Source: Pyropia yezoensis
Taxonomy: Eukaryota; Rhodophyta; Bangiophyceae; Bangiales; Bangiaceae
Assembly (NCBI GenBank): GCA_009829735.1
Contig: CM020619.1
Coordinates: 33,334,283-33,398,282 of the forward strand
Direction: 5' to 3'
Length of the DNA: 64,000 nt
In this document: positions 1 through 64,000 of the stretch, piece after piece
Numbering within the stretch: the stretch's first letter is position 1
Layout: every line of letters begins with the position of its first letter
Notes under the pieces: model-generated
Told to the model about the DNA's origin: nothing
The model's input: the letters and a program-made list of their open reading frames with translations, nothing else
Database searches by the model: none
Position numbers and translations under genes: made by a program

Positions 1-1425
1 GGAGACACGCGTGGCGACGCCACCGCCTATCTCCTCCCCTTCCGCCACCGCCGTCGCTCCCGCTGCCACCGCCACCGCCGTCGCTGCCGCCGCCTCCGCC
101 GCCACCGTCGCCGCCGCCCCATTCGCCACCCCATTCGATACCCCCGAGGCGGTGGACAGTGGGGTGTCAGGGCTTCATCGCCGCCGACGTTGGGCACCGC
201 CTTTTCGGCGTCTTATGTAGCGACGACGGCGGCGGTGGCGGTGGCGGTTGGGGCGGTGGCGGTGGCGGTTGGGGCGGTGGCGGTGGCATTCGTGGTGGTC
301 AAGACGCCGCCGTCGTCGGTAGTGGTGGCGCCGCTGTTGCGGCGCCAGCCGGCGTGCAAGCGGGAAACCCCTGCAAATGCCATCCGCGTCGCCGCAGCTG
401 GCCCAACCGTGGCCCGGGCGATTGGTCAACTACCGTCTGCGTGGCCATTGGTGGATGGCTGTTTGACCGGTGCAGCGTCGTGCTTTTTTGGTACACATGA
501 CAATGAGCGTGAAGAGCTCGTACGCCGTCGAAGGCGGGAACGAATAGAGCTCTTGTCTTCTCGCTTCAAGTGCGCTATGCTTATTCGCCGGCAAGGTGCA
601 CCATGCACAGGACCACACCTCAGCGGGGGTTGTGCAGTCCCCGCCCGTCCCACCCCTCTTCATCACGGAAGGGGGCGTAATCAATGAGGGGGCCCCCTCG
701 AAATGGGCCTGGATTGTACCACACAAATCCCACGTCCAGCTCCCTGCCGGCTGTATGCGCTGGCGCCGCCCCATGCGTTGGCGCTGCCGCCGACGAGGAG
801 GGGGGGCGAGGGAGTGTTAAGGTTGTCCTCCCCCTACGGGAGTTCCGGGGTCTGTCGAGGGGGGCTCCGCCGGTGCAAGCCGACTGTTGCTGGCAGCTGG
901 ACGGATTGCCACGGTGGCAGCCGCCATCGATATTTCCTTTCCCCACCCCCCCGCTCTGGGGTCGCGGGGAGCGCGTGGGCGTGCGGCACGTCCGAGGGGT
1001 CCCCGCCCGGGCGCGCCCCGCCACAGCCTGCGTCCATGCTCGAGAGCGCCCCGCTATCCAGCGCATGCCCCGCCCCCCCTTCCTCCCCCCCTTCAGGGCC
1101 CGCTGAGGGGGTCAAGGCGGGGATCCGCCCTCTGGGCTGCACAGAAGCACCCGCCTCCGTGTGCGTCCCCACAGCTGCAGCTGGCGCCCGAGACCGCCGT
1201 CGCTCCCCATTCACAGCCGGCCTCTGTCGCCGCCACCCAGCCGCCATTTGGGCCGCCGTGGATGGCGCCCCCCCACTACCTTGGAGAGCCCACCTCCGTC
1301 GCCATTCACCGCCCCTTGGCCACCCGCCCACCTTGTCGGTGCATCGGCTGCGCCGTCCTTTGTCAGGGGGACTGGCCGTCGCTTGCGGCGGGGCTGGTGA
1401 CCCCGCGTGGGCCCCCCCCAGCCGG
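1..1425. other. GC-rich low-complexity spacer, no gene recognised
   Basis: The first 300 bases are GCC/GGC-type triplet repeats that are open in several frames on both strands, so open frames here mean little. From about 500 to 700 the sequence is less repetitive but no protein family can be recognised. Bases 1000-1425 are proline/arginine-coding low complexity in every frame. Nothing here supports a gene. Confidence 0.5.
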
Positions 1426-1487
1426 GCGCGTGCCCGACCCGACGGGGGGCGTGCCGCCGCACGCCCCCCGTCGGGTCGGGCACGCGC
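1426..1487. repeat. Perfect 29-bp inverted repeat (hairpin)
   Basis: Left arm 1426-1454 and right arm 1459-1487 are exact reverse complements around the 4-base loop cgcc; the arm begins GCGCGTGCCCGACCCGACGG. It lies 31 bp upstream of the first ATG of the broken membrane-protein copy at 1519. Its function is unknown; it could be a 5'UTR structure, a foldback insertion or a recombination scar. Confidence 0.85.
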
Positions 1488-1518
1488 GCGGCAGCACCGC
1501 GTCCCCCCGTTGTGCACC

Positions 1519-2190
1519 ATGCGCGCGGCGCGGAGCCGTTCGGCGCCCTGTAGAACGGCGGCGGCGGCGGCTGCGATGGTGGGGATAGCAGCCGTGGCAG
1601 CGGCAGCCGGGGTGGCGGTCGCGGTTGTGGGGGATCCGGTGGCGCCGCCACCTCTCGGGGACCCCCCTCCCGCGGACAATAGTGCAGCCACGGCGGCGCG
1701 GCAGGCGGCGGCAGGCGGCGGCGGGCGTCCAGGTCATCCCCTTTCCCTCCCCGCCGTCCGGCCTCTCGGCGGGCCGCTTCCACGCCCTGCCGTCCCTGCA
1801 GTGCCGGCTGCACCCGTCCACGCCCGACCCAGACGCGGTGCGCGACCCGTTTGGCCGGGGCGGTACGGGGTGGGCGCTGCGGGTCAACGCGACGGCCGAG
1901 GCGGTGACCGTCCCGTATGCCGCTGGCACCTGTGCGTCGCCGCTCAATGATGACTTCCAGCGAGTATTTTCGCACCCTCCAGTGTGCGGCGGCTCGGCGC
2001 CGGTCAGGCTTGGTGTGCGAGGAGGGGCTCACCAGGATGCTGTCCCTCCAACACAACTTGTGGCGCGGCCAAGTGGACCGTAAGCGCGGGCTGTACGATG
2101 TTCTAAGCGTGGGTCGGGCGTCGCTCGGTATTGTGCTTGACACGGCAGGCTATGTGGTGGCAGCGTTGGACAGGGTGTCACCGGGCAACG
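1519..2190 (+). pseudogene. Broken copy of the unknown secreted/membrane protein family
   Basis: An ATG at 1519 opens a hydrophobic N-terminus (MRAARSRSAPC, then an Ala/Val-rich stretch) like the start of the intact relative at 10996-13275. The conserved block VQVIPFPSPPSGLSAGRFHA follows from about 1725 but in a different frame, so a frameshift lies in the GGC-rich stretch near 1700-1730. At about 1960, after PLNDDFQ, some 70 codons present in the relative are missing and the frame changes again; homology resumes with RRRSGLVCEE and runs through SVGRASLGIVLD to about 2140. It then dissolves into a Gly/Ser triplet repeat. With two frame changes, an internal deletion and no C-terminal membrane segments this is a pseudogene, or a copy damaged by assembly indels. 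The function of the family is unknown. Confidence 0.7.
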
Positions 2191-2639
2191 GCAGCAGCAG
2201 CGGCAGCGGCAGCAGCAGCAGCGGCAGCAGCAGCGGCGGCGGCAGTCCAGGGCGGGTGGACGGCGTGCAGCGCGGAGCGCTGGCGGGTGCGTCATGGAGC
2301 CTCCGCGGCGGCACGGCAGCCACGGGCGGAGGCGGCGGCAGCGGCAGCCGCGGCAGTGACAGCAGCAGCAGCAGCGGCGGCGGCAGCAGCGGCGGCGGCG
2401 GCGGCGGCGGTGGCGGTGGGGGTTGCTCCGGCTGCCGCAAGCCCCCTCCTCCCCCCCCTCATCCCATCGACGCCCTCCTCCCCCCCCAGCACCTCCTGCC
2501 CCCCCCCTCCCCGCACCACCACCTCCCGCCTTCCCCCTCTCCCCCCCCCCGCACCCTCCCCACACACCCCCTGCCCCCCCCCCCCCCTCCCCCCCCCCCC
2601 CGCCCGCCCATCCCCTCCACACGCAAGCAAACGTTAGGG
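2191..2639. repeat. Triplet repeat followed by C-rich tract
   Basis: Bases 2185-2420 are an imperfect (GGC/AGC)n triplet repeat; 2440-2620 is almost pure C with CA and CT interruptions. Both are open in several frames, giving Ser/Gly, Ala or Pro runs. This is simple sequence, not evidence of coding. Confidence 0.8.
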
Positions 2640-2708
2640 TTGTGAGTCGGGCTCACAATGGGTTGTGAGTCGGGCTCACAATGGGTTATGAGTCGGGCTC
2701 ACAATGCT
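2640..2708. repeat. 23-bp tandem repeat, three copies
   Basis: Three consecutive 23-bp units (2640-2662, 2663-2685, 2686-2708) each contain TGTGAGTCGGGCTCACA, itself an inverted repeat (TGTGAG/CTCACA around TCGGG). The third unit has a T-to-A change in the first arm and ends in CT instead of GG. Confidence 0.9.
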
Positions 2709-3816
2709 TATGGGCTCGGTGCACCCGCCATTGAGGACCTTGTTCACCGTGCACGGCGCCTTGACGGTGACTCCCTTGGCGCTGTTCGCTTTCTTCGCGT
2801 CTGCGGAAGAGCAAGAGCTTGGACACGGCACCCTATGCCGCTGCCCATACGCTCCCGCTCATCCTTTTCATCGCCCGTCATGTCTCTGTCTCCCCCCCCT
2901 TCCCCCCCCGGCCACGCCGTCTACCCCCGGTCGGGGGGGCGGGCCATGGTGCACCGGTGGCGGTCAATGGGGGGTGACCCGCGGCAGCGCGGGGGGTGGG
3001 CGGGGGGGGGGGGAGAGCGGAAGGAGCGGGTCTGGGGGTTGCGAGGGGGGGGGGGGGGGGGGTAGGGTGGAACGTGGTGGAACGTGGTGGAACGAGAGGG
3101 ACAAGGGAGGGGACAAAAGCGGCCGCGCCGCCACGGCCACAGCCCTCACGGCGGTGTCCACGGCGGCGGCGGGCGCACGGGGCGGATCGTCGCCGCCGCC
3201 GCCGGCCATCTCCCCCCCCCTCCACCCCCCCCCCCCCCCACGGATCCACGTCTTCTTCTCGTGGAAGCAGGTCCAGCAGCAGCGGCAGGGGGTGGGAGGG
3301 GGGGGTCGGGGGTGTGGACGAGAAAGAGGAAGTGGGGGCGGGGGGGGAGTGGCGGGGGATGGGGCAGGGTAAGGGGGATGGCAGGGGGGCGGGGATGGGA
3401 AAAGGGGGGGGGGTGCGGGGACACGGTGGCTGCTGCCCGACCACCCGCCGCCCGCCGCCGCCCGCCGCCGCGCCGGCGACGCGCGACGCGGCGGCACGGG
3501 GGGTGGATAGGGGGGTCGGGTGACGCGCGCAGCCTCGCGGGCGTGGGGGCAATCCGCGGTGCTCCCGCTCAATCGGCGTGTGGGGGTACTGTACCGCATC
3601 CAGATGAGTGCACAGGCGGGGGAGGGGGGGTCGATCCGGAAAAAAAAAAAAAGAAAAAAAAAGAAAGGGAATGGGTTGGAGCGGGAAGGGGAGGGGAGGA
3701 GCGCAAGGCCGCCCATTCCCGCTCCCGTACCCCTCCCCCACCCGCCACCACCAAACACCCCCTCTTGCCGATGGGGATGGCGGCGGCCTCTCCGCCCCCA
3801 ACGGTGTCCCAATGGT
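2709..3816. other. Low-complexity spacer with G and C runs
   Basis: About 2710-2830 is more complex and opens with a hydrophobic Met-initiated frame, but it has no recognisable continuation. The rest is dominated by G8-G10 and C8-C10 runs, GGA/GGC tracts and an A-rich run near 3639-3665. No gene is supported. Confidence 0.5.
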
Positions 3817-4234
3817 ACTCACCCGCGAGCCAGTCGGCACTCACCCGCGGGCCAGTCGGCACTCACCCGCGGGCCAGTCGGCACTCACCCGCGAGCCAGT
3901 CGGCACTCACCCGCGGGCCAGTCGGCACTCACCCGCGGGCCAGTCGGCACTCACCCGCGGGCCAGTCGGCACTCACCCGCGGGCCAGTCGGCACTCACCC
4001 GCGGGCCAGTCGGCACTCACCCGCGGGCCAGTCGGCACTCACCCGCGGGCCAGTCGGCACTCACCCGCGGGCCAGTCGGCACTCACCCGCGGGCCAGTCG
4101 GCACTCACCCGCGGGCCAGCGGGCACTCACCCGCGGGCCAATCGGCACTCACCCGCGGGCCAGTCGGCACTCACCCGCGGGCCAGTCGGCTTTCACCCGC
4201 GGGCCAATCGGCATTCACTCGCGGTCCGTCCGTG
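3817..4234. repeat. 22-bp minisatellite, about 19 copies
   Basis: The unit begins actcacccgcgggccagtcg and adds gc, for a 22-bp period. About 19 head-to-tail copies run from 3817 to 4234. Copies differ by single bases (gag for ggg, aat for agt); the last three are more diverged, as expected at a minisatellite edge. Since 22 is not divisible by three, all three forward frames stay open and encode the same 22-residue cycle in rotated phase. The long open frames are therefore an arithmetic artefact. Confidence 0.95.
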
Positions 4235-4520
4235 CTTGTCGTGTCTGCCACCACCGTGTACCGTGGGCGAGGGCGGGGCTGCCTAGGGGGGGTGGCGCCA
4301 CTGCTGGGCCGCCCCGGTGACCGCCTCCGCACCGTCCTTGTCCTCCCGGACGCGGTGGGAGGGGACTGCACGGAGAATGAGGGGGTGTTCCTGGCCCTGC
4401 CCGGCGACCGCAACTACGACGGCGACGGCAGCCGGCCGACAGTGGTGGGGGCGTGAGGGGTGGTGGGAAGGGGGGCGGCGCCCTTAGGCGGGCGGTGCTG
4501 ACCATGGCGGAGCTGTCACA

Positions 4521-4729
4521 GTGCTGGCGTCCCCCGCGGCCGTGGCGGCGTTTGCGTTTACGCCATTGCCATTTTCCGCCCCAGTTCTGATGCTGTTTTC
4601 GTCGGGCACGACGGGCGCTCCAAAGGGCCTCATCCAAGGGGCGGGGGTTTTCCTCAACCACGCCAAGGAGCACGTGCTGCACTGTGACCTGACGCCTGCA
4701 TCGGTCCTCTTTTTCTATTCGTCACCCGG
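4521..4729 (+). pseudogene. Acetoacetyl-CoA-synthetase-like AMP-binding fragment
   Basis: Translation from about 4555 gives FTPLPFSAPVLMLFSSGTTG, continuing APKGLIQGAGVF and then KEHVLHCDL. SSGTTGxPK is the ATP/AMP-binding P-loop signature of the adenylate-forming superfamily, and the following KEHxLHxDL plus an aromatic FFYSSPG segment matches the order seen in acetoacetyl-CoA synthetases, which activate acetoacetate in the cytosol. Homology stops abruptly at 4729, where a donor-like GTACGT follows, but I found no continuation (the expected tryptophan-rich GW segment and C-terminal domain are missing). An upstream frame ending near 4450 contains LRTVLVLPDAVGG, compatible with the preceding part, but in a phase I could not join. 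It is either a truncated relic or one exon of a gene I cannot assemble. Confidence 0.6.
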
Positions 4730-4730
4730 G

Positions 4731-6300
4731 TACGTCTGTCTGGGGGGGAAGGGGATGTCGCTCTCCACTGTGTGATGCTGCTCGGGGTTTCACCTGCAGC
4801 GACCATGTTGGGTTGCCCGTGCCGTTCTCGTCTCCTCTACAGGGAATCGCGCTTCCAGCGAGATTCTGACTCGGCCTTTCTCGTGTGCGTGGGGACAGCA
4901 GCGTGTAGAGAGGCCGCCGCGGTGGCCGACGCAACCGCCGCCGCCAAGAGGTGGTGGTGGGTGTGAGGTTGGCAGTGGCGGTTTCTTTGTGGGGCGTGGG
5001 AGGGGGAGGATGCTAGCGGTCGCGGTATTATCTTTGTGGAGGGGTGGCGGGTGGGTGGCGGCGACGGTGCCTCTCTTGGCTGACTCGGGGACTGATGGTG
5101 CGGGGGCGATGTCTTCTTGAGGGAGGCTGGGGGTGGGACTGTGGTTGCGGCTGTGTTTTATCGGGAGGGAGGGTGGCGGGGCTGCGGCGGCGGCGTTTTT
5201 CTTTTTTGCACGCGTCGAGTCGAGGCGAGACAGTGGCGGCGGCGGTGGTTTTGCGGGGTGGGGCGGGGGGTGAGAAGCGTCCATCAGACATTGAAAAGCG
5301 CCCCCCGGTCCTCTCTGTCCTGCCAGACTTTTTTTATCTGCGGCCTGTCATTCTTGGCGGGGTTAGCATCACCCATCAGCGGCCGCCACCACCGCCTCTG
5401 CCGTTATCGTCGCCACCACCGCCTCCGCCGTCATCGTCGCCACCACCCACCCCTCGTCGGGTGGATTCGATGGCAGCGATGCCAACGTTGGGTCGCCACC
5501 ATGGGCGTTGGCGTGGACGCGTGCGTCTGGTGGCCACGGGGGAGCGGGTGACGTGCTCTTCAGAGGCCCCCGCCACGGCCATTGCCTCGACCGTTGTGCA
5601 CGCCGCCTCCCCCCCAGTTCCAGAGTTCTTGGGAGTCTGACTGTCGGAACCCACCCCCCCCCCGCCGCCGCCGCCGTGCTGGTCGTCGCCAACCAGCACG
5701 GTGGGCTGGCGGCTTGGGACGTGTCCACGGCTGCCTGTGCAGCGCCGGCAGGCACCCGCGTGGCCGCGGTCACCCGCTCGGTGGCGGTCGGCGCGCCCAT
5801 CTCCTCGGCCCGCGGCGACGAGGCGGCGTTGAGAGGTGGCGGCTGCAGAGGCGGAGGGCGGCGGCGGGCGGCGGTCGTGACGGGCGCTCTAGACGGCACG
5901 CAGTGTGAGAGTGGGGGCGGCGCGGCGGGCGCCGCCGGGGGGGGCGTCGGGCAAGCTCCAGTGTCTTTTGGGGGAAAGGGGTGGGCGGGGCGGGGGGCAG
6001 TCCATGCAAAAGCGCTGGTGTTGCACGCCCCCTTCTGGTCGGCCCAAGCGTTGCATCCGCCGTCATCGTCGTATAATTATGTTGTTTGCTCCCTCCGGCC
6101 GTAGACTGTACACACGGCAGGCACCGCTGCCTCCTGCAGCTCCCGCTCCCCAGCTGCATGTGGGGTGCCAGCGAGAGGCGGGGGTGCTTCCACGCCACAC
6201 AAGGGTTGGCCCATGGTCGTTGCCCGCCTCGCCGCACCCCCATCCGTAGAGCGAAGGCCACGGTCTGACGCCATCGCACCGGCGGCCGCGGGGTGGTCCG
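4731..6300. other. Spacer; possible WD-repeat-like scrap
   Basis: Mostly GC-rich low complexity. On the plus strand near 5675-5740 one frame reads VLVVANQHGGLAAWDVST, resembling one WD40 blade, with VVTGALDGT near 5875, but no array of blades follows and the flanks are simple sequence. The minus strand carries long Ala/Pro-rich frames without recognisable content. No gene is called. Confidence 0.3.
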
Positions 6301-6786
6301 TCATGCCAGGCGGCTGAGGTCATAGTAGGGGCGCACGCCGCCAAGGTCGTCTAGCAGCCTCGACGGCGGCGATGGGGGATGGGTTGGTGGTGGGGGCGTC
6401 GGGCTCCCCGCTAGGGTGGCCACACGCCGGGCAGCCGCCGGCGGTGGGGCCGCCGCTGCCAATTGTGGGCCCAGTGGCACCGCCTCCGCGGCAAGAGCTA
6501 ACGCCCCAGACGACCAGCCGGCGGCCCGCGGGGGTCGCTCGCGGGTGGCGGTGGCGGCGGCGGCGGCGGCGGCAATGGGTGGCACGGCAGCGGCGGCGGG
6601 TGCTGCAGCGGCGGGCGCCCCGTCAGCGTTGACGAGCGGGCGGAGTGGCCCCGTGGGGGGATCCTCCGCCGCCACGGGGCGGGTGGCTCGTGCCGCTGCG
6701 GTGGCCGCCCACACCACCAGAGCTACCACAACGACGAGCGCCAGCACGAGGAGCGCGCGACGTCGAGACCTGCACACCACCCCCAT
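6301..6786 (-). CDS. Hypothetical protein with N-terminal signal anchor
   Basis: This is a 161-residue frame from the ATG at 6786 (a second in-frame ATG at 6807 would add seven residues) to the stop at 6301. It starts MGVVCRSRRR followed by a 17-residue hydrophobic run (LLVLALVVVVALVVWAA), the pattern of a signal peptide or type II membrane anchor with a basic cytosolic flank. The remainder is Ala/Pro-rich and ends with the more complex GGVRPYYDLSRLA. It could be a small Golgi/ER-anchored protein, or the first exon of a longer gene whose next exon I cannot find. No family is recognised. Coding status is uncertain because neighbouring GC-rich sequence is open in many frames; the ordered basic-hydrophobic start is the main argument for it. 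Confidence 0.35.
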   Translation of the reverse strand: MGVVCRSRRRALLVLALVVVVALVVWAATAAARATRPVAAEDPPTGPLRPLVNADGAPAAAAPAAAAVPPIAAAAAAATATRERPPRAAGWSSGALALAAEAVPLGPQLAAAAPPPAAARRVATLAGSPTPPPPTHPPSPPSRLLDDLGGVRPYYDLSRLA

Positions 6787-7104
6787 CCAGTTCGCACAAC
6801 CATGCATCACCACGCACACACACGCACCGATGCCAGACGCTCGCGTCAGATGTTGGGCTCTCGACGCCACCCATGCCCCCCCTCGCACTGCCCGTCCCCA
6901 ACCCTCGCTCCCCCCTCCCCCGCCCACACAGCCCGCCCCCAACTCTCCCTCCCCCGCACCCCCAGACTTACCGAGAGCCAGGAGCCAGCACGTCAGCGTC
7001 GCACGCGTTCGCGTCGCCCGACGCCGCGGCGTCCACGACGGGGAGGAGCGGCGTCCCCTCAGCTGCGGAGGGCGCGCGGCCGCCGCCGCCCGCCACCGCC
7101 AGCA
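6787..7104. other. Short spacer, nothing recognised
   Basis: C-rich on the plus strand with CA repeats near 6800-6830; no gene or motif is visible. Confidence 0.4.
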
Positions 7105-7620
7105 CTAGGGCAGACATTGTGTCAGGGCGGTGGCAGCTGGGGGGTCGTCTGGCACCGCTGCTGAGGATACCGCGCAGCCGCAGGGCGCCGCACTCGTGCC
7201 GTCCACCGCCACCACCACCACAGCGGCCGTCACCACCACCGCCACCGCCGTCGCTTCTGCTACCGCTACCAATGCCACCAGCCGCGTGACCGGGTGGTAC
7301 GCCCCCTTGCGCCACGTCGCCGTGGTCACCGCTGCCGCCGCCGCCGTGGTGCACCGGACGGCCGCCTCCTTCTTGCACCCCCGGCGCACGCACCGAGTGG
7401 CGGTGTTGCCCGTCGTCCCACACCGCCCCGACCGCGTCACGCAGCGGGTGGCGCGACGCGGGGCCGCCCCCGCCGGCGCGGCCGCCGGCGGAAGGCCCGA
7501 CCCCCCAAAGTTGTACTGCTTGGCAGACGCGACGCCGGCGGCCACGCCGCCACCGGGGTAGGCGGTGGCGGCGGCGGTGGCGGCGGCGTCGTCGGCCGTG
7601 GCGGCGGCAGCGACGGTGGG

Positions 7621-7663
<43 letters not shown>

Positions 7664-7701
7664 ACAATGGCGGCCAGGGCGGCCACCTTGGGCAGCACCA
7701 T
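7105..7701 (-). CDS. Hypothetical secreted Ala-rich protein
   Basis: This is a 198-residue frame from the ATG at 7701. It opens MVLPKVAALAAIVAAAAAAA, which resembles a signal peptide but overlaps a GGC-type triplet expansion (7561-7680). The middle (QYNFGGSGLPP, then RCVTRSGRCG and RCVRRGCKK) has several cysteines and basic residues, plausible for a small extracellular protein. A Val/Ala-rich hydrophobic stretch lies near residues 145-168, so a membrane segment is possible. A palindromic TATA-like motif sits about 290 bp upstream at 7989-8000. The opposite strand is open over the same interval (7130-7561), so strand choice is not certain. No family is recognised. Confidence 0.35.
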
Positions 7702-7988
7702 CGCGGGCGGGAGAAGAGGAGAGGGAGGGGAAGGGGGGGGGTGGGGGTGGGGTTGGGGGTGGCGGTGGCGGTGGACGGAGCTGACGGTGGCGGGGAGAGG
7801 CCGCGGGGGGGGGGGTGGCGCGGCGTGGGTGCAGCAGCGGCTGGCGGGATGGGCGGCGTCCAAAGTGGGGAGCCTGGCAGGAGGACGGGGGGCTGTGGCT
7901 GCCGCCTGTGATGTGCGTGCGGCGATGGCAGGTGGGCGCGTGGGTGAAGTGGCGCGCCGGCCACCGCGGCCACCCGGCCGGCGGCGGC

Positions 7989-8000
7989 GGCTATATAGCC
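7989..8000 (-). promoter_or_regulatory. TATA-like palindrome GGCTATATAGCC
   Basis: A perfect 12-bp palindrome with a TATATAG core in otherwise very GC-rich DNA. It could act as a TATA box for the minus-strand frame starting at 7701, or in either direction. Confidence 0.3.
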
Positions 8001-8919
8001 GCCCGTCCGCGGCGCGGGGGTGGCGACCCGCCCGCCCACCCCCGCTGCCGCCGGCAGCGCGACGGACGCCACGCCCCCCGGGCGGCACCCCCACCCCCCC
8101 CCCCCCCACCAGCTGCCCCCCCCCCCTCCTCCCCACCTCCGCTGACGCTGCGCCGCCGCACCGCCGGCGCGCGCCGCGTTGGACGTGGGGGGATACCGCC
8201 ACCCCCCCCCTCTCCCCACCCTCCCAACCCCCCGCCCCCCCCCCGCTCCCTCTCCAGCGGCCACTCCGCCCTGACCCATCGCCGCACCCGCCCGGCTGCC
8301 GCCGCCGCTGACACCCCCACCACCAGCCGGGGGGGGCCGCCCCGCCCCCCGCCAGGCGGGCGGTACTGTCGCCGCCACCCTCGTGGCGTTCGGCGGCGGC
8401 CGCGGCGGCGGTGGCGGCGGCGGCGGCGGCGACAGTGGCGGCAGCGGCATCGGCGGCGACAGCGGCGGCGGTGGCGGCGGCGGCGGCGGCGGCGGTGGCG
8501 GCGGTGGCGGCGGTCGCGGCGGTGGGGCGGCGTCGGCGGCTCGTCCGGCGGCGGCGCGTGGAGCCGGCCCAGCGGGCGGGGCACGCCATGGCAGCGGCCC
8601 GACCGTGGTTGCCGTCTCTTCCGCAGGCGCCGCCACCCCATCCCTCCCCCCCCCCCCCGCCCCCCCCCCCCCCGCCCCGACCCGTCCCGTCCCGCACCGC
8701 CGCGCCCTCCCAGACCACTCCCACTCAGGCCATCGCCACGCCGGCAGCGGGGCGCCGCGGGAGCACCGGGCGGCGGCTGGGGAGGGGGAGGGGGGCGGCC
8801 GCGGCAGCGAGGCCCCGCGCCGGCGGCGCGCGGCGGGCGGTCGGGGTCCCCCCCCCCCCCCCCCCCCCCCCCCCTGCGACGACAGCCGCGGCCACCACCG
8901 CCGGGCGCGCCCGTCGGCG

Positions 8920-8962
8920 GGACGCCCGCCTCCCTCCCCCAGCGGGGGGGAGGCGGGCGTCC
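8920..8962. repeat. Inverted repeat with 3-base loop
   Basis: GGACGCCCGCCTCCC with C5 on the left pairs with G5 and GGGAGGCGGGCGTCC on the right around AGC, with one bulged T. The stem is about 19-20 bp. It is one of several long hairpins in this part of the window. Confidence 0.75.
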
Positions 8963-9211
8963 CCCTACTTGGTGTCCCACGCGGGGTGCTCGGTGGTGGT
9001 GTACCGCGCGCGCAAGGCGTAATCGCGACGGGGGTGGCGTTCGCTGGCGAAAGCGGACGGTGTAGAGATCGGCGCTTGGGGGGTGGGGTGGGGTTGGGGG
9101 GTGGTCTAGCGCCTTTTCGGGTGTGGAATCGGCCTTGGGTTGAGGGTGTGCTGCGCCACCCGCGCTTAAGATCCCATTTGCTTACCACTCCTCCCCGCGG
9201 CGGCCATCCGG

Positions 9212-9990
9212 TTTGTACCACATCGTCCTTCTCCCCCGGGTAGACTCTCAGGCTCACTTCGTTTTTCAAAGACGAGCGCCACGCAGGCTTCCCACCGAGC
9301 CACCCTGGGTCTACCATCACCGCCCGTCCCAGGGACAAGAGGCCCGCATGCCATTCTGTTACCACTGAGAGGTTGCCGTCGGGGTTCTCGTACGTAACCA
9401 TGGGCAGGTAGGTCTTGTCACCAGAAGACACATGAGGTAGCTGCTGCGAAGAGTCAACGGGGAATATGCCGCCGGGGCACCCCTGGTCGTCCCACTCCCG
9501 TAGTTTCTGGCACACCCCCTGGGTGAGGCGCGACACGGCCACTGCATCAAAGACGTTCGCTTGACGCATGACGTAGCCCCCCATGGAATGTCGCTGCAGC
9601 GTGACCAGCCGTGCAACCCTACCTTCTTGGGACAGCGCGCCCCCCGAGCCGTCACTGCCGCTCACCGCAGAGTAGCCTACGGTGTATTGGCCCTTTGATG
9701 CCCGTTCCCACACCTCCCCACCCCCTTCACGATCGTCGTGGAGGGGGTCACCCCCCAAGAGCCGACTGTAGCGGCCGTCTCGGTGCAGTTGGCCAAGACC
9801 GCGGCGGCAGGGCGGAAGCCGACCAACCTGTCCAGCACCCCCTCCATCCCCAGCGGGGCGGCGCACGTGCGGTCGCCGAGGGGCCTGACCATGCCGCCCC
9901 CCACGGGGGTAACCCGTCGGCAGCCTTCGGCGGTCCCCGCCTCGCGCACGACGCACGCAAGGGAGGGGACATTGGGCACTGCCTTGCGGA
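9212..9990 (-). pseudogene. Diverged, frame-broken member of the unknown membrane protein family
   Basis: Reading down from about 9990, one frame gives VPNVPSLACVVREAG, then GGGMVRPLGDRTCAAPLGME and ends near 9720. Homology continues in a second frame with WERASKGQYTVGYSAVSG, then NVFDAVAVSRLTQGVC and LSLGRAVMVDPGWLGG, closing near VSLRVYPGEKDDVV at about 9215. The LSLGRxxMxDPxWLGG block is shared with the intact protein at 10996-13275 (LSLGRGIMADPSWLGG), identifying a distant paralogue. The frame change lies in a C-rich stretch near 9709-9727, where a sequencing indel is as likely as a real mutation. No ATG at a convincing position and no C-terminal membrane segments were found. It may be a pseudogene or a spliced gene whose other exons are hidden in low-complexity DNA. 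Confidence 0.55.
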
Positions 9991-10995
9991 CGTGAGCCGC
10001 GCCCGCGGGTAGTCGCCCGACGGGTGCACCACGGGGCAAGTGCAGTGCTAGCGGGAGGGGAAAGAGGGGAGGGGCCACGCCGTACGGGGCGGGCGCTCCC
10101 GAGGAGGGGTATATATGGAGGGACACACGGGGACTAGCCCCGCGTGCCCAGGAAGGACAGACACACCTTCGGTCCCTATCTGTGCTGTAGGTAGGGGGGA
10201 ACGCACGCGCGGTGCTGGGGGAGACAGCCCCCCCCAACCCCTTGGTGTTACAGCACGCGTCGAGGACATGCAGTTCTGGCTCGCGGCGGGTGCCAACGGG
10301 GGTGGTGGTGAGGCGGGGGGGCTCCACTCGCTGCCGCTGCTTAGCTACCGCCACCACGACCGCCACCAGCCCATACTCCCACCGCCGTGACCGTCAACCA
10401 CCGTCCCCCCCCCTTCCCGTCCTTCCCCGCCCCCTAACCTCCGCCATCGTCCACCACCCCCTACCCGCTCCGCCGGCACGGACGGACTGTCGACATGACC
10501 GTCCACGGCCGCCGCCCTCTCAACGCGCGGCCCGCCTGCCCGGTGGCCTCGGGGGGAGGGACGCGGGCGGCTGCCGGCCGCGGCCGTGCTTGCCCACGCG
10601 CTACTTCCCTGTCTGTACGAGGGAGGGTGGGATGGCGGCGGCGCACTGGCTTCGCCTCCTTCTGCGTGCGACCAGGCACGCTCCATTCATGGGGGGAGGG
10701 GGGTAGGCGTGGGCGTGAGGGGACGTGGAAGGGCTCCCCGCCGCCCCCGACACAAATGAAAGTAAAAAACATACATATGCCGTCTCCCTGTGCGACTGTC
10801 TCTCTCCCGGCCCCCCCTCCCTCGCCGTAGGGGGCCGCGAAGGCAACGGCGCCGGCGGCGGTGGCACAATGGCTAGGCAGCAGGCAGTGGCTATAAGAGA
10901 AAACGAGTCAACAACAAGATGACAAGGAAAAGCGTGGGCGGGGGCTGCCCAGGGCGGCCGGGGGGTGCGCGGGCGGGCAAGTGTTGCTAAGCCAG
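9991..10995. other. Spacer between family copies
   Basis: Contains a TATATAT motif at 10110-10116 and C-rich sequence. A minus-strand stretch near 10280-10230 reads VGTRREPELHVLDACC and is followed by GT- and AG-type splice-like sites, so an unassigned exon is possible. No gene can be drawn. Confidence 0.35.
10110..10116 (-). promoter_or_regulatory. TATA-like motif TATATAT
   Basis: An isolated A/T run in GC-rich sequence, about 120 bp upstream (minus sense) of the first recognisable residues of the diverged family member at 9212-9990. Its position fits a promoter, but direction is not proven. Confidence 0.3.
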
Positions 10996-13079
10996 CTACC
11001 GCAAGTCTCCGCAGCTGCAGCGGCGGCTCCCGCCGCCGCCACCGCCGCTGCCGCCGCCGCCGCCGCCGTCGTCTCCGTCCCCGAGCACAGGAGGGTCCCA
11101 CCCTTCCGTAGCCGCTGGGGCGGCTGTGTGTGGTCGCCATGGCCACCAGAGGTGGCGGGGCGGGGAGGTGGCACCCGCAGCTTCGAGCTCGCCTTCGCCG
11201 TCACGGGCCAACCGCCGCCGCCAGATGTCCACCGCCCACCGCCCAAGCACAGCCGCCGTCAGAGCGACATAAGCGGCAATGGAGATCCGCAGCAACTTGT
11301 GCGTCACGTGCGGGCGGTAGCCGGTGCGCGCAATGATGATGAGCCGCTCGTTGTCGGTCGTCATTCTTCCACGGTAGTCAACGTTCTCCGAGCCCTCCGC
11401 CTCCTCTGTCGCGTTGGCGGGAATGCGTCTGCTGTGGCGCACTGCTGCGGCGCGCCACGCGTGGCCCGCCTGCTCCTTCCGGTCCAAGTAACCAACGCCA
11501 AGGAGAGCAACAGCACCAGCCGCCACGACAAGCAGCAGAGCCGACGCCTCCCGCCAGTACCAGCGAGACCGGCGGTGCTGCGGGTTGTGGCGCTTGAGCA
11601 GTATCAGCATGACGCCAATGGCTTCCGGGACCACCACCACGAGGGCCAGCAGGAGCTCGGTATTGGAAATAGGGTCGTCCGGGGGGTCCACCTGAAAGAT
11701 GTCTCGGCGGTAGCGCTGGGATAACTGAGCAGTCAGTGCTCGACCATCGAAGACCATCATCTCGCCGCTCGGAACCGAACCGTTGTACGCACACGAGGAC
11801 AAGTTTTGGGCCAGTTCCATTTCCGCCCGGCCTGCTGGCCCATTCACGTGCAGTTCCCGGTCGCCGCGCCCTAGAAGCCAGAGGGGGCGCTTGAGAGCTA
11901 CGTCTTGGTACGTGAAGTCTTGAAATGTCGGGCAGGACGGCGCCGGCTTGCCTGCGTCACGATGACCAATTGTCCATTGGACTGCCATCTCTGAATAACC
12001 AGGATGTTCACCAGCGGCGAAGCTAAGCGAGTTGGCGACGGGTCGCTCCCCTGCACGAAGAGGGACTTGTGGAGGTGGCATCCGCTTTTTCACCCCGTCG
12101 CAGAAGCTGCCGTCAACGACAAAGGACGTAAAAGGGGGAGCACACATGACGCTTGCCAACTCCTGCAACCAGTGGTACGAGTTGAAGGTCCCCGTGCCTT
12201 GACGCAGCGACCAAGTCCACTCCTGCGCGCTGTCTCCCTTGTGCCACGATTTGAGCGTCACATTGGCCTTGGGCCCGCCCGGAAGAGAGCCGCCCAGCCA
12301 GGAAGGGTCCGCCATGATCCCGCGGCCCAGCGAGAGCAGCGCTGCGTCTCCAGCAAGAACTGGCCGCGGGCGGCCGTCGCCACCTGTGTACACTACGATA
12401 TCATAGCGACCCTTCTCAGACTCGTCCGCAACCCAGTCCTGTGCGGCCACCGCCAAGCCCCTCTTGTCGAGCACGATGCCTAATGATGCTCTTCCTACGC
12501 TGAAGACATCGTACAGCCCGCGATGACGCTCCACTTCGCCACGCCATAGGTTGCGCCGGAGGGAGAGCATCCTTGATATCTCCTCTTCGCACACCAAGCC
12601 CGACCGGCGCCGAGCCGCCGTGCACGGGTGGGGCCGAAAGTACACAGAGCCAAGGTGCCCTTCAGAGACAGGCTCCCCTTGGGCAAGTGCACTCATGTGG
12701 AAGCTAAAGGCGTGGCCTTCCCACACAAAAGTGGCGTCCCCACTGTTGACCGCGTCGATGCCTCCGCCGAAGTCAACGCGAAGGGGCCAAATTCTGCTGG
12801 CCCTTTCCGGCGCAGCCATGTAGGCCAGCTGGAAGTCATCGTTGAGCGGCGACGCACAGGTGCCAGCGGCATACGGGACCGTCACCGCCTCGGCCGTCGC
12901 GTTGGCCCGCAGCGTCCACCCCGTGCCGCTCCGGCCAAATGGGTCGCGCACCGCGTCTGGGTCGGGCGACGCCCCCCCCGGCGTGGACGGGTGCAGCCGG
13001 CACTGCAGGGACGGCAGGGCGTGGAAGCGGCCCGCCGACAGGCCAGACGGTGGGGAGGGAAAGGGGATGACCTGGACGC

Positions 13080-13111
<32 letters not shown>

Positions 13112-13275
13112 TGCCGCTCCGCCGTGGTCGCTACGCCACCTCCCACGGGGGGGCCGACGCTGGAAGGTGGTGCCGCCACCGCGATTCCAATCACCGCTGC
13201 CACGGCCGCTACCCCCCCCATCACCGCCGACACCGCCGCCCCACAGGGCGCCTGACGGCGCCAAGCGCTGCGCAT
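10996..13275 (-). CDS. Unknown membrane protein: large lumenal/extracellular domain plus three C-terminal TM segments
   Basis: This is an uninterrupted 759-residue frame from the ATG at 13275; upstream in-frame starts are not ATG. Residues 1-35 (MRSAWRRQAPC, then an Ala/Val/Ile-rich run) form a signal peptide or anchor. A long soluble region of about 500 residues follows with the landmarks VQVIPFPSPPSGLSAGRFHA, SVGRASLGIVLD and LSLGRGIMADPSWLGG and several N-glycosylation sequons (NAT, NVT, NLS, NGS). Three hydrophobic segments follow near residues 538-558, 577-597 and 661-686. The C-terminus ends in a Gly-rich tail from a triplet repeat. No known family is recognised and no function is assigned. 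Two damaged relatives lie within 12 kb on both sides, so this is a local family expansion. A cell-surface or secretory-pathway role is inferred from topology only. Confidence 0.75.
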
Positions 13276-14063
13276 GGTGCCCCCAAAGCCACCCGATACT
13301 TCAAAGCCGACGGGTTCGGCGGGTGCAGCTGCTTCCGGAGCAATTCGGGGTATCTGCGGCTTGGGGAGGGGGTGGGATAGGAAGCGGCGACTGGCTAAAG
13401 GTGGGGTGCGGAGAGTGCGTCGCGCCGGCACAGCGAGGGCGCCGACGCGGCTGGCATGGGCGGCTCAGGGAGGTGGGAACGCCAACGGGTGTGGCTTGTT
13501 ATCAGCACGCGAGGCCGCCCTGGAGGCACGGGAGGGGGGTGGCAGCGGCAGGGAGAGTTTCCGCAGCGGGGCGCTCCGGTGGCCCATGGCCAGGAGAGGA
13601 GGCTGTCGTGGGGTGCGCCTGCGATGCTGACCTCTGGACAGCGCCGTGCGCCATGGAAAGACGGACGGACGCATGGGAAGCGCCGCGCGCCGACACCCTT
13701 TGGGCGGACCCGGAGCGAAGATAAGACGAACTCGACCGCGGCCGCCCCTCGGGGCGCACAGGGCGCCCTGTGACCATCCGTTACATGGGTGCGCGCAGCG
13801 TCCAGGCTGGAAAACTTGTCACGTTGTCTGGCCTTGGGAGGGGCCCGCCCCTCTCCAGGGAGCTCCCCACTATCCTACATTAGGATACGTACCCCGGATC
13901 TCGATGCTCCGGCCAGGAAAGCAAGTGGCGGGGGGCGGGGAGCTGGAGGCGGCGCCAGCGCACACATGTCCATACGAAGAGGTCCAGCGCATTGATACAG
14001 CAGGAGAGACCAGAAGGCAGGGCCAGTTCATTGTTCTTTTTCTGTACACGTGTACTCAATATG

Positions 14064-14108
14064 GGATCACGGGGCGTGTATCTTCAATTAACAGACGCCC
14101 CGTGATCC
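14064..14108. repeat. 14-bp inverted repeat
   Basis: GGATCACGGGGCGT (14064-14077) and its exact complement ACGCCCCGTGATCC (14095-14108) flank a 17-base AT-richer loop. Confidence 0.85.
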
Positions 14109-14335
14109 AATGGGGGGCGGGTCTTCCCAAGGATCAGCCCTGCTGTGTTGATGCGGGGCGGAGCGCGCGCATGATGCGACTGGGTCCTTGCCTGGCGTGT
14201 GTGCTCTGCCCGTTTCACCGGTGGACCGTGGTTGTGGCTGCTCGCCCCCCCCCCCTTGGAATGGCTGTCGGTGGGTGCGTCCAGCGCCCCGTCCGCCGGC
14301 GCCCCTGTGCCCCCCGTTGGGATTTGCCGGGATCC

Positions 14336-14396
14336 CCGACCCCGGCGTGCCCTGCCTCGCTTCATGATGAAGCGAGGCAGGGCATGCCGGGGTCGG
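14336..14396. repeat. 30-bp near-perfect palindrome
   Basis: Arms 14336-14365 and 14367-14396 are complementary around a single central G at 14366. The only non-Watson-Crick pair is 14347/14385, which would be a G-U pair in RNA. The inner part reads CGCTTCATGATGAAGCG. A loop-less palindrome of this length would give a very stable cruciform or RNA hairpin. Confidence 0.9.
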
Positions 14397-14896
14397 AGCT
14401 GTGCGCCCAGGCCCATGCCTTGGGGGCACGGCAGTGGCGGGGCATGAACCAGCGTAGGGGTGCCGTGCCGTCGCTGCCCACCCCACCACGCCGCCTTGCC
14501 CCTTGACGGGCCCCCCCTGGCGGACCCAGGGTGACAAGGCGGCCAAGCAGAGCCCTCGTCGATGGGCAACAGGGCTGGCCGTGCGCGCTACCAGTAACAC
14601 CTGACGCCGCGGCCTCAAGGCATTGCGCTGTACATGCATCCAGCGTCATACCGCCCGGATGGGTATGCCTCGTGGCGGGCGCGTCGACCATGCGCTTACG
14701 CTGCTCCTCTCCAGAGCGGCTTTGTCACGGCGCGACCGTGCGCACCTGTCAGACTGCATCCCTCGCATCAAAGACAACTCACAAAAAAAAATGCCCATAC
14801 TTGCGCGACCGCCCGCCACATGGCTGCAGCTGCTGCGCCGCCGTGAGTGGCATCCGAAGGGGGCTGTCCTCCTCCTGTGACGAGCTCGCCCATGGG

Positions 14897-15205
14897 CTAT
14901 TTTCTGACAAGGCGGCAGTCGCCGCCGCAACGGCGCGTGGTGCCACTGGCGACCGCCGGTGGCGTCGTCACCACCACCGCTACTGCAGCCGCCGCTGCGG
15001 CGGCCGCCGCCGCCCCCGCCTCCGCCACAATCGTGCAAACAGGGGGGATGAGAAGGTTGCCATCGGCGATGGCGGCCGTCCAAAACATCCCACCGTGCGC
15101 GACAGGGGCGGCGGCCGGCCAAGGCACCCTTGTCGCCAAGTGCGTGGCGGCGGCAGCGGCGGCAGACCCCAGCAGAGCACGCCACGCCGCGCGCATGCGC
15201 TGCAT
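14897..15205 (-). CDS. Hypothetical short secreted protein
   Basis: This is a 102-residue frame from the ATG at 15205 (alternative ATG at 15196). It begins MQRMRAAWRALLGSAAAAAA, similar in style to the N-termini of the membrane family members (basic residues, Trp, then an Ala-rich stretch), and continues PWPAAAPVAHGGMFWTAA and GNLLIPPVCTIVAEAG before an Ala/Val run and a basic Cys-containing end. It could be an isolated signal-peptide exon of another family member, a short secreted protein, or chance. Homology to the family body is not visible. Confidence 0.3.
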   Translation of the reverse strand: MQRMRAAWRALLGSAAAAAATHLATRVPWPAAAPVAHGGMFWTAAIADGNLLIPPVCTIVAEAGAAAAAAAAAAVAVVVTTPPAVASGTTRRCGGDCRLVRK

Positions 15206-15689
15206 GGCCTTCTGGAAGGGGAGAGGCGGTGGGGGTGATGACGGGGTGGCAACGGCCGTCCCCCCCTGCTTGCGGGTGGGCCGTGGATAGAGGTAGGGGG
15301 CGCGGGGGAAATGGTCGCGGCCAAACGCGGCGGAGCCCCCGCCCCGGTCGGTGCCCGATGGGTAGGCGGGAGATGAAAAAAAAACAGGACGGCGGCCTCT
15401 CTCTCCCACCCGTTCACCGGCGGCGACGGTGACGGCGGGGGCGAGGGGGGGGGCTGGCACCGCGGCGGCGGTGGCGGTGGTGGTGGAGGTGGTGGCAGCC
15501 GTGATGGGGGTGGTGGTTGTGGTGGTGGTGGCTTGGGGCGGAAGCCGCCCCCTCCCCCGCTCTGCGTTGGCCGCAGTAGGGGGCAGCCCGCTGCGCCTCT
15601 CGCTCGCCCGTCCCCCCGGGGGCGGACCCGCTACCCCCTCTCCTCTAGCTCAGCGTGACGACGCGCTCGAGTGCGGGTTTCCGCTTTGC

Positions 15690-18225
15690 TGGAGAACAGT
15701 ATGCACGCGGCAACCGCACCGCTTTTCGTTGTCGAAGGCACACGCAGGGGCACCAGAAAGAAAAGGAAAAGACGCTGAGGCAGCTCCACCACCGGGTCGG
15801 CAGGCTGACAGACCGCCAGCATCCGCTCGCCCCCATGACAATCACGTTCCGCTCACAGTTTGGGAGCGGATGGAACCCGGTGACTCCGAAAACGAGAGGA
15901 GTGGATTTCGCTCGAGGCGCCGCGCTCGTCGCGACCCCAGGCTTACGGGGGTCTTCGGGGGGCAGCAGACACGGCTCTCTGCCTCGCTCCCTTCCCCTCC
16001 AACCTGCCACCAGCACCACCAGGTCGGACGAGGGGGCAAGGGGATGCGGCAGCCGCCAGCGGGGGGGCTCTCAACTGCGGCTGCCGTGGCCAGCTGTTGC
16101 CGACAGCGTTCGCCGCCAGCCGTGCTGGCAGTTGCAAACCGTCGCGAGCCCGCTTGGCAACCGCCGCCACCCCCGGCGGAATACGGTTCCACTCCCCGCG
16201 GCGGCTAGGGGGTGCAGCCGCAGCCAGAGGTGGCAGGCGGCAGCTCCTTCGTGGGCCAAGTGCAGTAGCGCTTTGAGCGGGGACGGAAACGGGGTGGCAC
16301 CTCGCAAGGAGAGTAGCTGGCGGTGGCCACTCCAGTATCAAGTGGAGCCTCCATGAGATAGGAGACGGCAGACTCTGATGGAGGGAGGCGCCCGCCGTCA
16401 CCCTGACGCCGCAGAGACACCCCACCCGCAATGACGGTAAGGTGCTCCCCTCTGGTTGGCGGGCCCTCTTCTTTTCCTCGCCCCGCCTGCCCATGCGTAC
16501 AAGGCGACAGTTTAAGCGTTCACATGTTCTAAAATTTCAATTTCAATGTAGAGCGGCCGAGCAGAAGGAGTTGAGCCAACTTCGTGCATCGAAATGCTGA
16601 GCTCACCGCCTCCGCGGATTGAACGAAGGGGGAGCCATCGACTAAGTGTTCGGCCATCCACCTCCCCTCTCCCATTCCTCCCGCTTCCCCCCCCCATGGA
16701 CTGGATACTCCTACCCTCCCTGCGCTGCGCACCATACCGAGCGATCAGTGGCTCCTGTGGGGCTATAGCCCGACGCTGCCCATGAATGTATCGCGCGTTC
16801 GTGCGGGGGCGCGCCCTCTGGCGGACGCCCCAGTCGGGTCGCAGCGAGGGTGGCCTGCTCGCCAACCCGTGGGTGGGCGTGCTGCTCGTTGGCTCGGCTG
16901 CCGGTGCACCCCTTTGCACTGTAACCGGTGCGCCCCCTCGCTGGGCAGCCACGGACTTCCCCTGCGCCTCGCCTGGGGTGGACCTGCAGCGGCCGTGGCG
17001 GGTTGTCCAGAGCGGACCCGGCTTTGGGTGAGGCAGCGGCCGTGCTCCCATGGCGCCGGGCAGCGCCGATGGGGTGGTCAACGGTGGGCTCCCCGATGGT
17101 ACTCCTAACGGGCCGCCCAGCCCGCAGAGTGCCTCCTCCTCCTCAATTAGCGGGGCGAGCCGAGGTGACACGTCCGGGGCGTCCAAGGACAAGGTCAGCG
17201 GTAGCGACGGCTCGTCATCCGCCTGTGGGGCGGAGGAGCTCAAGCCCGTCTCGCTGCTGGGCCTCTTTCGGTTTGCGTCCCGGGGGGACCTGGCCCTCCT
17301 CGCGTTGGGCATTGTCTGCGCCATCGGCCACGACACCATGCTGCCCGTATGGTCTGTGCTCTTTGGCGACATCATCTCGGCGGGGGGGCGGGGCGACCAG
17401 GTGGGCGATGCGGCCATCGAACTCTTGGACGAGATGGAGGAGCTGGCCATCAAGCTGCTCATCCTGGCGGCCGTGGCGGCGGTACTCGCCTTTTTCCAAG
17501 TGTTTTGCTTTTCGCTGGCCGCCACCCGTCAGGGCGGCCGCATCCGCAGGCTGTACCTGCGCTCCCTGTTCCGGCAGGAGGCTGCCTGGTACGACACCCA
17601 AGACTCGGGTGAGCTGACCAGCAGGGTGGCAAGCGACGTGGACCTAATGACGCTGGGCATGGGGCCCAAGGTGGCCTACTTCTTGCAGTACACGGCGTCC
17701 TTTGTGTCGGGGCTGGTCATTGCGTTTGTCCACGGTTGGCAGTTGACGCTGGTGGTCCTTGCGGTGGTTCCCATCTTGATGATAAGTGGGTCTGCCTATA
17801 CCAAGGCCATGGCTGAAGGGACGCTGGCGAGTCAAGCGGCATACGCCAAGGCGGGGGGCGTGGCGCAGGAGGTTTTGAGCCTCATCCGCGCCGTGGCGGC
17901 GTTTGGGTCGGAGGAGCAGGAGGCACTCCGCTACGAGAGCCACCTCCAGCGCGCAGCGGCAGTAGCGAAGCGCCCCGCCCTAGTGACCACGGCCGCGATG
18001 GCGGTCACGTTCCCCTTCCTCCTTGTTGGTGGGCAAGACGCTGGCACTGGTTGGCCCATCGGGCTGTGGAAAGTCCACTGTCGCGGCACTGACCCTCCGC
18101 TTTTACGACCCGTCTGGCGGCTCGGTGGTCGTCGATGGGCTTCCCAAGTCAGCCATGCACGGTGGCCCACCTTCGCTGTTCGCTGGCTTTGGTGTCGTAG
18201 GAGCCAGAGCTCTGTTCGTTGACCG
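15690..18225 (+). repeat. Segmental duplication, decayed copy A
   Basis: This interval aligns in order with 29205-34710. The 5' part (15690-16410) matches about 29205-29910, including the block around 15945-16190 that resembles 29445-29660. The part from 16530 matches from about 30495, and 17050-18017 matches 31027-31995 almost base for base. Copy A then jumps to sequence equivalent to about 34500-34710, so roughly 2.5 kb is missing. Similarity ends at 18225. The duplicated unit therefore covers the upstream region and the ABC transporter gene. Confidence 0.85.
17050..18225 (+). pseudogene. ABCB transporter pseudogene (internal deletion)
   Basis: The ATG at 17050 and about 320 codons are nearly identical to the start of the intact gene at 31027, covering the variable N-terminus (MAPGSADGVVNGG) and most of the first transmembrane domain (FRFASRGDLALLALGIVCAI). 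At about 18017-18021 the sequence jumps to that around the second Walker A motif of the intact gene. The join is out of frame: [20 protein letters not shown] is readable, but in a frame different from the transmembrane part. All of NBD1, the linker and TMD2 are gone, and homology stops before the second signature motif. The main frame ends at 18222 as a hydrophobic half-domain with an unrelated tail. Substitutions against the intact copy are few, so the event may be recent. Confidence 0.9.
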
Positions 18226-19541
18226 AGCTGTTGCTGTCGAGCGCCGAGGGCGGCATGCTGGTGGTGTTGGTGGAAGGGGGAGCCGGCGCGCCGCCGGAAG
18301 CTACCGCTGCCGCAGCGCTGGTCACCGTCACCCCGCCACCGGGCTGGCCGTCGAGATACCGGCGGTGACAGCAGCGTCGTGTGGGGTGGCGGCGGGGGCT
18401 GGTGGCAGCGGCGGCGGCGGTACTGCTGGCGGTGGCGGAGCGGCGGGCGTCGTGGCAGGCGGCGCTCCCCCTCCTGCCCCGCCCGCCCCCCCCTGCACCG
18501 GCAACAGCAGCGGCGGTCACTGCCGCCGTGGTCTTCTTCCCTTCCGCGCTCCACTGGGGGTCGTTGGCGACGGCGTCGGGGGTGTTGCCCGGGTTTGCCC
18601 GCTTGGACAGTACGCGACTGCTACCATCCGCGAAGATTGCGGCGGCAGAGGCGGCAGCAGCAGCCACAGCAACGGTGGCAGGAGCAACTGACGGCAAGTG
18701 GGGTGGCCGCCGTCCCCCAACGACGACAGCGGTGACACAAAGGGCAGGCCCAGCGCTGTGACTCGCCGCCGTAGCCTCCGCCAGCAGGTCGCCGCTGCCG
18801 CTGGTGGCGACTCAAGACGGCTACGTGGGGCGCTTGCGGCAGCGGCGACGTGGAACGTCTGCGGCTGCGATGGCAACGGCGGCAGCGGCGGCAGCGGCGG
18901 CAGCGGCGACGGGTGGCAGCAGCCGTGGCGACGACCGCCGCGGCAGCAACAGCGATGGCGGCAGAAGCAAACGCGTAGGCAGGGGCGGTGGCGGCGGCAA
19001 CGGCAGAGGCGGCGGGGGTGGGCCGAAAACATGAAGTAGCACCCCCCGACGTTGCAGTCGGTACGGTGCGGCCGTCGAAGGTCGCGGTGGTGGGAGACGT
19101 ACGACGGCAAGGGGCCGGAGGGGGTGGGTGGAGGTGGGGGGGCAGGCAAGAGCAGCGATGGGGAGCTAAGGTGGGGGGGGGAGGGGAGGCGTGGGTGGCT
19201 GACATCGCCTGAGGTGGCTAGATCCCCCTCCCGGACGGCCGCTCTGGTCGGCCTCAACACTGCAGCTTTTTTGCAGTGTTTCTCCCCTGTCCAGGGCCCT
19301 GTCGCCGTGTGTGGTCCGGCAGGGGCGGCAAAGAGGGCCCTCCGCAACGGGGTCTTCCCCCAAAGGTGACTCTCCTCCTTCTCCGAGGTTGTACCCCCTT
19401 CCTCCTATCCATGGCGTGTGCCGCGCGCGCGAGGTTTGCCGCCGCCGCCAACGACACGCCGCCGACCCAAACAAAGGCAGGGACAGGCGGCGGCAGCAGT
19501 TCCTACCCATCTGTGGAAACTCCGAGCGGGAGCGTCATGGA
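18226..19541. other. Spacer with triplet repeats
   Basis: GGC/GCA-type triplet repeats at about 18380-18520 and 18840-19020 give Ala, Gly or Arg runs in all frames. A 9-bp hairpin with a T-rich loop (AACACTGCA/TGCAGTGTT) lies at 19256-19280. A short frame from the ATG at 19410 (MACAARARFAAAANDTPP) is cut by the copia LTR at 19542. Nothing else is recognised. Confidence 0.45.
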
Positions 19542-20075
19542 TGTTGGGACTGGGTGCGAAAGTATTCGCGCCCCTTCCCACTGCGACTCCGAATTTGGCC
19601 TCCCGGCCATCTACGTGGCCGCAACTGGATTCGGGCGACCCTACCACTTGGCACCCCATCGGTTGACGACGGAAGCAGCGGGCGCCAGGGGGTGCGGGGG
19701 CGCCAGGGGCCACGCACCCACCGCAGCCGGTGCACTGGCGGGAGCAACGGCAAGGACGGCAGTTGGCGCAGGGGACGGCCACCCGCGTGGCGACCTGTAC
19801 GGAGGACACGGTGGCGGCAGGGGCCCCACGTGGGAGAGGGACACGGATGGACGGGCGCGGTGGGGCGCCCGCTTAGGGAGGCGGGGACCGACTGACGGCG
19901 GCCCCGCGTAAGAGGGACGCTTTGTGTGTGGGAGGATGAGAGAGGACCGGGAGCACCCATATATAGACGTGTGGGTGGGAGCCGGGAGAGAGTGGGGAGA
20001 GAGAGAAGCACGACAAGACCTTTTTCCTCCCAACCCACCGTCGTCACGACCACCAAGACACACGCACACAGAACA
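19542..20075 (+). mobile_element. 5' LTR of a Ty1/copia retrotransposon
   Basis: The LTR starts TGTTGGGA, the usual copia-type beginning, and ends AGAACA directly before the primer site at 20076, giving 534 bp with TG...CA termini. It contains a TATA box at 19959-19966, about 110 bp before its 3' end. The sequence just outside is catgga, so an expected 5-bp target duplication is atgga. No matching 3' LTR is seen in the window, so the element is truncated downstream. Confidence 0.7.
19959..19966 (+). promoter_or_regulatory. TATA box of the copia LTR (ATATATAG)
   Basis: ATATATAG followed by a GC-rich stretch, located within the LTR at a spacing suitable for transcription of the element from the R region. 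Confidence 0.5.
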
Positions 20076-20097
20076 GGTTATGGGCGCAGGCCGCTCT
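20076..20097 (+). promoter_or_regulatory. Primer-binding site, anticodon-region initiator-tRNA type
   Basis: GGTTATGGGCGCAGG lies immediately after the LTR. It resembles the complement of the anticodon stem-loop of initiator Met tRNA (CCCAUAACC), not its 3' acceptor end. Priming by an internal tRNA fragment is known for Drosophila copia and relatives. The host tRNA is not available here, so the match is inferred from the general conservation of that loop. Confidence 0.5.
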
Positions 20098-20177
20098 TAA
20101 GCGCCTTCCCTCCGGGTGTCGTGGGCCACGCCCCGCCCGACTCGTAGCGGCTGCGCCGCGCCGTGCGCACGTGCATC

Positions 20178-23100
20178 ATGATGCCGACGCACAGTGGGGC
20201 CGAGCCCTTGCCCAAGATCGAGAAGTTGAACGCTGGCAACCACCTGGCATGGTTTGCCAACATGGAGCACATGCTCAAGCTCAAGAACTGCTGGACGGCC
20301 GTGAAGGAAGAGCCGCCCATTCGTGTGGCGCGCATCCTGCAGGAGGAGGCTCCCACCCCGTCGCGGGCTGAGCTTGACGTCATCGTCGCAGGGACTCCCA
20401 CGACGGAAGCAGGGAAGGTGGCCAAGTCGAAGGCGCGGGCCCAACTTGGCACCCTTGATTGGCAGCGACTGGACGAGGTGGCCATGGCAACCATGCACCT
20501 TCACGTGGAGCCCGTGCACCACGTCACTTTCCGGGTCAGTAAGACGGCACGGGAGGCGTGGGAGAAGCTGCAGATGGCGTTCCGCTCCCAGAGCATGGCC
20601 ATGGCGCTCGAGATGCGTCGCCAGCTCTCAGGGATCCGTATGAAGGCGGAGGAGCCCATGCTGGAGTACATCAACCGCGGAACGCTCCTCCAGTACGAGC
20701 TGGGGCAGCTCGGGCAAGGGCCTCCTGAGAGCGACCTGGTGGCCGCCATCCTGGGCGGGGTACCCTCGGCATACGACACCACTGTGGAATTGCTGTCTGG
20801 GCAGGAGACACTGACGATGGCAAAGGTGACCGACCGCCTGATGGCCACGGAGGTGCGGCACAAGGCGCTGTATGGGAGCGGGTCAGATCAGGCGGTTGCC
20901 TTCGGCGCAATGCCTTTCACCACTGCGTCTGCCCACCCCAACAACCGACGAGAGGTGGAGGTCTGTACGTACTGTCGCTACCCAGGCCATGGGCGCTGGG
21001 AGTGCCGCCGACTGGCACGTGACCAGGAGCCGTCACTGGGGGGAGATAAGCGCTTCGGCGGCTACCCCCAGCAGCAGCCAACTGCGGGTAACCGCCCACG
21101 TGGGAGCCGCGGCGGGAACCAGAGCCGCGCCCACAGCCCCTTCTTCGGCAATGACGGCCGAGGCAGCAACGAACGCGGCGGCGGGGCGCCGCCTGGTGGT
21201 GGCCTCGCCATGATGGCGGGCACCTCAATGCCGTTCATGGACGGCTGGATCATTGACAGCGGTGCCTCGCATCATATGACTGGCAAGATGAGCCTGCTGT
21301 CAGACGTCCATGACATCGAGCCCATCACCATCACGATGGCGAACGGGGAAGACAGCGTGGCAACCTCAGCAGGCACTGTCACCATCGACATTGTCTGCTC
21401 AGGTGGGGGCGTCGTCCCTCTGAACCTACGAGACGTGCTGGTGGTGGAACCCCTGTCCGTCAACCTCTTCTCCATTACTGCCATCATGCAGCACAGGTTC
21501 GAGGCGACTTTTGGTCGGGGTGCCGTGGCCATCACTCGAAGTGGGCGAAACGTCTTCTCTGGGCTGTCCCACGGGTCAGTGTTCGTCCTGCCCACTGTGC
21601 CGGCGGGCACAACGGCCATGGCGGCTGCTGCCGTCTCTGCTGGGACCTGGCACCGACGCTTTAACCACATCGGCGCTACATCGCTGCGACACGCGCGCGA
21701 CTCCGTTGCGGGTTTCGTCACCGCCCCCTCCAACGAGCCGGTGGGGGCCCTTTGCGACCCGTGCGTGCGCAGTAAGCAGACCAGGCCGCCGTTTCCGCCC
21801 TCGAAAACAGCCACTACGCTGGCGCTGGAGCTGGTACACACGGACGTGTGCGGGCCGATGCCCGTCGCCTCCATCGGTGGCGCACGCTACTTCGTCACCA
21901 TCCTGGATGACCACACCGGTTGGAAGGCGGCTGTCCCGATTGTGCGCAAGTCCGATGCGGCGGACGTGCTTAAAGACGTGCTACAGGAGTGGGAGACGCG
22001 GAGCGGCAACAAGGTCAAGGCCATCCGCAGCGACAACGGGGGGGAGTACCTATCAAACGCCTTCGAAGGATGGATGCGTGGCAAGGGCATCCAACACCAG
22101 TTGACGACGCCCTACACGCCTCAGCAAAACGGGGTGGCTGAGAGGTACAACCGCACGCTGATGGAGCGCGTCGTCGCGATGCTGGCCGACGCCGGCCTGC
22201 AAAAGGTGTACTGGGGGGAGGCAGTGATGGCGGCAAACTACGTGCTGAACCGCACGCCGCAGGCTGGGGCAGCCGTCACGCCGTACGAGGCGTTCCATGG
22301 CACCAAGCCCAACGTGTCCCACCTGCGTGTGTCTGGGTGCCCCGCCTACGTCATGGTGCCGCGCGAGAAGCGCCGCAAGCTCGACCAACGGAGCACCCGG
22401 GGCATCTTCCTGGGCTACGCCGAAAATGTCAAGGCCTACCGCATCTCCGTGGATGGGGCGATCAAGATTAGTCGTGACGTCACCTTTGATGAGGCAGCCG
22501 TCGTGCAGCGTGCCGAGGGAGAGGCGGCCACCCAGCTTGCCACCTTTGTGGAGGTTGACGACGTTCCCGTCGTAGTCCCGAATGACGTGCGCTCCACAAC
22601 GGGCGCCGCCGCCGATGTCGGCACAGAGGCAGCCAACGATGTGGCGCACGGCGACGCCTCGGTCGGTAACCCCGGAGGCGCGTCCGACTTGAGCACGCTA
22701 AGCGACGCCATTTCGGCGGCCCGGCTGCTCACGGACCAGGCAGCACCTGGCGGCGCCGGCAGCTCAACGACAGGCAACACGGCCGAGGACGGCCCACTGT
22801 TGACAAACGGGCAGGATGCTGCGGCACCCGTGGGAGCCACGCCGAGCGGGTCTACAGCTCCCATGACCAACCCTACCTCAAGATATCCTATTCGCACCAG
22901 GTACCGCCCACAGAGACTCGGAGGGGAGGACGCGCCGGAGGAGTCGGGACCAAGCAGCGGCACGGCGCTTGCGACGCACGGCGCAGGCAACCCTGACAAG
23001 ATGACTATGGCGAGGGCCAAAAAGGAGCCTGACTGGCCCGACTTCCACCCGCTCGCCTGCACCCCCAGAGCACAATCGACGCCGTTGCCACCCCCACACC

Positions 23101-23339
23101 GCTGTCGTCACAACTGGGGGCGGCCACGAGCAGCACCGCGGCGGAAAACCGCCGCGAAAGACTGCCACAGCGACGACATCCCCGCAACCGTCTCCGTCCA
23201 CGACCGCCGCAGCCCACCGCCGCCACCGCCGCAGTCCCTCGCACCTGCCAAGCAGCCACGACGACCAGCCATAAAACTCGCCCACTACTTCAAAGCTACG
23301 GGAAAAGATAACATGGAAAAACTAGTGATAAAAAACTAG
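20178..23339 (+). CDS. Ty1/copia Gag-Pol, lacking reverse transcriptase
   Basis: A 1053-residue open frame starts at the ATG at 20178 (a second ATG follows directly). Gag occupies about residues 1-250 and is followed by a CCHC knuckle (C263, C266, H271, C276). The aspartic protease has the DSGAS motif (D360). A GAG-pre-integrase region (WHRRFNHI, then CDPCVRSKQ) leads to the integrase with D556, D619 and E655, the expected DD35E spacing, and the sequence then runs through the GCPAYV and GIFLGY segments typical of copia integrase C-termini. The protein should continue into reverse transcriptase/RNase H. Instead, after MARAKKEPDWPDF (near 23045) it runs into a Pro/Arg-rich tail and stops at 23339. 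The frame has no internal stop. Without RT it cannot be autonomous; it may move in trans or be a recent truncation. Confidence 0.9.
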   Translation: MMPTHSGAEPLPKIEKLNAGNHLAWFANMEHMLKLKNCWTAVKEEPPIRVARILQEEAPTPSRAELDVIVAGTPTTEAGKVAKSKARAQLGTLDWQRLDEVAMATMHLHVEPVHHVTFRVSKTAREAWEKLQMAFRSQSMAMALEMRRQLSGIRMKAEEPMLEYINRGTLLQYELGQLGQGPPESDLVAAILGGVPSAYDTTVELLSGQETLTMAKVTDRLMATEVRHKALYGSGSDQAVAFGAMPFTTASAHPNNRREVEVCTYCRYPGHGRWECRRLARDQEPSLGGDKRFGGYPQQQPTAGNRPRGSRGGNQSRAHSPFFGNDGRGSNERGGGAPPGGGLAMMAGTSMPFMDGWIIDSGASHHMTGKMSLLSDVHDIEPITITMANGEDSVATSAGTVTIDIVCSGGGVVPLNLRDVLVVEPLSVNLFSITAIMQHRFEATFGRGAVAITRSGRNVFSGLSHGSVFVLPTVPAGTTAMAAAAVSAGTWHRRFNHIGATSLRHARDSVAGFVTAPSNEPVGALCDPCVRSKQTRPPFPPSKTATTLALELVHTDVCGPMPVASIGGARYFVTILDDHTGWKAAVPIVRKSDAADVLKDVLQEWETRSGNKVKAIRSDNGGEYLSNAFEGWMRGKGIQHQLTTPYTPQQNGVAERYNRTLMERVVAMLADAGLQKVYWGEAVMAANYVLNRTPQAGAAVTPYEAFHGTKPNVSHLRVSGCPAYVMVPREKRRKLDQRSTRGIFLGYAENVKAYRISVDGAIKISRDVTFDEAAVVQRAEGEAATQLATFVEVDDVPVVVPNDVRSTTGAAADVGTEAANDVAHGDASVGNPGGASDLSTLSDAISAARLLTDQAAPGGAGSSTTGNTAEDGPLLTNGQDAAAPVGATPSGSTAPMTNPTSRYPIRTRYRPQRLGGEDAPEESGPSSGTALATHGAGNPDKMTMARAKKEPDWPDFHPLACTPRAQSTPLPPPHRCRHNWGRPRAAPRRKTAAKDCHSDDIPATVSVHDRRSPPPPPPQSLAPAKQPRRPAIKLAHYFKATGKDNMEKLVIKN

Positions 23340-25905
23340 AGGCGGCGAGGTCGCCCCCAATGACCCACCCCCCCCCCAAGCACCTATTCCCCCAAAGAAC
23401 CCCACCTACTCAAGCACCCTCCCCCCCTCCTCCACACCCCCCACAACCCTTCCTCCTCCTCCCACCCACCACTTCTCCAAGCATCCACCACCCCCACCAT
23501 CACGAGCGCTCTACCTACAAGTCCCTTCCACCCTCCGTATACCTCCCCTCACCACCGTACCCGCCCGCCCGTCACCCTCAAGGCAATCCCCCCCGAACCC
23601 GCCCCCAATATTACAGCCGCAGCAGCCCTCCCCCGTCCCCTCATCAAACCACTACCGCCGTCGTGCACCTCCCCCCACCTAAATCGCCACGTACGTGGAC
23701 ACCCCTTGCCGCCGTGGATGAACGCACCCGCCCTTTCCGCCACCGCAGACGATCATCGACGCCGCCACAACGACCCCCTCCACCGCGGACACCCCAACAA
23801 ACATCATGGAAACCATCCCCCCCCCCCACCGTCGCTCACCACCACAACCACAGCAATCATTCCCCCCCCACCGTCGCCCACCACCCACAGCCACCACTGC
23901 CCCTCCCCCCCCCCCCTCCACCCCCCCCCCCCCCCACTCCTCCGCCCCCCCCCCCACCCCCCCCCCTCCGCCACCACAGACGAGCACACCTGCCGTTGCC
24001 GTCGAGGTGGCCATCGACCGCCACCGCCGACGCTGACGCCCACCGACGTCTCGACCGTCAAACGCCGTCATTGCCACGGACGGGGCCGCCGCCACCGTCG
24101 CCTCGGACACTCACCGCCGCTAAAAAGACGGACGGCGAGCACTACGACAGCACATCATGATGATCACCATCGTCGCTGCCGCCGCCGTCACCAACGTTCC
24201 CGCCGCCGCCGCCGCCGCCGCCTCCGGTCGCCAGCAGCCGTCCCGCGGCCAGATCGCTGCGACGTCGGTAGAGGAGGCGACGGACAATCCGCCACCAGAA
24301 GCACTCCACGGATTTCAAAAAGTGGCCTGTCAATTCGAGGCTTGTCATTGTGTGGCTGTCGAGCCTTCATCAGTCGATCTCATCAAATATCGGAATGTGC
24401 CAGGAAATGTACAGGGTAAACTTTGAAATGCTGCGGATCCCATTCACGCTGGGTCTGTTGGGAACGAGCTTCGATCGATCGCAGAGACAGGGCCACCAGG
24501 CAAGAAGCCAACTTGCATCAATATGGACACCTCTCCCGTGAGGTCTGGCCTTGGTCAACGGCACTCACCAGAGTACCGGCAGCAGGTTCAGGCACGTGGA
24601 CAGGCCTGGGTTGCCCAAGCTGCCATTGGCTGCCCATGCCCTCGCGACTTGGTGGTCCACCTCCGACATGAGAAACGCCGCAGCACGGTGTCCGGGCATT
24701 TTATAGAAAAGCACGATATTGAGATAAGATGTTTCCACGGCTTGATAAATATACATATGAAATGCACATTAAACAACTTTAATTAAATATAATATTTTAG
24801 TGCATGCTAACCCTGCCTTGGGGGCGCATCCTCATCTCCTGAGCTTTGGGAGCCCATATTGCACGTGTGCCAAATAGTATAAATGCCGAGAATGACCTGG
24901 AAAACCTCCCCCCCCAGATGTCTCGCCATCCGCAGGCCAGGGGAAACTTGGCTTTCGTCTGCAGACTGTGTCGCAGTCTCGATGCATATGAGTGGACCCT
25001 CCTCCCTCATTGTCGTCCTGTGCGCCCCTGTGAGGGGACCACTGTGATTCGGACCAGAGATGAGATAGAACTTTTCAGAAACTATTGCTTCTCGAGCATT
25101 AAGCCACCGAGGCATGTCCTAATCCAGGCTTGGACGGGGGGGGGGTTTTGAATTGGGCTGGCCGGGCCCAACACTGAGACCCATTCTTTTCAGACACTGT
25201 TGCGTTTCCTGGGTTAACTTGGAATGTGTTCTCTTGTCAGGGAAGGGCTCGCGGGTCCGGTGGCTGGCAGGGGTGCTTCAGATTGGTGGGACGGCAAGCG
25301 GGGACGCTCACAAGATCATCTGCTGATGGCGTCTCTCGAAGGCACGTTCCGACGGGCAGGCCCGCAGGCCCAGTGGACGACCGTCAGAAGGGCTTTGTCC
25401 AATCACCAACGGAGACAGCGATCAGATCGTGGCATGGTCCGCTACAAGGGCACTTGGCTCGGCCTCTCATTGGACAACGACTCGAATGCGAGATCAAAAA
25501 ATAGTTCGATGCGCATCGAAGACGCGACCACGCGCATGTATACTTTTTTTCGGACGCGCAATACAGGACCAAGATCGTTTTTTTTTGTTCAACCTGAGCG
25601 TTGTCAGCCCATATCAACAGGACCGACACATTTTAAAACATGTTCAGTTAAAACGACATGCTTTAAAACACGTTTAGATTAAAGACATACTTGAAAACAT
25701 CTCGGTCCTGATGGGCTTAAAAAGGAGATCAAGATGCGCCTCCCAGGGTCGTGCTGGCAGGGTTGAGAGGGGATAATTATAGTCGGATTAATACAGCTGA
25801 AAATTTCACTGTATTAATCCAAACCATGGATTGGCAGACAATAATTATCCAACGTGGGCACCACGTGTCGATAGTTGATTCTCATTTCCTCTCTCTACGT
25901 AATCA
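23340..25905. other. C-rich tract then AT-rich transposon-relic DNA
   Basis: 23345-23960 is strongly C-rich (runs of CCCCC with A and T interruptions). From about 24270 the composition shifts to AT-richer unique DNA. It contains a TTTAATTAAA palindrome near 24780, a 16-bp palindrome TTCGATGCGCATCGAA near 25505, and a T-rich stretch at about 25540-25565 (CTTTTTTTCGGACGCGCAAT) resembling the mariner-like inverted repeat ends at 50-52 kb. No protein-coding gene is recognised. Confidence 0.45.
25771..25850. repeat. Nested foldback (MITE-like)
   Basis: Outer arms GGATAATTAT (25771-25780) and ATAATTATCC (25841-25850) enclose inner arms GGATTAATACAG (25785-25796) and CTGTATTAATCC (25809-25820). The 80-bp AT-rich unit sits in GC-richer flanks and would form a strong two-part hairpin, as expected of a very short foldback element. 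Confidence 0.75.
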
Positions 25906-26094
25906 TTAAGTACTGTAATTACATCGGAGGATGCGGTACACGTCGGCCGGCGGGGAGCACACCTCGGAGACCACGTGCTTCTTGAGTACCGTCGGGTTAC
26001 CAAAGAGGGTCTTAGTGCAAAACTTGCACACAAAGCGCCGCGGGTCGTCGGTGGCGGTGAAGTAGGCCCAGACGGGGTCCTTGGCAGCCCCCAT
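25906..26094 (-). CDS. BED zinc finger fragment (hAT-type transposase N-terminus)
   Basis: From the ATG at 26094 the frame reads MGAAKDPVWAYFTATDDP, then FVCKFCTKTLFGNPTVLKKH and ends 62 residues later. The VWxYF start, a CxxC pair and a downstream H-x5-C are the layout of BED fingers, which bind DNA at the N-terminus of many hAT transposases and some regulators. The stop follows directly after a donor-like GTAATT, so it may be a first exon ending near 25920, but no hAT catalytic or dimerisation domain is seen downstream. Most likely a transposase remnant; a domesticated regulator cannot be excluded. Confidence 0.6.
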   Translation of the reverse strand: MGAAKDPVWAYFTATDDPRRFVCKFCTKTLFGNPTVLKKHVVSEVCSPPADVYRILRCNYST

Positions 26095-26145
26095 GGCACT
26101 CAGGCGGTGGCGGCGGGGGGAGGGGCGCGGGGGGGAGGGGGGGGG

Positions 26146-26277
26146 CGTGGCGTTGGGGGAGGGCGGGGGGGGGAGAGTCGGGAGCGGGCGTGGCCTGGGT
26201 GAGTGTGGGGGGGCGTGGCGTTGGGGGAGGGCGGGGGGGGGAGAGTCGGGAGTGGGCGTGGCCTGGGTGAGTGTGGA
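26146..26277. repeat. 68-bp tandem duplication
   Basis: Two copies beginning cgtggcgttgggggagggcg at 26146 and 26214 differ mainly in G-run length and one base (gcggg/tgggc). They lie just upstream of the BED fragment start. Confidence 0.85.
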
Positions 26278-26582
26278 GGGGAGGGTGGCCTGGACGTGGA
26301 GGGGAGTGGTCGGCAGCTGTGCCACCCGCTTTTATGTGGAGGGGGGGGGGGTAGGCAGCGGGTGACGGCCGCGCATGAGTTCTGTGCACCTGGGAGGGGG
26401 GCTGCGGCAGGCGGCAGGCGCGGCCACGGCCCAGCCACGATACTGCACGTGCGGCGAGAGCGCAGGTAGTGCGGCGTTAGGGGCAGGCACGGGCGCCGCC
26501 TGGCGAAAGCTGAGCAGGCAGGCCCTCCCAGTGCTCCCGCCACAACCGGCTCTGGCGACACAGCCAGCGGCACCACCCTCTC

Positions 26583-26708
26583 AAAACGGCTGTCTGGAAA
26601 TGCCCGCAGCGCCACCCCCCCCATCGCAGCGAAACGGCTGCCTGGCATTGCCTGCTGCTCCGCCCCCCCCCCGCAAAACGGCTGCCTGGCATTGCCCGCA
26701 GCGCCGCC
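26583..26708. repeat. Three imperfect tandem copies around AAACGGCTG
   Basis: Copies starting at 26583, 26631 and 26675 share AAACGGCTGCCTGGCATTGC-type sequence, followed by GC-rich spacers with C runs of varying length. Confidence 0.75.
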
Positions 26709-28690
26709 GTCTGCCATTGCCGGTGACAAGGTAGATCGCCAGGCGAAACGGTCGGAATACTTTTGATATATTTGGAACGTGGAACTCATTACTCTTCTAC
26801 AAATGCTTTCTATAATTATACTTTCAGCATTCTATATTTATACTGAAATAGACCCTTCAGCGGATGATTACACCGTAAACTTGCACCCCTGCGTGCTGGT
26901 CGTCCGTGCTGTTTTTTTCGTCACTTTCGTAGTTTGGGCGTAAATATTTCAATGTTGACTGTCATCCATGCCAAGAGCATAAATCGACGCACTCTTTTTT
27001 GCACAGGCAGTTCAGGACTGGACGGCGTCACCGTTCTGTGGGAGGGGCACTTCGTTGAGAAACAGCTCCAGAATTGCAGTAGTGCATGAATTTGCCACAG
27101 TATTTGCGTACGCTTGCCCTCGCGTGGTTCTGGCGCCAGCGCCACCAGTGGTAGACGAATGGGATTTCAGTCTCGCTGGCGGACCGTAGCCGGTCCGGTC
27201 ACGTACGTCTCGTCGAGGACTACGATGCATCAATCGGTTATCTGTTCACTCCTGCCTGCCAGACGCGGTCGTGCACGTTGATACAGTATTTGACAAAGGA
27301 TGTCGGGAGGCCCCTCAAAATCGTCGACAACTACCAAGCTGGCCGAGAGGCATGGTAAGGTGCCCGTGCCTCCAATGAGGGTGAGCAGCGTGCCCCTGTT
27401 CACGTAGGCAGGCATGAAAGAGAGAAAGCAAGTAATTCGAGTTGGAAACAAAAGAGATAGAGAGCTCCTGCTTGTGAGACCCTTGGGCAGAAGGCCGGCA
27501 AGGTAGGAGGGGCGCAAAGGCAAACGAGCGCGCCAGCTGTCGTCGGCCGGTGCGTGTCCCGCCGCCACGCGCCTCTCATGCACCCGCCTTAAGTGGACAG
27601 GTGGCCAGCTGGGCCGGATGCGCGAAGTAGGCCAGCCCCCCCCGCCACGTGAGGAAGCGACTCACCCGCTTGGGCGACACAAGCCAAGTGGTCTCATGAT
27701 TCCGTCATCCACTGTCTTAAGTCGCTTCACAGATATTTGCTCGAGCACTGCAATGCGCACTTCTGTTCGGCTCGTACACTTGTCATTGTTGAATATTTGT
27801 CCTAAGCTTAAAGACGACCATGTGAGTCTGAACAAATGACGTTGTCCAGGGGCAAAGCCTTCGGCGTGCGCACTCAGAGGTCGTCAGTGAAGGAGGAGCT
27901 CTCTGGGTGTCCGGTGGAACCGCCACGGTGGCTCTCTAGGCAGGCACGACGAGCATCAGTCATTGGACAGCAATTAGCTCAACCTGGCTGGTCAATTGAT
28001 TATCTTGTTTTGTGTTGGCGATATCGTGCTTGTCGATCCAGATCAAGCAAACAGCTGTCGAATGAGTGGAGATCACGGCATTGAGGCGCGCAGCGGCCGT
28101 TTCTTCTGATGGCTCCATGTAAGGCCCTGACGCGCGCCGGACACGATTCCAAAATTCTGCCGCTGAGGCCAGTCAACCGGACTCTCTTTCGGCACCTCCC
28201 TCATACTTCTCCGCGAGCGCACGCCAAAGATGTGTTCCCGGATCACCTAATTTATTTTTTATTGGCATCGCCTTTGCTATGCTTCGCACGCTCACAATGA
28301 GTGCTAAACAAATGCAGAAACCCTGATTGCAGATATGGCGTCCCTTGAACGATGGACTTGTGTCCGCGGCGTTGCCCTCATGATAGGAGAAGAGTTCGTA
28401 GTTGTTCGGGGCCCCGTTCGCTTTCCTATTTTCATATCTTCACCGTCTGCTCAGGTATGAGCATAGTCAGCCAGCACCATTCTCTGTTCTGGCTCGTGCG
28501 TCTTCCGCGCACCGTTCAAATTGGGAATTTTAGTAAAAGTCGGCACCTATGGGGCGGCTGGCGGAGTCCGGTGGCAGTCCCTCGCCAAGCGCCGGCGCCG
28601 CTCACCCTTGTGCCCATCTTTGCCGCCAATCCTTCTGTTGCCGCCGCTCATTAGACGGACGTTGTCCGCCACCGCCTCAACTGTTGACGG

Positions 28691-29159
28691 TGTGGCAAAA
28701 CCTCGCGCGCAACCAACACCTAAGCTGGGGCGGCGCACAAGGGCTGCCTTTCGTGTCGGGGGAACCGGAAAAATTGCAAGTCGCACACAAGCTATCTCTG
28801 TTCTGCACCAAACCTTCTTCCACGACGCAAGAAGTTGGTGTGTGGACCGACAGTTTCTTGGTCGGGACGGGGAAGCGAGGCCCGGCCCAGGTGTCCCTCC
28901 CCTCTTCCCTCCAGAGTCCCCTCGGAATCTCGCCAATCAGAATCGCTTACCCCAGTACCTGCCCACAGGGCCACACGAAAATTCAGGATGAGAAATTTGC
29001 AGAAAACGCTGCGACCAAGTTGGATATACTATTCTGCACAGTAACCCTTAGTTAGGATAATCCGAGATCAAGTGCAAAGAGAGAAACGGGTCAGACCAGC
29101 TGTCTCACGCAGCCCCGTGTGGCACACCCTGCCCCCTGCGTGGGGCCAGTACTGCCACA
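28691..29159 (-). mobile_element. Solo LTR of the chromoviral element 1 family
   Basis: This 469-bp repeat begins TGTGGCA and ends TGCCACA, a perfect 7-bp terminal inversion. It is flanked on both sides by GACGG (28686-28690 and 29160-29164), a 5-bp target site duplication. It aligns along its whole length with the LTR at 54766-55232 and has the same orientation. An LTR with an intact target duplication and no internal region is the product of LTR-LTR recombination. Confidence 0.9.
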
Positions 29160-29914
29160 GACGGCGAAGCCATCAGTCGCCGCGCGCCCGCCAGGAAGCG
29201 CAGCGGTTAAGAAGTGTACGCTCGCGGCATCCGCACCTCTCTTCGTAGTCGCGCGCACACGCGAGGGTACCACGAAAGCAAACAGGATACACGGCTTGAC
29301 CACCAGGGGCGTGAGGTACAACATGAAGATGTACCGCAAGCGCACCCCCTGGCTCGCCTCAATGTTCTTCCTCACTGTTTGGGATCCGACTGGTATCAGA
29401 TTATTCCGCAAACAAGAGGTGTGATAAACGGCCCTCTCGCGGCGCCGCGCCCGTCGCAACCGTTGGCCGAAGGGAGTCTTGGGGGGGCAGCAGACACGGC
29501 TCTCCGTCTCCCTCTCTTCCCTTTTAACCTGCAACCAGCACCAAGGCGACGCGGCGGCCGCCAGCGTGGGGGCTCACAACGGCGGATGACGCCGCCAACT
29601 GCTGCCGGCAGCGTTCGCCGCCCGCCATGTTGGCAGTGGCAAAACGTCGCGAGACCGTCCGGCTACCACCACTACCGCCCGGAGAATACAGCTCCACCCC
29701 CCGCGGCGGCTGGGGGGGTGCCGCACCATCAAGGCGTGGCGGGTGGCAGCTCTGCCGTGGGCGAAGTGCTGCGGCGTTTGCGCGGGGAGGCGGAGGCGGT
29801 GGGACCTCGTGGGGAGAGTAGCATGCGGCATCAATCGTGGAGTGGTGTCTCCATAGGATAGGAGACAGCAGGCTATGACGGAGGGACGTTCTCCCCATCA
29901 CTCTGACGCCACAG

Positions 29915-30431
29915 GGACCAAGATTGGCAGCAAAAAGGTGTCCACATATATTATTAGACGGTGATTAATTAGTTAATTGATATTTCCAATGGAGACTAAT
30001 TAGTTACTTAATCGTTTTCATTGGCCCTCTCATCCTCTTTAATTAGTGAGAACTCGGAACGTCTTGGGACTCCCTCCCAGAACGAATGGAAGTCACATGA
30101 TTTGCGGTCTGGGGCGTCACCAGCTCGCCAGCAATCACGGCCTGGGAAAGCGCGGGGGAGTGGGCCAGGCGGCGAAGGAGACGTTGCTCGGGGTGCCGTA
30201 CAGGTACGAAGGCAGGAATGCGCTGGTTCGTCCTCCACAAGCTCTTCGGTGTACACTCACAGCGCTTTATCGCTGCACGTGATGGGAGTTACGGGGACGC
30301 GCGCTCGTTTTTTTAACATCGATCGAAAAAGGTAACATGATGAATAAGAGCGGTTAAGTGCTGAAAGCACCGAATTAGAACATTCCTTCATTAAAGGCAC
30401 AACAGAAAAAGTATCACTTTTTGCATTTATG
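29915..30431. mobile_element. AT-rich insertion present only in duplication copy B
   Basis: Copy A reads continuously from ccctgacgccgcag to agacacccca (near 16410), while copy B is split between acag at 29911-29914 and acag at 30432-30435. The 517-bp insert is far AT-richer than the flanks and has near-terminal inverted sequences GCAAAAAGGTG (29930-29940) and CACTTTTTGC (30415-30424). No coding capacity was recognised. It behaves like a non-autonomous DNA element with a 4-bp target duplication, though deletion from copy A is possible. Confidence 0.5.
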
Positions 30432-31026
30432 ACAGAGACACCCCACCCTTAAAAAGGCGGGGTGCAGCCGTCTTGAAAGAGGTAACTTCCATGGGGAGCG
30501 GCCGAGCAGTGTGGGGTTGAGCCAGCTTCAAGTATCGAAATGCTGAGCTTCCTCCACTTCAAATCAACGAAGAGTGGACCGCTTCCACGCGACATTAACG
30601 GAGCAATAGCCAACCCGGGTCGATGGCCATCGACTTGGCGTCCAATGCTCGCGCGGCCATCCACCCCACCTCTCCCAGTTCCACCTGTTTTTTCCCCTCG
30701 TGGACTGCATGCTCCTATCCTCTCCCTACGCTGCGCACCATGCCGCTCGATCAGTGGCACCTGTGGGGCTATAGCCTGGCGCTGCCCATGTACGTATTAG
30801 CGCGTTCGTGCGGGGGCGCGCCCTCTGGCGGGCGCCCCAGTCTGAATGCCGCAGCGTGGCTGGCCTGCTCGCCAACCCGTGGGTTGGCGTGCTGCTCGTT
30901 GCCGAGGCTGTCGGTGTACCCCTTTGCACTGTGACTGGCGTGCCTCCTCGCTGGGCGGTCCTGTAGCGGCCGCGGCGGGTTGTCTAGAGCGGACCGGGCT
31001 TTGGGTGAGGCAGCGGCCGTGCTCCC

Positions 31027-34000
31027 ATGGCGCCGGGCAGCGCCGATGGGGTGGCCGTCGGTGAGCTCCCCGATGGTACTTCGAACGGGCCGCCCAGCCC
31101 GCAGAGTGCCTTCTCCTCCTCAACGAGCGGGGCGAGCGGGGGTGACGCGTCCGGGGCGGCCAAGGACAAGGTCAGCGGTAGCAGCGGTTCGTCATCCGCC
31201 AGTGAGACGGTGGAGCTCAAGCCCGTCTCGCTGCTGGGCCTCTTTCGGTTTGCATCTCGGGGGGACCTGGCCCTCCTCGCGTTGGGCGTTGTCTGCGCTA
31301 TTGGCCACGGCACCATGCTGCCCGTATGGTCTGTGCTCTTTGGCGACATCATCTCGGCGGGGGGGCGGGGCGACCAGGTGGGCGATGCGGCCATCGAACT
31401 CTTGGACGAGATGGAGGAGCTGGCCATCAAGCTGCTCATCCTGGCGGCCGTGGCGGCGGTACTCGCCTTTTTCCAAGTGTTTTGCTTTTCGCTGGCCGCC
31501 ACCCGTCAGGGCGGCCGCATCCGCAGGCTGTACCTGCGCTCCCTGTTCCGGCAGGAGGCTGCCTGGTACGACACCCAAGACTCGGGTGAGCTGACCAGCA
31601 GGGTGGCAAGCGACGTGGACCTAATGACGCTGGGCATGGGGCCCAAGGTGGCCTACTTCTTGCAGTACACGGCGTCCTTTGTGTCGGGGCTGATCATTGC
31701 GTTTATCCACGGTTGGCAGTTGACGCTGGTGGTCCTTGCGGTGGTTCCCTTATTGATGATAAGTGGGGCTGCCTATGCCAAGGCCATGGCTGAAGGGACG
31801 CTGGCGAGTCAAGCGGCGTACGCAAAGGCGGGGGGCGTGGCGCAGGAGGTTTTGAGTCTCATCCGCACCGTGGCGGCGTTTGGGTCAGAGGAGCAAGAGG
31901 CACTCCGCTACGAGAGCCACCTCCGGCGTGCAGCGGCGATAGCGAAGCGCCGCGCCCTGGTCACCGCCGCCGCGATGGCGGTCACGTTCCTCTTCATTCT
32001 TGACGCGTACGCGCTAGCTTTCTGGGTGGGTAACCGCCTCGTGCGCCGCGGCGATATGGGAGCTGGGGACACTTTTACGGTGTTCTTTTCCGTCCTGATA
32101 GGGGCCATGGGGATAGGCCAGGCGCAGCCGAGCGTGAGCGCGATTAATGCGGCACGGGGTTGCGCGCCCCGCATCTTTGCGCAGATTGACCGGGAGAGCG
32201 CCATTGACCCGCTGGACGAGGCAGCGGGAGCTGTGCTTGATACGGTAGCTGGGGACTTGGCGCTGGTGAACGTCGACTTTACGTACCCTACGAGGCAGGG
32301 AGAGCTCATCCTTCGTCAGCTGTCGCTCTCCGCGTCCCGAGGGCAGACGCTAGCGCTTGTGGGCGCCAGTGGTTGTGGTAAGGTTCGTCGTATGTCTTCT
32401 CGTGGGATGCGGTGCACCCGTCTTGTGTGCTCGACCTGGGGCTTCCGCTTCTGTTGGCAACCGGTTTTCTCCGTGATTGTTCTTTTCTCCTGACTGAGTT
32501 GGTTTTTGCGACCTACTCATTGCGTGGTGTATGGAACGTCGTGGGTGCCTGCACCTTTTCTTGGACTACCTGCAGAGTACGGCCATCCAGCTTTTGGAGC
32601 GGCTTTATGATCCTGGGTCGGGGTCAGTCATGCTGGATGGTATCGACGTGCGCAGCCTGAATGTACAGTGGCTCCGGGCGCAGATAGGCTATGTGGCGCA
32701 GATGCCTACCCTCTTCTGCATGAGCATTCGTGAGAATATCGCGCTGGGCGCTGGCGTGAACGTCAAGGTCGACCCGGCTACGGGCAGGCGCACCATTCGC
32801 CGCGCTGTGGTGTCAGACGAGGAGGTTGTGGCGGCGGCCACCACGGCCAACGCGCACGAATTCATCTCCCGTTTGCCTGACGGGTACGACACGATCCTGG
32901 GTGCACGGGGCGCACTGCTAAGTGGCGGCCAGAAGCAGCGGATCGCTATCGCCCGTGCGCTGGTGCGCAATCCGGCCGTTCTTCTTCTTGACGAAGCGAC
33001 GAGTGCGCTCGACTCGGCCAGCGAGCGTGCCGTGCAGGTGGGCCTGCAGCGGGCCGCCCAGGGCCGCACGACGGTTGCGATTGCCCACCGCCTGTCGACT
33101 ATCTGCGACGCCGATGTCATTGTTGTGTTGGACGCGGAGGGGCGTGTCCTGGAGCGGGGCTCCCACACGGAGCTGATGGCACAAGGCGGCACCTACCACC
33201 GGTTGGTCGAGCTCCAGAACGTTGTCCACGAAACGGATGAGCAACGGGTCGCTCGCAAGGCTGCTCTGCGGGTGGCCGCACCCCTTGATGACGCTGCGCC
33301 AACCACGAGCGGCACGGACGAGGACGCTGACGAGGACGCGGAGGTCCTGACCTCATCGCTGACTGCCCCGGCCGACGCGGCCGACACCGAGCCCGAGCCG
33401 GTGGTGGACGAGGGCGTGTTGGTCCGCGCACTCCGCACCAACGCCAGCGAGTGGCCGCTGGTTGTGCTTGGCTCTCTTGGTGGACTGGGTTCGGGGGCCA
33501 CGTGGCCCGTCTTTGCTGTGCTGCTATCCAAGATGTTTGTCCTGTTTAGTGACCCGTCCGAGGCGGCAGACGACCGGGTTGACGACTACTGTATCGGTAT
33601 TGTAGCGCTGTCTGTCTGCCAGGGGATTGCTATTCTGGGGCAAATTGCGCTGTTGGGGGCGGCTGGCGAGTCTTTGACATACAAGCTCCGGTCGGCGTCG
33701 TTTCGCCACCTGCTGCGGATGGAGATGGGCTTCTTCGACATGCCCGAAAACAGCGTCGGGGCGCTGGGCGTGCGCCTCGCTACGGAGAGCACTCGGGTGC
33801 GGGGTTTGACCGGAGATGCTGCCGGCACGCTGCTCATGATCCTGGGCGCTGTCGGTGTGGGTATCATTCTCGGCATGGTCGCGTGCTGGAAGGTGGCCCT
33901 CGTCGTGCTGGCACTCATGCCAGCGGTGGCAATGAATGGGTATCTAGAGGTGATGGTCATGTCGGGCACTGACGCCAAGTCGCAGGCGTGGTTTTCTCGC

Positions 34001-35182
34001 GCCGGCCGGGTGGCATCAGAGGCGGTAGACAATATCCGCGCGGTCAAGACGCTGGGCGCGCAGGCGTACTTCATGGAAGAGTACAATGCCGAGCTGGCCA
34101 AGCCCATTGCCCGTGGCATCCGCGGTGCCGTCTGGACTGGCATGGGCTTTGGCTTCTCCGAGGCGTGCACGTATGGCTCTTTCGCCCTGGCCTTTTGGTA
34201 CGGTGCCAAGCTCTCTGTCCGCGGCGAATGCACGTTTGAGGACACACTGTGGTCAAACCAAGCGATCTTCTTTGGCGTAGTAATGATAGGACAAGCCGCA
34301 GCGACGGCTCCCGACATTGCCGGCTGTCTGGTGGCCGCCACCTCTACTTTTCGACTTCTAGACCGGCGGTCGGCCATTGACCCGGTGAGCGCCGCTGGCG
34401 AGCGCCCAGAGCCTGTCCGGGGCGACTTGGCGTGCACGGACGTGTCGTTTTCGTACCCCCGCCGCCCCGACGTCCCCGTCCTCCGTGGCTTGACCACCCC
34501 CCCCTTGTTGGCGGGCAAGACGCTGGCACTGGTGGGCCCATCGGGCTGCGGAAAGTCCACTGTCGCGGCACTGATCCTCCGCTTTTACGACCCGTCTGGC
34601 GGCTCGGTGGCCGTCGATGGGCTTCCCGTGCAGCGTTGGGTGGTGGCCCACCTCCGCGGTTCGCTGGCTATGGTGTCGCAGGAGCCAGAGCTCTTTTCGT
34701 TGACCGTTCGGGATAACATCGCGTACGGCTTTCGCAGCGACGCTGCCGGTGTGGTGGTCACCGACGGCCAAGTGGAGGCCGCCGCCCGCCTGGCGCACGC
34801 CCACGACTTTATCACTGCCCTCCCCGACGGCTACGCGTCCGACGTGGGGGAGCGCGGCTGTCGCCTCAGCGGCGGCCAGCGGCAGCGACTGTGCCTCGCC
34901 CGCGCGCTCGTGCGCGCGCCGCGGGTGTTGGTGCTTGACGAGGCGACGAGCGCCCTCGACTCGGACGCGGAGCGGGCCGTGCAGGCCGCCCTCGACGCGG
35001 CCATGGCCGCCGCGGCGCACACGACGGTGGTCATTGCCCATCGGCTGTCGACCGTCCGTAGCGCGGATGTCATTGCGGTTGTGTCGGACGGGGTGGTGGT
35101 CGAGGCGGGCACCCACGAGGAGCTGCTGGCCGCGGGGGGGGTGTACCGGCAGCTCGTGCAAAACCAGGCGATGGATACCTGA
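31027..35182 (+). CDS. Full-length ABCB (P-glycoprotein/MDR-type) ABC transporter, two exons
   Basis: Two exons (31027-32382 and 32576-35182) encode 1320 residues in the order TMD1-NBD1-TMD2-NBD2, close to the ~1280 of animal P-glycoproteins. NBD1 has Walker A GASGCGKST (K452), signature LSGGQ (from L567) and Walker B LLLDE (D591, E592). NBD2 has GPSGCGKST (K1112), LSGGQ (from L1216) and VLVLDE (D1240, E1241). Both domains have the IAHRLST switch histidine and a full catalytic glutamate, so both sites look ATPase-competent. The linker near residues 690-712 is acidic (DEDADEDAE). ABCB full transporters export lipids, drugs or metabolites across plasma or vacuolar membranes; the substrate here is unknown. 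The intron splits Walker A between K452 and S453. The ATG at 31027 is shared with the decayed copy at 17050. Confidence 0.93.
32383..32575 (+). other. 193-bp intron of the ABCB gene
   Basis: Donor AAG/GTTCGT and acceptor CTACCTGCAG/AGT, phase 0, with a CT-rich stretch before the acceptor. Joining the flanks restores the Walker A motif GASGCGKST exactly; reading through gives stops. The coding logic fixes both boundaries. Confidence 0.92.
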
Positions 35183-36822
35183 ACGTGGCGGCTCTGGGCG
35201 GTTTTTTGGTGTACAGTACTACATACCTTGCTCTCTGCGTGTTGCGTGTGTTGGATGGGTCGGCGGTCTCTGACCATGGGGGGCGCCGTTGTGTTTCGCG
35301 CCTTGAAGCGCCCTCCGACTTGAGTGTGCGTGTGGTGGGGGCTTTGTATGCTGGCAACGGCCAGCACTGGGGCCGATGCGCCAGGTGGTCCCGCGTGGTC
35401 CCCGTAGTTGATAGTCGTATGTGACTTGGGCGGCAGGCATGCATGTGACTTGCGCGCATCTGACTTGGGCGGCGGGAGGGACGAGTGCGGGGAAACCCCC
35501 CTTCCCCCATTTGCCAGAACGGTGGGCTCCCTTCCAGACGGCGCCATGGCGCTGATAGCCGTGGGCGATACCCATGATGTGGCTGTGAGTGCTCCCCTGC
35601 CCCCCCTCTCGACGCATTGTCACAGCAGGGTCCGACGGTGCATTGCCTGGCGCGTTTCGCGGTAGCACAAACGGCCATGTGGGGGGGGGGGGGGCGCAGA
35701 GGCTCAACGCGCCGGTGGCCGCCACGGCCGCCGCCAACGCCACGCGCTCTCATTTCCGCGTGTCGCCAGCACCGCCAGCACACCCGCATCCCTGTCTCGG
35801 GCCACGGTGGCGGGCGACAGCGGGTGGGCCGACGCCGGGGCCGGGCGCCCGGGGCACCGGCCCGACGCAGACGGCCGTCCGTGGCATGGGGAGCCGCGCC
35901 GTCGGCATTGGCAACGACGCTGCCACAGGCGGCGACGCCAGCGGTGCGGCGGCGGCGGCGGCGGCGGCGGCGGGTTTTAAGAGGCGGCAGTGACAGTGGC
36001 GTCGACGTGCTCGGGCCGTGGCCGTGCGGCCGCGTTTGGGCGCTGTAGGCGACGGGGGGGCGGGGGGGGCGGCCGCCGCGCACCCTGTCGCTGGGCGCCC
36101 GTCGACGGGTAGGCACCGCCAGGGCACCTGCGCGCGCGTGCGCGGGGCTCCCAGACGCCCACGTCAGCGGCAGCAGCGGCGGCGGCAGCAGCGGCGGCGG
36201 CCGCCGCTGTGGTGGCAGCGGCGGCGGCGGCGGTGGTGGTTGCGGCGGCGGCGGCGGTGGTGGTTGCGGCGGTGGTGGCGCGACGGTGGGGGGGGGGCTG
36301 CTTCTCGGGCTGCGCCCCGGCCCACCACCCCTGTCATGGCCGCAGCAGCGGCGGCGGCGCGTCTGCGCCCCTTCCGCATGCCCACGGGGCTCCCCTCCCC
36401 CCGCCCCTCCCCCGCACCTCTGGCCCAACGTGGTGGCGCGCGCGCCCGGGTGAGCGGCATCATGCGCCACTTTTCCTATCGCCGACCGGCAGCAGCGCTG
36501 CGCGCGATGGCGGATGCCCCCATACGGGTACGAAGACAAGAAAAAACCAAGGCGGGGGAGGGGGGGGGCAGGCATCGCGCCCGAGCAGTGCCCCACACGG
36601 GCCGCCTGCCGTGGAGGCGCCCCCTTTCTCTCCCACCGGTCGGGCAGGGCACACCGCAGCGACAAGCCCGCCCCCCTAGGAAAAGACCGTGCCACACACA
36701 CACAAACCCAGCTGGACCCCGCCCCAATCACCCCCCCCCCTGCCCACGCCTACCCACCCCGAGCCCTCCCGCCCTCCCTCCATCCTTCCCCCCCCCCGTC
36801 CTCTCCCCCCTGTGTGACGTGC
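35183..36822. other. Spacer between convergent ABCB and GCN1
   Basis: Near 35418-35475 the motif TGACTTG(G/C)GCG is repeated three to four times. 35940-36300 is GGC/GCG triplet repeat. 36530-36800 is C-rich and presumably includes the GCN1 3'UTR. No gene is recognised; long open frames on both strands are compositional. Confidence 0.5.
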
Positions 36823-39800
36823 TCACGCCCCCCCACCCCCCGCGGCGCCGTCATCCTCGTCATCATCCTCAATGACAAGCGCCGCCAGGCGGGGCGCCGC
36901 GCGCGCCAGCCACGCCCGGTCGTCGGCCGACGACAGCAGCGCCGCGAGGCGCGGCCGGTCGGCGGGCGTTGCCAGGCCGCGGCGGAGCGCCGCCTCGGCC
37001 GCCGCCTTGACCGCCGTGTTGCGCTCTCGCGCGGCGGCGCCGACCGCCGCGGTGGCCGCACCGGGCGGCCGCAGCCGCAGGCGGCCGAGGGCGCCCAGCG
37101 CCGCGACGCGCACCTCCACCGCCGCCGTCGGGTCGGCGGCGGTGGCGGCGAGGCGGCCGCCCAGGCTGGCCGCCTCTGTCGCCGCCGCGCCGGGCAGCGG
37201 AGCGCCGGTGGCGGCGGCAAAGCGGAGGAGCTCCGCGGCGGTGCCGGTGGCGGCAATGACCACGTACTCTTCAGGGGAGCCGAGGCCGCCGTCAACGGCG
37301 GCGGCGAGGCGGCCCATGAGGGCACCGTCGGGGGGGGGTGGGGGCGGCGACGCGGCCGCCGTCGCCGCGCGGAGCGAGGCGGTCAGCGCGAGCGCCACAT
37401 TCTCCACCGCCGCCGCGTCGCCGCCGGCGAGCGGCCCGAGCACCGCGTCGAGGAGGGCGGCCAGGTCGCCGCCCACCGCCGCGTCGGTCCGGCCGCCGCC
37501 GCGGCGGCACGCGTGGGCGGCAAGGGCCGCCAGCGGCGCCACCGCCGCCTTGGCCACATTGTCGTACTCGGCGGTCAGGGCGGCGGCGACCGCCGCGGGT
37601 GCCGCGGCGAGCCACCCCGCCGGGAGGGCCACCCCCACCACCCCCGCCGCGGCGACGCACCGCGCCAGCGCGTCGTGCGCGGCGGCGCGCGTCGGCGGCG
37701 TCGGCGGGGACGCGGCGCCGGCGGCGCCCCCCCCCGCCAGGGTGGCCAGGTCCACCAGCAGCGGCTCCACGCGGGGGCTGACGCCCACCAAGGCGGCCAG
37801 CGCGGCGGCGCCGCGGGAGCGGACCAGCCGGCTGGCGTCGGCCAGCGCCTTGAAGCCCGTCGACTGGATTTGGGGGGAAAAGGCGCGGAGGGAGCGGCCG
37901 GCGGCAGCGAGGAGCGCCAGCAGCGCCGCGAGCGCCGCCGCCCGCACCTGCCACGGGAAGCGCTCTGAGAGGACGCGGATGAGGGCGCCCGCGAGCCGCA
38001 CCGCGTGGGCGCCCAGGGCGGGGGAGGAGGCGCGGACGCCGGCACCCGGGGCGGGGGGCGGCGGCGCGGGCGCCACCTCAATGAGCTCCACAATGCCCAG
38101 GGCGGCCTGCTCGCGGAGCTCGGCGGTGCCGAGCAGCAGCCCCTCGGTGAGGATCTTGACAAACGGCGCAACGCCGGCGGGGGTGGCCAGCGCGGGGATG
38201 CCCGCGTCGGCCGACCGGCCGCCGCCACCCGCCGCCGACAGCGCCGCCTGCGCCGAGCGGAGGTGCTGGCGGAGGTCGGGGATGTGCTCGGACAGCGACC
38301 GGACGGGCACGGCCGCCACGAGGGCAACCACCGCCGCGTGCGCGGCGGCGGCGGCAGTGGTGTCGGCGTCGACCAGCTGGCGGACGAGGAGCTCCAGCAG
38401 CTCGGGGGCGGTGTCGGCCGCCACCGCGGGCGGGGCCACCGCCGCCAGCGCGCCGAGGAGGGTGGCCGCCGCCGTGCGGACGCCCGCAGACGAGTCGTTG
38501 GCAGCGGTGGAGAGGCGCTCGAGGAGGGCCTTGACAAGGTCCGCGTCGCCCTTGGACACTGCCCGCACAACCTCCCGCGCGGCGGTCGTCGAGTCGGCCG
38601 CCGCATCGGCCCCGGCAGCCGACCCCCCGGCCAGGCTGTCAATGACCGCGTCGAGGACATCGGCGAGGTGCACCTCAAACGCGTCGCCCGCCACCTCGGC
38701 GGCGGCGGCAATGGCCCGCGCGGCCGGCGGCGACAGCGGGCGCTCGGACGCGAGACGAGGCACCACCACCGACAGCAGCCGCGGGCCGGCGGCGGCCAGC
38801 ACCTTGCGGAGGCCGTCGAGGGCCACCTCGGCCGCGGCCGCGTCGGCCGACGACAGCTCGCCGACGAGGACGGGCACGACTCGGTCGACGGCGGCCGCGC
38901 CGAGTGGCCGCGCAAGCGTTGCAAAGATGGTCCCCGCATTGGCGCGCACATCCTCCAGCGGGTCCCGCAGCGCGTCGAGGACCACCGGTAGTAGCGACGG
39001 GGCGGCGCCCTCCAGCTGCGCCCGCGGGCACGCGGCGACCAGCTCGGAGAGGCCCTCGCACGCGCCGCGGCGCGCACGGTCGCTGTCCTTTCGGGACAGG
39101 CCTTCGCGGAGGGCGGGGAGGACCTCGGGCACGACCCGCTCGCCCAGTTTGTTGGCAAGGTCCCCCAGCGCGCGGCCCGCGGCGGCACGGCGCTCCTCGT
39201 CCTCATCGCCAAGGGCGTCGACGACCATGGCCACAGCGGTGGGGAGGATCTCGCGCAGTGCGCGCGGCGTGTTGGACACGACCGTCTTCCACACCCCCGT
39301 GGCCGTCTGCCGTACCCGCACCGACACGTCACAGCGAGCCATGTAGAGGGCGGCCAGTACCTCGAGGTGCCGCTGGTGGCCGAGCACCTCCCCAATGGCC
39401 TTACTCGTTGATTCGGTCGTCATCAGCACCATGGCCGCCTCGGGGCTGTCCGCGTCGTCGTCGTCAGCGTCGTCATCGTCTTCGCCATCCCCATCTTCGC
39501 CGTCAGCGGCAGCGTCCTCCTCGGCCTCTTCCGCAGCAGCGGCCGCGTCAGCGGCCAGCGCGTCAGCAGCGCTGCCCACCGACGGCGCGGCGCCCGCAAT
39601 CACCAGCAGCAGGTCACCCAGCAGCTGACAGCTGCTCTGCCGGATTCGCCACAGCGGGTCGCGGAGCGCAGCGAGGAGTTCGGGGAGCAACTTGTTAAGG
39701 GACGTCTTGCCATAGGCCGACACGGTGTTGCGGCCCGCGTCGAGGGCGGCCTCGCGCACCGAGTCCACGTCGTCGGCCAGGCCACGGAGAATGGCAGCGA

Positions 39801-42800
39801 GCGCGGTGGGGAGGCGGGGCTCAAAGCGGGCGCCCAGGGAGCGAGGCACCGCCGCGAGGAGCATCAGGGTGCCCTCCCGCGCAGCCGCCGCGGACGCCGG
39901 GTTGGCCGCCACCCGCGGCGCTGACGCCGCGGCGAGTGCCGCGGCGAGGATGCCCTCAACACGCACCTCAGGCAGTGCCGCCGACACCTCGGCGAGGCCC
40001 ATTGCCGCGCCCGACCGCTCCGCCGACGAAGACACGTTTCCGCTGCCACCGCCGCCCGTCATAGCTGGCCTGCCACCGCCACCTGCGGCGGCTTCAACGG
40101 CCAGCACCGGGCCCGCCCCGTCGGCCGACGTGAGGGCGGCCAGCAGCCAGTCCACCATCCCCGGCAGGCCTTCCTCCCCAAGCCCCGCGGCGAGGGAGCC
40201 GAGGGCCCGCGCGGCGGTGCGGCGCACGTTGGGGATGGCGTCCAGGAGGACACGCCGCAGGTCGGGGAGCAGCAGGTCAAGGTACGGCAACACGTCCGAG
40301 TCGTGCGCCACGTGGGAGCACATGGAGCCCACAATCGCGGCGGAGCGGATCTTGAGCTCCGTCGCCCGCTCCCGGAGGCCTCGGTGCAGGGGCGGGATGA
40401 GCAGCGCAAGGGACGCGGGGTCCACCGCGTGCACAAACTCAGTGGCGAGCATCGCGTCGACGGCGCCGCGGGTGCGTCCGGCCGGGTCTTGGAGGGCGGC
40501 GAGGAGGAAGGGCGCCAGCTTTCGTACCTCGGGGTTGCGTGCGACCGCAGCGATCCGAGACAGCGCAGACGTGGAGGCGGCCGACACCTTGGGGTGCGCA
40601 TCCGCCAGCGCCGCCGACAGCCGCGGCACAATCTGCGGAAGCAGGGTGGCCAGCTGGCGCGGCGCACAAAATGCCATGGCGCCAAGCACCTCGGCAGCGC
40701 CCACCTTGGTCCGCCACGCCCGGTCGTTGAGGCCCGCGAGCAGCGCAGGCAGAATGAGCTTGACGCCATGCGAAGACACCTCGGCCATCATGGCGCGGGC
40801 TGCGGCCCAGCATGCGTCCCGCACGTCCGCAGCCGAGTCGGACATGCCAGCGAGCAGAATGGGCAGCACCCGCACGGTGTAGGGCTCAAAAAGGGACCGA
40901 AGCATCAACGCGAGCGTTTCAAATGCAAGAAGCGCACCCTGCCGCCGCCGAGGGGGTGCCTTCTCGTCCGCCGCCGCCGTGCAAAGTGTTTCGACAAGGC
41001 CCAGCCGCTTGAGAGTGCCCAGCCCAAAGCCCTGCACCAATCCCGCCAGCGCGTAGGCGGCACCGCGACGCTCGCCATACAGCGCTTCGGCGGAGAACAT
41101 GACGGCCAGCAGGGTGCCCACCACCTCCTTCTCCTTGCCTTCCATGGACGGCGTCAGAGGGGGGAGACAACGCGCAGCCGCGCGCTGGACCGCCTCGGAG
41201 GGGGTCTCGCGGGCGGCCAGCACCACTTGGTCGGCCGCGTGCGCCACCCGCGGGTCAGTGGGGGGCAGATGTTCGGCCACCGAACCGAGGCACACCACCA
41301 GGTTCTCTCGCGTCCGGTCCGCGTGGAGGATGGCCGCCCGCTCGGCCCACTCGGCAGAGCTGCCACTGCCGCCAGCACCGCCCCCAGCCCCCTTCGCACC
41401 ACCGCCACCGAGGCTCACCGGCGCACCGCGCTTGGACGGCTTGGGTGCCCGCCCGGGCGCACCACCCCCTCCCCCTCCCCGACTCGCCCCGCCCGGCGCC
41501 TTCCTGCTGAGCTGGCTCTCAATCATGGGCAGCAGCACCGTCGGCGCCGACGCGCCCGCTGCCGTAATGGCCGCCGTGGCCGCCGCGGCCATGACTGCCC
41601 GCACGCCATCGTGGGCGTCGCCCAGTCCGCGGGCGGCCAAAAAAGTAAACACCACCGGCACGTCCTTGGGCGTCAGCGCGCGGCGGGAGGCCAGCGCCTT
41701 AAGCGCAAGCGCAATCCCTTCGCGGGCGGCCCACCCCGCGTCCTCCACCCCAGGACCCGCGGCAGCCGCCTCTATCGCTGCTCGGCTGCCACGCGGCGGC
41801 GGCGGCGGCGGAGGCGGCGGAAGTTTATCCACGTAGGCCGCAAACAGCTTGGAGAGGGTGGCCCCGCGAACGGCGGCCGCGGCCTCCCCCCGCAGGGCAC
41901 CGGCAAGCGCGCGGGCGGCCATGACCCGCACATCCGCCTGGGCGTGCGCGAGCAGCGCCGACAGCGGCGGCACGTCTTCCGCCACGGACAGGGGGTGGCC
42001 ATACGACTCCCATAGCGTTGCCGCCGCTGTGGCATTGTCCTCGTCGGGGTCGTGGAGGGCGAGCCACAGGGAGCGAGCGAGCAGCGGGTCCCGCGGGCAG
42101 GCGGCACTGCGAGACGCGAGCGCGGGCAAGCGCTCCAGCGCGAGCAGCGCAGACTCGCGAACGCTGCTCCTGCCCGACAAGAGGCCTGCCAGCACCTGTG
42201 CCAGCTGCCCACCGCCGGCGGCCCCAGGCGTCAGTGCCGTAGCCGTCAGATCCGCGAGTGCCTCGCCCGCAATCGCAAACGCCGCGTCCTCCCGCTCCAG
42301 GGCGGCCAGCAGCCAGGTGCCCGCCCGCGCTGACGCTGCCGCCACCGCCGACTCGACTGCCATGGGTGTGACGTGCACGTGGAGAATGCCGACGGCGGTC
42401 TTTACGGTCGTGTCCTTTTTCCTCTCCCGCTCACGCTCCCGTTCTTGGGCGGGGGTGAGCTTGGAGCTGCCGAGATGGTGGGCCGCCGCCGCGACGGTAG
42501 CTTCCGGGTACCGCACTAGCGCGTAACGGAGGAGTGGCGCGAGCAGAGCAAACGCCTCGGCCGACAGCGGCGGGTCCAGATGCGGCTCCACCGACCACAG
42601 CAGCGCCATGGATGGTGGTGCTGCAACGTTGGGGGGCACTGAAAGCGCCAACAGGGACGCGGTCAGGGGCAGGGAGAGGTCCCCCAGTGGCGGCGGCGCG
42701 GCGGTAGCCAGCGCCGCCACCGCCCGCCGCGTCGGCGGCAGCAGCGGCGCAACCGCTGCGCACGGGAGCGTCACCCCCAGAAGCGCGGGCGTCCGCTCGT

Positions 42801-45800
42801 GCGCCTCATGCGGGGCCGCCCGCACCACCGCAGCGACGGTGATGAGCGTGGCGGTGGCGTTTGACAGGGCAGTGGCCGTGGCGGCGGTGGCGGAAGCGGC
42901 GGCGGTGGCGGCCGCAGCCGCTGCCTGCGCCGCAGCGGCCGCTGCTCGCGCCCGATCAGCAGCGGCCTGGGAGCTCTGCTTGTCCCGCGCGGTCTTGCCA
43001 GCCGCCGCTGCGGCCGCCTTCTTCTTGGCGCCGCCCAAGCCGGTACCAGCTGAAAACACGCCACCGTCGGCGGCGGCCTGCCCGCCCAGCGAAAAGCGCG
43101 CGTCCAAGAGGGCATCGCGGAGGGCGTCAAACGCGGAGAAGCGAGAGCCGTCCGGCAGCGCGGCGCCAATGCGATCCAGTGAGGGGGCGTCCAGCGCACC
43201 AACGCTTGCGGTCAGTGCACGCAAATGTGGAAGAAGGAGGTCCAGAGCGCGCCTCGGTTTGGCCGCCACCAGTGCCGCCAGAGTCGCGGCAGCCGTGCGC
43301 GCTTGCGCTGCCGACTGAGAGCGCAGGCCGACTGCCTCACCGGCGGCCAAATCGACCGTCGCGGCAGTCCAGTCCGCTTGGGCAGCCTCTGCCGCCGCGG
43401 CTGCCGCCGCCGCTGGGTCCTCACCCACGGTGGTAGCACCCCCGTTGACATCGCCGCCCTCTTCGTCATCCGATTCGGACTCGGATTCGGCCTCTGCGCG
43501 CGCTACGCTCGGCGGGAGGCAGCGGCGGAGGATGGGCCACCAGCGGGACGCCCGCATCGCCGCGGCGCCCGGCTCGCCCGTCGGCACGTCCTCGTGCAGC
43601 CGCACGTGGTTGGCCGCCAGCGCCAGCAAGGGAATAGACGTCAGGGGCAGTGACAACAGGGGCTGGCCGGATGCTGGTGCAGGGGACGTTGCCGCCGGCG
43701 AATCGCCGGGCGGGGCCCCAGCCGAAGAGCCGCGCGGCCGGTGCACCAGTCCAACACAAGCGAAGAGCGCGTGGCCCAGGCGCTCCTGCATTGCAGCCAC
43801 AGCTGAACGGCTGGCGGCCCCCTCCGGGACGCGAGCCCCCAGCTCGGCGTCCCAAAAGGCAGTGAGCATGTCGGCCGAAAAGCCTACTGGTGCAGCCACG
43901 CTGGCGTGCAAGCGCGCGAGCACTCTCCGGCCTGCTCCCGCCACTCCCGCGCGGCTGTCGGCGGCTAGGCGCGCCAGCAGTCCACATGCTCGTCGACGGG
44001 CATCACCCACCGTCAGTGGAGGCGGGCTGCCCTTCTTGGGCGGCGGCAGAGCCCGGCGCGCGGCAGGAAGCAGCGCGCCCAACACTTCGGGGGAGAGGAA
44101 GCACTCGACGGCGGCCAGCACGGCAAGCGCTTCAGTGTCGCTGCCACTACCGGTGGCAGGCGCGAGGAGCGGGGACTTTTCGGCATCAAGGAGGGCGGCC
44201 CACAAAGCGGAGCCAGCGGACGAGGCGTCCAACACTGCCGGGTCGACGGCCGCCAGTCGCAACAGTACCGTCAGGGAGGCGAGTGCGCCCTCCCGCTTGG
44301 TTTTGGCGGACGATGCCACCCCGGCCAGGGCGGTCACAAGCTGAGGCAGGCCCGCCGGAGGCTTGGCCGCCACCTTGGCAGCGCCCTTGGCCGGCTTGAG
44401 CATGGGCGCTACCGCAGCTGCGCCCGCGGCAGAGGCTCGCTGGAGAGCACCCAAAGAGGAGAGCCCCGCCAGCCCGGCCGCCGCCGCGTGGCGCTCCGCC
44501 TCCCCCTTCTTCCCGTCGAGGGCGTCGACGAGAACAGCGATGGCCGCCGGCGGTGCGGCACCGTCCCCGGACTCCCCCACAACGCTGATCCACGCGAGCA
44601 GCGCCGCCAGCCCCGCCACCCGCGCATCCTCAGCAACCTCCTTCTTGGCAGACGCGGCGGAGGCAAGCCAGTCGGCCAGCACCCCTACCACGCCTGGCGC
44701 CACCCCCCCCGCCGCGCGACTGTTGGCCAGGGCCCCCATCGCCGCTGCCGCCGCGGCGCGCTGATAGGAGTACTTGGCTCCTCGAGCGGTGGCGGCGAGG
44801 CCATCCACCGCGGCGGTGATAGTCGCGCCCGACGCGACGCGGCAGGCGACGGCGGCTGCCAGCGCCACTCCCGCGGCGCGAACGGCCGCCTCGGCCGACG
44901 ATACCGCGTCGGTCGCCGCGGGAACTACCACCGCCACCACCGCGGGCGTCAGCGTTGCACCAGTGCAAGCGGCCAGCAGGGGCGGCAGCGACGGCAACGT
45001 CGCGGTGCGGTCACGCAGGAGCGCCCGGGACACGAGCGGCAACACCGCCGTCTCTATGGCGTCGCCTGACACGCGGCCGAGGCAGCCAGCCCCGGCGGTC
45101 GCCAGCCGCGTCGCGGTCACACGCCCGCCCGTCACGCCCACCGCCGCGATGACTGCCAGGGCGCGGTCCACCACTGCGGGGGGGGGGACGTGCGGGGTGC
45201 CGGCCGCCGCCGCCGCCGCGGGCCCACCCCCGCTGGGGGCCGTCTGCGGCGGGGGCGTCCACAGCGGCGGTGCCGCGGGCACGCTACCGCCGCCCCCGTC
45301 CCGGGCGGTCACCACCCGCCGCCCAGACGAGCTGCCCGACACGGCCGCCACCGCCGCAACCGACGCGTCCACCCCAACAGCGGCGTCGAGGAGCGCCATG
45401 CACGCCGCCTCGTCGGCCGCCACGGCCGCGGCAGCGACGGTTCGCCAGCCGCCAATCGCCCGCGCATCGGCGGCCGCCTCGGTGGCGGCGCCCGCGGCCA
45501 ACAGGGCGGCCAGCAGGTCTGCCCGGGCGGCGGCATCGTCAGCCGACGCTGTCGCCGCCGACGGGGGGCTCCCGCCGCCGCCGCCACCCCCGCCGCCACG
45601 GGGGAGGACGCCCAGCAGCGCCGCCGCGACGGTGCCGACGGCGTAAGCGTCGCGGGCAGAGCGGCCAGTGAGGCGACGGGAGGCGACGGCAAGCCGGCGG
45701 GCCACCGCCGCCCGGCCGGCGGGGGTGGCGGCGGGGTAGGCCGCCGCGGCCGCCGCGGCGGGCGCTCGCACGCGCGCGCCGGCGGGGGCGGTGCCGGCCA

Positions 45801-45993
45801 TCGCCGCCGCCACCGCCGCCGCGGCACCGGCACCGGCAGAGGCGGCGGCTGCCGCCGCGGCGCCGGCAGCGTCTGCCGCACCGCCACTTGGAGGAGGGTC
45901 GCCGCTGGAAGGGGCGCCGCCGCCGCCGCCGCCAGCGGCGGCGGCGGTTCCGTCTGTCGATCCAGAGCCGACAGACCCGGTCGCGGGCTCCAT
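36823..45993 (-). CDS. GCN1: GCN1: ribosome-associated activator of the eIF2-alpha kinase GCN2
   Basis: A single uninterrupted frame of 3056 residues runs from the ATG at 45993 to the TGA at 36823; yeast and human GCN1 have about 2670. The whole protein is HEAT-type helical repeats. The eEF3-like region and what follows (about residues 1500-2500) match GCN1 in order: HGVKLILPALLAGLNDRAWR, then EFVHAVDPASLALLIPPLHR, ERSGAAMGLAEV, LRDPLWRIRQSSCQLLGDLL, and the GCN2-binding region around WKTVVSNTPRALREILPTAV. An acidic insertion (about residues 2150-2185, rich in D/E) and many Ala/Gly-rich insertions explain the extra length. In other eukaryotes GCN1 binds ribosomes and GCN20 and passes the uncharged-tRNA signal to GCN2. 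It is divergently arranged with the dCTP pyrophosphatase gene, 582 bp apart. Its lack of introns over 9.2 kb is notable. Confidence 0.95.
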   Translation of the reverse strand: MEPATGSVGSGSTDGTAAAAGGGGGGAPSSGDPPPSGGAADAAGAAAAAAASAGAGAAAAVAAAMAGTAPAGARVRAPAAAAAAAYPAATPAGRAAVARRLAVASRRLTGRSARDAYAVGTVAAALLGVLPRGGGGGGGGGSPPSAATASADDAAARADLLAALLAAGAATEAAADARAIGGWRTVAAAAVAADEAACMALLDAAVGVDASVAAVAAVSGSSSGRRVVTARDGGGGSVPAAPPLWTPPPQTAPSGGGPAAAAAAGTPHVPPPAVVDRALAVIAAVGVTGGRVTATRLATAGAGCLGRVSGDAIETAVLPLVSRALLRDRTATLPSLPPLLAACTGATLTPAVVAVVVPAATDAVSSAEAAVRAAGVALAAAVACRVASGATITAAVDGLAATARGAKYSYQRAAAAAAMGALANSRAAGGVAPGVVGVLADWLASAASAKKEVAEDARVAGLAALLAWISVVGESGDGAAPPAAIAVLVDALDGKKGEAERHAAAAGLAGLSSLGALQRASAAGAAAVAPMLKPAKGAAKVAAKPPAGLPQLVTALAGVASSAKTKREGALASLTVLLRLAAVDPAVLDASSAGSALWAALLDAEKSPLLAPATGSGSDTEALAVLAAVECFLSPEVLGALLPAARRALPPPKKGSPPPLTVGDARRRACGLLARLAADSRAGVAGAGRRVLARLHASVAAPVGFSADMLTAFWDAELGARVPEGAASRSAVAAMQERLGHALFACVGLVHRPRGSSAGAPPGDSPAATSPAPASGQPLLSLPLTSIPLLALAANHVRLHEDVPTGEPGAAAMRASRWWPILRRCLPPSVARAEAESESESDDEEGGDVNGGATTVGEDPAAAAAAAAEAAQADWTAATVDLAAGEAVGLRSQSAAQARTAAATLAALVAAKPRRALDLLLPHLRALTASVGALDAPSLDRIGAALPDGSRFSAFDALRDALLDARFSLGGQAAADGGVFSAGTGLGGAKKKAAAAAAGKTARDKQSSQAAADRARAAAAAAQAAAAAATAAASATAATATALSNATATLITVAAVVRAAPHEAHERTPALLGVTLPCAAVAPLLPPTRRAVAALATAAPPPLGDLSLPLTASLLALSVPPNVAAPPSMALLWSVEPHLDPPLSAEAFALLAPLLRYALVRYPEATVAAAAHHLGSSKLTPAQERERERERKKDTTVKTAVGILHVHVTPMAVESAVAAASARAGTWLLAALEREDAAFAIAGEALADLTATALTPGAAGGGQLAQVLAGLLSGRSSVRESALLALERLPALASRSAACPRDPLLARSLWLALHDPDEDNATAAATLWESYGHPLSVAEDVPPLSALLAHAQADVRVMAARALAGALRGEAAAAVRGATLSKLFAAYVDKLPPPPPPPPPRGSRAAIEAAAAGPGVEDAGWAAREGIALALKALASRRALTPKDVPVVFTFLAARGLGDAHDGVRAVMAAAATAAITAAGASAPTVLLPMIESQLSRKAPGGASRGGGGGGAPGRAPKPSKRGAPVSLGGGGAKGAGGGAGGSGSSAEWAERAAILHADRTRENLVVCLGSVAEHLPPTDPRVAHAADQVVLAARETPSEAVQRAAARCLPPLTPSMEGKEKEVVGTLLAVMFSAEALYGERRGAAYALAGLVQGFGLGTLKRLGLVETLCTAAADEKAPPRRRQGALLAFETLALMLRSLFEPYTVRVLPILLAGMSDSAADVRDACWAAARAMMAEVSSHGVKLILPALLAGLNDRAWRTKVGAAEVLGAMAFCAPRQLATLLPQIVPRLSAALADAHPKVSAASTSALSRIAAVARNPEVRKLAPFLLAALQDPAGRTRGAVDAMLATEFVHAVDPASLALLIPPLHRGLRERATELKIRSAAIVGSMCSHVAHDSDVLPYLDLLLPDLRRVLLDAIPNVRRTAARALGSLAAGLGEEGLPGMVDWLLAALTSADGAGPVLAVEAAAGGGGRPAMTGGGGSGNVSSSAERSGAAMGLAEVSAALPEVRVEGILAAALAAASAPRVAANPASAAAAREGTLMLLAAVPRSLGARFEPRLPTALAAILRGLADDVDSVREAALDAGRNTVSAYGKTSLNKLLPELLAALRDPLWRIRQSSCQLLGDLLLVIAGAAPSVGSAADALAADAAAAAEEAEEDAAADGEDGDGEDDDDADDDDADSPEAAMVLMTTESTSKAIGEVLGHQRHLEVLAALYMARCDVSVRVRQTATGVWKTVVSNTPRALREILPTAVAMVVDALGDEDEERRAAAGRALGDLANKLGERVVPEVLPALREGLSRKDSDRARRGACEGLSELVAACPRAQLEGAAPSLLPVVLDALRDPLEDVRANAGTIFATLARPLGAAAVDRVVPVLVGELSSADAAAAEVALDGLRKVLAAAGPRLLSVVVPRLASERPLSPPAARAIAAAAEVAGDAFEVHLADVLDAVIDSLAGGSAAGADAAADSTTAAREVVRAVSKGDADLVKALLERLSTAANDSSAGVRTAAATLLGALAAVAPPAVAADTAPELLELLVRQLVDADTTAAAAAHAAVVALVAAVPVRSLSEHIPDLRQHLRSAQAALSAAGGGGRSADAGIPALATPAGVAPFVKILTEGLLLGTAELREQAALGIVELIEVAPAPPPPAPGAGVRASSPALGAHAVRLAGALIRVLSERFPWQVRAAALAALLALLAAAGRSLRAFSPQIQSTGFKALADASRLVRSRGAAALAALVGVSPRVEPLLVDLATLAGGGAAGAASPPTPPTRAAAHDALARCVAAAGVVGVALPAGWLAAAPAAVAAALTAEYDNVAKAAVAPLAALAAHACRRGGGRTDAAVGGDLAALLDAVLGPLAGGDAAAVENVALALTASLRAATAAASPPPPPPDGALMGRLAAAVDGGLGSPEEYVVIAATGTAAELLRFAAATGAPLPGAAATEAASLGGRLAATAADPTAAVEVRVAALGALGRLRLRPPGAATAAVGAAARERNTAVKAAAEAALRRGLATPADRPRLAALLSSADDRAWLARAAPRLAALVIEDDDEDDGAAGGGGA

Positions 45994-46267
45994 GGTGCAC
46001 GGCCGATACGCACCACTCCCGGGCTAAGAAAAGCTGTGATGAACAGTGGGGGATGGAGGGAAGGGGTGGGCGGGGGAGGGGAGGGGGGACAAAGCCGAGG
46101 ATGCGGCCGCCGCCCGACGCGTTCGTTCCGCGGGGCACCGTCCTCGTTGGCCCAGTAGGGAGGCACTGCAGCTGCTGATCCGCACGACGGTGACGGGCGC
46201 GACGCGGTCGCGGCTGGCAGTTTTGGTGCAGGCAGCAATAGAAGGTAGCCTCCCATCGTTAGTATTG

Positions 46268-46274
46268 TATATAG
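46268..46274. promoter_or_regulatory. TATA-like motif in the GCN1/dCTP pyrophosphatase divergent promoter
   Basis: TATATAG lies roughly midway in the 582-bp divergent intergenic region, in a local AT-rich patch (46255-46340). It is about 275 bp from the GCN1 ATG and 300 bp from the pyrophosphatase ATG, so it could serve either gene. Confidence 0.35.
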
Positions 46275-46575
46275 CGCAATTCCAAAGTACAGGAAAGACT
46301 CATTGTAGCCCCCTCCATTGAACAAAATCCTATCTATTGCCACGGAAGTTCATGTCGCGTGATGTGGGACAGCGCCATTGGGATCACTGGCTTGGCCCAG
46401 AGGCTATGAGGTGGTGCGCGCGGTCGTCGTCTCGGTCGACCACCCCCCCCGCCACTCCGACAGAGAGCCCTGGCCCACCACCGCCCCGTGGTACCGGCCG
46501 GTCCTTTGCGTTAGGTGGAAACAGCCTATCCCCCCCCACCGCCACCGGCGGCCAGTCACCCAGCTCCCTCTCGTC

Positions 46576-47694
46576 ATGGCCACCGCGGCGGCCGCCTCCC
46601 CAAGCAGCTGGCCAGACGTTGGCCCGTATGCTACGCTCGAGGACGTCCGCGCGCGGCAGGCAGCGTTTGCGGCCGCCCGGGACTGGGCGCCCTTCCACAC
46701 CCCGAGGAACCTGGTGCTGGCGCTGGTGGGGGAGGTGGGCGAGCTCGCCGAGTGTTTCCAGTGGAAGGGTGACGGGGCGGCGCGCCGGTGTGGCGAGGGT
46801 GGGGGCACCGCCGGTGGGGGTGGTGGTGGTGCTGCTGCTGCTGTTGCTGCTACTGGTGCGGCAGGTACCCCGCCCTCCCCCCCCGACTCCTCCTCCTCCT
46901 CCCCCCTGGGGCCCGGCTGGTCTGCCGAGGAGGTGATCCATCTCGGGGAGGAGCTCGCCGACGTGGCCCTCTACCTGATCCGCCTGGCCGACGTGTGTGG
47001 GGTGGACCTGCCGTCGGCGATCGCGCGCAAGGTGCAGCTAAATGGGGTCAAGTACCCGCCGGGTCGCGCGCGTGCGCGGGCGGCGAAGTACACGCAGCTC
47101 GCCGCTGAGGCGGCGGCCGAGGCGGCGGCAGCGGCGACAGAGACGGCGGCGGCCGCCGCCGCGCCCGCTGCAGGGGGAACCCCGGCAGGGGCTGACGACG
47201 GGGGCGGCGGCGGGCGGGCGTCACCGCCCGCTGGGGCGGCGGCCGCCGCCGCCGCTGACGACGCCGCCCCCCCGTCGTCGACAGCGGCTACACCGGCGGT
47301 CGCGTCAGGGGTGTTGGTGCCGGCGGTGGCGGCGGCGGGCGGCGGTGGCGGCATGCCCCCGCCCCGGGTGGGGGGGGTGTCCCCAACGGCACCTGCACTA
47401 CCCGCCGGGGTCGCGGGGGGGGCGGTAGGCGCTACTGTCACTGCGGACGACGGGCCGCCCGTCGCCGTAGCGCGGACTGGCGGCGGTAGCGGCAACGGCG
47501 ACGGCGGTGGCCACAGCGGCGGCGGAGGTGGCATCGATGATGGGGGCGGTGGCGGCGGTGGCGGTGTCGACGGCGGTGGCAGTGGTGGTGGCGGTGGCAG
47601 TGGCGGGGCTAACAGTGGTGGCGGCGGCCGTGGAGGAGGCAGCAGTGGCAGCGGTGGGGAAGGGGGTCCGCCGCTGCGGGTGGCGAGGGGATGA
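46576..47694 (+). CDS. DCTPP1: dCTP pyrophosphatase (all-alpha NTP pyrophosphatase, MazG-like)
   Basis: A 372-residue frame from the ATG at 46576. Residues ~25-65 (AAARDWAPFHTPRNLVLALV, then GEVGELAECFQW) and ~118-170 (EEVIHLGEELADVALYLIRL, then CGVDLPSAIARKV and KYPP) match dCTP pyrophosphatase 1, which hydrolyses dCTP and modified dCTPs to the monophosphate and cleans the nucleotide pool. The acidic metal-binding set is present: E53, E56, E125, E126 and D129. Two features are unusual. About 45 Gly/Ala/Pro/Ser-rich residues are inserted between the second and third helices (after FQWKGDG); an in-frame unspliced intron from GTGTGG near 46787 to GCAG near 46863 is possible. A ~190-residue Ala/Gly-rich tail doubles the normal length. 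The tail ends in a GGC-repeat, so the true stop may differ. Confidence 0.88.
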   Translation: MATAAAASPSSWPDVGPYATLEDVRARQAAFAAARDWAPFHTPRNLVLALVGEVGELAECFQWKGDGAARRCGEGGGTAGGGGGGAAAAVAATGAAGTPPSPPDSSSSSPLGPGWSAEEVIHLGEELADVALYLIRLADVCGVDLPSAIARKVQLNGVKYPPGRARARAAKYTQLAAEAAAEAAAAATETAAAAAAPAAGGTPAGADDGGGGGRASPPAGAAAAAAADDAAPPSSTAATPAVASGVLVPAVAAAGGGGGMPPPRVGGVSPTAPALPAGVAGGAVGATVTADDGPPVAVARTGGGSGNGDGGGHSGGGGGIDDGGGGGGGGVDGGGSGGGGGSGGANSGGGGRGGGSSGSGGEGGPPLRVARG

Positions 47695-48126
47695 ACGGCG
47701 GCGACACGTGCGGCGGCGGCCAGCCAGGCGCCGCCGCCGTACCCGCGGCCGGCGGGCGAACGCCTAGCAGGGGGGCGCCGGCCAGTCCCGCGCTCGGTGG
47801 GCGGTAGGGGCAGGATGGTGGGGGGGGGGCGGCGAGGGCTGGGTGGGGGGGGCTGCAGGCAGGCCATCGGTTGCGTTGTGTGGGAAGTGACCCCGACGGT
47901 GGTCGCGCGGCTGTTTCCCCCCCAGCGTGACGCCCGCCGCCGTGCCTCTGTTGCGGGGCGGCAGTTGTGCCGGCTAGCCCTTCCCACCCCCCCCCCCGCC
48001 CCGCCCTACCTCACCCTCCCTATCCGCCCTACAGGCATGGCGCATGGCGCCGCGCATCGGGGAGCTGCCGTGGAGCCACGACCTACCGTGTCGTCATCGT
48101 CCCCCCCTCCAGCCGCCCCCTTCCCG
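47695..48126. other. Spacer between convergent 3' ends
   Basis: Lies between the tail-to-tail pyrophosphatase and choline/ethanolamine kinase genes and would contain both 3'UTRs. GC-rich with a C run near 47990; no terminator-like motif recognised. Confidence 0.5.
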
Positions 48127-49695
48127 CTAGACGAGCCCCCGGCCAGCCGCTTCTGCCTCAAACGCCTCCCACCGGCGGCGGGCGTAGCCTGCATAGTCAA
48201 ACGGCACTGTGGAGGAGCCCGCCTGCGCGTACGCCCAGGCGGCCCAGTAGAGGTGCGACACGCCCGCCCAGCGGGTAGCCTCGGCAACGAGCGCATCCAC
48301 ATCCGCGTCGGCCACGTCCCGGGCGCGACCACCATCCGTACGTCCAGAGGCGGCGGCGGCAGCGGCGGCGGCGGTGAGGTAGGCGCGGCAAAAGGCGCGC
48401 TGCGCGGCGGCAGACGGATACCGGTCGAGCACCGGCACCCCATCGTCGGTGCCGCCCCGCCACTCGGCCCAGTGGTTGCCAATGTCAAAACCTCGCGGCC
48501 CCGGCGCCGCGTACTCAAAGTCAATAAGAAAGACGCACGCCTCAGCCGCCGCCGCGGCCGCCGCCGCCGCTGCCGCCGCCGCCGCCTCGCCGCCCGCCGT
48601 CGGGGAAGGGGCAGCGGCAGCAGCGGCCGCCGCTTGTGGCGGCGGGAAGGCTTCTTGCTGTCCGCCGCCGACGACGGCGGGCGCCGACGGGGTGGGGAGG
48701 CCCGCCCCCCCCGCCCCCCCCCCTTCTCCCCACCGCAGCAGCACATTGGCGGCGAGCAGGTCATTGTGGCACAGCACCAGCGGCGGTGGCGGGTACCGGT
48801 GCGTCAGCACCACCCGCACCCGCGACGCGGCCGTATCAATCGCGTCGAGGCGGCCGGCGGCAGTGGCAACGACGGCGGGCACCCGCCTCGCGGCGGCCGT
48901 CCACCCGCCAATGCGGCGCCACAGGCCGTCGCCGACGGCGGCACTACCGCCGCCGCCCTTGCCGCCACCGCCACCGCCGTGCCCCTCCCCCCCACCCCCC
49001 CCAACGGCCGCATCGACCGCATGGAGGGCGGCGAGCGCGCGTGCCAGCGGCACGTACACCCCCGGGCACGGCAGGTCATCCACCGTTGCCGGGCGGGTGG
49101 CGGTGTGCCACCCCTCCACCCGCCCATTGGATGTGAGGGCGTAGAGCGGGGGCGCCACCCCCGCCGCCGCCAGCGCCGCGACCACCCGGTTCTCCGCCGC
49201 CCGGTCCAGGCCGGGGACGGGGCCAAAGGCGCGGACGAGCACCGTGGGGGACGACGACGACGGCGACCGCCACCCGCCGCCGCCACCACCATTGCCACGG
49301 TGGCCATCCCCGCCGGCACGGGCGACGCGCCAGATGTGGTTGGTGATGCCCCCCACCACGGGGGTGGCCACCGGGGGGGGGGGCGGGGCGGGGAGGGCGG
49401 GCGCGCTCGCCGCCGTCGCCGCCGCCGCCGCGTCGTCGGCAATGCCATTGACGGGGAAGAGCACCGCGTAGACGGCGGCCGCGTCGGCCGCGGAGGTCAC
49501 CGTCAGGGGTACCGTCGGGACAGGGGGGGGCGCGGGCTGGAGGCGATGGGACGGGGAGGCAGCGGCGGAGGAGGGGGGGGGCGAGGGGGGGGACGAGGCG
49601 GTGGGGAGGTGGGGGAGAGGGGCAGGGGGGGAGGGGGCGGTGGTGGTGGCGCCCAGGCGGGCGGGCGGTGCCCCCGCGGCGGCCATTGGCGTCAT
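48127..49695 (-). CDS. Choline/ethanolamine kinase
   Basis: This is a 522-residue intronless frame from the ATG at 49695 (upstream in-frame starts are not ATG). The first ~100 residues are Ala/Pro/Ser-rich. The kinase domain follows: GGITNHIWRV (nucleotide-binding start), LVRAFGP, then the catalytic Brenner-type motif LCHNDLLAANVLL (H310, N311, D312) and the choline-kinase motif LIDFEYA followed by GFDIGNHWAEW (D392 as metal ligand). The C-terminal SHLYWAAWAYAQ segment, then FDYAGYARRRWEAF, is also typical. The enzyme phosphorylates choline and/or ethanolamine with ATP in the cytosol, the first step of the Kennedy pathway to phosphatidylcholine and phosphatidylethanolamine. Sequence alone does not decide the preferred substrate. 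Low-complexity insertions (poly-Ala before IDFEY, Gly-rich loops) lengthen it beyond the usual 350-450 residues. Confidence 0.92.
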   Translation of the reverse strand: MTPMAAAGAPPARLGATTTAPSPPAPLPHLPTASSPPSPPPSSAAASPSHRLQPAPPPVPTVPLTVTSAADAAAVYAVLFPVNGIADDAAAAATAASAPALPAPPPPPVATPVVGGITNHIWRVARAGGDGHRGNGGGGGGWRSPSSSSPTVLVRAFGPVPGLDRAAENRVVAALAAAGVAPPLYALTSNGRVEGWHTATRPATVDDLPCPGVYVPLARALAALHAVDAAVGGGGGEGHGGGGGGKGGGGSAAVGDGLWRRIGGWTAAARRVPAVVATAAGRLDAIDTAASRVRVVLTHRYPPPPLVLCHNDLLAANVLLRWGEGGGAGGAGLPTPSAPAVVGGGQQEAFPPPQAAAAAAAAPSPTAGGEAAAAAAAAAAAAAAEACVFLIDFEYAAPGPRGFDIGNHWAEWRGGTDDGVPVLDRYPSAAAQRAFCRAYLTAAAAAAAASGRTDGGRARDVADADVDALVAEATRWAGVSHLYWAAWAYAQAGSSTVPFDYAGYARRRWEAFEAEAAGRGLV

Positions 49696-50094
49696 TGGGG
49701 CCGCCCTCCACGACAGCCACCTAGCGGCGGAAGCCGGGCGGCCGCACGGGGGGAGGCGGACACCCGCAACGACCCGTCCGTATCGGCCGTATCCCGGCCG
49801 GCCGTAGGTGCCCCTTTGTCGCGGACGCCGCCGCCCGTCGGGTTGCGGCGTGTCGTCCCGTGCCCCCACTGTTGGTGACGCCTATCGCCCCGCGCGAGGC
49901 GCTCAGACCCATCCTCTTCTTTCCGGTGGTGCATGAAGCAGATGCGCGGAGGTTGTGGGTCTTGCAGTCACGAGAGGGGGAGTGGGAAGCGACGAGAGAT
50001 TGTGACGCGCACAAGTTTGTGTGGCATGTCATGGTGAGATCAAGACTCAAAGCACGTTCGTGAGAAAGTGTACGCAGCCCCCCGACTGTAGATA

Positions 50095-50213
50095 TAGTGC
50101 GTCCCGTAAAAAGTGGACGTGCTCGTGTCGTGATCATGTCAAATATGGGCCACTGGACCAATCAAACCCACACTGCACGACCCGTGCACGTCTACTTTTT
50201 GTGGGACGCACAA
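50095..50213. mobile_element. 119-bp Tc1/mariner-like MITE
   Basis: The left end 50095-50122 starts TAGTGCGTCCCGTAAAAAGT; the right end 50186-50213 is its inverted, diverged copy (about 4 differences in 28). Both are flanked by TA (50093-50094 and 50214-50215), the target duplication of Tc1/mariner elements, and AGTGCGTCCC-type ends are common in that superfamily. There is no coding capacity in 119 bp. Confidence 0.7.
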
Positions 50214-52619
50214 TAGGCTTGCCATTTGTGTGTGTCTGCTCGGCCATCGCTGGGCGGTCGCCCACCATCCCATCCGCCACCATCCCTCCTCTCCACCGCA
50301 AGGTCTGTGTCCGCCCTCTGGCTGCCCGTGCGGTCACCGCAGACAGCCACCGGAACAGGCGCCATGGGGAGGCTCCGTCGCCAACCAAAAGAAAGCAGCC
50401 CCCCCCGACCGCTTGCACCGCGACTACCGCGACCATCGCGCCGACCCGTCCCACCTTGCAGGCGCCCCCGCCACCGTCCCCCCCCTCAGCAGGTCCTGCA
50501 CAGCAGCGAATCCTGACGCACACTCCTCTTCTCGAGTCGTGACCTGCTGCCGCTGTCCTAAACCTGCTGCGCCACTGCCGTCACCTTCCCCACCTCCCCC
50601 CCCCTTCCGCCACCATCAGCGCTGCCGCTTCTGACCCCTCCACACCCCTTAACCGGCGACACTGCATGCCAGCATCACAGCCTGTAGCCCCCCCCCTTGA
50701 AAGGATCACCGCCTCATCTGCGGTCTCCCCTTCACGCCTTGTCCACCACCAGACTGCTGGTGTTGGCGGAGGATATGCCCCCTCCTCCGCCCACCACCAC
50801 AGCGCCACCGGAAGTGTGGCGCGCCGACTCCCTCTTTTCATCCTCGGCTTCCGCCGCTCCCACCTCTGCCGCCACCGTGCCGCCGCGCCCCACCCACGCG
50901 CCGCCTCAGGCCCGCCCCCTCCTTCCCTCATCGCCACTGACAGTCCTGGTCCTCCTCCCACCACGCCGGCCGCCGTCACCGTCGCTACGGCTGTTGCCGT
51001 CGCCACCACCACCGCCGCGGTCCCCAACGGTGGCCTCGCCGCACACATTCTCCCCACCTCCCTCTGACGCACTATCGTCAAAACTGTCCACAACTGTCGC
51101 TGGTGGCGGCAACGCCGCTGCTGCTGCCACTGCCACCGCCACTGCCTCTGCTGCTGCTGCTGCCGCGGGGGGGCGCCGAGTCCCCATCGTCGCCGCCGCT
51201 CGACCGCCACCACGGCCACAGCGTCATCGTTCGCGTCGTCGGCCGAGTCGCCGGTCGCGTGGTGGTCGCGCTCGTCGGCCGCGTCGTTCGCCGCGGCGGC
51301 GGCGGGCGCAAGGACCCGAGACCGCGGCGGCTCCCCGTGCGCCCTCTACGAAGTCGGCCACGCCGTTGCGGCCACCGGCCGCGCCCTGCCACCGCGGCCG
51401 TCGCGCATTGGCGCGCCGAGCCGCACCATCGGCCACGACGGTGCCGCAACAGCCGCCGCCGCCGCCGCCGCCGCCATTGTCGCCGCCGATGCCGCCGTCG
51501 CCGCCGCTGCCGCCACCCGCGCCGCCGCCGCCACCGACGCCGTGGCGACGCCATCAACGTAGAGGCGACGACAGATGACGGCGAGCACAACACCCTGCAG
51601 CGCACAGGCGGTCACGACCACCCGCCACGGCGTTGGTGGCTGCTGCATTGGGGCCACCGGGGCGGCTCCCCGCACAGCAGCCACGCCCAGTCCCCGCCCG
51701 CCCCTCGAGGCACGAATGAGGAGCCCCCAACCGTGGGGGTCGAGTAGTGGGGCCCCGTCACGGCCTCAGGGTCGGGCTGCCGTGGCTGCCGCCGCTCACC
51801 GCGCAAGCTCCGGCCCACACACTCCGCCCCCCACAGAGGGGCGGGAGGGGCCCCCGTTACCGCCCCTGACGCACCTGCCACGGGCATCAACACAAAAGCG
51901 GCGCCGGCGATGGCGCGGCCCCCGCCGGGCAGTGAAACGACCGACCCAGCGCGACCACGCCGCGGAGGCAGCGGCACCTTTGTGCCGCGCCCCCCCCCAA
52001 AAATACAGTATCCCACCGCTGCCGACGCACCGCCCCGAAACTGTCCCCCCACGTCCTGAACCCCTCCCCTCCATGGTAGCCGTGGAGGCCTGCGACATGG
52101 ACGGCTTGGTCAGCAGCCGGCCGCTTGGCCACGTTGACGTGACCCAGTGGCGGCAGCGCCGCCCGCGCTGGTCACCCAGCCACGGTGGTGGTGGTGGTGG
52201 CCCCACACCCGCAGCGCGCCAGGCCGCAGCGCCACCGTCGAGCCGCCGCCGCCCGTGCGCCGCGGCGCGCGGGCGAGAGGAGGATGTCCGACCGGCGCGG
52301 CACGCCCACAGCCGCACCCCGCCCGGCACAATTCATTGGGTGACACGCGGGCTCACAACTTTGGCCTCTGCCCGGATCTGACGGCGCTCCCTCTCGCTGC
52401 GCAGTGGGGCCAAAACCCTGTACCTTAAAAATCGTGTTTTGTCGTGCCGGCGCCGTGCTTCGGGCCCGCACGCCCCGCGCAACGTGGCCCTCGCGGCCCT
52501 GTGAGGTTCGTTTTCCCGTGTTCGTGCAGAACACGAAGTCGACTATAGCGACGCCACGAGAAGAGGAAACGGCGGCCGGCTCCCGTTCTCTCCCAGGAGC
52601 AAGAACACTATTAGCAAGT
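50214..52619. other. Interior between mariner-like inverted ends
   Basis: No transposase is recognisable. The interval is low complexity (C-rich 50580-50640, GCC/GCT triplets 51100-51540), with a weak membrane-protein-like frame on the minus strand (51346-51648) and a minus-strand hydrophobic stretch near 51870-51930 (AIAGAAFVLMPVAG). Open frames on both strands are mainly compositional. Confidence 0.4.
51346..51648 (-). CDS. Hypothetical short protein with signal anchor
   Basis: From the ATG at 51648 the frame starts MQQPPTPWRVVVTACALQGV and continues with a hydrophobic run (VLAVIC) and RRLYVDGVA, like a signal anchor with a basic flank. The remaining ~65 residues are Ala-rich from a GCC triplet array, and the frame ends at 51346 without a domain. 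It could be the N-terminal exon of a gene whose body is obscured by low-complexity DNA. No family recognised. Confidence 0.25.
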   Translation of the reverse strand: MQQPPTPWRVVVTACALQGVVLAVICRRLYVDGVATASVAAAARVAAAAATAASAATMAAAAAAAAVAAPSWPMVRLGAPMRDGRGGRARPVAATAWPTS

Positions 52620-52647
52620 GCACGTCCACTTTTTACGGGACGCACTA
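52620..52647 (-). repeat. Third mariner-like terminal inverted repeat
   Basis: Exact inverted copy of 50095-50122 across all 28 bases, followed by TA (52648-52649). Since it matches the left end better than that end's near partner at 50186 does, it may be the original right end of a ~2.55-kb element or part of another damaged copy. Confidence 0.75.
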
Positions 52648-54057
52648 TATATACCTCCTCGAGATGTGGTAAAAAGACGAGGGACGGCCGCCGTTTCCTG
52701 ACTGAAAAAACACCGATTGACGATTTAGCGCGCAACGCGAAACGTGCTGGGAACGCGCACTCTGTCGCGTTTCATGCGCCGGACGTGCCCCATTTGGGAC
52801 ATGTTCTCGGCACGAAAGCAGACATGTTGTCGACTGTCTGCAGGAAAGACTACACGGATCGTGTCAACGTGCGCCACGACCGGGTACGTCGACATACTTT
52901 TTATCACTCTGCGCAGGTTTTGCGTGGCATGCGTGCTACACGCATGTCGCACGCACGTCGCACGCATGTCGCACGCATGTCGCACGAGAGATGTAAATGT
53001 GCTGCACAATGCACACACAGACTCACTTCAAAAGACTTCCCACTCAACGCACTTTCGCAGGAGTCATGTCCCGGCCGACGCAAGATTCATGTGTGCCGTG
53101 CACCGGGGAGGCACGCACTGCCTCCACATCGCTCGCCGCAGGGTGGCCGCCCCTCCCATTGGCAGCGACTGCAGTGGGGAACTGCCGCTTCCATACCAGG
53201 CGGCTCGCGACCCCACCCAGTCTGGCCCAAAGCGCGGGACACCACCAACTGTGATTCGGGGGGGGGGGGGGGGGGGGTTGGGGGGATGGGAACGACTTCG
53301 CAACGCTCCCCCTGAGCTGAGAAGTGCGACACGATGTCTTCGCCGCAGAGCCACGAACGTGAACGCGGCGACGGACGAGCCCGTACGCCTGTATCCATGT
53401 AATGGCCGTCGTTGCTCATGATTGCAGTGCAGAGGGTCGCTGGTAAGGCTTTGAAGATGATGTATTACGCGACAAAGAGAAAGCAACGCCCATCAATGCA
53501 CTCACCGTTGCACTCTACGCACCGACGCGACAACACGGGGACGGGCCCGATACGCAACTACGATGTAGCTGTCGGTTTCACAGCTCAACTGGTCCGGATC
53601 CGATGTGTCTAGGTCCATGTCCGTAAAGAACGAGCAGTTCATGGATTATGAAGACGGAGGCGACCTCACCATGGTGACCATCGTCTGCCGCTCTTCGGGG
53701 CCCAGGCCAAGGTCGTCATTAGAGCAGCACATGACCAGGAAGTAGAGGTCGTGCCATCCTTCAGACGCAGAGGCTTCTGGTTCAGGAGGGACCTCGATAC
53801 CGGCCGACGCAGAACCCCTGCTACTCGCACCACGGGCGCGGGAGCGTCCTCCTCCACCGCTGGCACCGCTACCGCCAGTCCCAGACGGGCCGCCGCTACC
53901 CGCCCCGGCAGCCGCAGCACAATTACTGTCGCGCCCAGCAGCCCCCGGCCCCAGGGCGACGCCCCCGCTCCCCAACGGCCTGCCGCCTCTCCATCGCCGT
54001 TGGACGCCAAGCGGACTGGGGATCCACCATCGGCGGTCTCCACATCGCTGCTCGCTC
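52648..54057. other. AT-richer spacer with a short tandem repeat
   Basis: 52650-53060 is of intermediate GC and contains the 11-bp repeat listed. There is a G17 run near 53259. On the minus strand near 53770-53670 a complex frame reads GWHDLYFLVMCCSNDD and then LGLGPEERQTMVTMV, ending at a donor-like GTGAGG; this may be an exon of a gene I cannot identify. Nothing else is recognised. Confidence 0.35.
52939..52982. repeat. 11-bp tandem repeat, four copies
   Basis: Four copies of cacgcatgtcg, the second with cacg for catg, in head-to-tail order. Confidence 0.9.
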
Positions 54058-54430
54058 CACCCCCGTCACGGCCACCACCACGCGGCGCGGCCGCGCCACC
54101 GTCACGGCCAGCACCGCGCGTTGCGGCGACAGCGCCGCCACGACCAGCACCGCGTGGCGCAGCGGCGCCGCCGCCACGACCAGCACAGCGCGGCGCGGCG
54201 GCGCCGCCGACGCGGCCAGCACCGCGCGGCGCAGCGCAGCCGCCGCGACGGCCAGCACCGCGCAGCGCGGCCGAGCCGCGGCCACGGCCTCCACCGCGCG
54301 GCGCGGCTACGCCGCCGCCACGGGAACCACCGGAAGGCGCGGCTGCGCCGCCGCCACGGCAACCATCACGCGGCGTGGCGGCGCCGCCGCCACGGCCACC
54401 ACGGCGCGGCGCGGCCGCGGCGGCGCTGCC
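54058..54430. repeat. 36-bp minisatellite
   Basis: About ten imperfect 36-bp units. Because 36 is a multiple of three, the repeat encodes a 12-residue unit on either strand: RPAPRGAAAPPP-like on plus, GRGGGAAAPRGA-like on minus. Both strands are open across it, so the coding strand cannot be decided. The minus version would be an RGG-box-like protein; the plus version a Pro/Arg-rich one. Confidence 0.8.
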
Positions 54431-54765
54431 GTCCACGCGCGACCCACGGTCACCGCCTCCGCGTGCGAGCGACCCCGCGACATCACCGCCTCCGTCTGTG
54501 CCCGAACTGTCATCACGGCCCCCGCCAGCGGGCGATCCCTCGTCATCGGCACCCCCGTCCGTGCCCGATCCGCCATCCCCGCCCCCACTCGCTGCCGCCC
54601 CCCCCCCTCCATAGTCATCTGCGTTTACTGCGGACCCACCGCCTCAGTCTCCATCATCGTCCGAGCCAGTATAACCGTCCCCTTCTGCGCCCGACCCGCC
54701 ATCGCCCCCGCCGCCAGCCTTAAGGCCGCCATTATAGTCATCTGTGCCAACGACCGACCCGCCAC

Positions 54766-55232
54766 TGTGGCAAAAACCAGTCGCACACCCAGCACCCAAG
54801 TTGGGGTGGTGCACAAGGGCTGCCTCCCGTGTCGGAGGAACCGGAAGAAGTGCAAATCGCACACACGCTGTCTTTGCTGTGGGGCAATCCCCCCACCAGT
54901 AAACAAGAAGATGGTGTGTGGGCCAACAGTTTCTTGGTCGGGACGGGGAAGCGAGGCCAAGCCCCTCTGTCCCTCCCCTTATCCCCCCAGAGTCCCCTCA
55001 GAATCTCGCCACTCGGAATCTCCCACCTCAGCACCTGCCCACCGGGCCACACGAAAATTCAAGACGATAAATGCAGAAAGCCCTCAAGTCCACGTTGGAT
55101 TTACTACTAAGCTAACTATCCCTAACTTAGGGAATATGGACCCAAATGCATGGGGAGAAACGGGTCAGGCTAGCTGCCTGCCGCCCCTTGCATGGCACGT
55201 GTTGCCCCCCTACCTGGGGTCAATACTGCCAC
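54766..55232 (-). mobile_element. 3' LTR of element 1
   Basis: 467 bp, TGTGGCA...TGCCACA ends, homologous over its length to the solo LTR at 28691-29159. The outside 5 bp are gccac (54761-54765), the expected target duplication. The adjoining purine tract on the minus strand shows this is the 3' LTR of a minus-strand element. Confidence 0.88.
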
Positions 55233-55245
55233 ACTCCCTTCTCCT
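55233..55245 (-). promoter_or_regulatory. Polypurine tract of element 1
   Basis: On the minus strand GAGGAGAAGGGAG abuts the LTR start TGTGGCA directly, the position of the plus-strand primer in reverse transcription. It fixes the element's orientation. Confidence 0.8.
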
Positions 55246-55577
55246 CAGTTCCGACCGACCCGGTCGGCCCTGCGAGGGGGTATGAAAACGCACATCGCGG
55301 CGTTGGGGGCGCGACTTGCTGTCCCCCCGGTACGTCACGCGGACGTAGAGGCGGTCACGTCGACCGCCCCTTTTCTCAAGGTTGCGCACTTGGCAGCTTG
55401 CTCTTATCGGTGCTCCCCTTACCACCTCCTCCTTCACCAACACATCCCCTTCACCTGACCCTGGGCCGCCCCACGCTGGGGAGGCCACCCGTCTACCCGC
55501 GATCCAAGCCCCCCTCAACTCGAGGCAGGTCTCGTGCAGCTGCAACCGAGTCGTCTCTCCCTAACTTGGGGAGAGCC

Positions 55578-57519
55578 ATGGTGACCCCGGGGTTGGAGAC
55601 TGACTCCCTGGATGAACGGATGGAGGATACACCCTGCGATGTAGCGTCCGCCGGGACTTCCGGCGGGGGCTCCACGGTCGCTCCAGGGGATGGGATGCCC
55701 GCTTCACCCGGCTTTGGGTCGGCGGCGGGAACTCCCCCGGAGGTAGGCCCCGTTGCTCCACGGGAGGCCTTGGGGAGGTGGTTCTACCCCCCTTGGCCCC
55801 TGTACGAGGAGGGGTTGACGGTTATCCGCTGTGGCCGACTTGGCACAGCGATGAGTCGCGTCTGGGACAGCCTACGAAAGAAGTTCTCCCGTAGGGTCGG
55901 GTTTCCTGCTGACTTCAAGACGGACCAGTTTGCCTTCCTGGATGAGGACGAGGTCGAAGACGTGCAGCGGGCCAAGAACTTGTTGGCCCGCGGGGGTACT
56001 ATCGCGGGCACCGGCGATGTGCCGACCTTCACTTGGGACGCGGTGGCAACTGGCCCTCCGTACCTACGTGGCTTCGATCCGCACAGTCATCACTTCAACG
56101 TGCGGATGGAGAAGGACTACCGGCGAGGTCCCTACCTGGTGACCTCGTCTCAACTCGAGTTTCCGCAGCAATCACCTGCTAGCAAAAAGCAATACTACCC
56201 CAAGAAGCCCGAGTGGTGGCCTCAAGTCGAGGTCCCCTATGGGTTCCCGGCGCTTTTACCTCGGTTGATCGACCACTTCGGCTCCGTCATGTTGACGGCT
56301 AGCCCGGACCACCTGGTGTTCGCCATGTTGGCAACCCAGTGGCTTCTTGAGGTCATGTCGACCTGGGTGTCTTGTGTCCAGCGGCGGGGGATGTTCTGGC
56401 ATCTATTCCCCGGCTTATCCAAGGTTAGGAGCAGCTCACCCCTCAGCTAGTTGCTGAGGGGTGCCCGTCGGGACAGCTCGCTCTACTCGAGGAGACGCTG
56501 CGTCTCCACAAGCTCATCGAGTGGGAAAGCATCGAGCACAAGTTGCGCCGATCTTCTCGCGGGCCCAAAGACGATGGCACACTTCGCCAGTTCGGCTGGG
56601 TCGGCCGTGAGCTTCATGACGGCCGCGTGGTCCTCAAGGAGGGGTTGGGCATCTAGGACTACCCGTATGCCCCGGGGGTTGAGCGCCACGCTTCGCCTCC
56701 CCCGGACCAGGCAATCGTGGTGGCCGTGGCCTCCCACGACGACTACATGGCTCAACCCATTGCAGGGGCCCCGAGTAGGGGTCGCGGTTACTCTCAGGCT
56801 CCGCCTAGTCAGCGAGCCCCTCCTCTTCCTCCTGTCCCATTCCAGCCGCACGGGGACATCCCGATAGGCGTTGCTGTTGAGTCATCCACTCCGGTGTCCC
56901 CCAACTTGGGGGTCACCTTACTCACGGTATACCCCAAGTTGGTACTGCCGGCCGCGCCCTTGACTTCCGAGATGATGATCACCACGTTGGTGCGCACCAT
57001 TTCTTGGTTGGCCGCGTCGGCTGCAACACTCCAAGTAACCGAGACTCCTCAACTTGAGGAGCGCGTTCGTACTGTCGTGGCGACCGCGAGTTGCGAGTCG
57101 GAAGCGGGGTTCATGACGACCGAATTGGCTCGTATCGGGTCGATAGTGCCCCTGTCGGCCCCACTTGGGCGCGGCAAGCGTTGAGCAAGCCGGGTACACT
57201 CGGCTACTCGCCGTCGTGGCCGTCACTTGCGGCGGTCTCCCTTCGTGTCGGAAGACGAGTTGACTTATTCCGTTTGGAGTCCTCTACCCTGTCGGAGACG
57301 GAGTCTGTCCGGCGTCCGCGTCGCCAACTTGCACGCAAGACCAAGCGGGTTAATAGCCGCGGTCGTCGCCACTCGCGCGACTGTGAGGGGCGCGACGGTC
57401 CCGACTTGGAGCCGCCGCCCCCTCCGACGAGGGGAGAACGTTTTCGGCGTGGGTCTCGCCGCTCGCCTCCGCGTGAGGGCGAGGGTCGAGGTGTTGGGGA
57501 GTCTAGCATGCGTGCCTAG
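55578..57519 (+). pseudogene. Antisense ORF of element 1 (broken)
   Basis: It lies on the strand opposite to pol, between pol and the polypurine tract. The most likely start is the ATG at 55578 (MVTPGLETDSLDER); an in-frame ATG at 55146 lies inside the LTR. Segment 1 (to the stop at 56450) contains WFYPPWPLYEEGLTVIRCG, VRMEKDYRRGPYLVTSS and FGSVMLTASPDH. Segment 2 continues in another frame (LALLEETLRLHKLIEWESIE, then KEGLGI) with a TAG at 56654, to 57184. Segment 3 (to 57519) is Arg/Ser-rich (RRPRRQLARKTKR). Landmarks FGSVM, QRRGMFWHL and KEGLGI align in order with FSSVL, RRQGRLFHL and VPGLGI of the element 2 antisense protein. No outside family is recognised. The basic C-terminus suggests nucleic-acid binding; that is inference. 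Confidence 0.65.
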
Positions 57520-57636
57520 CTGGCAGCTGCCTTGGTTTTGAGAGTGTGTGGGTAAGCGCTGCAGTTAAAAGCCACTCTGCGTACCACTTCGACCTGAAGC
57601 ACTCTCTTGGCACCGTCACTTGGCCTTCCCTCACGT

Positions 57637-59170
57637 TCAGAAAGGGCAGTAAGGGTCGATATTATTCCGGTCGCAATACGCCCGGACCATTTCAGCGGGA
57701 AGACCCTCCACGTACTCCCACGTATCGTCTTTGGCCTGATAGCCGAACCAACGCACCCTCAACATGAGGCGGTTAGTGTCCTCATCCCACCCGTGGTCGA
57801 TGAACTTATCTAACACGTACTCCTGCGGGCCCTGTTGAGTCGCCGGTCGCGAAGGCAGGCGCCACGCCTTCAGCGCTCACGCCCAAGCCGGGTTGCCTGC
57901 CGGAGGTGGTGCAACCAGCACGCGACGTGGGGTCACAAAAGCGAGGGGTACTTCCCAGGTAGATGAGTGAACCTGCGAATTGTAGGCGGTTGTAAGAATA
58001 GAAATGTACTGGTCCCACGTTTTCACGTCCTCACTCACATAGTGACGCAGCTGTTGAACAATAGTCTTGTTGAAGCGCTCCACCTGCCCATTAGTTTGTG
58101 GGTGGTAGGGGGTGGCATAATTTGCCTGAACCCCCTACATATCCAGCACTCCCTAAAATAGTACGGACGCAAACTGCGGTCCGTTGTCCGACAGTGTACT
58201 ATCCGGAATGCCATACGCGGCAACCCAGTGATCTAGGAAGGCTGACACGACCGACATGGCCGTGATCTCTGCCAGAGGGATCGCTCGCGTTAGTTTCGTG
58301 AAGCGATCGCAGATGACCAGGAGGTATTGGTTGCCATCCTCCGTCACTGGCAGTGGCCCAAGGATGTCCATTGCCAACGCGGCAAAGGGCTTCTTAGCCG
58401 GGAACAGCAGCATAGCCGTGGTAGGCCGCCATTCCATCAGACGGTTCTGTGCACAACTGGTTCAGGCAGCCACCCAACTGTAGATGTCCACCACCATTGA
58501 CGGCCAGCAGCACCTGGTCCTCAGGGTCTGGTATAGTTCACTAGACCCCAGGTATCCACCTGTGGAAGCGTTATGCTCTCTTTCAAGGATACTGTCCTTG
58601 AGGGATACGGGGACGACAAGTTGTTCAGTCCCCTGAATTACCTCAAGAGGAGGCCATCGTCTCCGACGAAGAATCGCGTCTCCGCCACCGTATCCAGCGT
58701 ATCCCTCTGCGACTTGAAGAAGGAGTCTTGGGCTTGGGCCTTCACCACCTCTTCCATGGACAGGGGCAAGTACATCTTGTTCCCGGGCGCCTCGGGGTTC
58801 AACGCCTGACCCGAGCGCAAGACTACCCCCACGATGGGGATGTCATCATCGACTGAGTTAGTGTCCAGCCCCTCGGTAGGTACCCGAGAGAGACCGTCGG
58901 CTAGGGCATGTTGCCTGCCGGGACGACACTCAATATCAACGTTGAAGGGTGCCAGTCGCACCCTCCACCTGTTGAGGCGGGTGTTGGTACAATCCGTCTT
59001 AAAGATATACTGCAACTCGCGGTGGTGACAGCGGATGAGGAACTTCTCACCCTCTAGGTAGTGACGAAGTGACGTCACCGCCCACACCACTGAGAGTCCT
59101 TCCAACTCGGTGACTCCATAGTTTTTCTCAGCCGAGTTCAGTCCCTTGCTGAAGTATTCTACCGGCAAGT
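57637..59170 (-). pseudogene. Element 1 pol: RNase H, integrase, chromodomain
   Basis: RNase H (LPVEYFSKGLNSAEKNYGVT, then CRPGRQHALADGLSRVP) runs to a frame break near 58640. The zinc-binding region follows with ERE-HNASTGG and then TSCAQNR, where the first Cys codon of the CxxC pair has become TGA (58462-58464). The integrase core has MDILGPLP, SDNGPQF and NGQVERFN with 35 residues between the last Asp and Glu; two TAG codons (58153-58155, 58135-58137) interrupt it and a TGA follows at 57877. In the same frame, after QEYVLDKFIDHGWDEDTN, comes a chromodomain (LRVRWFGYQAKDDTWEYVE) ending at the natural TGA at 57637. The chromodomain places it with chromoviruses, whose integrases target chromatin marks. 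It is dead: one frameshift and four internal stops. Confidence 0.92.
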
Positions 59171-59533
59171 TGTAGCACAATAGGAATCCGTCGCACGTCC
59201 ACTCTCAGGGAACACTCACCAAGGGGGATCGGCACCAACGTCACCGGGAGGCCAAGGCTGCTGTCCTTGGAGCGCAAGCCACGGGACCAAGATGGGAGCC
59301 CAAATGGGAGGGGTTTGTTGTTCTGCCTTGGCCGGCGGTGGATTCACCGCCGGCCCCCTCGTTATAAACCCTCGGAGACACTACTAACTACCCTCCACCC
59401 CAAGATGCAAGTCCCTCTGGTCATACGTAACTTATAGATACCGTGACCAGTACGGACTCTCAAATTGAAAGCCAAGGATTAGAAGTAGCCCCCCTAACAT
59501 TAGGGTCACAATACGGCCAACCATATGGCTACA
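59171..59533 (-). mobile_element. 3' LTR of element 2
   Basis: 363 bp, TGTAGC...GCTACA ends (6-bp inversion). The left edge coincides with the point where RNase H homology of element 1 stops; the right edge abuts a pyrimidine tract (purine on minus). It contains a hairpin (59330-59355) and a TTATAAAC motif near 59361-59368 that could direct plus-strand transcription of the antisense ORF. No second copy is in the window, so the borders are inferred. Confidence 0.65.
59330..59355. repeat. 11-bp perfect hairpin within LTR 2
   Basis: GGCCGGCGGTG and CACCGCCGGCC around the loop GATT, a few bases upstream (plus sense) of the TATAAA-like motif. Confidence 0.85.
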
Positions 59534-59535
59534 TA

Positions 59536-59546
59536 TCCCCCCCTTA
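59536..59546 (-). promoter_or_regulatory. Putative polypurine tract of element 2
   Basis: On the minus strand AAGGGGGGGGA lies two bases before the LTR start TGTAGCC, the expected plus-strand primer site. Confidence 0.55.
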
Positions 59547-60120
59547 GATTCGGCCCGTCCTCGGGTCGAGTTGCATTCGGGTTACCGAAGGTAAGTGGGT
59601 CGCGTGACCGTTTACCAGTCGGGTGGGGCTTTGCGCCCTGTCGCGACAGACACTCCTTTTCGAGTTTGTCTGAGGGGGGTGTTCCCCTTTGTGTGGTACA
59701 CGCACGATCCGTTTTCCGGACCGTTAAATTCCCGATGCGGGCTTCTGTTCACGACCCCCCCTTTCCGAGGGGTGGTGCAAGCGGATCCGCCACCAGGTGT
59801 CTGGTGGTAGGGGAGCCCCTCTCGTGTTACCGAGTGAATGGGGGCGGCCGCTCCCGCTTTTCGCGGGAGCGGCTTCGGGGTGAACCCCTCTTGGTTGCCC
59901 CGTACGGGGGCGTGGCCCCGTCCCGCCCAGGTGCCTGGGTGGAGTGCGTTCGTAGCCCTGTGGGGCGCGGGTCGACCCGCGTGCCTGCGGCGCTTCTCGT
60001 GGCTGTTTGTGGTCATAAGCGCGGGTGCCCGCGCTTCCCTGGCTCGTCCCGGTTGTCCCACCGTACCGGGTCGTAGCCGTCGACGGCTTGTGGGCGCGGG
60101 GGACTCTGCCACCCGTTATC

Positions 60121-62652
60121 ATGTCCTATCCCCAGGTGCTTGGGGAGGAGGAAGACCTCCTGATCGGGGAGGAGATGGAGGACGACGCGCCTGTCGGTCC
60201 TGCCGCCGCGCGTTACGGGGCGAGCTCGTCTGAAGACGACGAGCCTGCGGTGTCCGTCCGTCTGGCGGCCGGAGGACTGTCGTCCGTGTGCAGTGGCACG
60301 ACGGTGCCGTCGGTCGGAGGTCAACCCGGCGGTCAACCGCTCGTGGCGGCTTCTACCCCCTCTCTTCCGGCTGCCCGGATGGAGCCTGGTGCCGGTGCCG
60401 GCTCGCCGCAGCTAACCCAAGATGGCCCGCCCTACGGCGGAAGTGGCGATCCCCGGCCGACTCCGGCTGGGCAAGGTGGTCCGGGAGTCCGGACGGTGCA
60501 TCCTGAACGCGACCCCGACGTTGACGCGGGTGGTGGTGGTGGCGCGACACCCGGGGTGGCCGGTCAAGACGGTGCGGGTGCCCGCACGGCTGGTGCTCAG
60601 GCTCCCGAGGCTGTCAAAGTGCCTCCCCCTTCCGAGGCGGGGGCGACGTCGACGGGTGGTGCCGGCGCCGGTATCCTACCCGCGGTGCCGCGGGCGTCGG
60701 GCGGTCAAGACGCTCCTTTCCCCATGGCGGTTGACACCGGGAGCTACTCCGGGCGGGTGCCCGCCCTACTTCTTCCTCCTCGTCCCCGTGCTCTGGCGCC
60801 GGTGCACCTACCCGTTGGGCTTCCGCCGGCGCCGGCGCTTCTTCCTGGGCCGGCCCGGGTTGCCCCGTTGGGTGGCTGCGTTGGCTTGGTCGGTGGCGGC
60901 GTCGCCTCTGCGGTTGGCGGTACCGCCTCCGCGAGTGGCGGCGACGCCTCTACGGTGGGACATCCCCCGTTGTCGGTCTCCGAGCTGGTGGCCCGGGTGC
61001 GCAGCTTGACCGTGCAAGAGCCCATGGATTCGGGCGGTCGGATGCGGGTGGACTTCCACCCGTCGGATCGCCGCGGAGGTACCTCCCGTCCGGTCCCGTT
61101 GGACCCCTGTTGGGAGCGGGAGTTGGCTCGGCTGGTTGCCCAGCCTGACGCGGTTCGCGCCGAGCATCATTGGATACTCAGCCAGCCGGACGACCGGCAT
61201 GCTCAACTCTGGCGCGCCCGGGTCGGGCGGCCAGAGGCTGCCCTCCTCCCCGCCTTTGGGGTGTGCGACTTGGTTGCCCCCGCGCTGCCGCGGGAGGTGG
61301 ATTACCCTGCGGGTGCCCGCGGGGTGGCTGCTACCCAGCCCCCTGTGGCCTTCGGGCAGCTCGTGCCTGGTACCAACCGGTATCCCGGTTTGGATTACTA
61401 CCCGGGGGATTCCCCGTATCTGTGGCTGACGCCGCCCTTCCCGACCATGGGTGGCCTGAAGTCGGCGTCCAGCTGGCGTCGAAACCATGGTGTCATGGCG
61501 GACCCATTCCGCACGGATGTAACGTGCGCGTTGCAGACCGGTAACGGTCGTGCGCCCGTATACACTCTGTTGCGCCCGCCTGGGTGGCAAGAGGGGTGGG
61601 AGCCCGCCCCGGCTTTCCGGTTCGACACCGGTCCTTGCCTGCGCTACTTCAGCAGTGTGCTGGCCGCTCGGCCCACGCATGTGCTGCAGGGTGTCCTCAC
61701 CCTCGAGGTTACCCTCGGGCAGGTTTCTTCCTTCCTGTTGTCGGCCCGCCGACAGGGCCGGCTCTTCCATCTTCCGACGGGTGTCCGTCGGCACCTTGCG
61801 GAGCTAGGCGTTACCGCCATTGCTACTGGGACGGGGTTAACCCGTGAGCAGACTGCGCTCGTGGCCGTTCACGATGCCGTGAACTGGTCGGCGGTGGCGA
61901 CCTTGCCGCCGTTCCGCGACACGCAACCGGGAACGCTCCCGTTGCCTCGTCACTCGCTACGTATCCGCCGAGTTATCTCGGGTGAGGATGGATACCAGGG
62001 GTGGGCATCCACCGAGTCGGTACCCGGTCTGGGTATTCCCGTGGTCCTGCCCGACCCTCTCCAGGTGGGAACCCCCTGGTTCGGTAAACCGACTCCTATG
62101 GGGACGGGTCGCCGTCGCCGTGAGTGGGACTCCACTGGTGGGGGCCGCGAGACGTATCGTCGTCGTGGGGAGTTCCACCGGGTTCCCGGTGGGCGTTCTG
62201 CCCAGGAGTCTGGTCCTCCTTCACGGTCGTACCGTGCTCCTTACCAGCTACCGCCGCCTCCGGCGGTGGCGGTGTCCACTCCTCCGGCTGTAGCTCCGGT
62301 TCCTCCCGTGGCATCGCCGGCTCCCGTCATGCCCGACGGGGGTCCTCGCTTGTGGTATGAGGGCGTGAACGCCCTTCTCTCTCGTGAGTTGACGGAGGCG
62401 CCTCCGGTTAGCTGGGGGGACATCCCCCCAGCTGCTGCGCTGGTCGGTACCGCGCGTTGCCTCGGTTGGGTGCTCAACCGCCTACAGATGCCTCTGGATG
62501 CTGTGGAGACTGGTGACAGCACTCTGGTGCAACTTAGCGCTGAGGTAGCTCAGGCGCTCAACCGGCGTGAGATAGCCGACCGTTGGAGTACGGAAGTGTA
62601 CGCGACGACGCGTGACTGGCCCCCTTCTGCTGGCGGGGGTAACCTCTTCTGA
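60121..62652 (+). CDS. Antisense ORF of element 2, intact, unknown function
   Basis: This is an 843-residue uninterrupted frame from the ATG at 60121 (MSYPQVLGEEEDLLIGEEME) on the strand opposite to pol. The first ~300 residues are acidic then Gly/Pro/Ala-rich and probably disordered. A globular-looking centre (about residues 310-660) includes PLDPCWERELARLVAQPDAV, GLDYYPGDSPYLW, FSSVLAARPTH and VPGLGIPVVLPDP. A basic stretch (TGRRRREWD, ETYRRRGEFHRVPGG) and a Pro-rich linker follow, then a C-terminal ~90-residue unit (WYEGVNALLSRELTEAPPVS). It shares ordered landmarks with the broken ORF of element 1. No zinc knuckle, protease or RT motif is visible. By position it matches the antisense extra ORFs of plant Tat-lineage elements; the function is unknown. 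The intact frame suggests it was under selection until recently. Confidence 0.75.
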   Translation: MSYPQVLGEEEDLLIGEEMEDDAPVGPAAARYGASSSEDDEPAVSVRLAAGGLSSVCSGTTVPSVGGQPGGQPLVAASTPSLPAARMEPGAGAGSPQLTQDGPPYGGSGDPRPTPAGQGGPGVRTVHPERDPDVDAGGGGGATPGVAGQDGAGARTAGAQAPEAVKVPPPSEAGATSTGGAGAGILPAVPRASGGQDAPFPMAVDTGSYSGRVPALLLPPRPRALAPVHLPVGLPPAPALLPGPARVAPLGGCVGLVGGGVASAVGGTASASGGDASTVGHPPLSVSELVARVRSLTVQEPMDSGGRMRVDFHPSDRRGGTSRPVPLDPCWERELARLVAQPDAVRAEHHWILSQPDDRHAQLWRARVGRPEAALLPAFGVCDLVAPALPREVDYPAGARGVAATQPPVAFGQLVPGTNRYPGLDYYPGDSPYLWLTPPFPTMGGLKSASSWRRNHGVMADPFRTDVTCALQTGNGRAPVYTLLRPPGWQEGWEPAPAFRFDTGPCLRYFSSVLAARPTHVLQGVLTLEVTLGQVSSFLLSARRQGRLFHLPTGVRRHLAELGVTAIATGTGLTREQTALVAVHDAVNWSAVATLPPFRDTQPGTLPLPRHSLRIRRVISGEDGYQGWASTESVPGLGIPVVLPDPLQVGTPWFGKPTPMGTGRRRREWDSTGGGRETYRRRGEFHRVPGGRSAQESGPPSRSYRAPYQLPPPPAVAVSTPPAVAPVPPVASPAPVMPDGGPRLWYEGVNALLSRELTEAPPVSWGDIPPAAALVGTARCLGWVLNRLQMPLDAVETGDSTLVQLSAEVAQALNRREIADRWSTEVYATTRDWPPSAGGGNLF

Positions 62653-63102
62653 TGGTTGTGGGAGTGAGAGTGAGGGACCCGGTGACCCTTATGGTGGCCG
62701 GGTCTTAGTGAGTATAAACTCATCCCCTTCGGGGGCATTGCTTGCCTCTGTTTGCCGCCCTGGGGAGTACCCCTTCTGGCTCAGTGGTGCCTTGCCTCCC
62801 GTCCAACTTCTTCCGGTTGCTTCATGCTTGGGGAGGCCATCCTCCCTCACTTTGTGTCTTGGCTTGGGGAGGTCATCCTCCCTTGTAAGCCCCCTAGCTA
62901 CTTCGATATTATCGGAGTTAGCCTCTACCTTTAAGTTAACTTACTAAGGTTCAGGTTTTACTTAGTTACCTAAGCTTGGCTGGACTTAGAAACCCAAGTC
63001 CGATTTGACTTAGAAACCTAAGTCTGCCATAACCATGCCACACCCTACTCAGTAGGTATAAGCCCCACCCCCCAACATCCGAAGTCGGTGTCGGTTGGGT
63101 TG
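62653..63102. other. Spacer between convergent antisense ORF and pol of element 2
   Basis: Holds two copies of a CTTGGGGAGG(C/T)CATCCTCCCT unit (about 62827-62886) and two palindromic repeats (62982-63024). Both transcripts would end here, so these may serve bidirectional 3' end formation. Confidence 0.5.
62982..63024. repeat. Two tandem palindromic repeats
   Basis: GGACTTAGAAACCCAAGTCC (62982-63001) and GACTTAGAAACCTAAGTC (63007-63024); each has 7-8-bp complementary arms around a short A-rich centre. Located between the converging ORFs. Confidence 0.85.
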
Positions 63103-64000
63103 TTACAGGAGGCGGCGTCGCCTCATGTACGGCATGAGTAGTTGGCGGGGTATATTCGCCGCCTGTTCCCAGGTGGGTGAGTCGTAACCGACCCACATTA
63201 CCTTGACGTACCAGGGTTCTGGTAGGTCTGGGTCGGTATGTCCGACGATGCTCTCCACTTGGTACGGGATTCCATCCGGTCCCACCGGGTCTTCCGACCG
63301 GTGGGTGGTAAGCGCCTTATGTAGCAACCCAGCCGGTACCGGCGGAGGATGTTCTGGCTTTGGCGCTGGTGTGACATCGTTAATACTGATGCGTTGTATC
63401 TCCGTATCGGAGTGGAGGATAACCGAGTGGTCATCTCTGTGGAGGATCTGGTACGGTCCCTTGACCGGTTGCATGAGCTTGTTCCCTCGGAACTTCTGGT
63501 GTCTGATATAGACCCAGTCGCCTGTCATCAGAATAGCGTTGCGCACCCGTAGTCGGGCGTCGAAGATCTTCTTGTATCGAAGTTGTGTTCTGTCAAGGGC
63601 ACCCTTGAGCTTAGGAATCATCCACGATAGCTTGGCCAACCAAGCTAGGCGGATGCGTTCGGCCGGTCGGCCCTTCGGTGTATCATACCGAGTGCACCTG
63701 CCGGGTGGCAGCGTCAGGTTACCGACCCCTAGTGGCATGACCCACTCCAGTGGGGCGATGTTTGTGCTCCGATGTGGCCTGGCATTGTATGCCAGGGTGA
63801 GTACGGACAGAAGCCTGTCCCAAGTGTTCGTGTGCTCGGCCACGTAGCACTGTAGCATCTTAAAGATGGTGCGGTTAAACCGCTCCACTTGCCCGTTGGT
63901 TTGCGGGTGGTAGTCGGATGCCCGACGTGGTTCGATGCCGAACATGCCCATGACCTTAGTGCAGAATGCAGACGTCAGGTTTGCTCCGTTGTCGGAGAGG
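63103..64000 (-). CDS. Element 2 pol C-terminus: integrase and chromodomain (partial)
   Basis: The frame enters at the window edge within the integrase core (LSDNGANLTSAFC; Asp at 63991-63993) and reaches the catalytic Glu in NGQVERFN (63883-63885) with 35 residues between them. The C-terminal integrase part follows (NARPHRSTNIAPLEW, LRVRNAILMTGDWVYIRHQK, GPYQILHRDDHSVIL). A chromodomain follows (YQVESIVGHTDPDLPEPWYV, then VMWVGYDSPTWEQAANIP), and the protein ends RRRRLL at the TAA at 63103. There is no internal stop in 299 codons, in contrast to element 1. The protein joins reverse-transcribed DNA into host chromatin. The 5' part, including RT and protease, lies beyond the window. Confidence 0.93.
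   Translation of the reverse strand, partial: LSDNGANLTSAFCTKVMGMFGIEPRRASDYHPQTNGQVERFNRTIFKMLQCYVAEHTNTWDRLLSVLTLAYNARPHRSTNIAPLEWVMPLGVGNLTLPPGRCTRYDTPKGRPAERIRLAWLAKLSWMIPKLKGALDRTQLRYKKIFDARLRVRNAILMTGDWVYIRHQKFRGNKLMQPVKGPYQILHRDDHSVILHSDTEIQRISINDVTPAPKPEHPPPVPAGLLHKALTTHRSEDPVGPDGIPYQVESIVGHTDPDLPEPWYVKVMWVGYDSPTWEQAANIPRQLLMPYMRRRRLL

Follow-up and report, generated by a model that had tools for sequence, protein, structure and literature searches.

Two families of chromodomain-bearing Ty3/gypsy-type retrotransposons, probably from a bangialean red alga, share a homologous antisense reading frame between pol and the 3′ LTR

The locus raises the question of why two different LTR retrotransposons should both carry a long ORF between pol and the 3′ LTR, on the strand opposite to pol, and whether this ORF is a gene. 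The window, i.e. the whole stretch of 64,000 nucleotides that was analysed (C2:33334283-33398282), was compared with the genome to which it belongs (107.5 Mb searched, 11 contigs), whose owner is probably a bangialean red alga. Positions past the window edge are given in window numbering carried on beyond it and are termed window-frame positions. The reading favoured here, at a rough probability of 85%, is that two Ty3/gypsy-type chromodomain families carry one homologous antisense accessory gene, whose protein would act in or for the nucleus. The layout in the original prediction, minus-strand pol, plus-strand ORF and LTR in two Ty3/gypsy-type elements, is confirmed by tblastn, LTR and PBS/PPT data.

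At least three elements are nested in the region. Element 2 is inserted into the pol of element 1 rather than adjoining element 1: in the tblastn alignment (P0002 numbering) the pol of element 1 stops at residue 534 (59168) and restarts at residue 534 (window-frame 70049), and CAAGT flanks the insertion on either side. The third element belongs to the element-2 family and starts at window-frame 71822 (L043 from 2205), near the remains of element 1; its ORF2 relative displays 69-73% identity and a frame change near residue 335. The features of element 1 in the window are the following.

54766-55233, minus strand: 3′ LTR of element 1, 468 bp, matching the LTR of a young two-LTR family copy at 91.9%
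55575-57516, plus strand: antisense ORF1, broken in the window copy, located by a tblastn search using P0001, an intact protein of the family
57643-59168, minus strand: RNase H-integrase-chromodomain part of element 1 pol, cut by element 2, located by tblastn with P0002, RNase H by Pfam
28691-29159: solo LTR whose family is related to family 1 and whose match to the family-1 LTR is 75.6%, with the perfect duplication GACGG on both sides

The solo LTR had been described beforehand as a homologue of the element 1 LTR with a perfect target duplication, and it is real on both counts. An ORF of about 650-850 codons had been expected in both elements; element 2 carries one of 875 codons, while ORF1 of the window's element 1 is broken by three in-frame stops into open pieces of 434, 138 and 155 codons and also displays a frame change, with overlapping tblastn matches in two frames at 56369-56405. 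The element 1 pol in the window contains four in-frame stops. Elsewhere in the window, a stretch at 21747-22172 resembles integrase (30% to family-1 pol residues 769-909) and may be what is left of another retroelement. Scanning the window with Rfam and for tRNAs gave no match.

Element 2 is complete, with paired LTRs, a 5-bp target duplication, a PBS and a PPT, and its features extend across the window edge.

59166-59170, no strand: target-site duplication CAAGT of element 2, with a second copy just after window-frame 70048
59171-59533, minus strand: 3′ LTR of element 2, 363 bp, pairing with the 5′ LTR
59534-59547, minus strand: polypurine tract of element 2, the sense strand ending in AAGGGGGGGATA before the LTR
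60025-62652, plus strand: antisense ORF2, 875 codons from GTG, 843 from the first ATG (60121)
61261-61896, plus strand: ORF2 segment homologous to ORF1, 23% identity to P0001
63103-63999, minus strand: C-terminal part of element 2 pol with integrase and chromodomain, the match running on to window-frame 66549
window-frame 68025-68681: gag-like match of element 2 (25%)
window-frame 69686-70048: 5′ LTR of element 2, 97% alike to the 3′ LTR, with 11 differences

The left LTR is flanked by the purine tract and the right one by the primer site, thus placing the sense of element 2 on the minus strand. With the LTRs outside, it follows that ORF2 is antisense and lies within the element, between pol and the 3′ LTR. 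Among 500 first-order Markov sequences of element 2 composition and of the length of this region, the longest stop-free stretch reaches 511 codons, with a median of 241. On the sense strand the longest open stretch opposite ORF2 spans 331 codons, within the range of the Markov sequences, and that opposite the family-1 ORF spans 195. The start of the PBS (TTGGTGGAGCAGCAGGGGAC) is common to element 2 and family 1.

The hallmarks of LTR retrotransposons extend beyond element 2. LTR pairs with 5-bp duplications occur in element 2, L030, L025 and the copy formed by L028 with L042, and a PBS next to the 5′ LTR with a purine tract next to the 3′ LTR is seen in element 2 and L030. The assignment to Ty3/gypsy is based on the order RT-RNase H-integrase in pol and on a gag with a zinc knuckle (Pfam, family-1 proteins P0002 and P0003), and the best PDB relative of P0002 is the Ty3 Gag-Pol (E 5e-117). 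As in chromoviruses, the Ty3/gypsy pol bears a chromodomain after the integrase. A profile of two C-termini matches HP1 (1.3e-7) and Clr4 (1.7e-6) in PDB, and single sequences give matches below the Pfam cut-off (E 8e-4 and 0.025). By phylogeny, Ectocarpus elements that bear a chromodomain reportedly fall outside the chromoviruses (PMC12477816), and a chromodomain alone thus does not decide chromovirus membership. Families 1 and 2 are termed chromodomain-bearing here. Among the Porphyra yezoensis data analysed in PMC3350952, retrotransposon chromodomains were not found.

Across the genome each ORF has more than 130 listed matches. The N-terminal ORF1 query finds at least 97, and two C-terminal ORF1 queries combined find at least 168 distinct places. 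A full-length family-1 copy, assembled from L028 with L042 (read separately), spans 9378 bp in the order LTR-antisense ORF-pol-gag-LTR. Its antisense ORF measures 724 codons between stops and 647 counted from the ATG, and its gag, read in an overlapping frame, contains a zinc knuckle. This copy is very young, its 468-bp LTRs differing at 1 of 468 positions, and it is flanked by the target duplication CACTC. Thus LTRs on both sides of pol and the antisense ORF, as had been anticipated, are present both in element 2 and in a full-length member of family 1. ORF1 is open without an internal stop in 17 of the 27 copies that cover at least 95% of the 648-residue query, 14 of these 17 being near-identical young copies. 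The first ORF2 search listed 55 matches, of which 27 are stop-free with a frame of at least 840 codons (two of the 27 being pieces of one place).

The ORF could instead be a separate mobile element or gene inserted between pol and the LTR, perhaps repeatedly, and it had been foreseen that the ORF might turn up as an element with its own LTRs or that full-length members might lack it. In family 1 the antisense arrangement between pol and the 3′ LTR (aORF-3R) is found at 113 of the 131 pol C-terminus matches listed, ORF1 adjoining on the other strand; 112 of these are recognized by the ORF1 C-terminus and one by the N-terminal part only. The remaining 18 stand without an ORF1 partner among the matches listed. 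Of the 112 copies in which the gap between pol and ORF1 was measured, 111 have 123 nt and one has 124 nt. In the reverse direction, 103 of the 131 ORF1 matches listed have a listed pol neighbour. In family 2, 40 of 132 pol matches pair with ORF2 at 433-517 nt, with none on the wrong strand, a count in which both sides are matches listed (49 of the 55 matches of the first ORF2 search plus the listed ones). Most of the family-1 pol matches listed thus keep the ORF; in family 2, members lacking it may exist. In one family-2 copy the pol C-terminus (C2:1959432) is 95% identical to element 2 and ORF2 (C2:1960795) only 75%; judging from such sequences ORF2 may be faster-evolving or exchanged between subfamilies.

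A separate element would fit the position of the ORF at the same place in both families and the 28 of 131 listed ORF1 matches without a listed pol neighbour. Against it stand the near-fixed spacing from pol and, among the 28, the ORF1 of L025, which does have an adjoining pol piece. Moreover, in 18 loci of ten kb each (L023-L040), chosen among the 97 ORF1 matches listed, an element LTR adjoins the other side of ORF1 in all 18 (partially in L038), and pol covering at least 30% of the query lies on the opposite strand in 17, L030 holding a shorter pol piece. The synonymous divergence of ORF1 also tracks that of pol (r = 0.88 over 91 pairs from 14 selected loci), with departures, e.g. L037, that may reflect exchange of segments. 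With an ORF that keeps its distance from pol and diverges along with it, and with no separate element bearing its own LTRs seen, this alternative is the least probable of those considered. L025 (4607-9624) and L030 (4059-9076) are 5018-bp derivatives with most of pol deleted and an identical deletion junction, and both have nearly identical LTR pairs and an open ORF1, but their target duplications differ (ATCGG in L030). The pol-deleted form thus moved while ORF1 stayed open and is, by these sequence features, a non-autonomous derivative of family 1.

Whether the antisense frame is read as protein was addressed through dN/dS, calculated from Nei-Gojobori counts with ORF1 taken from the 27 copies of at least 95% coverage out of 33 projected. 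For ORF1 the median is 0.285 (range 0.198-0.870, 259 pairs with dS > 0.08). Pairs without an internal stop fall at 0.226-0.370, although the pairs are non-independent and the intact copies represent about four diverged lineages. The original prediction had asked whether the ratio across copies lies near 1; for intact ORF1 pairs it lies below 1, at 0.23-0.37 when rounded. The window's decayed ORF1 gives 0.42-0.67 against its nearest decayed relatives, as expected of dead copies. ORF1 is conserved like other proteins of the element: pol, at about 0.16, gives 0.161 (18 pairs, 7 copies, 95% coverage) or 0.159 (range 0.104-0.975; 98 pairs, 18 copies, 60% coverage), and gag gives 0.29-0.37 with a median of 0.35 (3 pairs). 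ORF2 gives 0.27-0.33 in 5 pairs from 4 copies; since L043 carries a frame change and L025 covers only 61% of ORF2, only one of these pairs (L044 with the window copy, 0.33) joins two open copies of nearly full length.

A six-frame control of five pairs (four ORF, one pol) places the lowest dN/dS in the coding frame every time, and the stops in that frame are only those of decayed copies. In the four ORF pairs the antisense frame gives 0.24-0.33, and four of the other five frames give 1.1-2.0. The mirror frame is next lowest at 0.32-0.48 because its third positions are common with those of the coding frame, yet it contains 43-47 stops per pair. In intact pairs one frame of the six combines a low dN/dS with zero stops, and it is that of the antisense ORF. 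An ORF arising as the shadow of a sense gene was rejected, the sense strand containing 17-32 stops per frame and the six-frame test favouring the antisense frame. That the antisense reading frame is a selected product is thus well supported by the sequence comparisons.

The same figures bear on the proposal that the functional product is the antisense RNA and not a protein. Double-stranded RNA formed with pol transcripts would damp the element as a copy-number control, and the ORF would be incidental or secondary. The matched ends of ORF1 and pol face each other about 123 nt apart, which makes overlapping transcripts plausible, and a dsRNA role is discussed for plant elements in PMC7264820. 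Selection on the amino-acid reading of one frame is, however, not predicted by an RNA acting alone, which is accordingly unlikely, while remaining the strongest of the alternatives; RNA and protein could both be functional.

The two antisense ORFs match each other over about 90-230 residues with 22-28% identity. Among 28 pairings of four ORF1 with seven ORF2 proteins, 20 reach 31.2-52.8 bits and exceed all controls (best of 1000 locally shuffled P0004 per query, 26.9-30.4 bits; reversed proteins, up to 26.9; gag and pol, up to 24.3), and the eight that do not exceed the controls all involve the partial proteins P0009 and P0010. Comparison of the ORF1 and ORF2 alignments by hhalign gives a probability of 86% (E 5e-6). 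The common core comprises about 190 residues, and ORF1 has in addition a basic Arg/Ser-rich end. The pol proteins of families 1 and 2 are 42% identical over 1112 residues. Homologous ORFs in families so far apart indicate that the ORF was present before the family split, which is most simply how the sequences are explained, and ORF1/ORF2 is supported as an accessory gene that is both old and under selection. Because of the same homology, the idea that each family captured its ORF independently was rejected. Of the two origins put forward earlier, independent capture or an older feature, the older feature thus holds within these algae.

The protein database holds one 97% relative of ORF1 and five relatives of ORF2. 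The nearest named ones of ORF2 are Pyropia vietnamensis (Bangiales) proteins P0007-P0010, annotated as hypothetical proteins, and the naming of the probable host rests in part on these matches. No Pfam family was found at E ≤ 1 in ORF1, ORF2 or 7 members of A1, PDB searches with ORF1 and ORF2 gave no usable relative (best E 0.043, taken as chance) and plasmid records gave no match. The AlphaFold model of the ORF2 core has a pLDDT of 31. Recent capture of a host gene by one of the families, with later passage to the other, would agree with the hypothetical-protein annotation of the P. vietnamensis relatives and with host-gene capture by LTR elements, which is known (PMC7264820). An identity of just 22-28% in the matching part nevertheless indicates that no recent transfer took place, so that this origin is very improbable, about as much so as a separate inserted element, although a host homologue may exist.

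For the antisense accessory gene, a mechanism can be sketched by analogy with Grande. An antisense transcript would start at a promoter lying within or close to the 3′ LTR and run against the genomic RNA. It would be translated into a protein comprising the shared core and, in ORF1, the basic end. The predicted protein may act in the nucleus on the RNA, integration or transcription of the element, as suggested by what is described of Grande in PMC7264820, and may aid or regulate retrotransposition, as proposed there for the maize Grande antisense gene. The chances are about even that ORF1/ORF2 is an undescribed protein family which predates the family split, defines a red-algal chromodomain branch and has an antisense-encoded replication job, with an origin independent of Grande/Retand and Boty. 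If true, this would suggest that LTR elements have a general need which is answered by an accessory gene placed antisense at their 3′ end. A case that looks unrelated, from a far-removed group of hosts, with young members and purifying selection, would offer another system for probing such genes. It also holds a warning for annotators, as the P. vietnamensis relatives stand in databases as hypothetical proteins.

Among known systems, extra ORFs in plant chromoviruses are said, in work of Steinbauerova from 2011, to be rare and 5′. Antisense ORFs at the place found here are listed for Grande, RIRE2, Retand, PvRetro13 and the fungal Boty, and the function of antisense extra genes of LTR retrotransposons is called unsettled, in PMC7264820. 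The original prediction had cited antisense 3′ ORFs from the plant Tat lineage; they are known there but also outside Tat, in Boty (PMC7264820; PMC8365987). The plant Tat/Retand elements (Grande gene23, RIRE2, Retand) are alike in that most copies carry, between pol and the 3′ LTR, a conserved ORF in antisense, as PMC7264820 and PMC11963269 describe. Their carriers differ, being non-chromovirus plant elements (PMC11963269), whereas the red-algal-looking carriers have chromodomains. TRP28 (PF04195), reported in PMC11963269 from flowering plants only, was not found in ORF1/ORF2, neither of which matched a Pfam family; families 1 and 2, with their chromodomain, thus fall outside Tat/Retand. Among the open-licence papers listed, no account of such an ORF in elements that are red-algal or carry a chromodomain was seen, which is weak evidence of novelty. 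Boty of Botrytis is similarly an LTR element with an antisense gene, brtn, between pol and the 3′ LTR, a likeness drawn from the layout described in PMC7264820 and PMC8365987. HBZ of HTLV-1 is likewise an accessory protein read against gag-pol (PMC11963269 and PMC7264820). In contrast to families 1 and 2, which are LTR retrotransposons, HBZ is retroviral, and it is likened by layout. What may tentatively be regarded as new is the host group, the chromodomain-bearing carriers and the protein family, the layout itself being known from plants and fungi.
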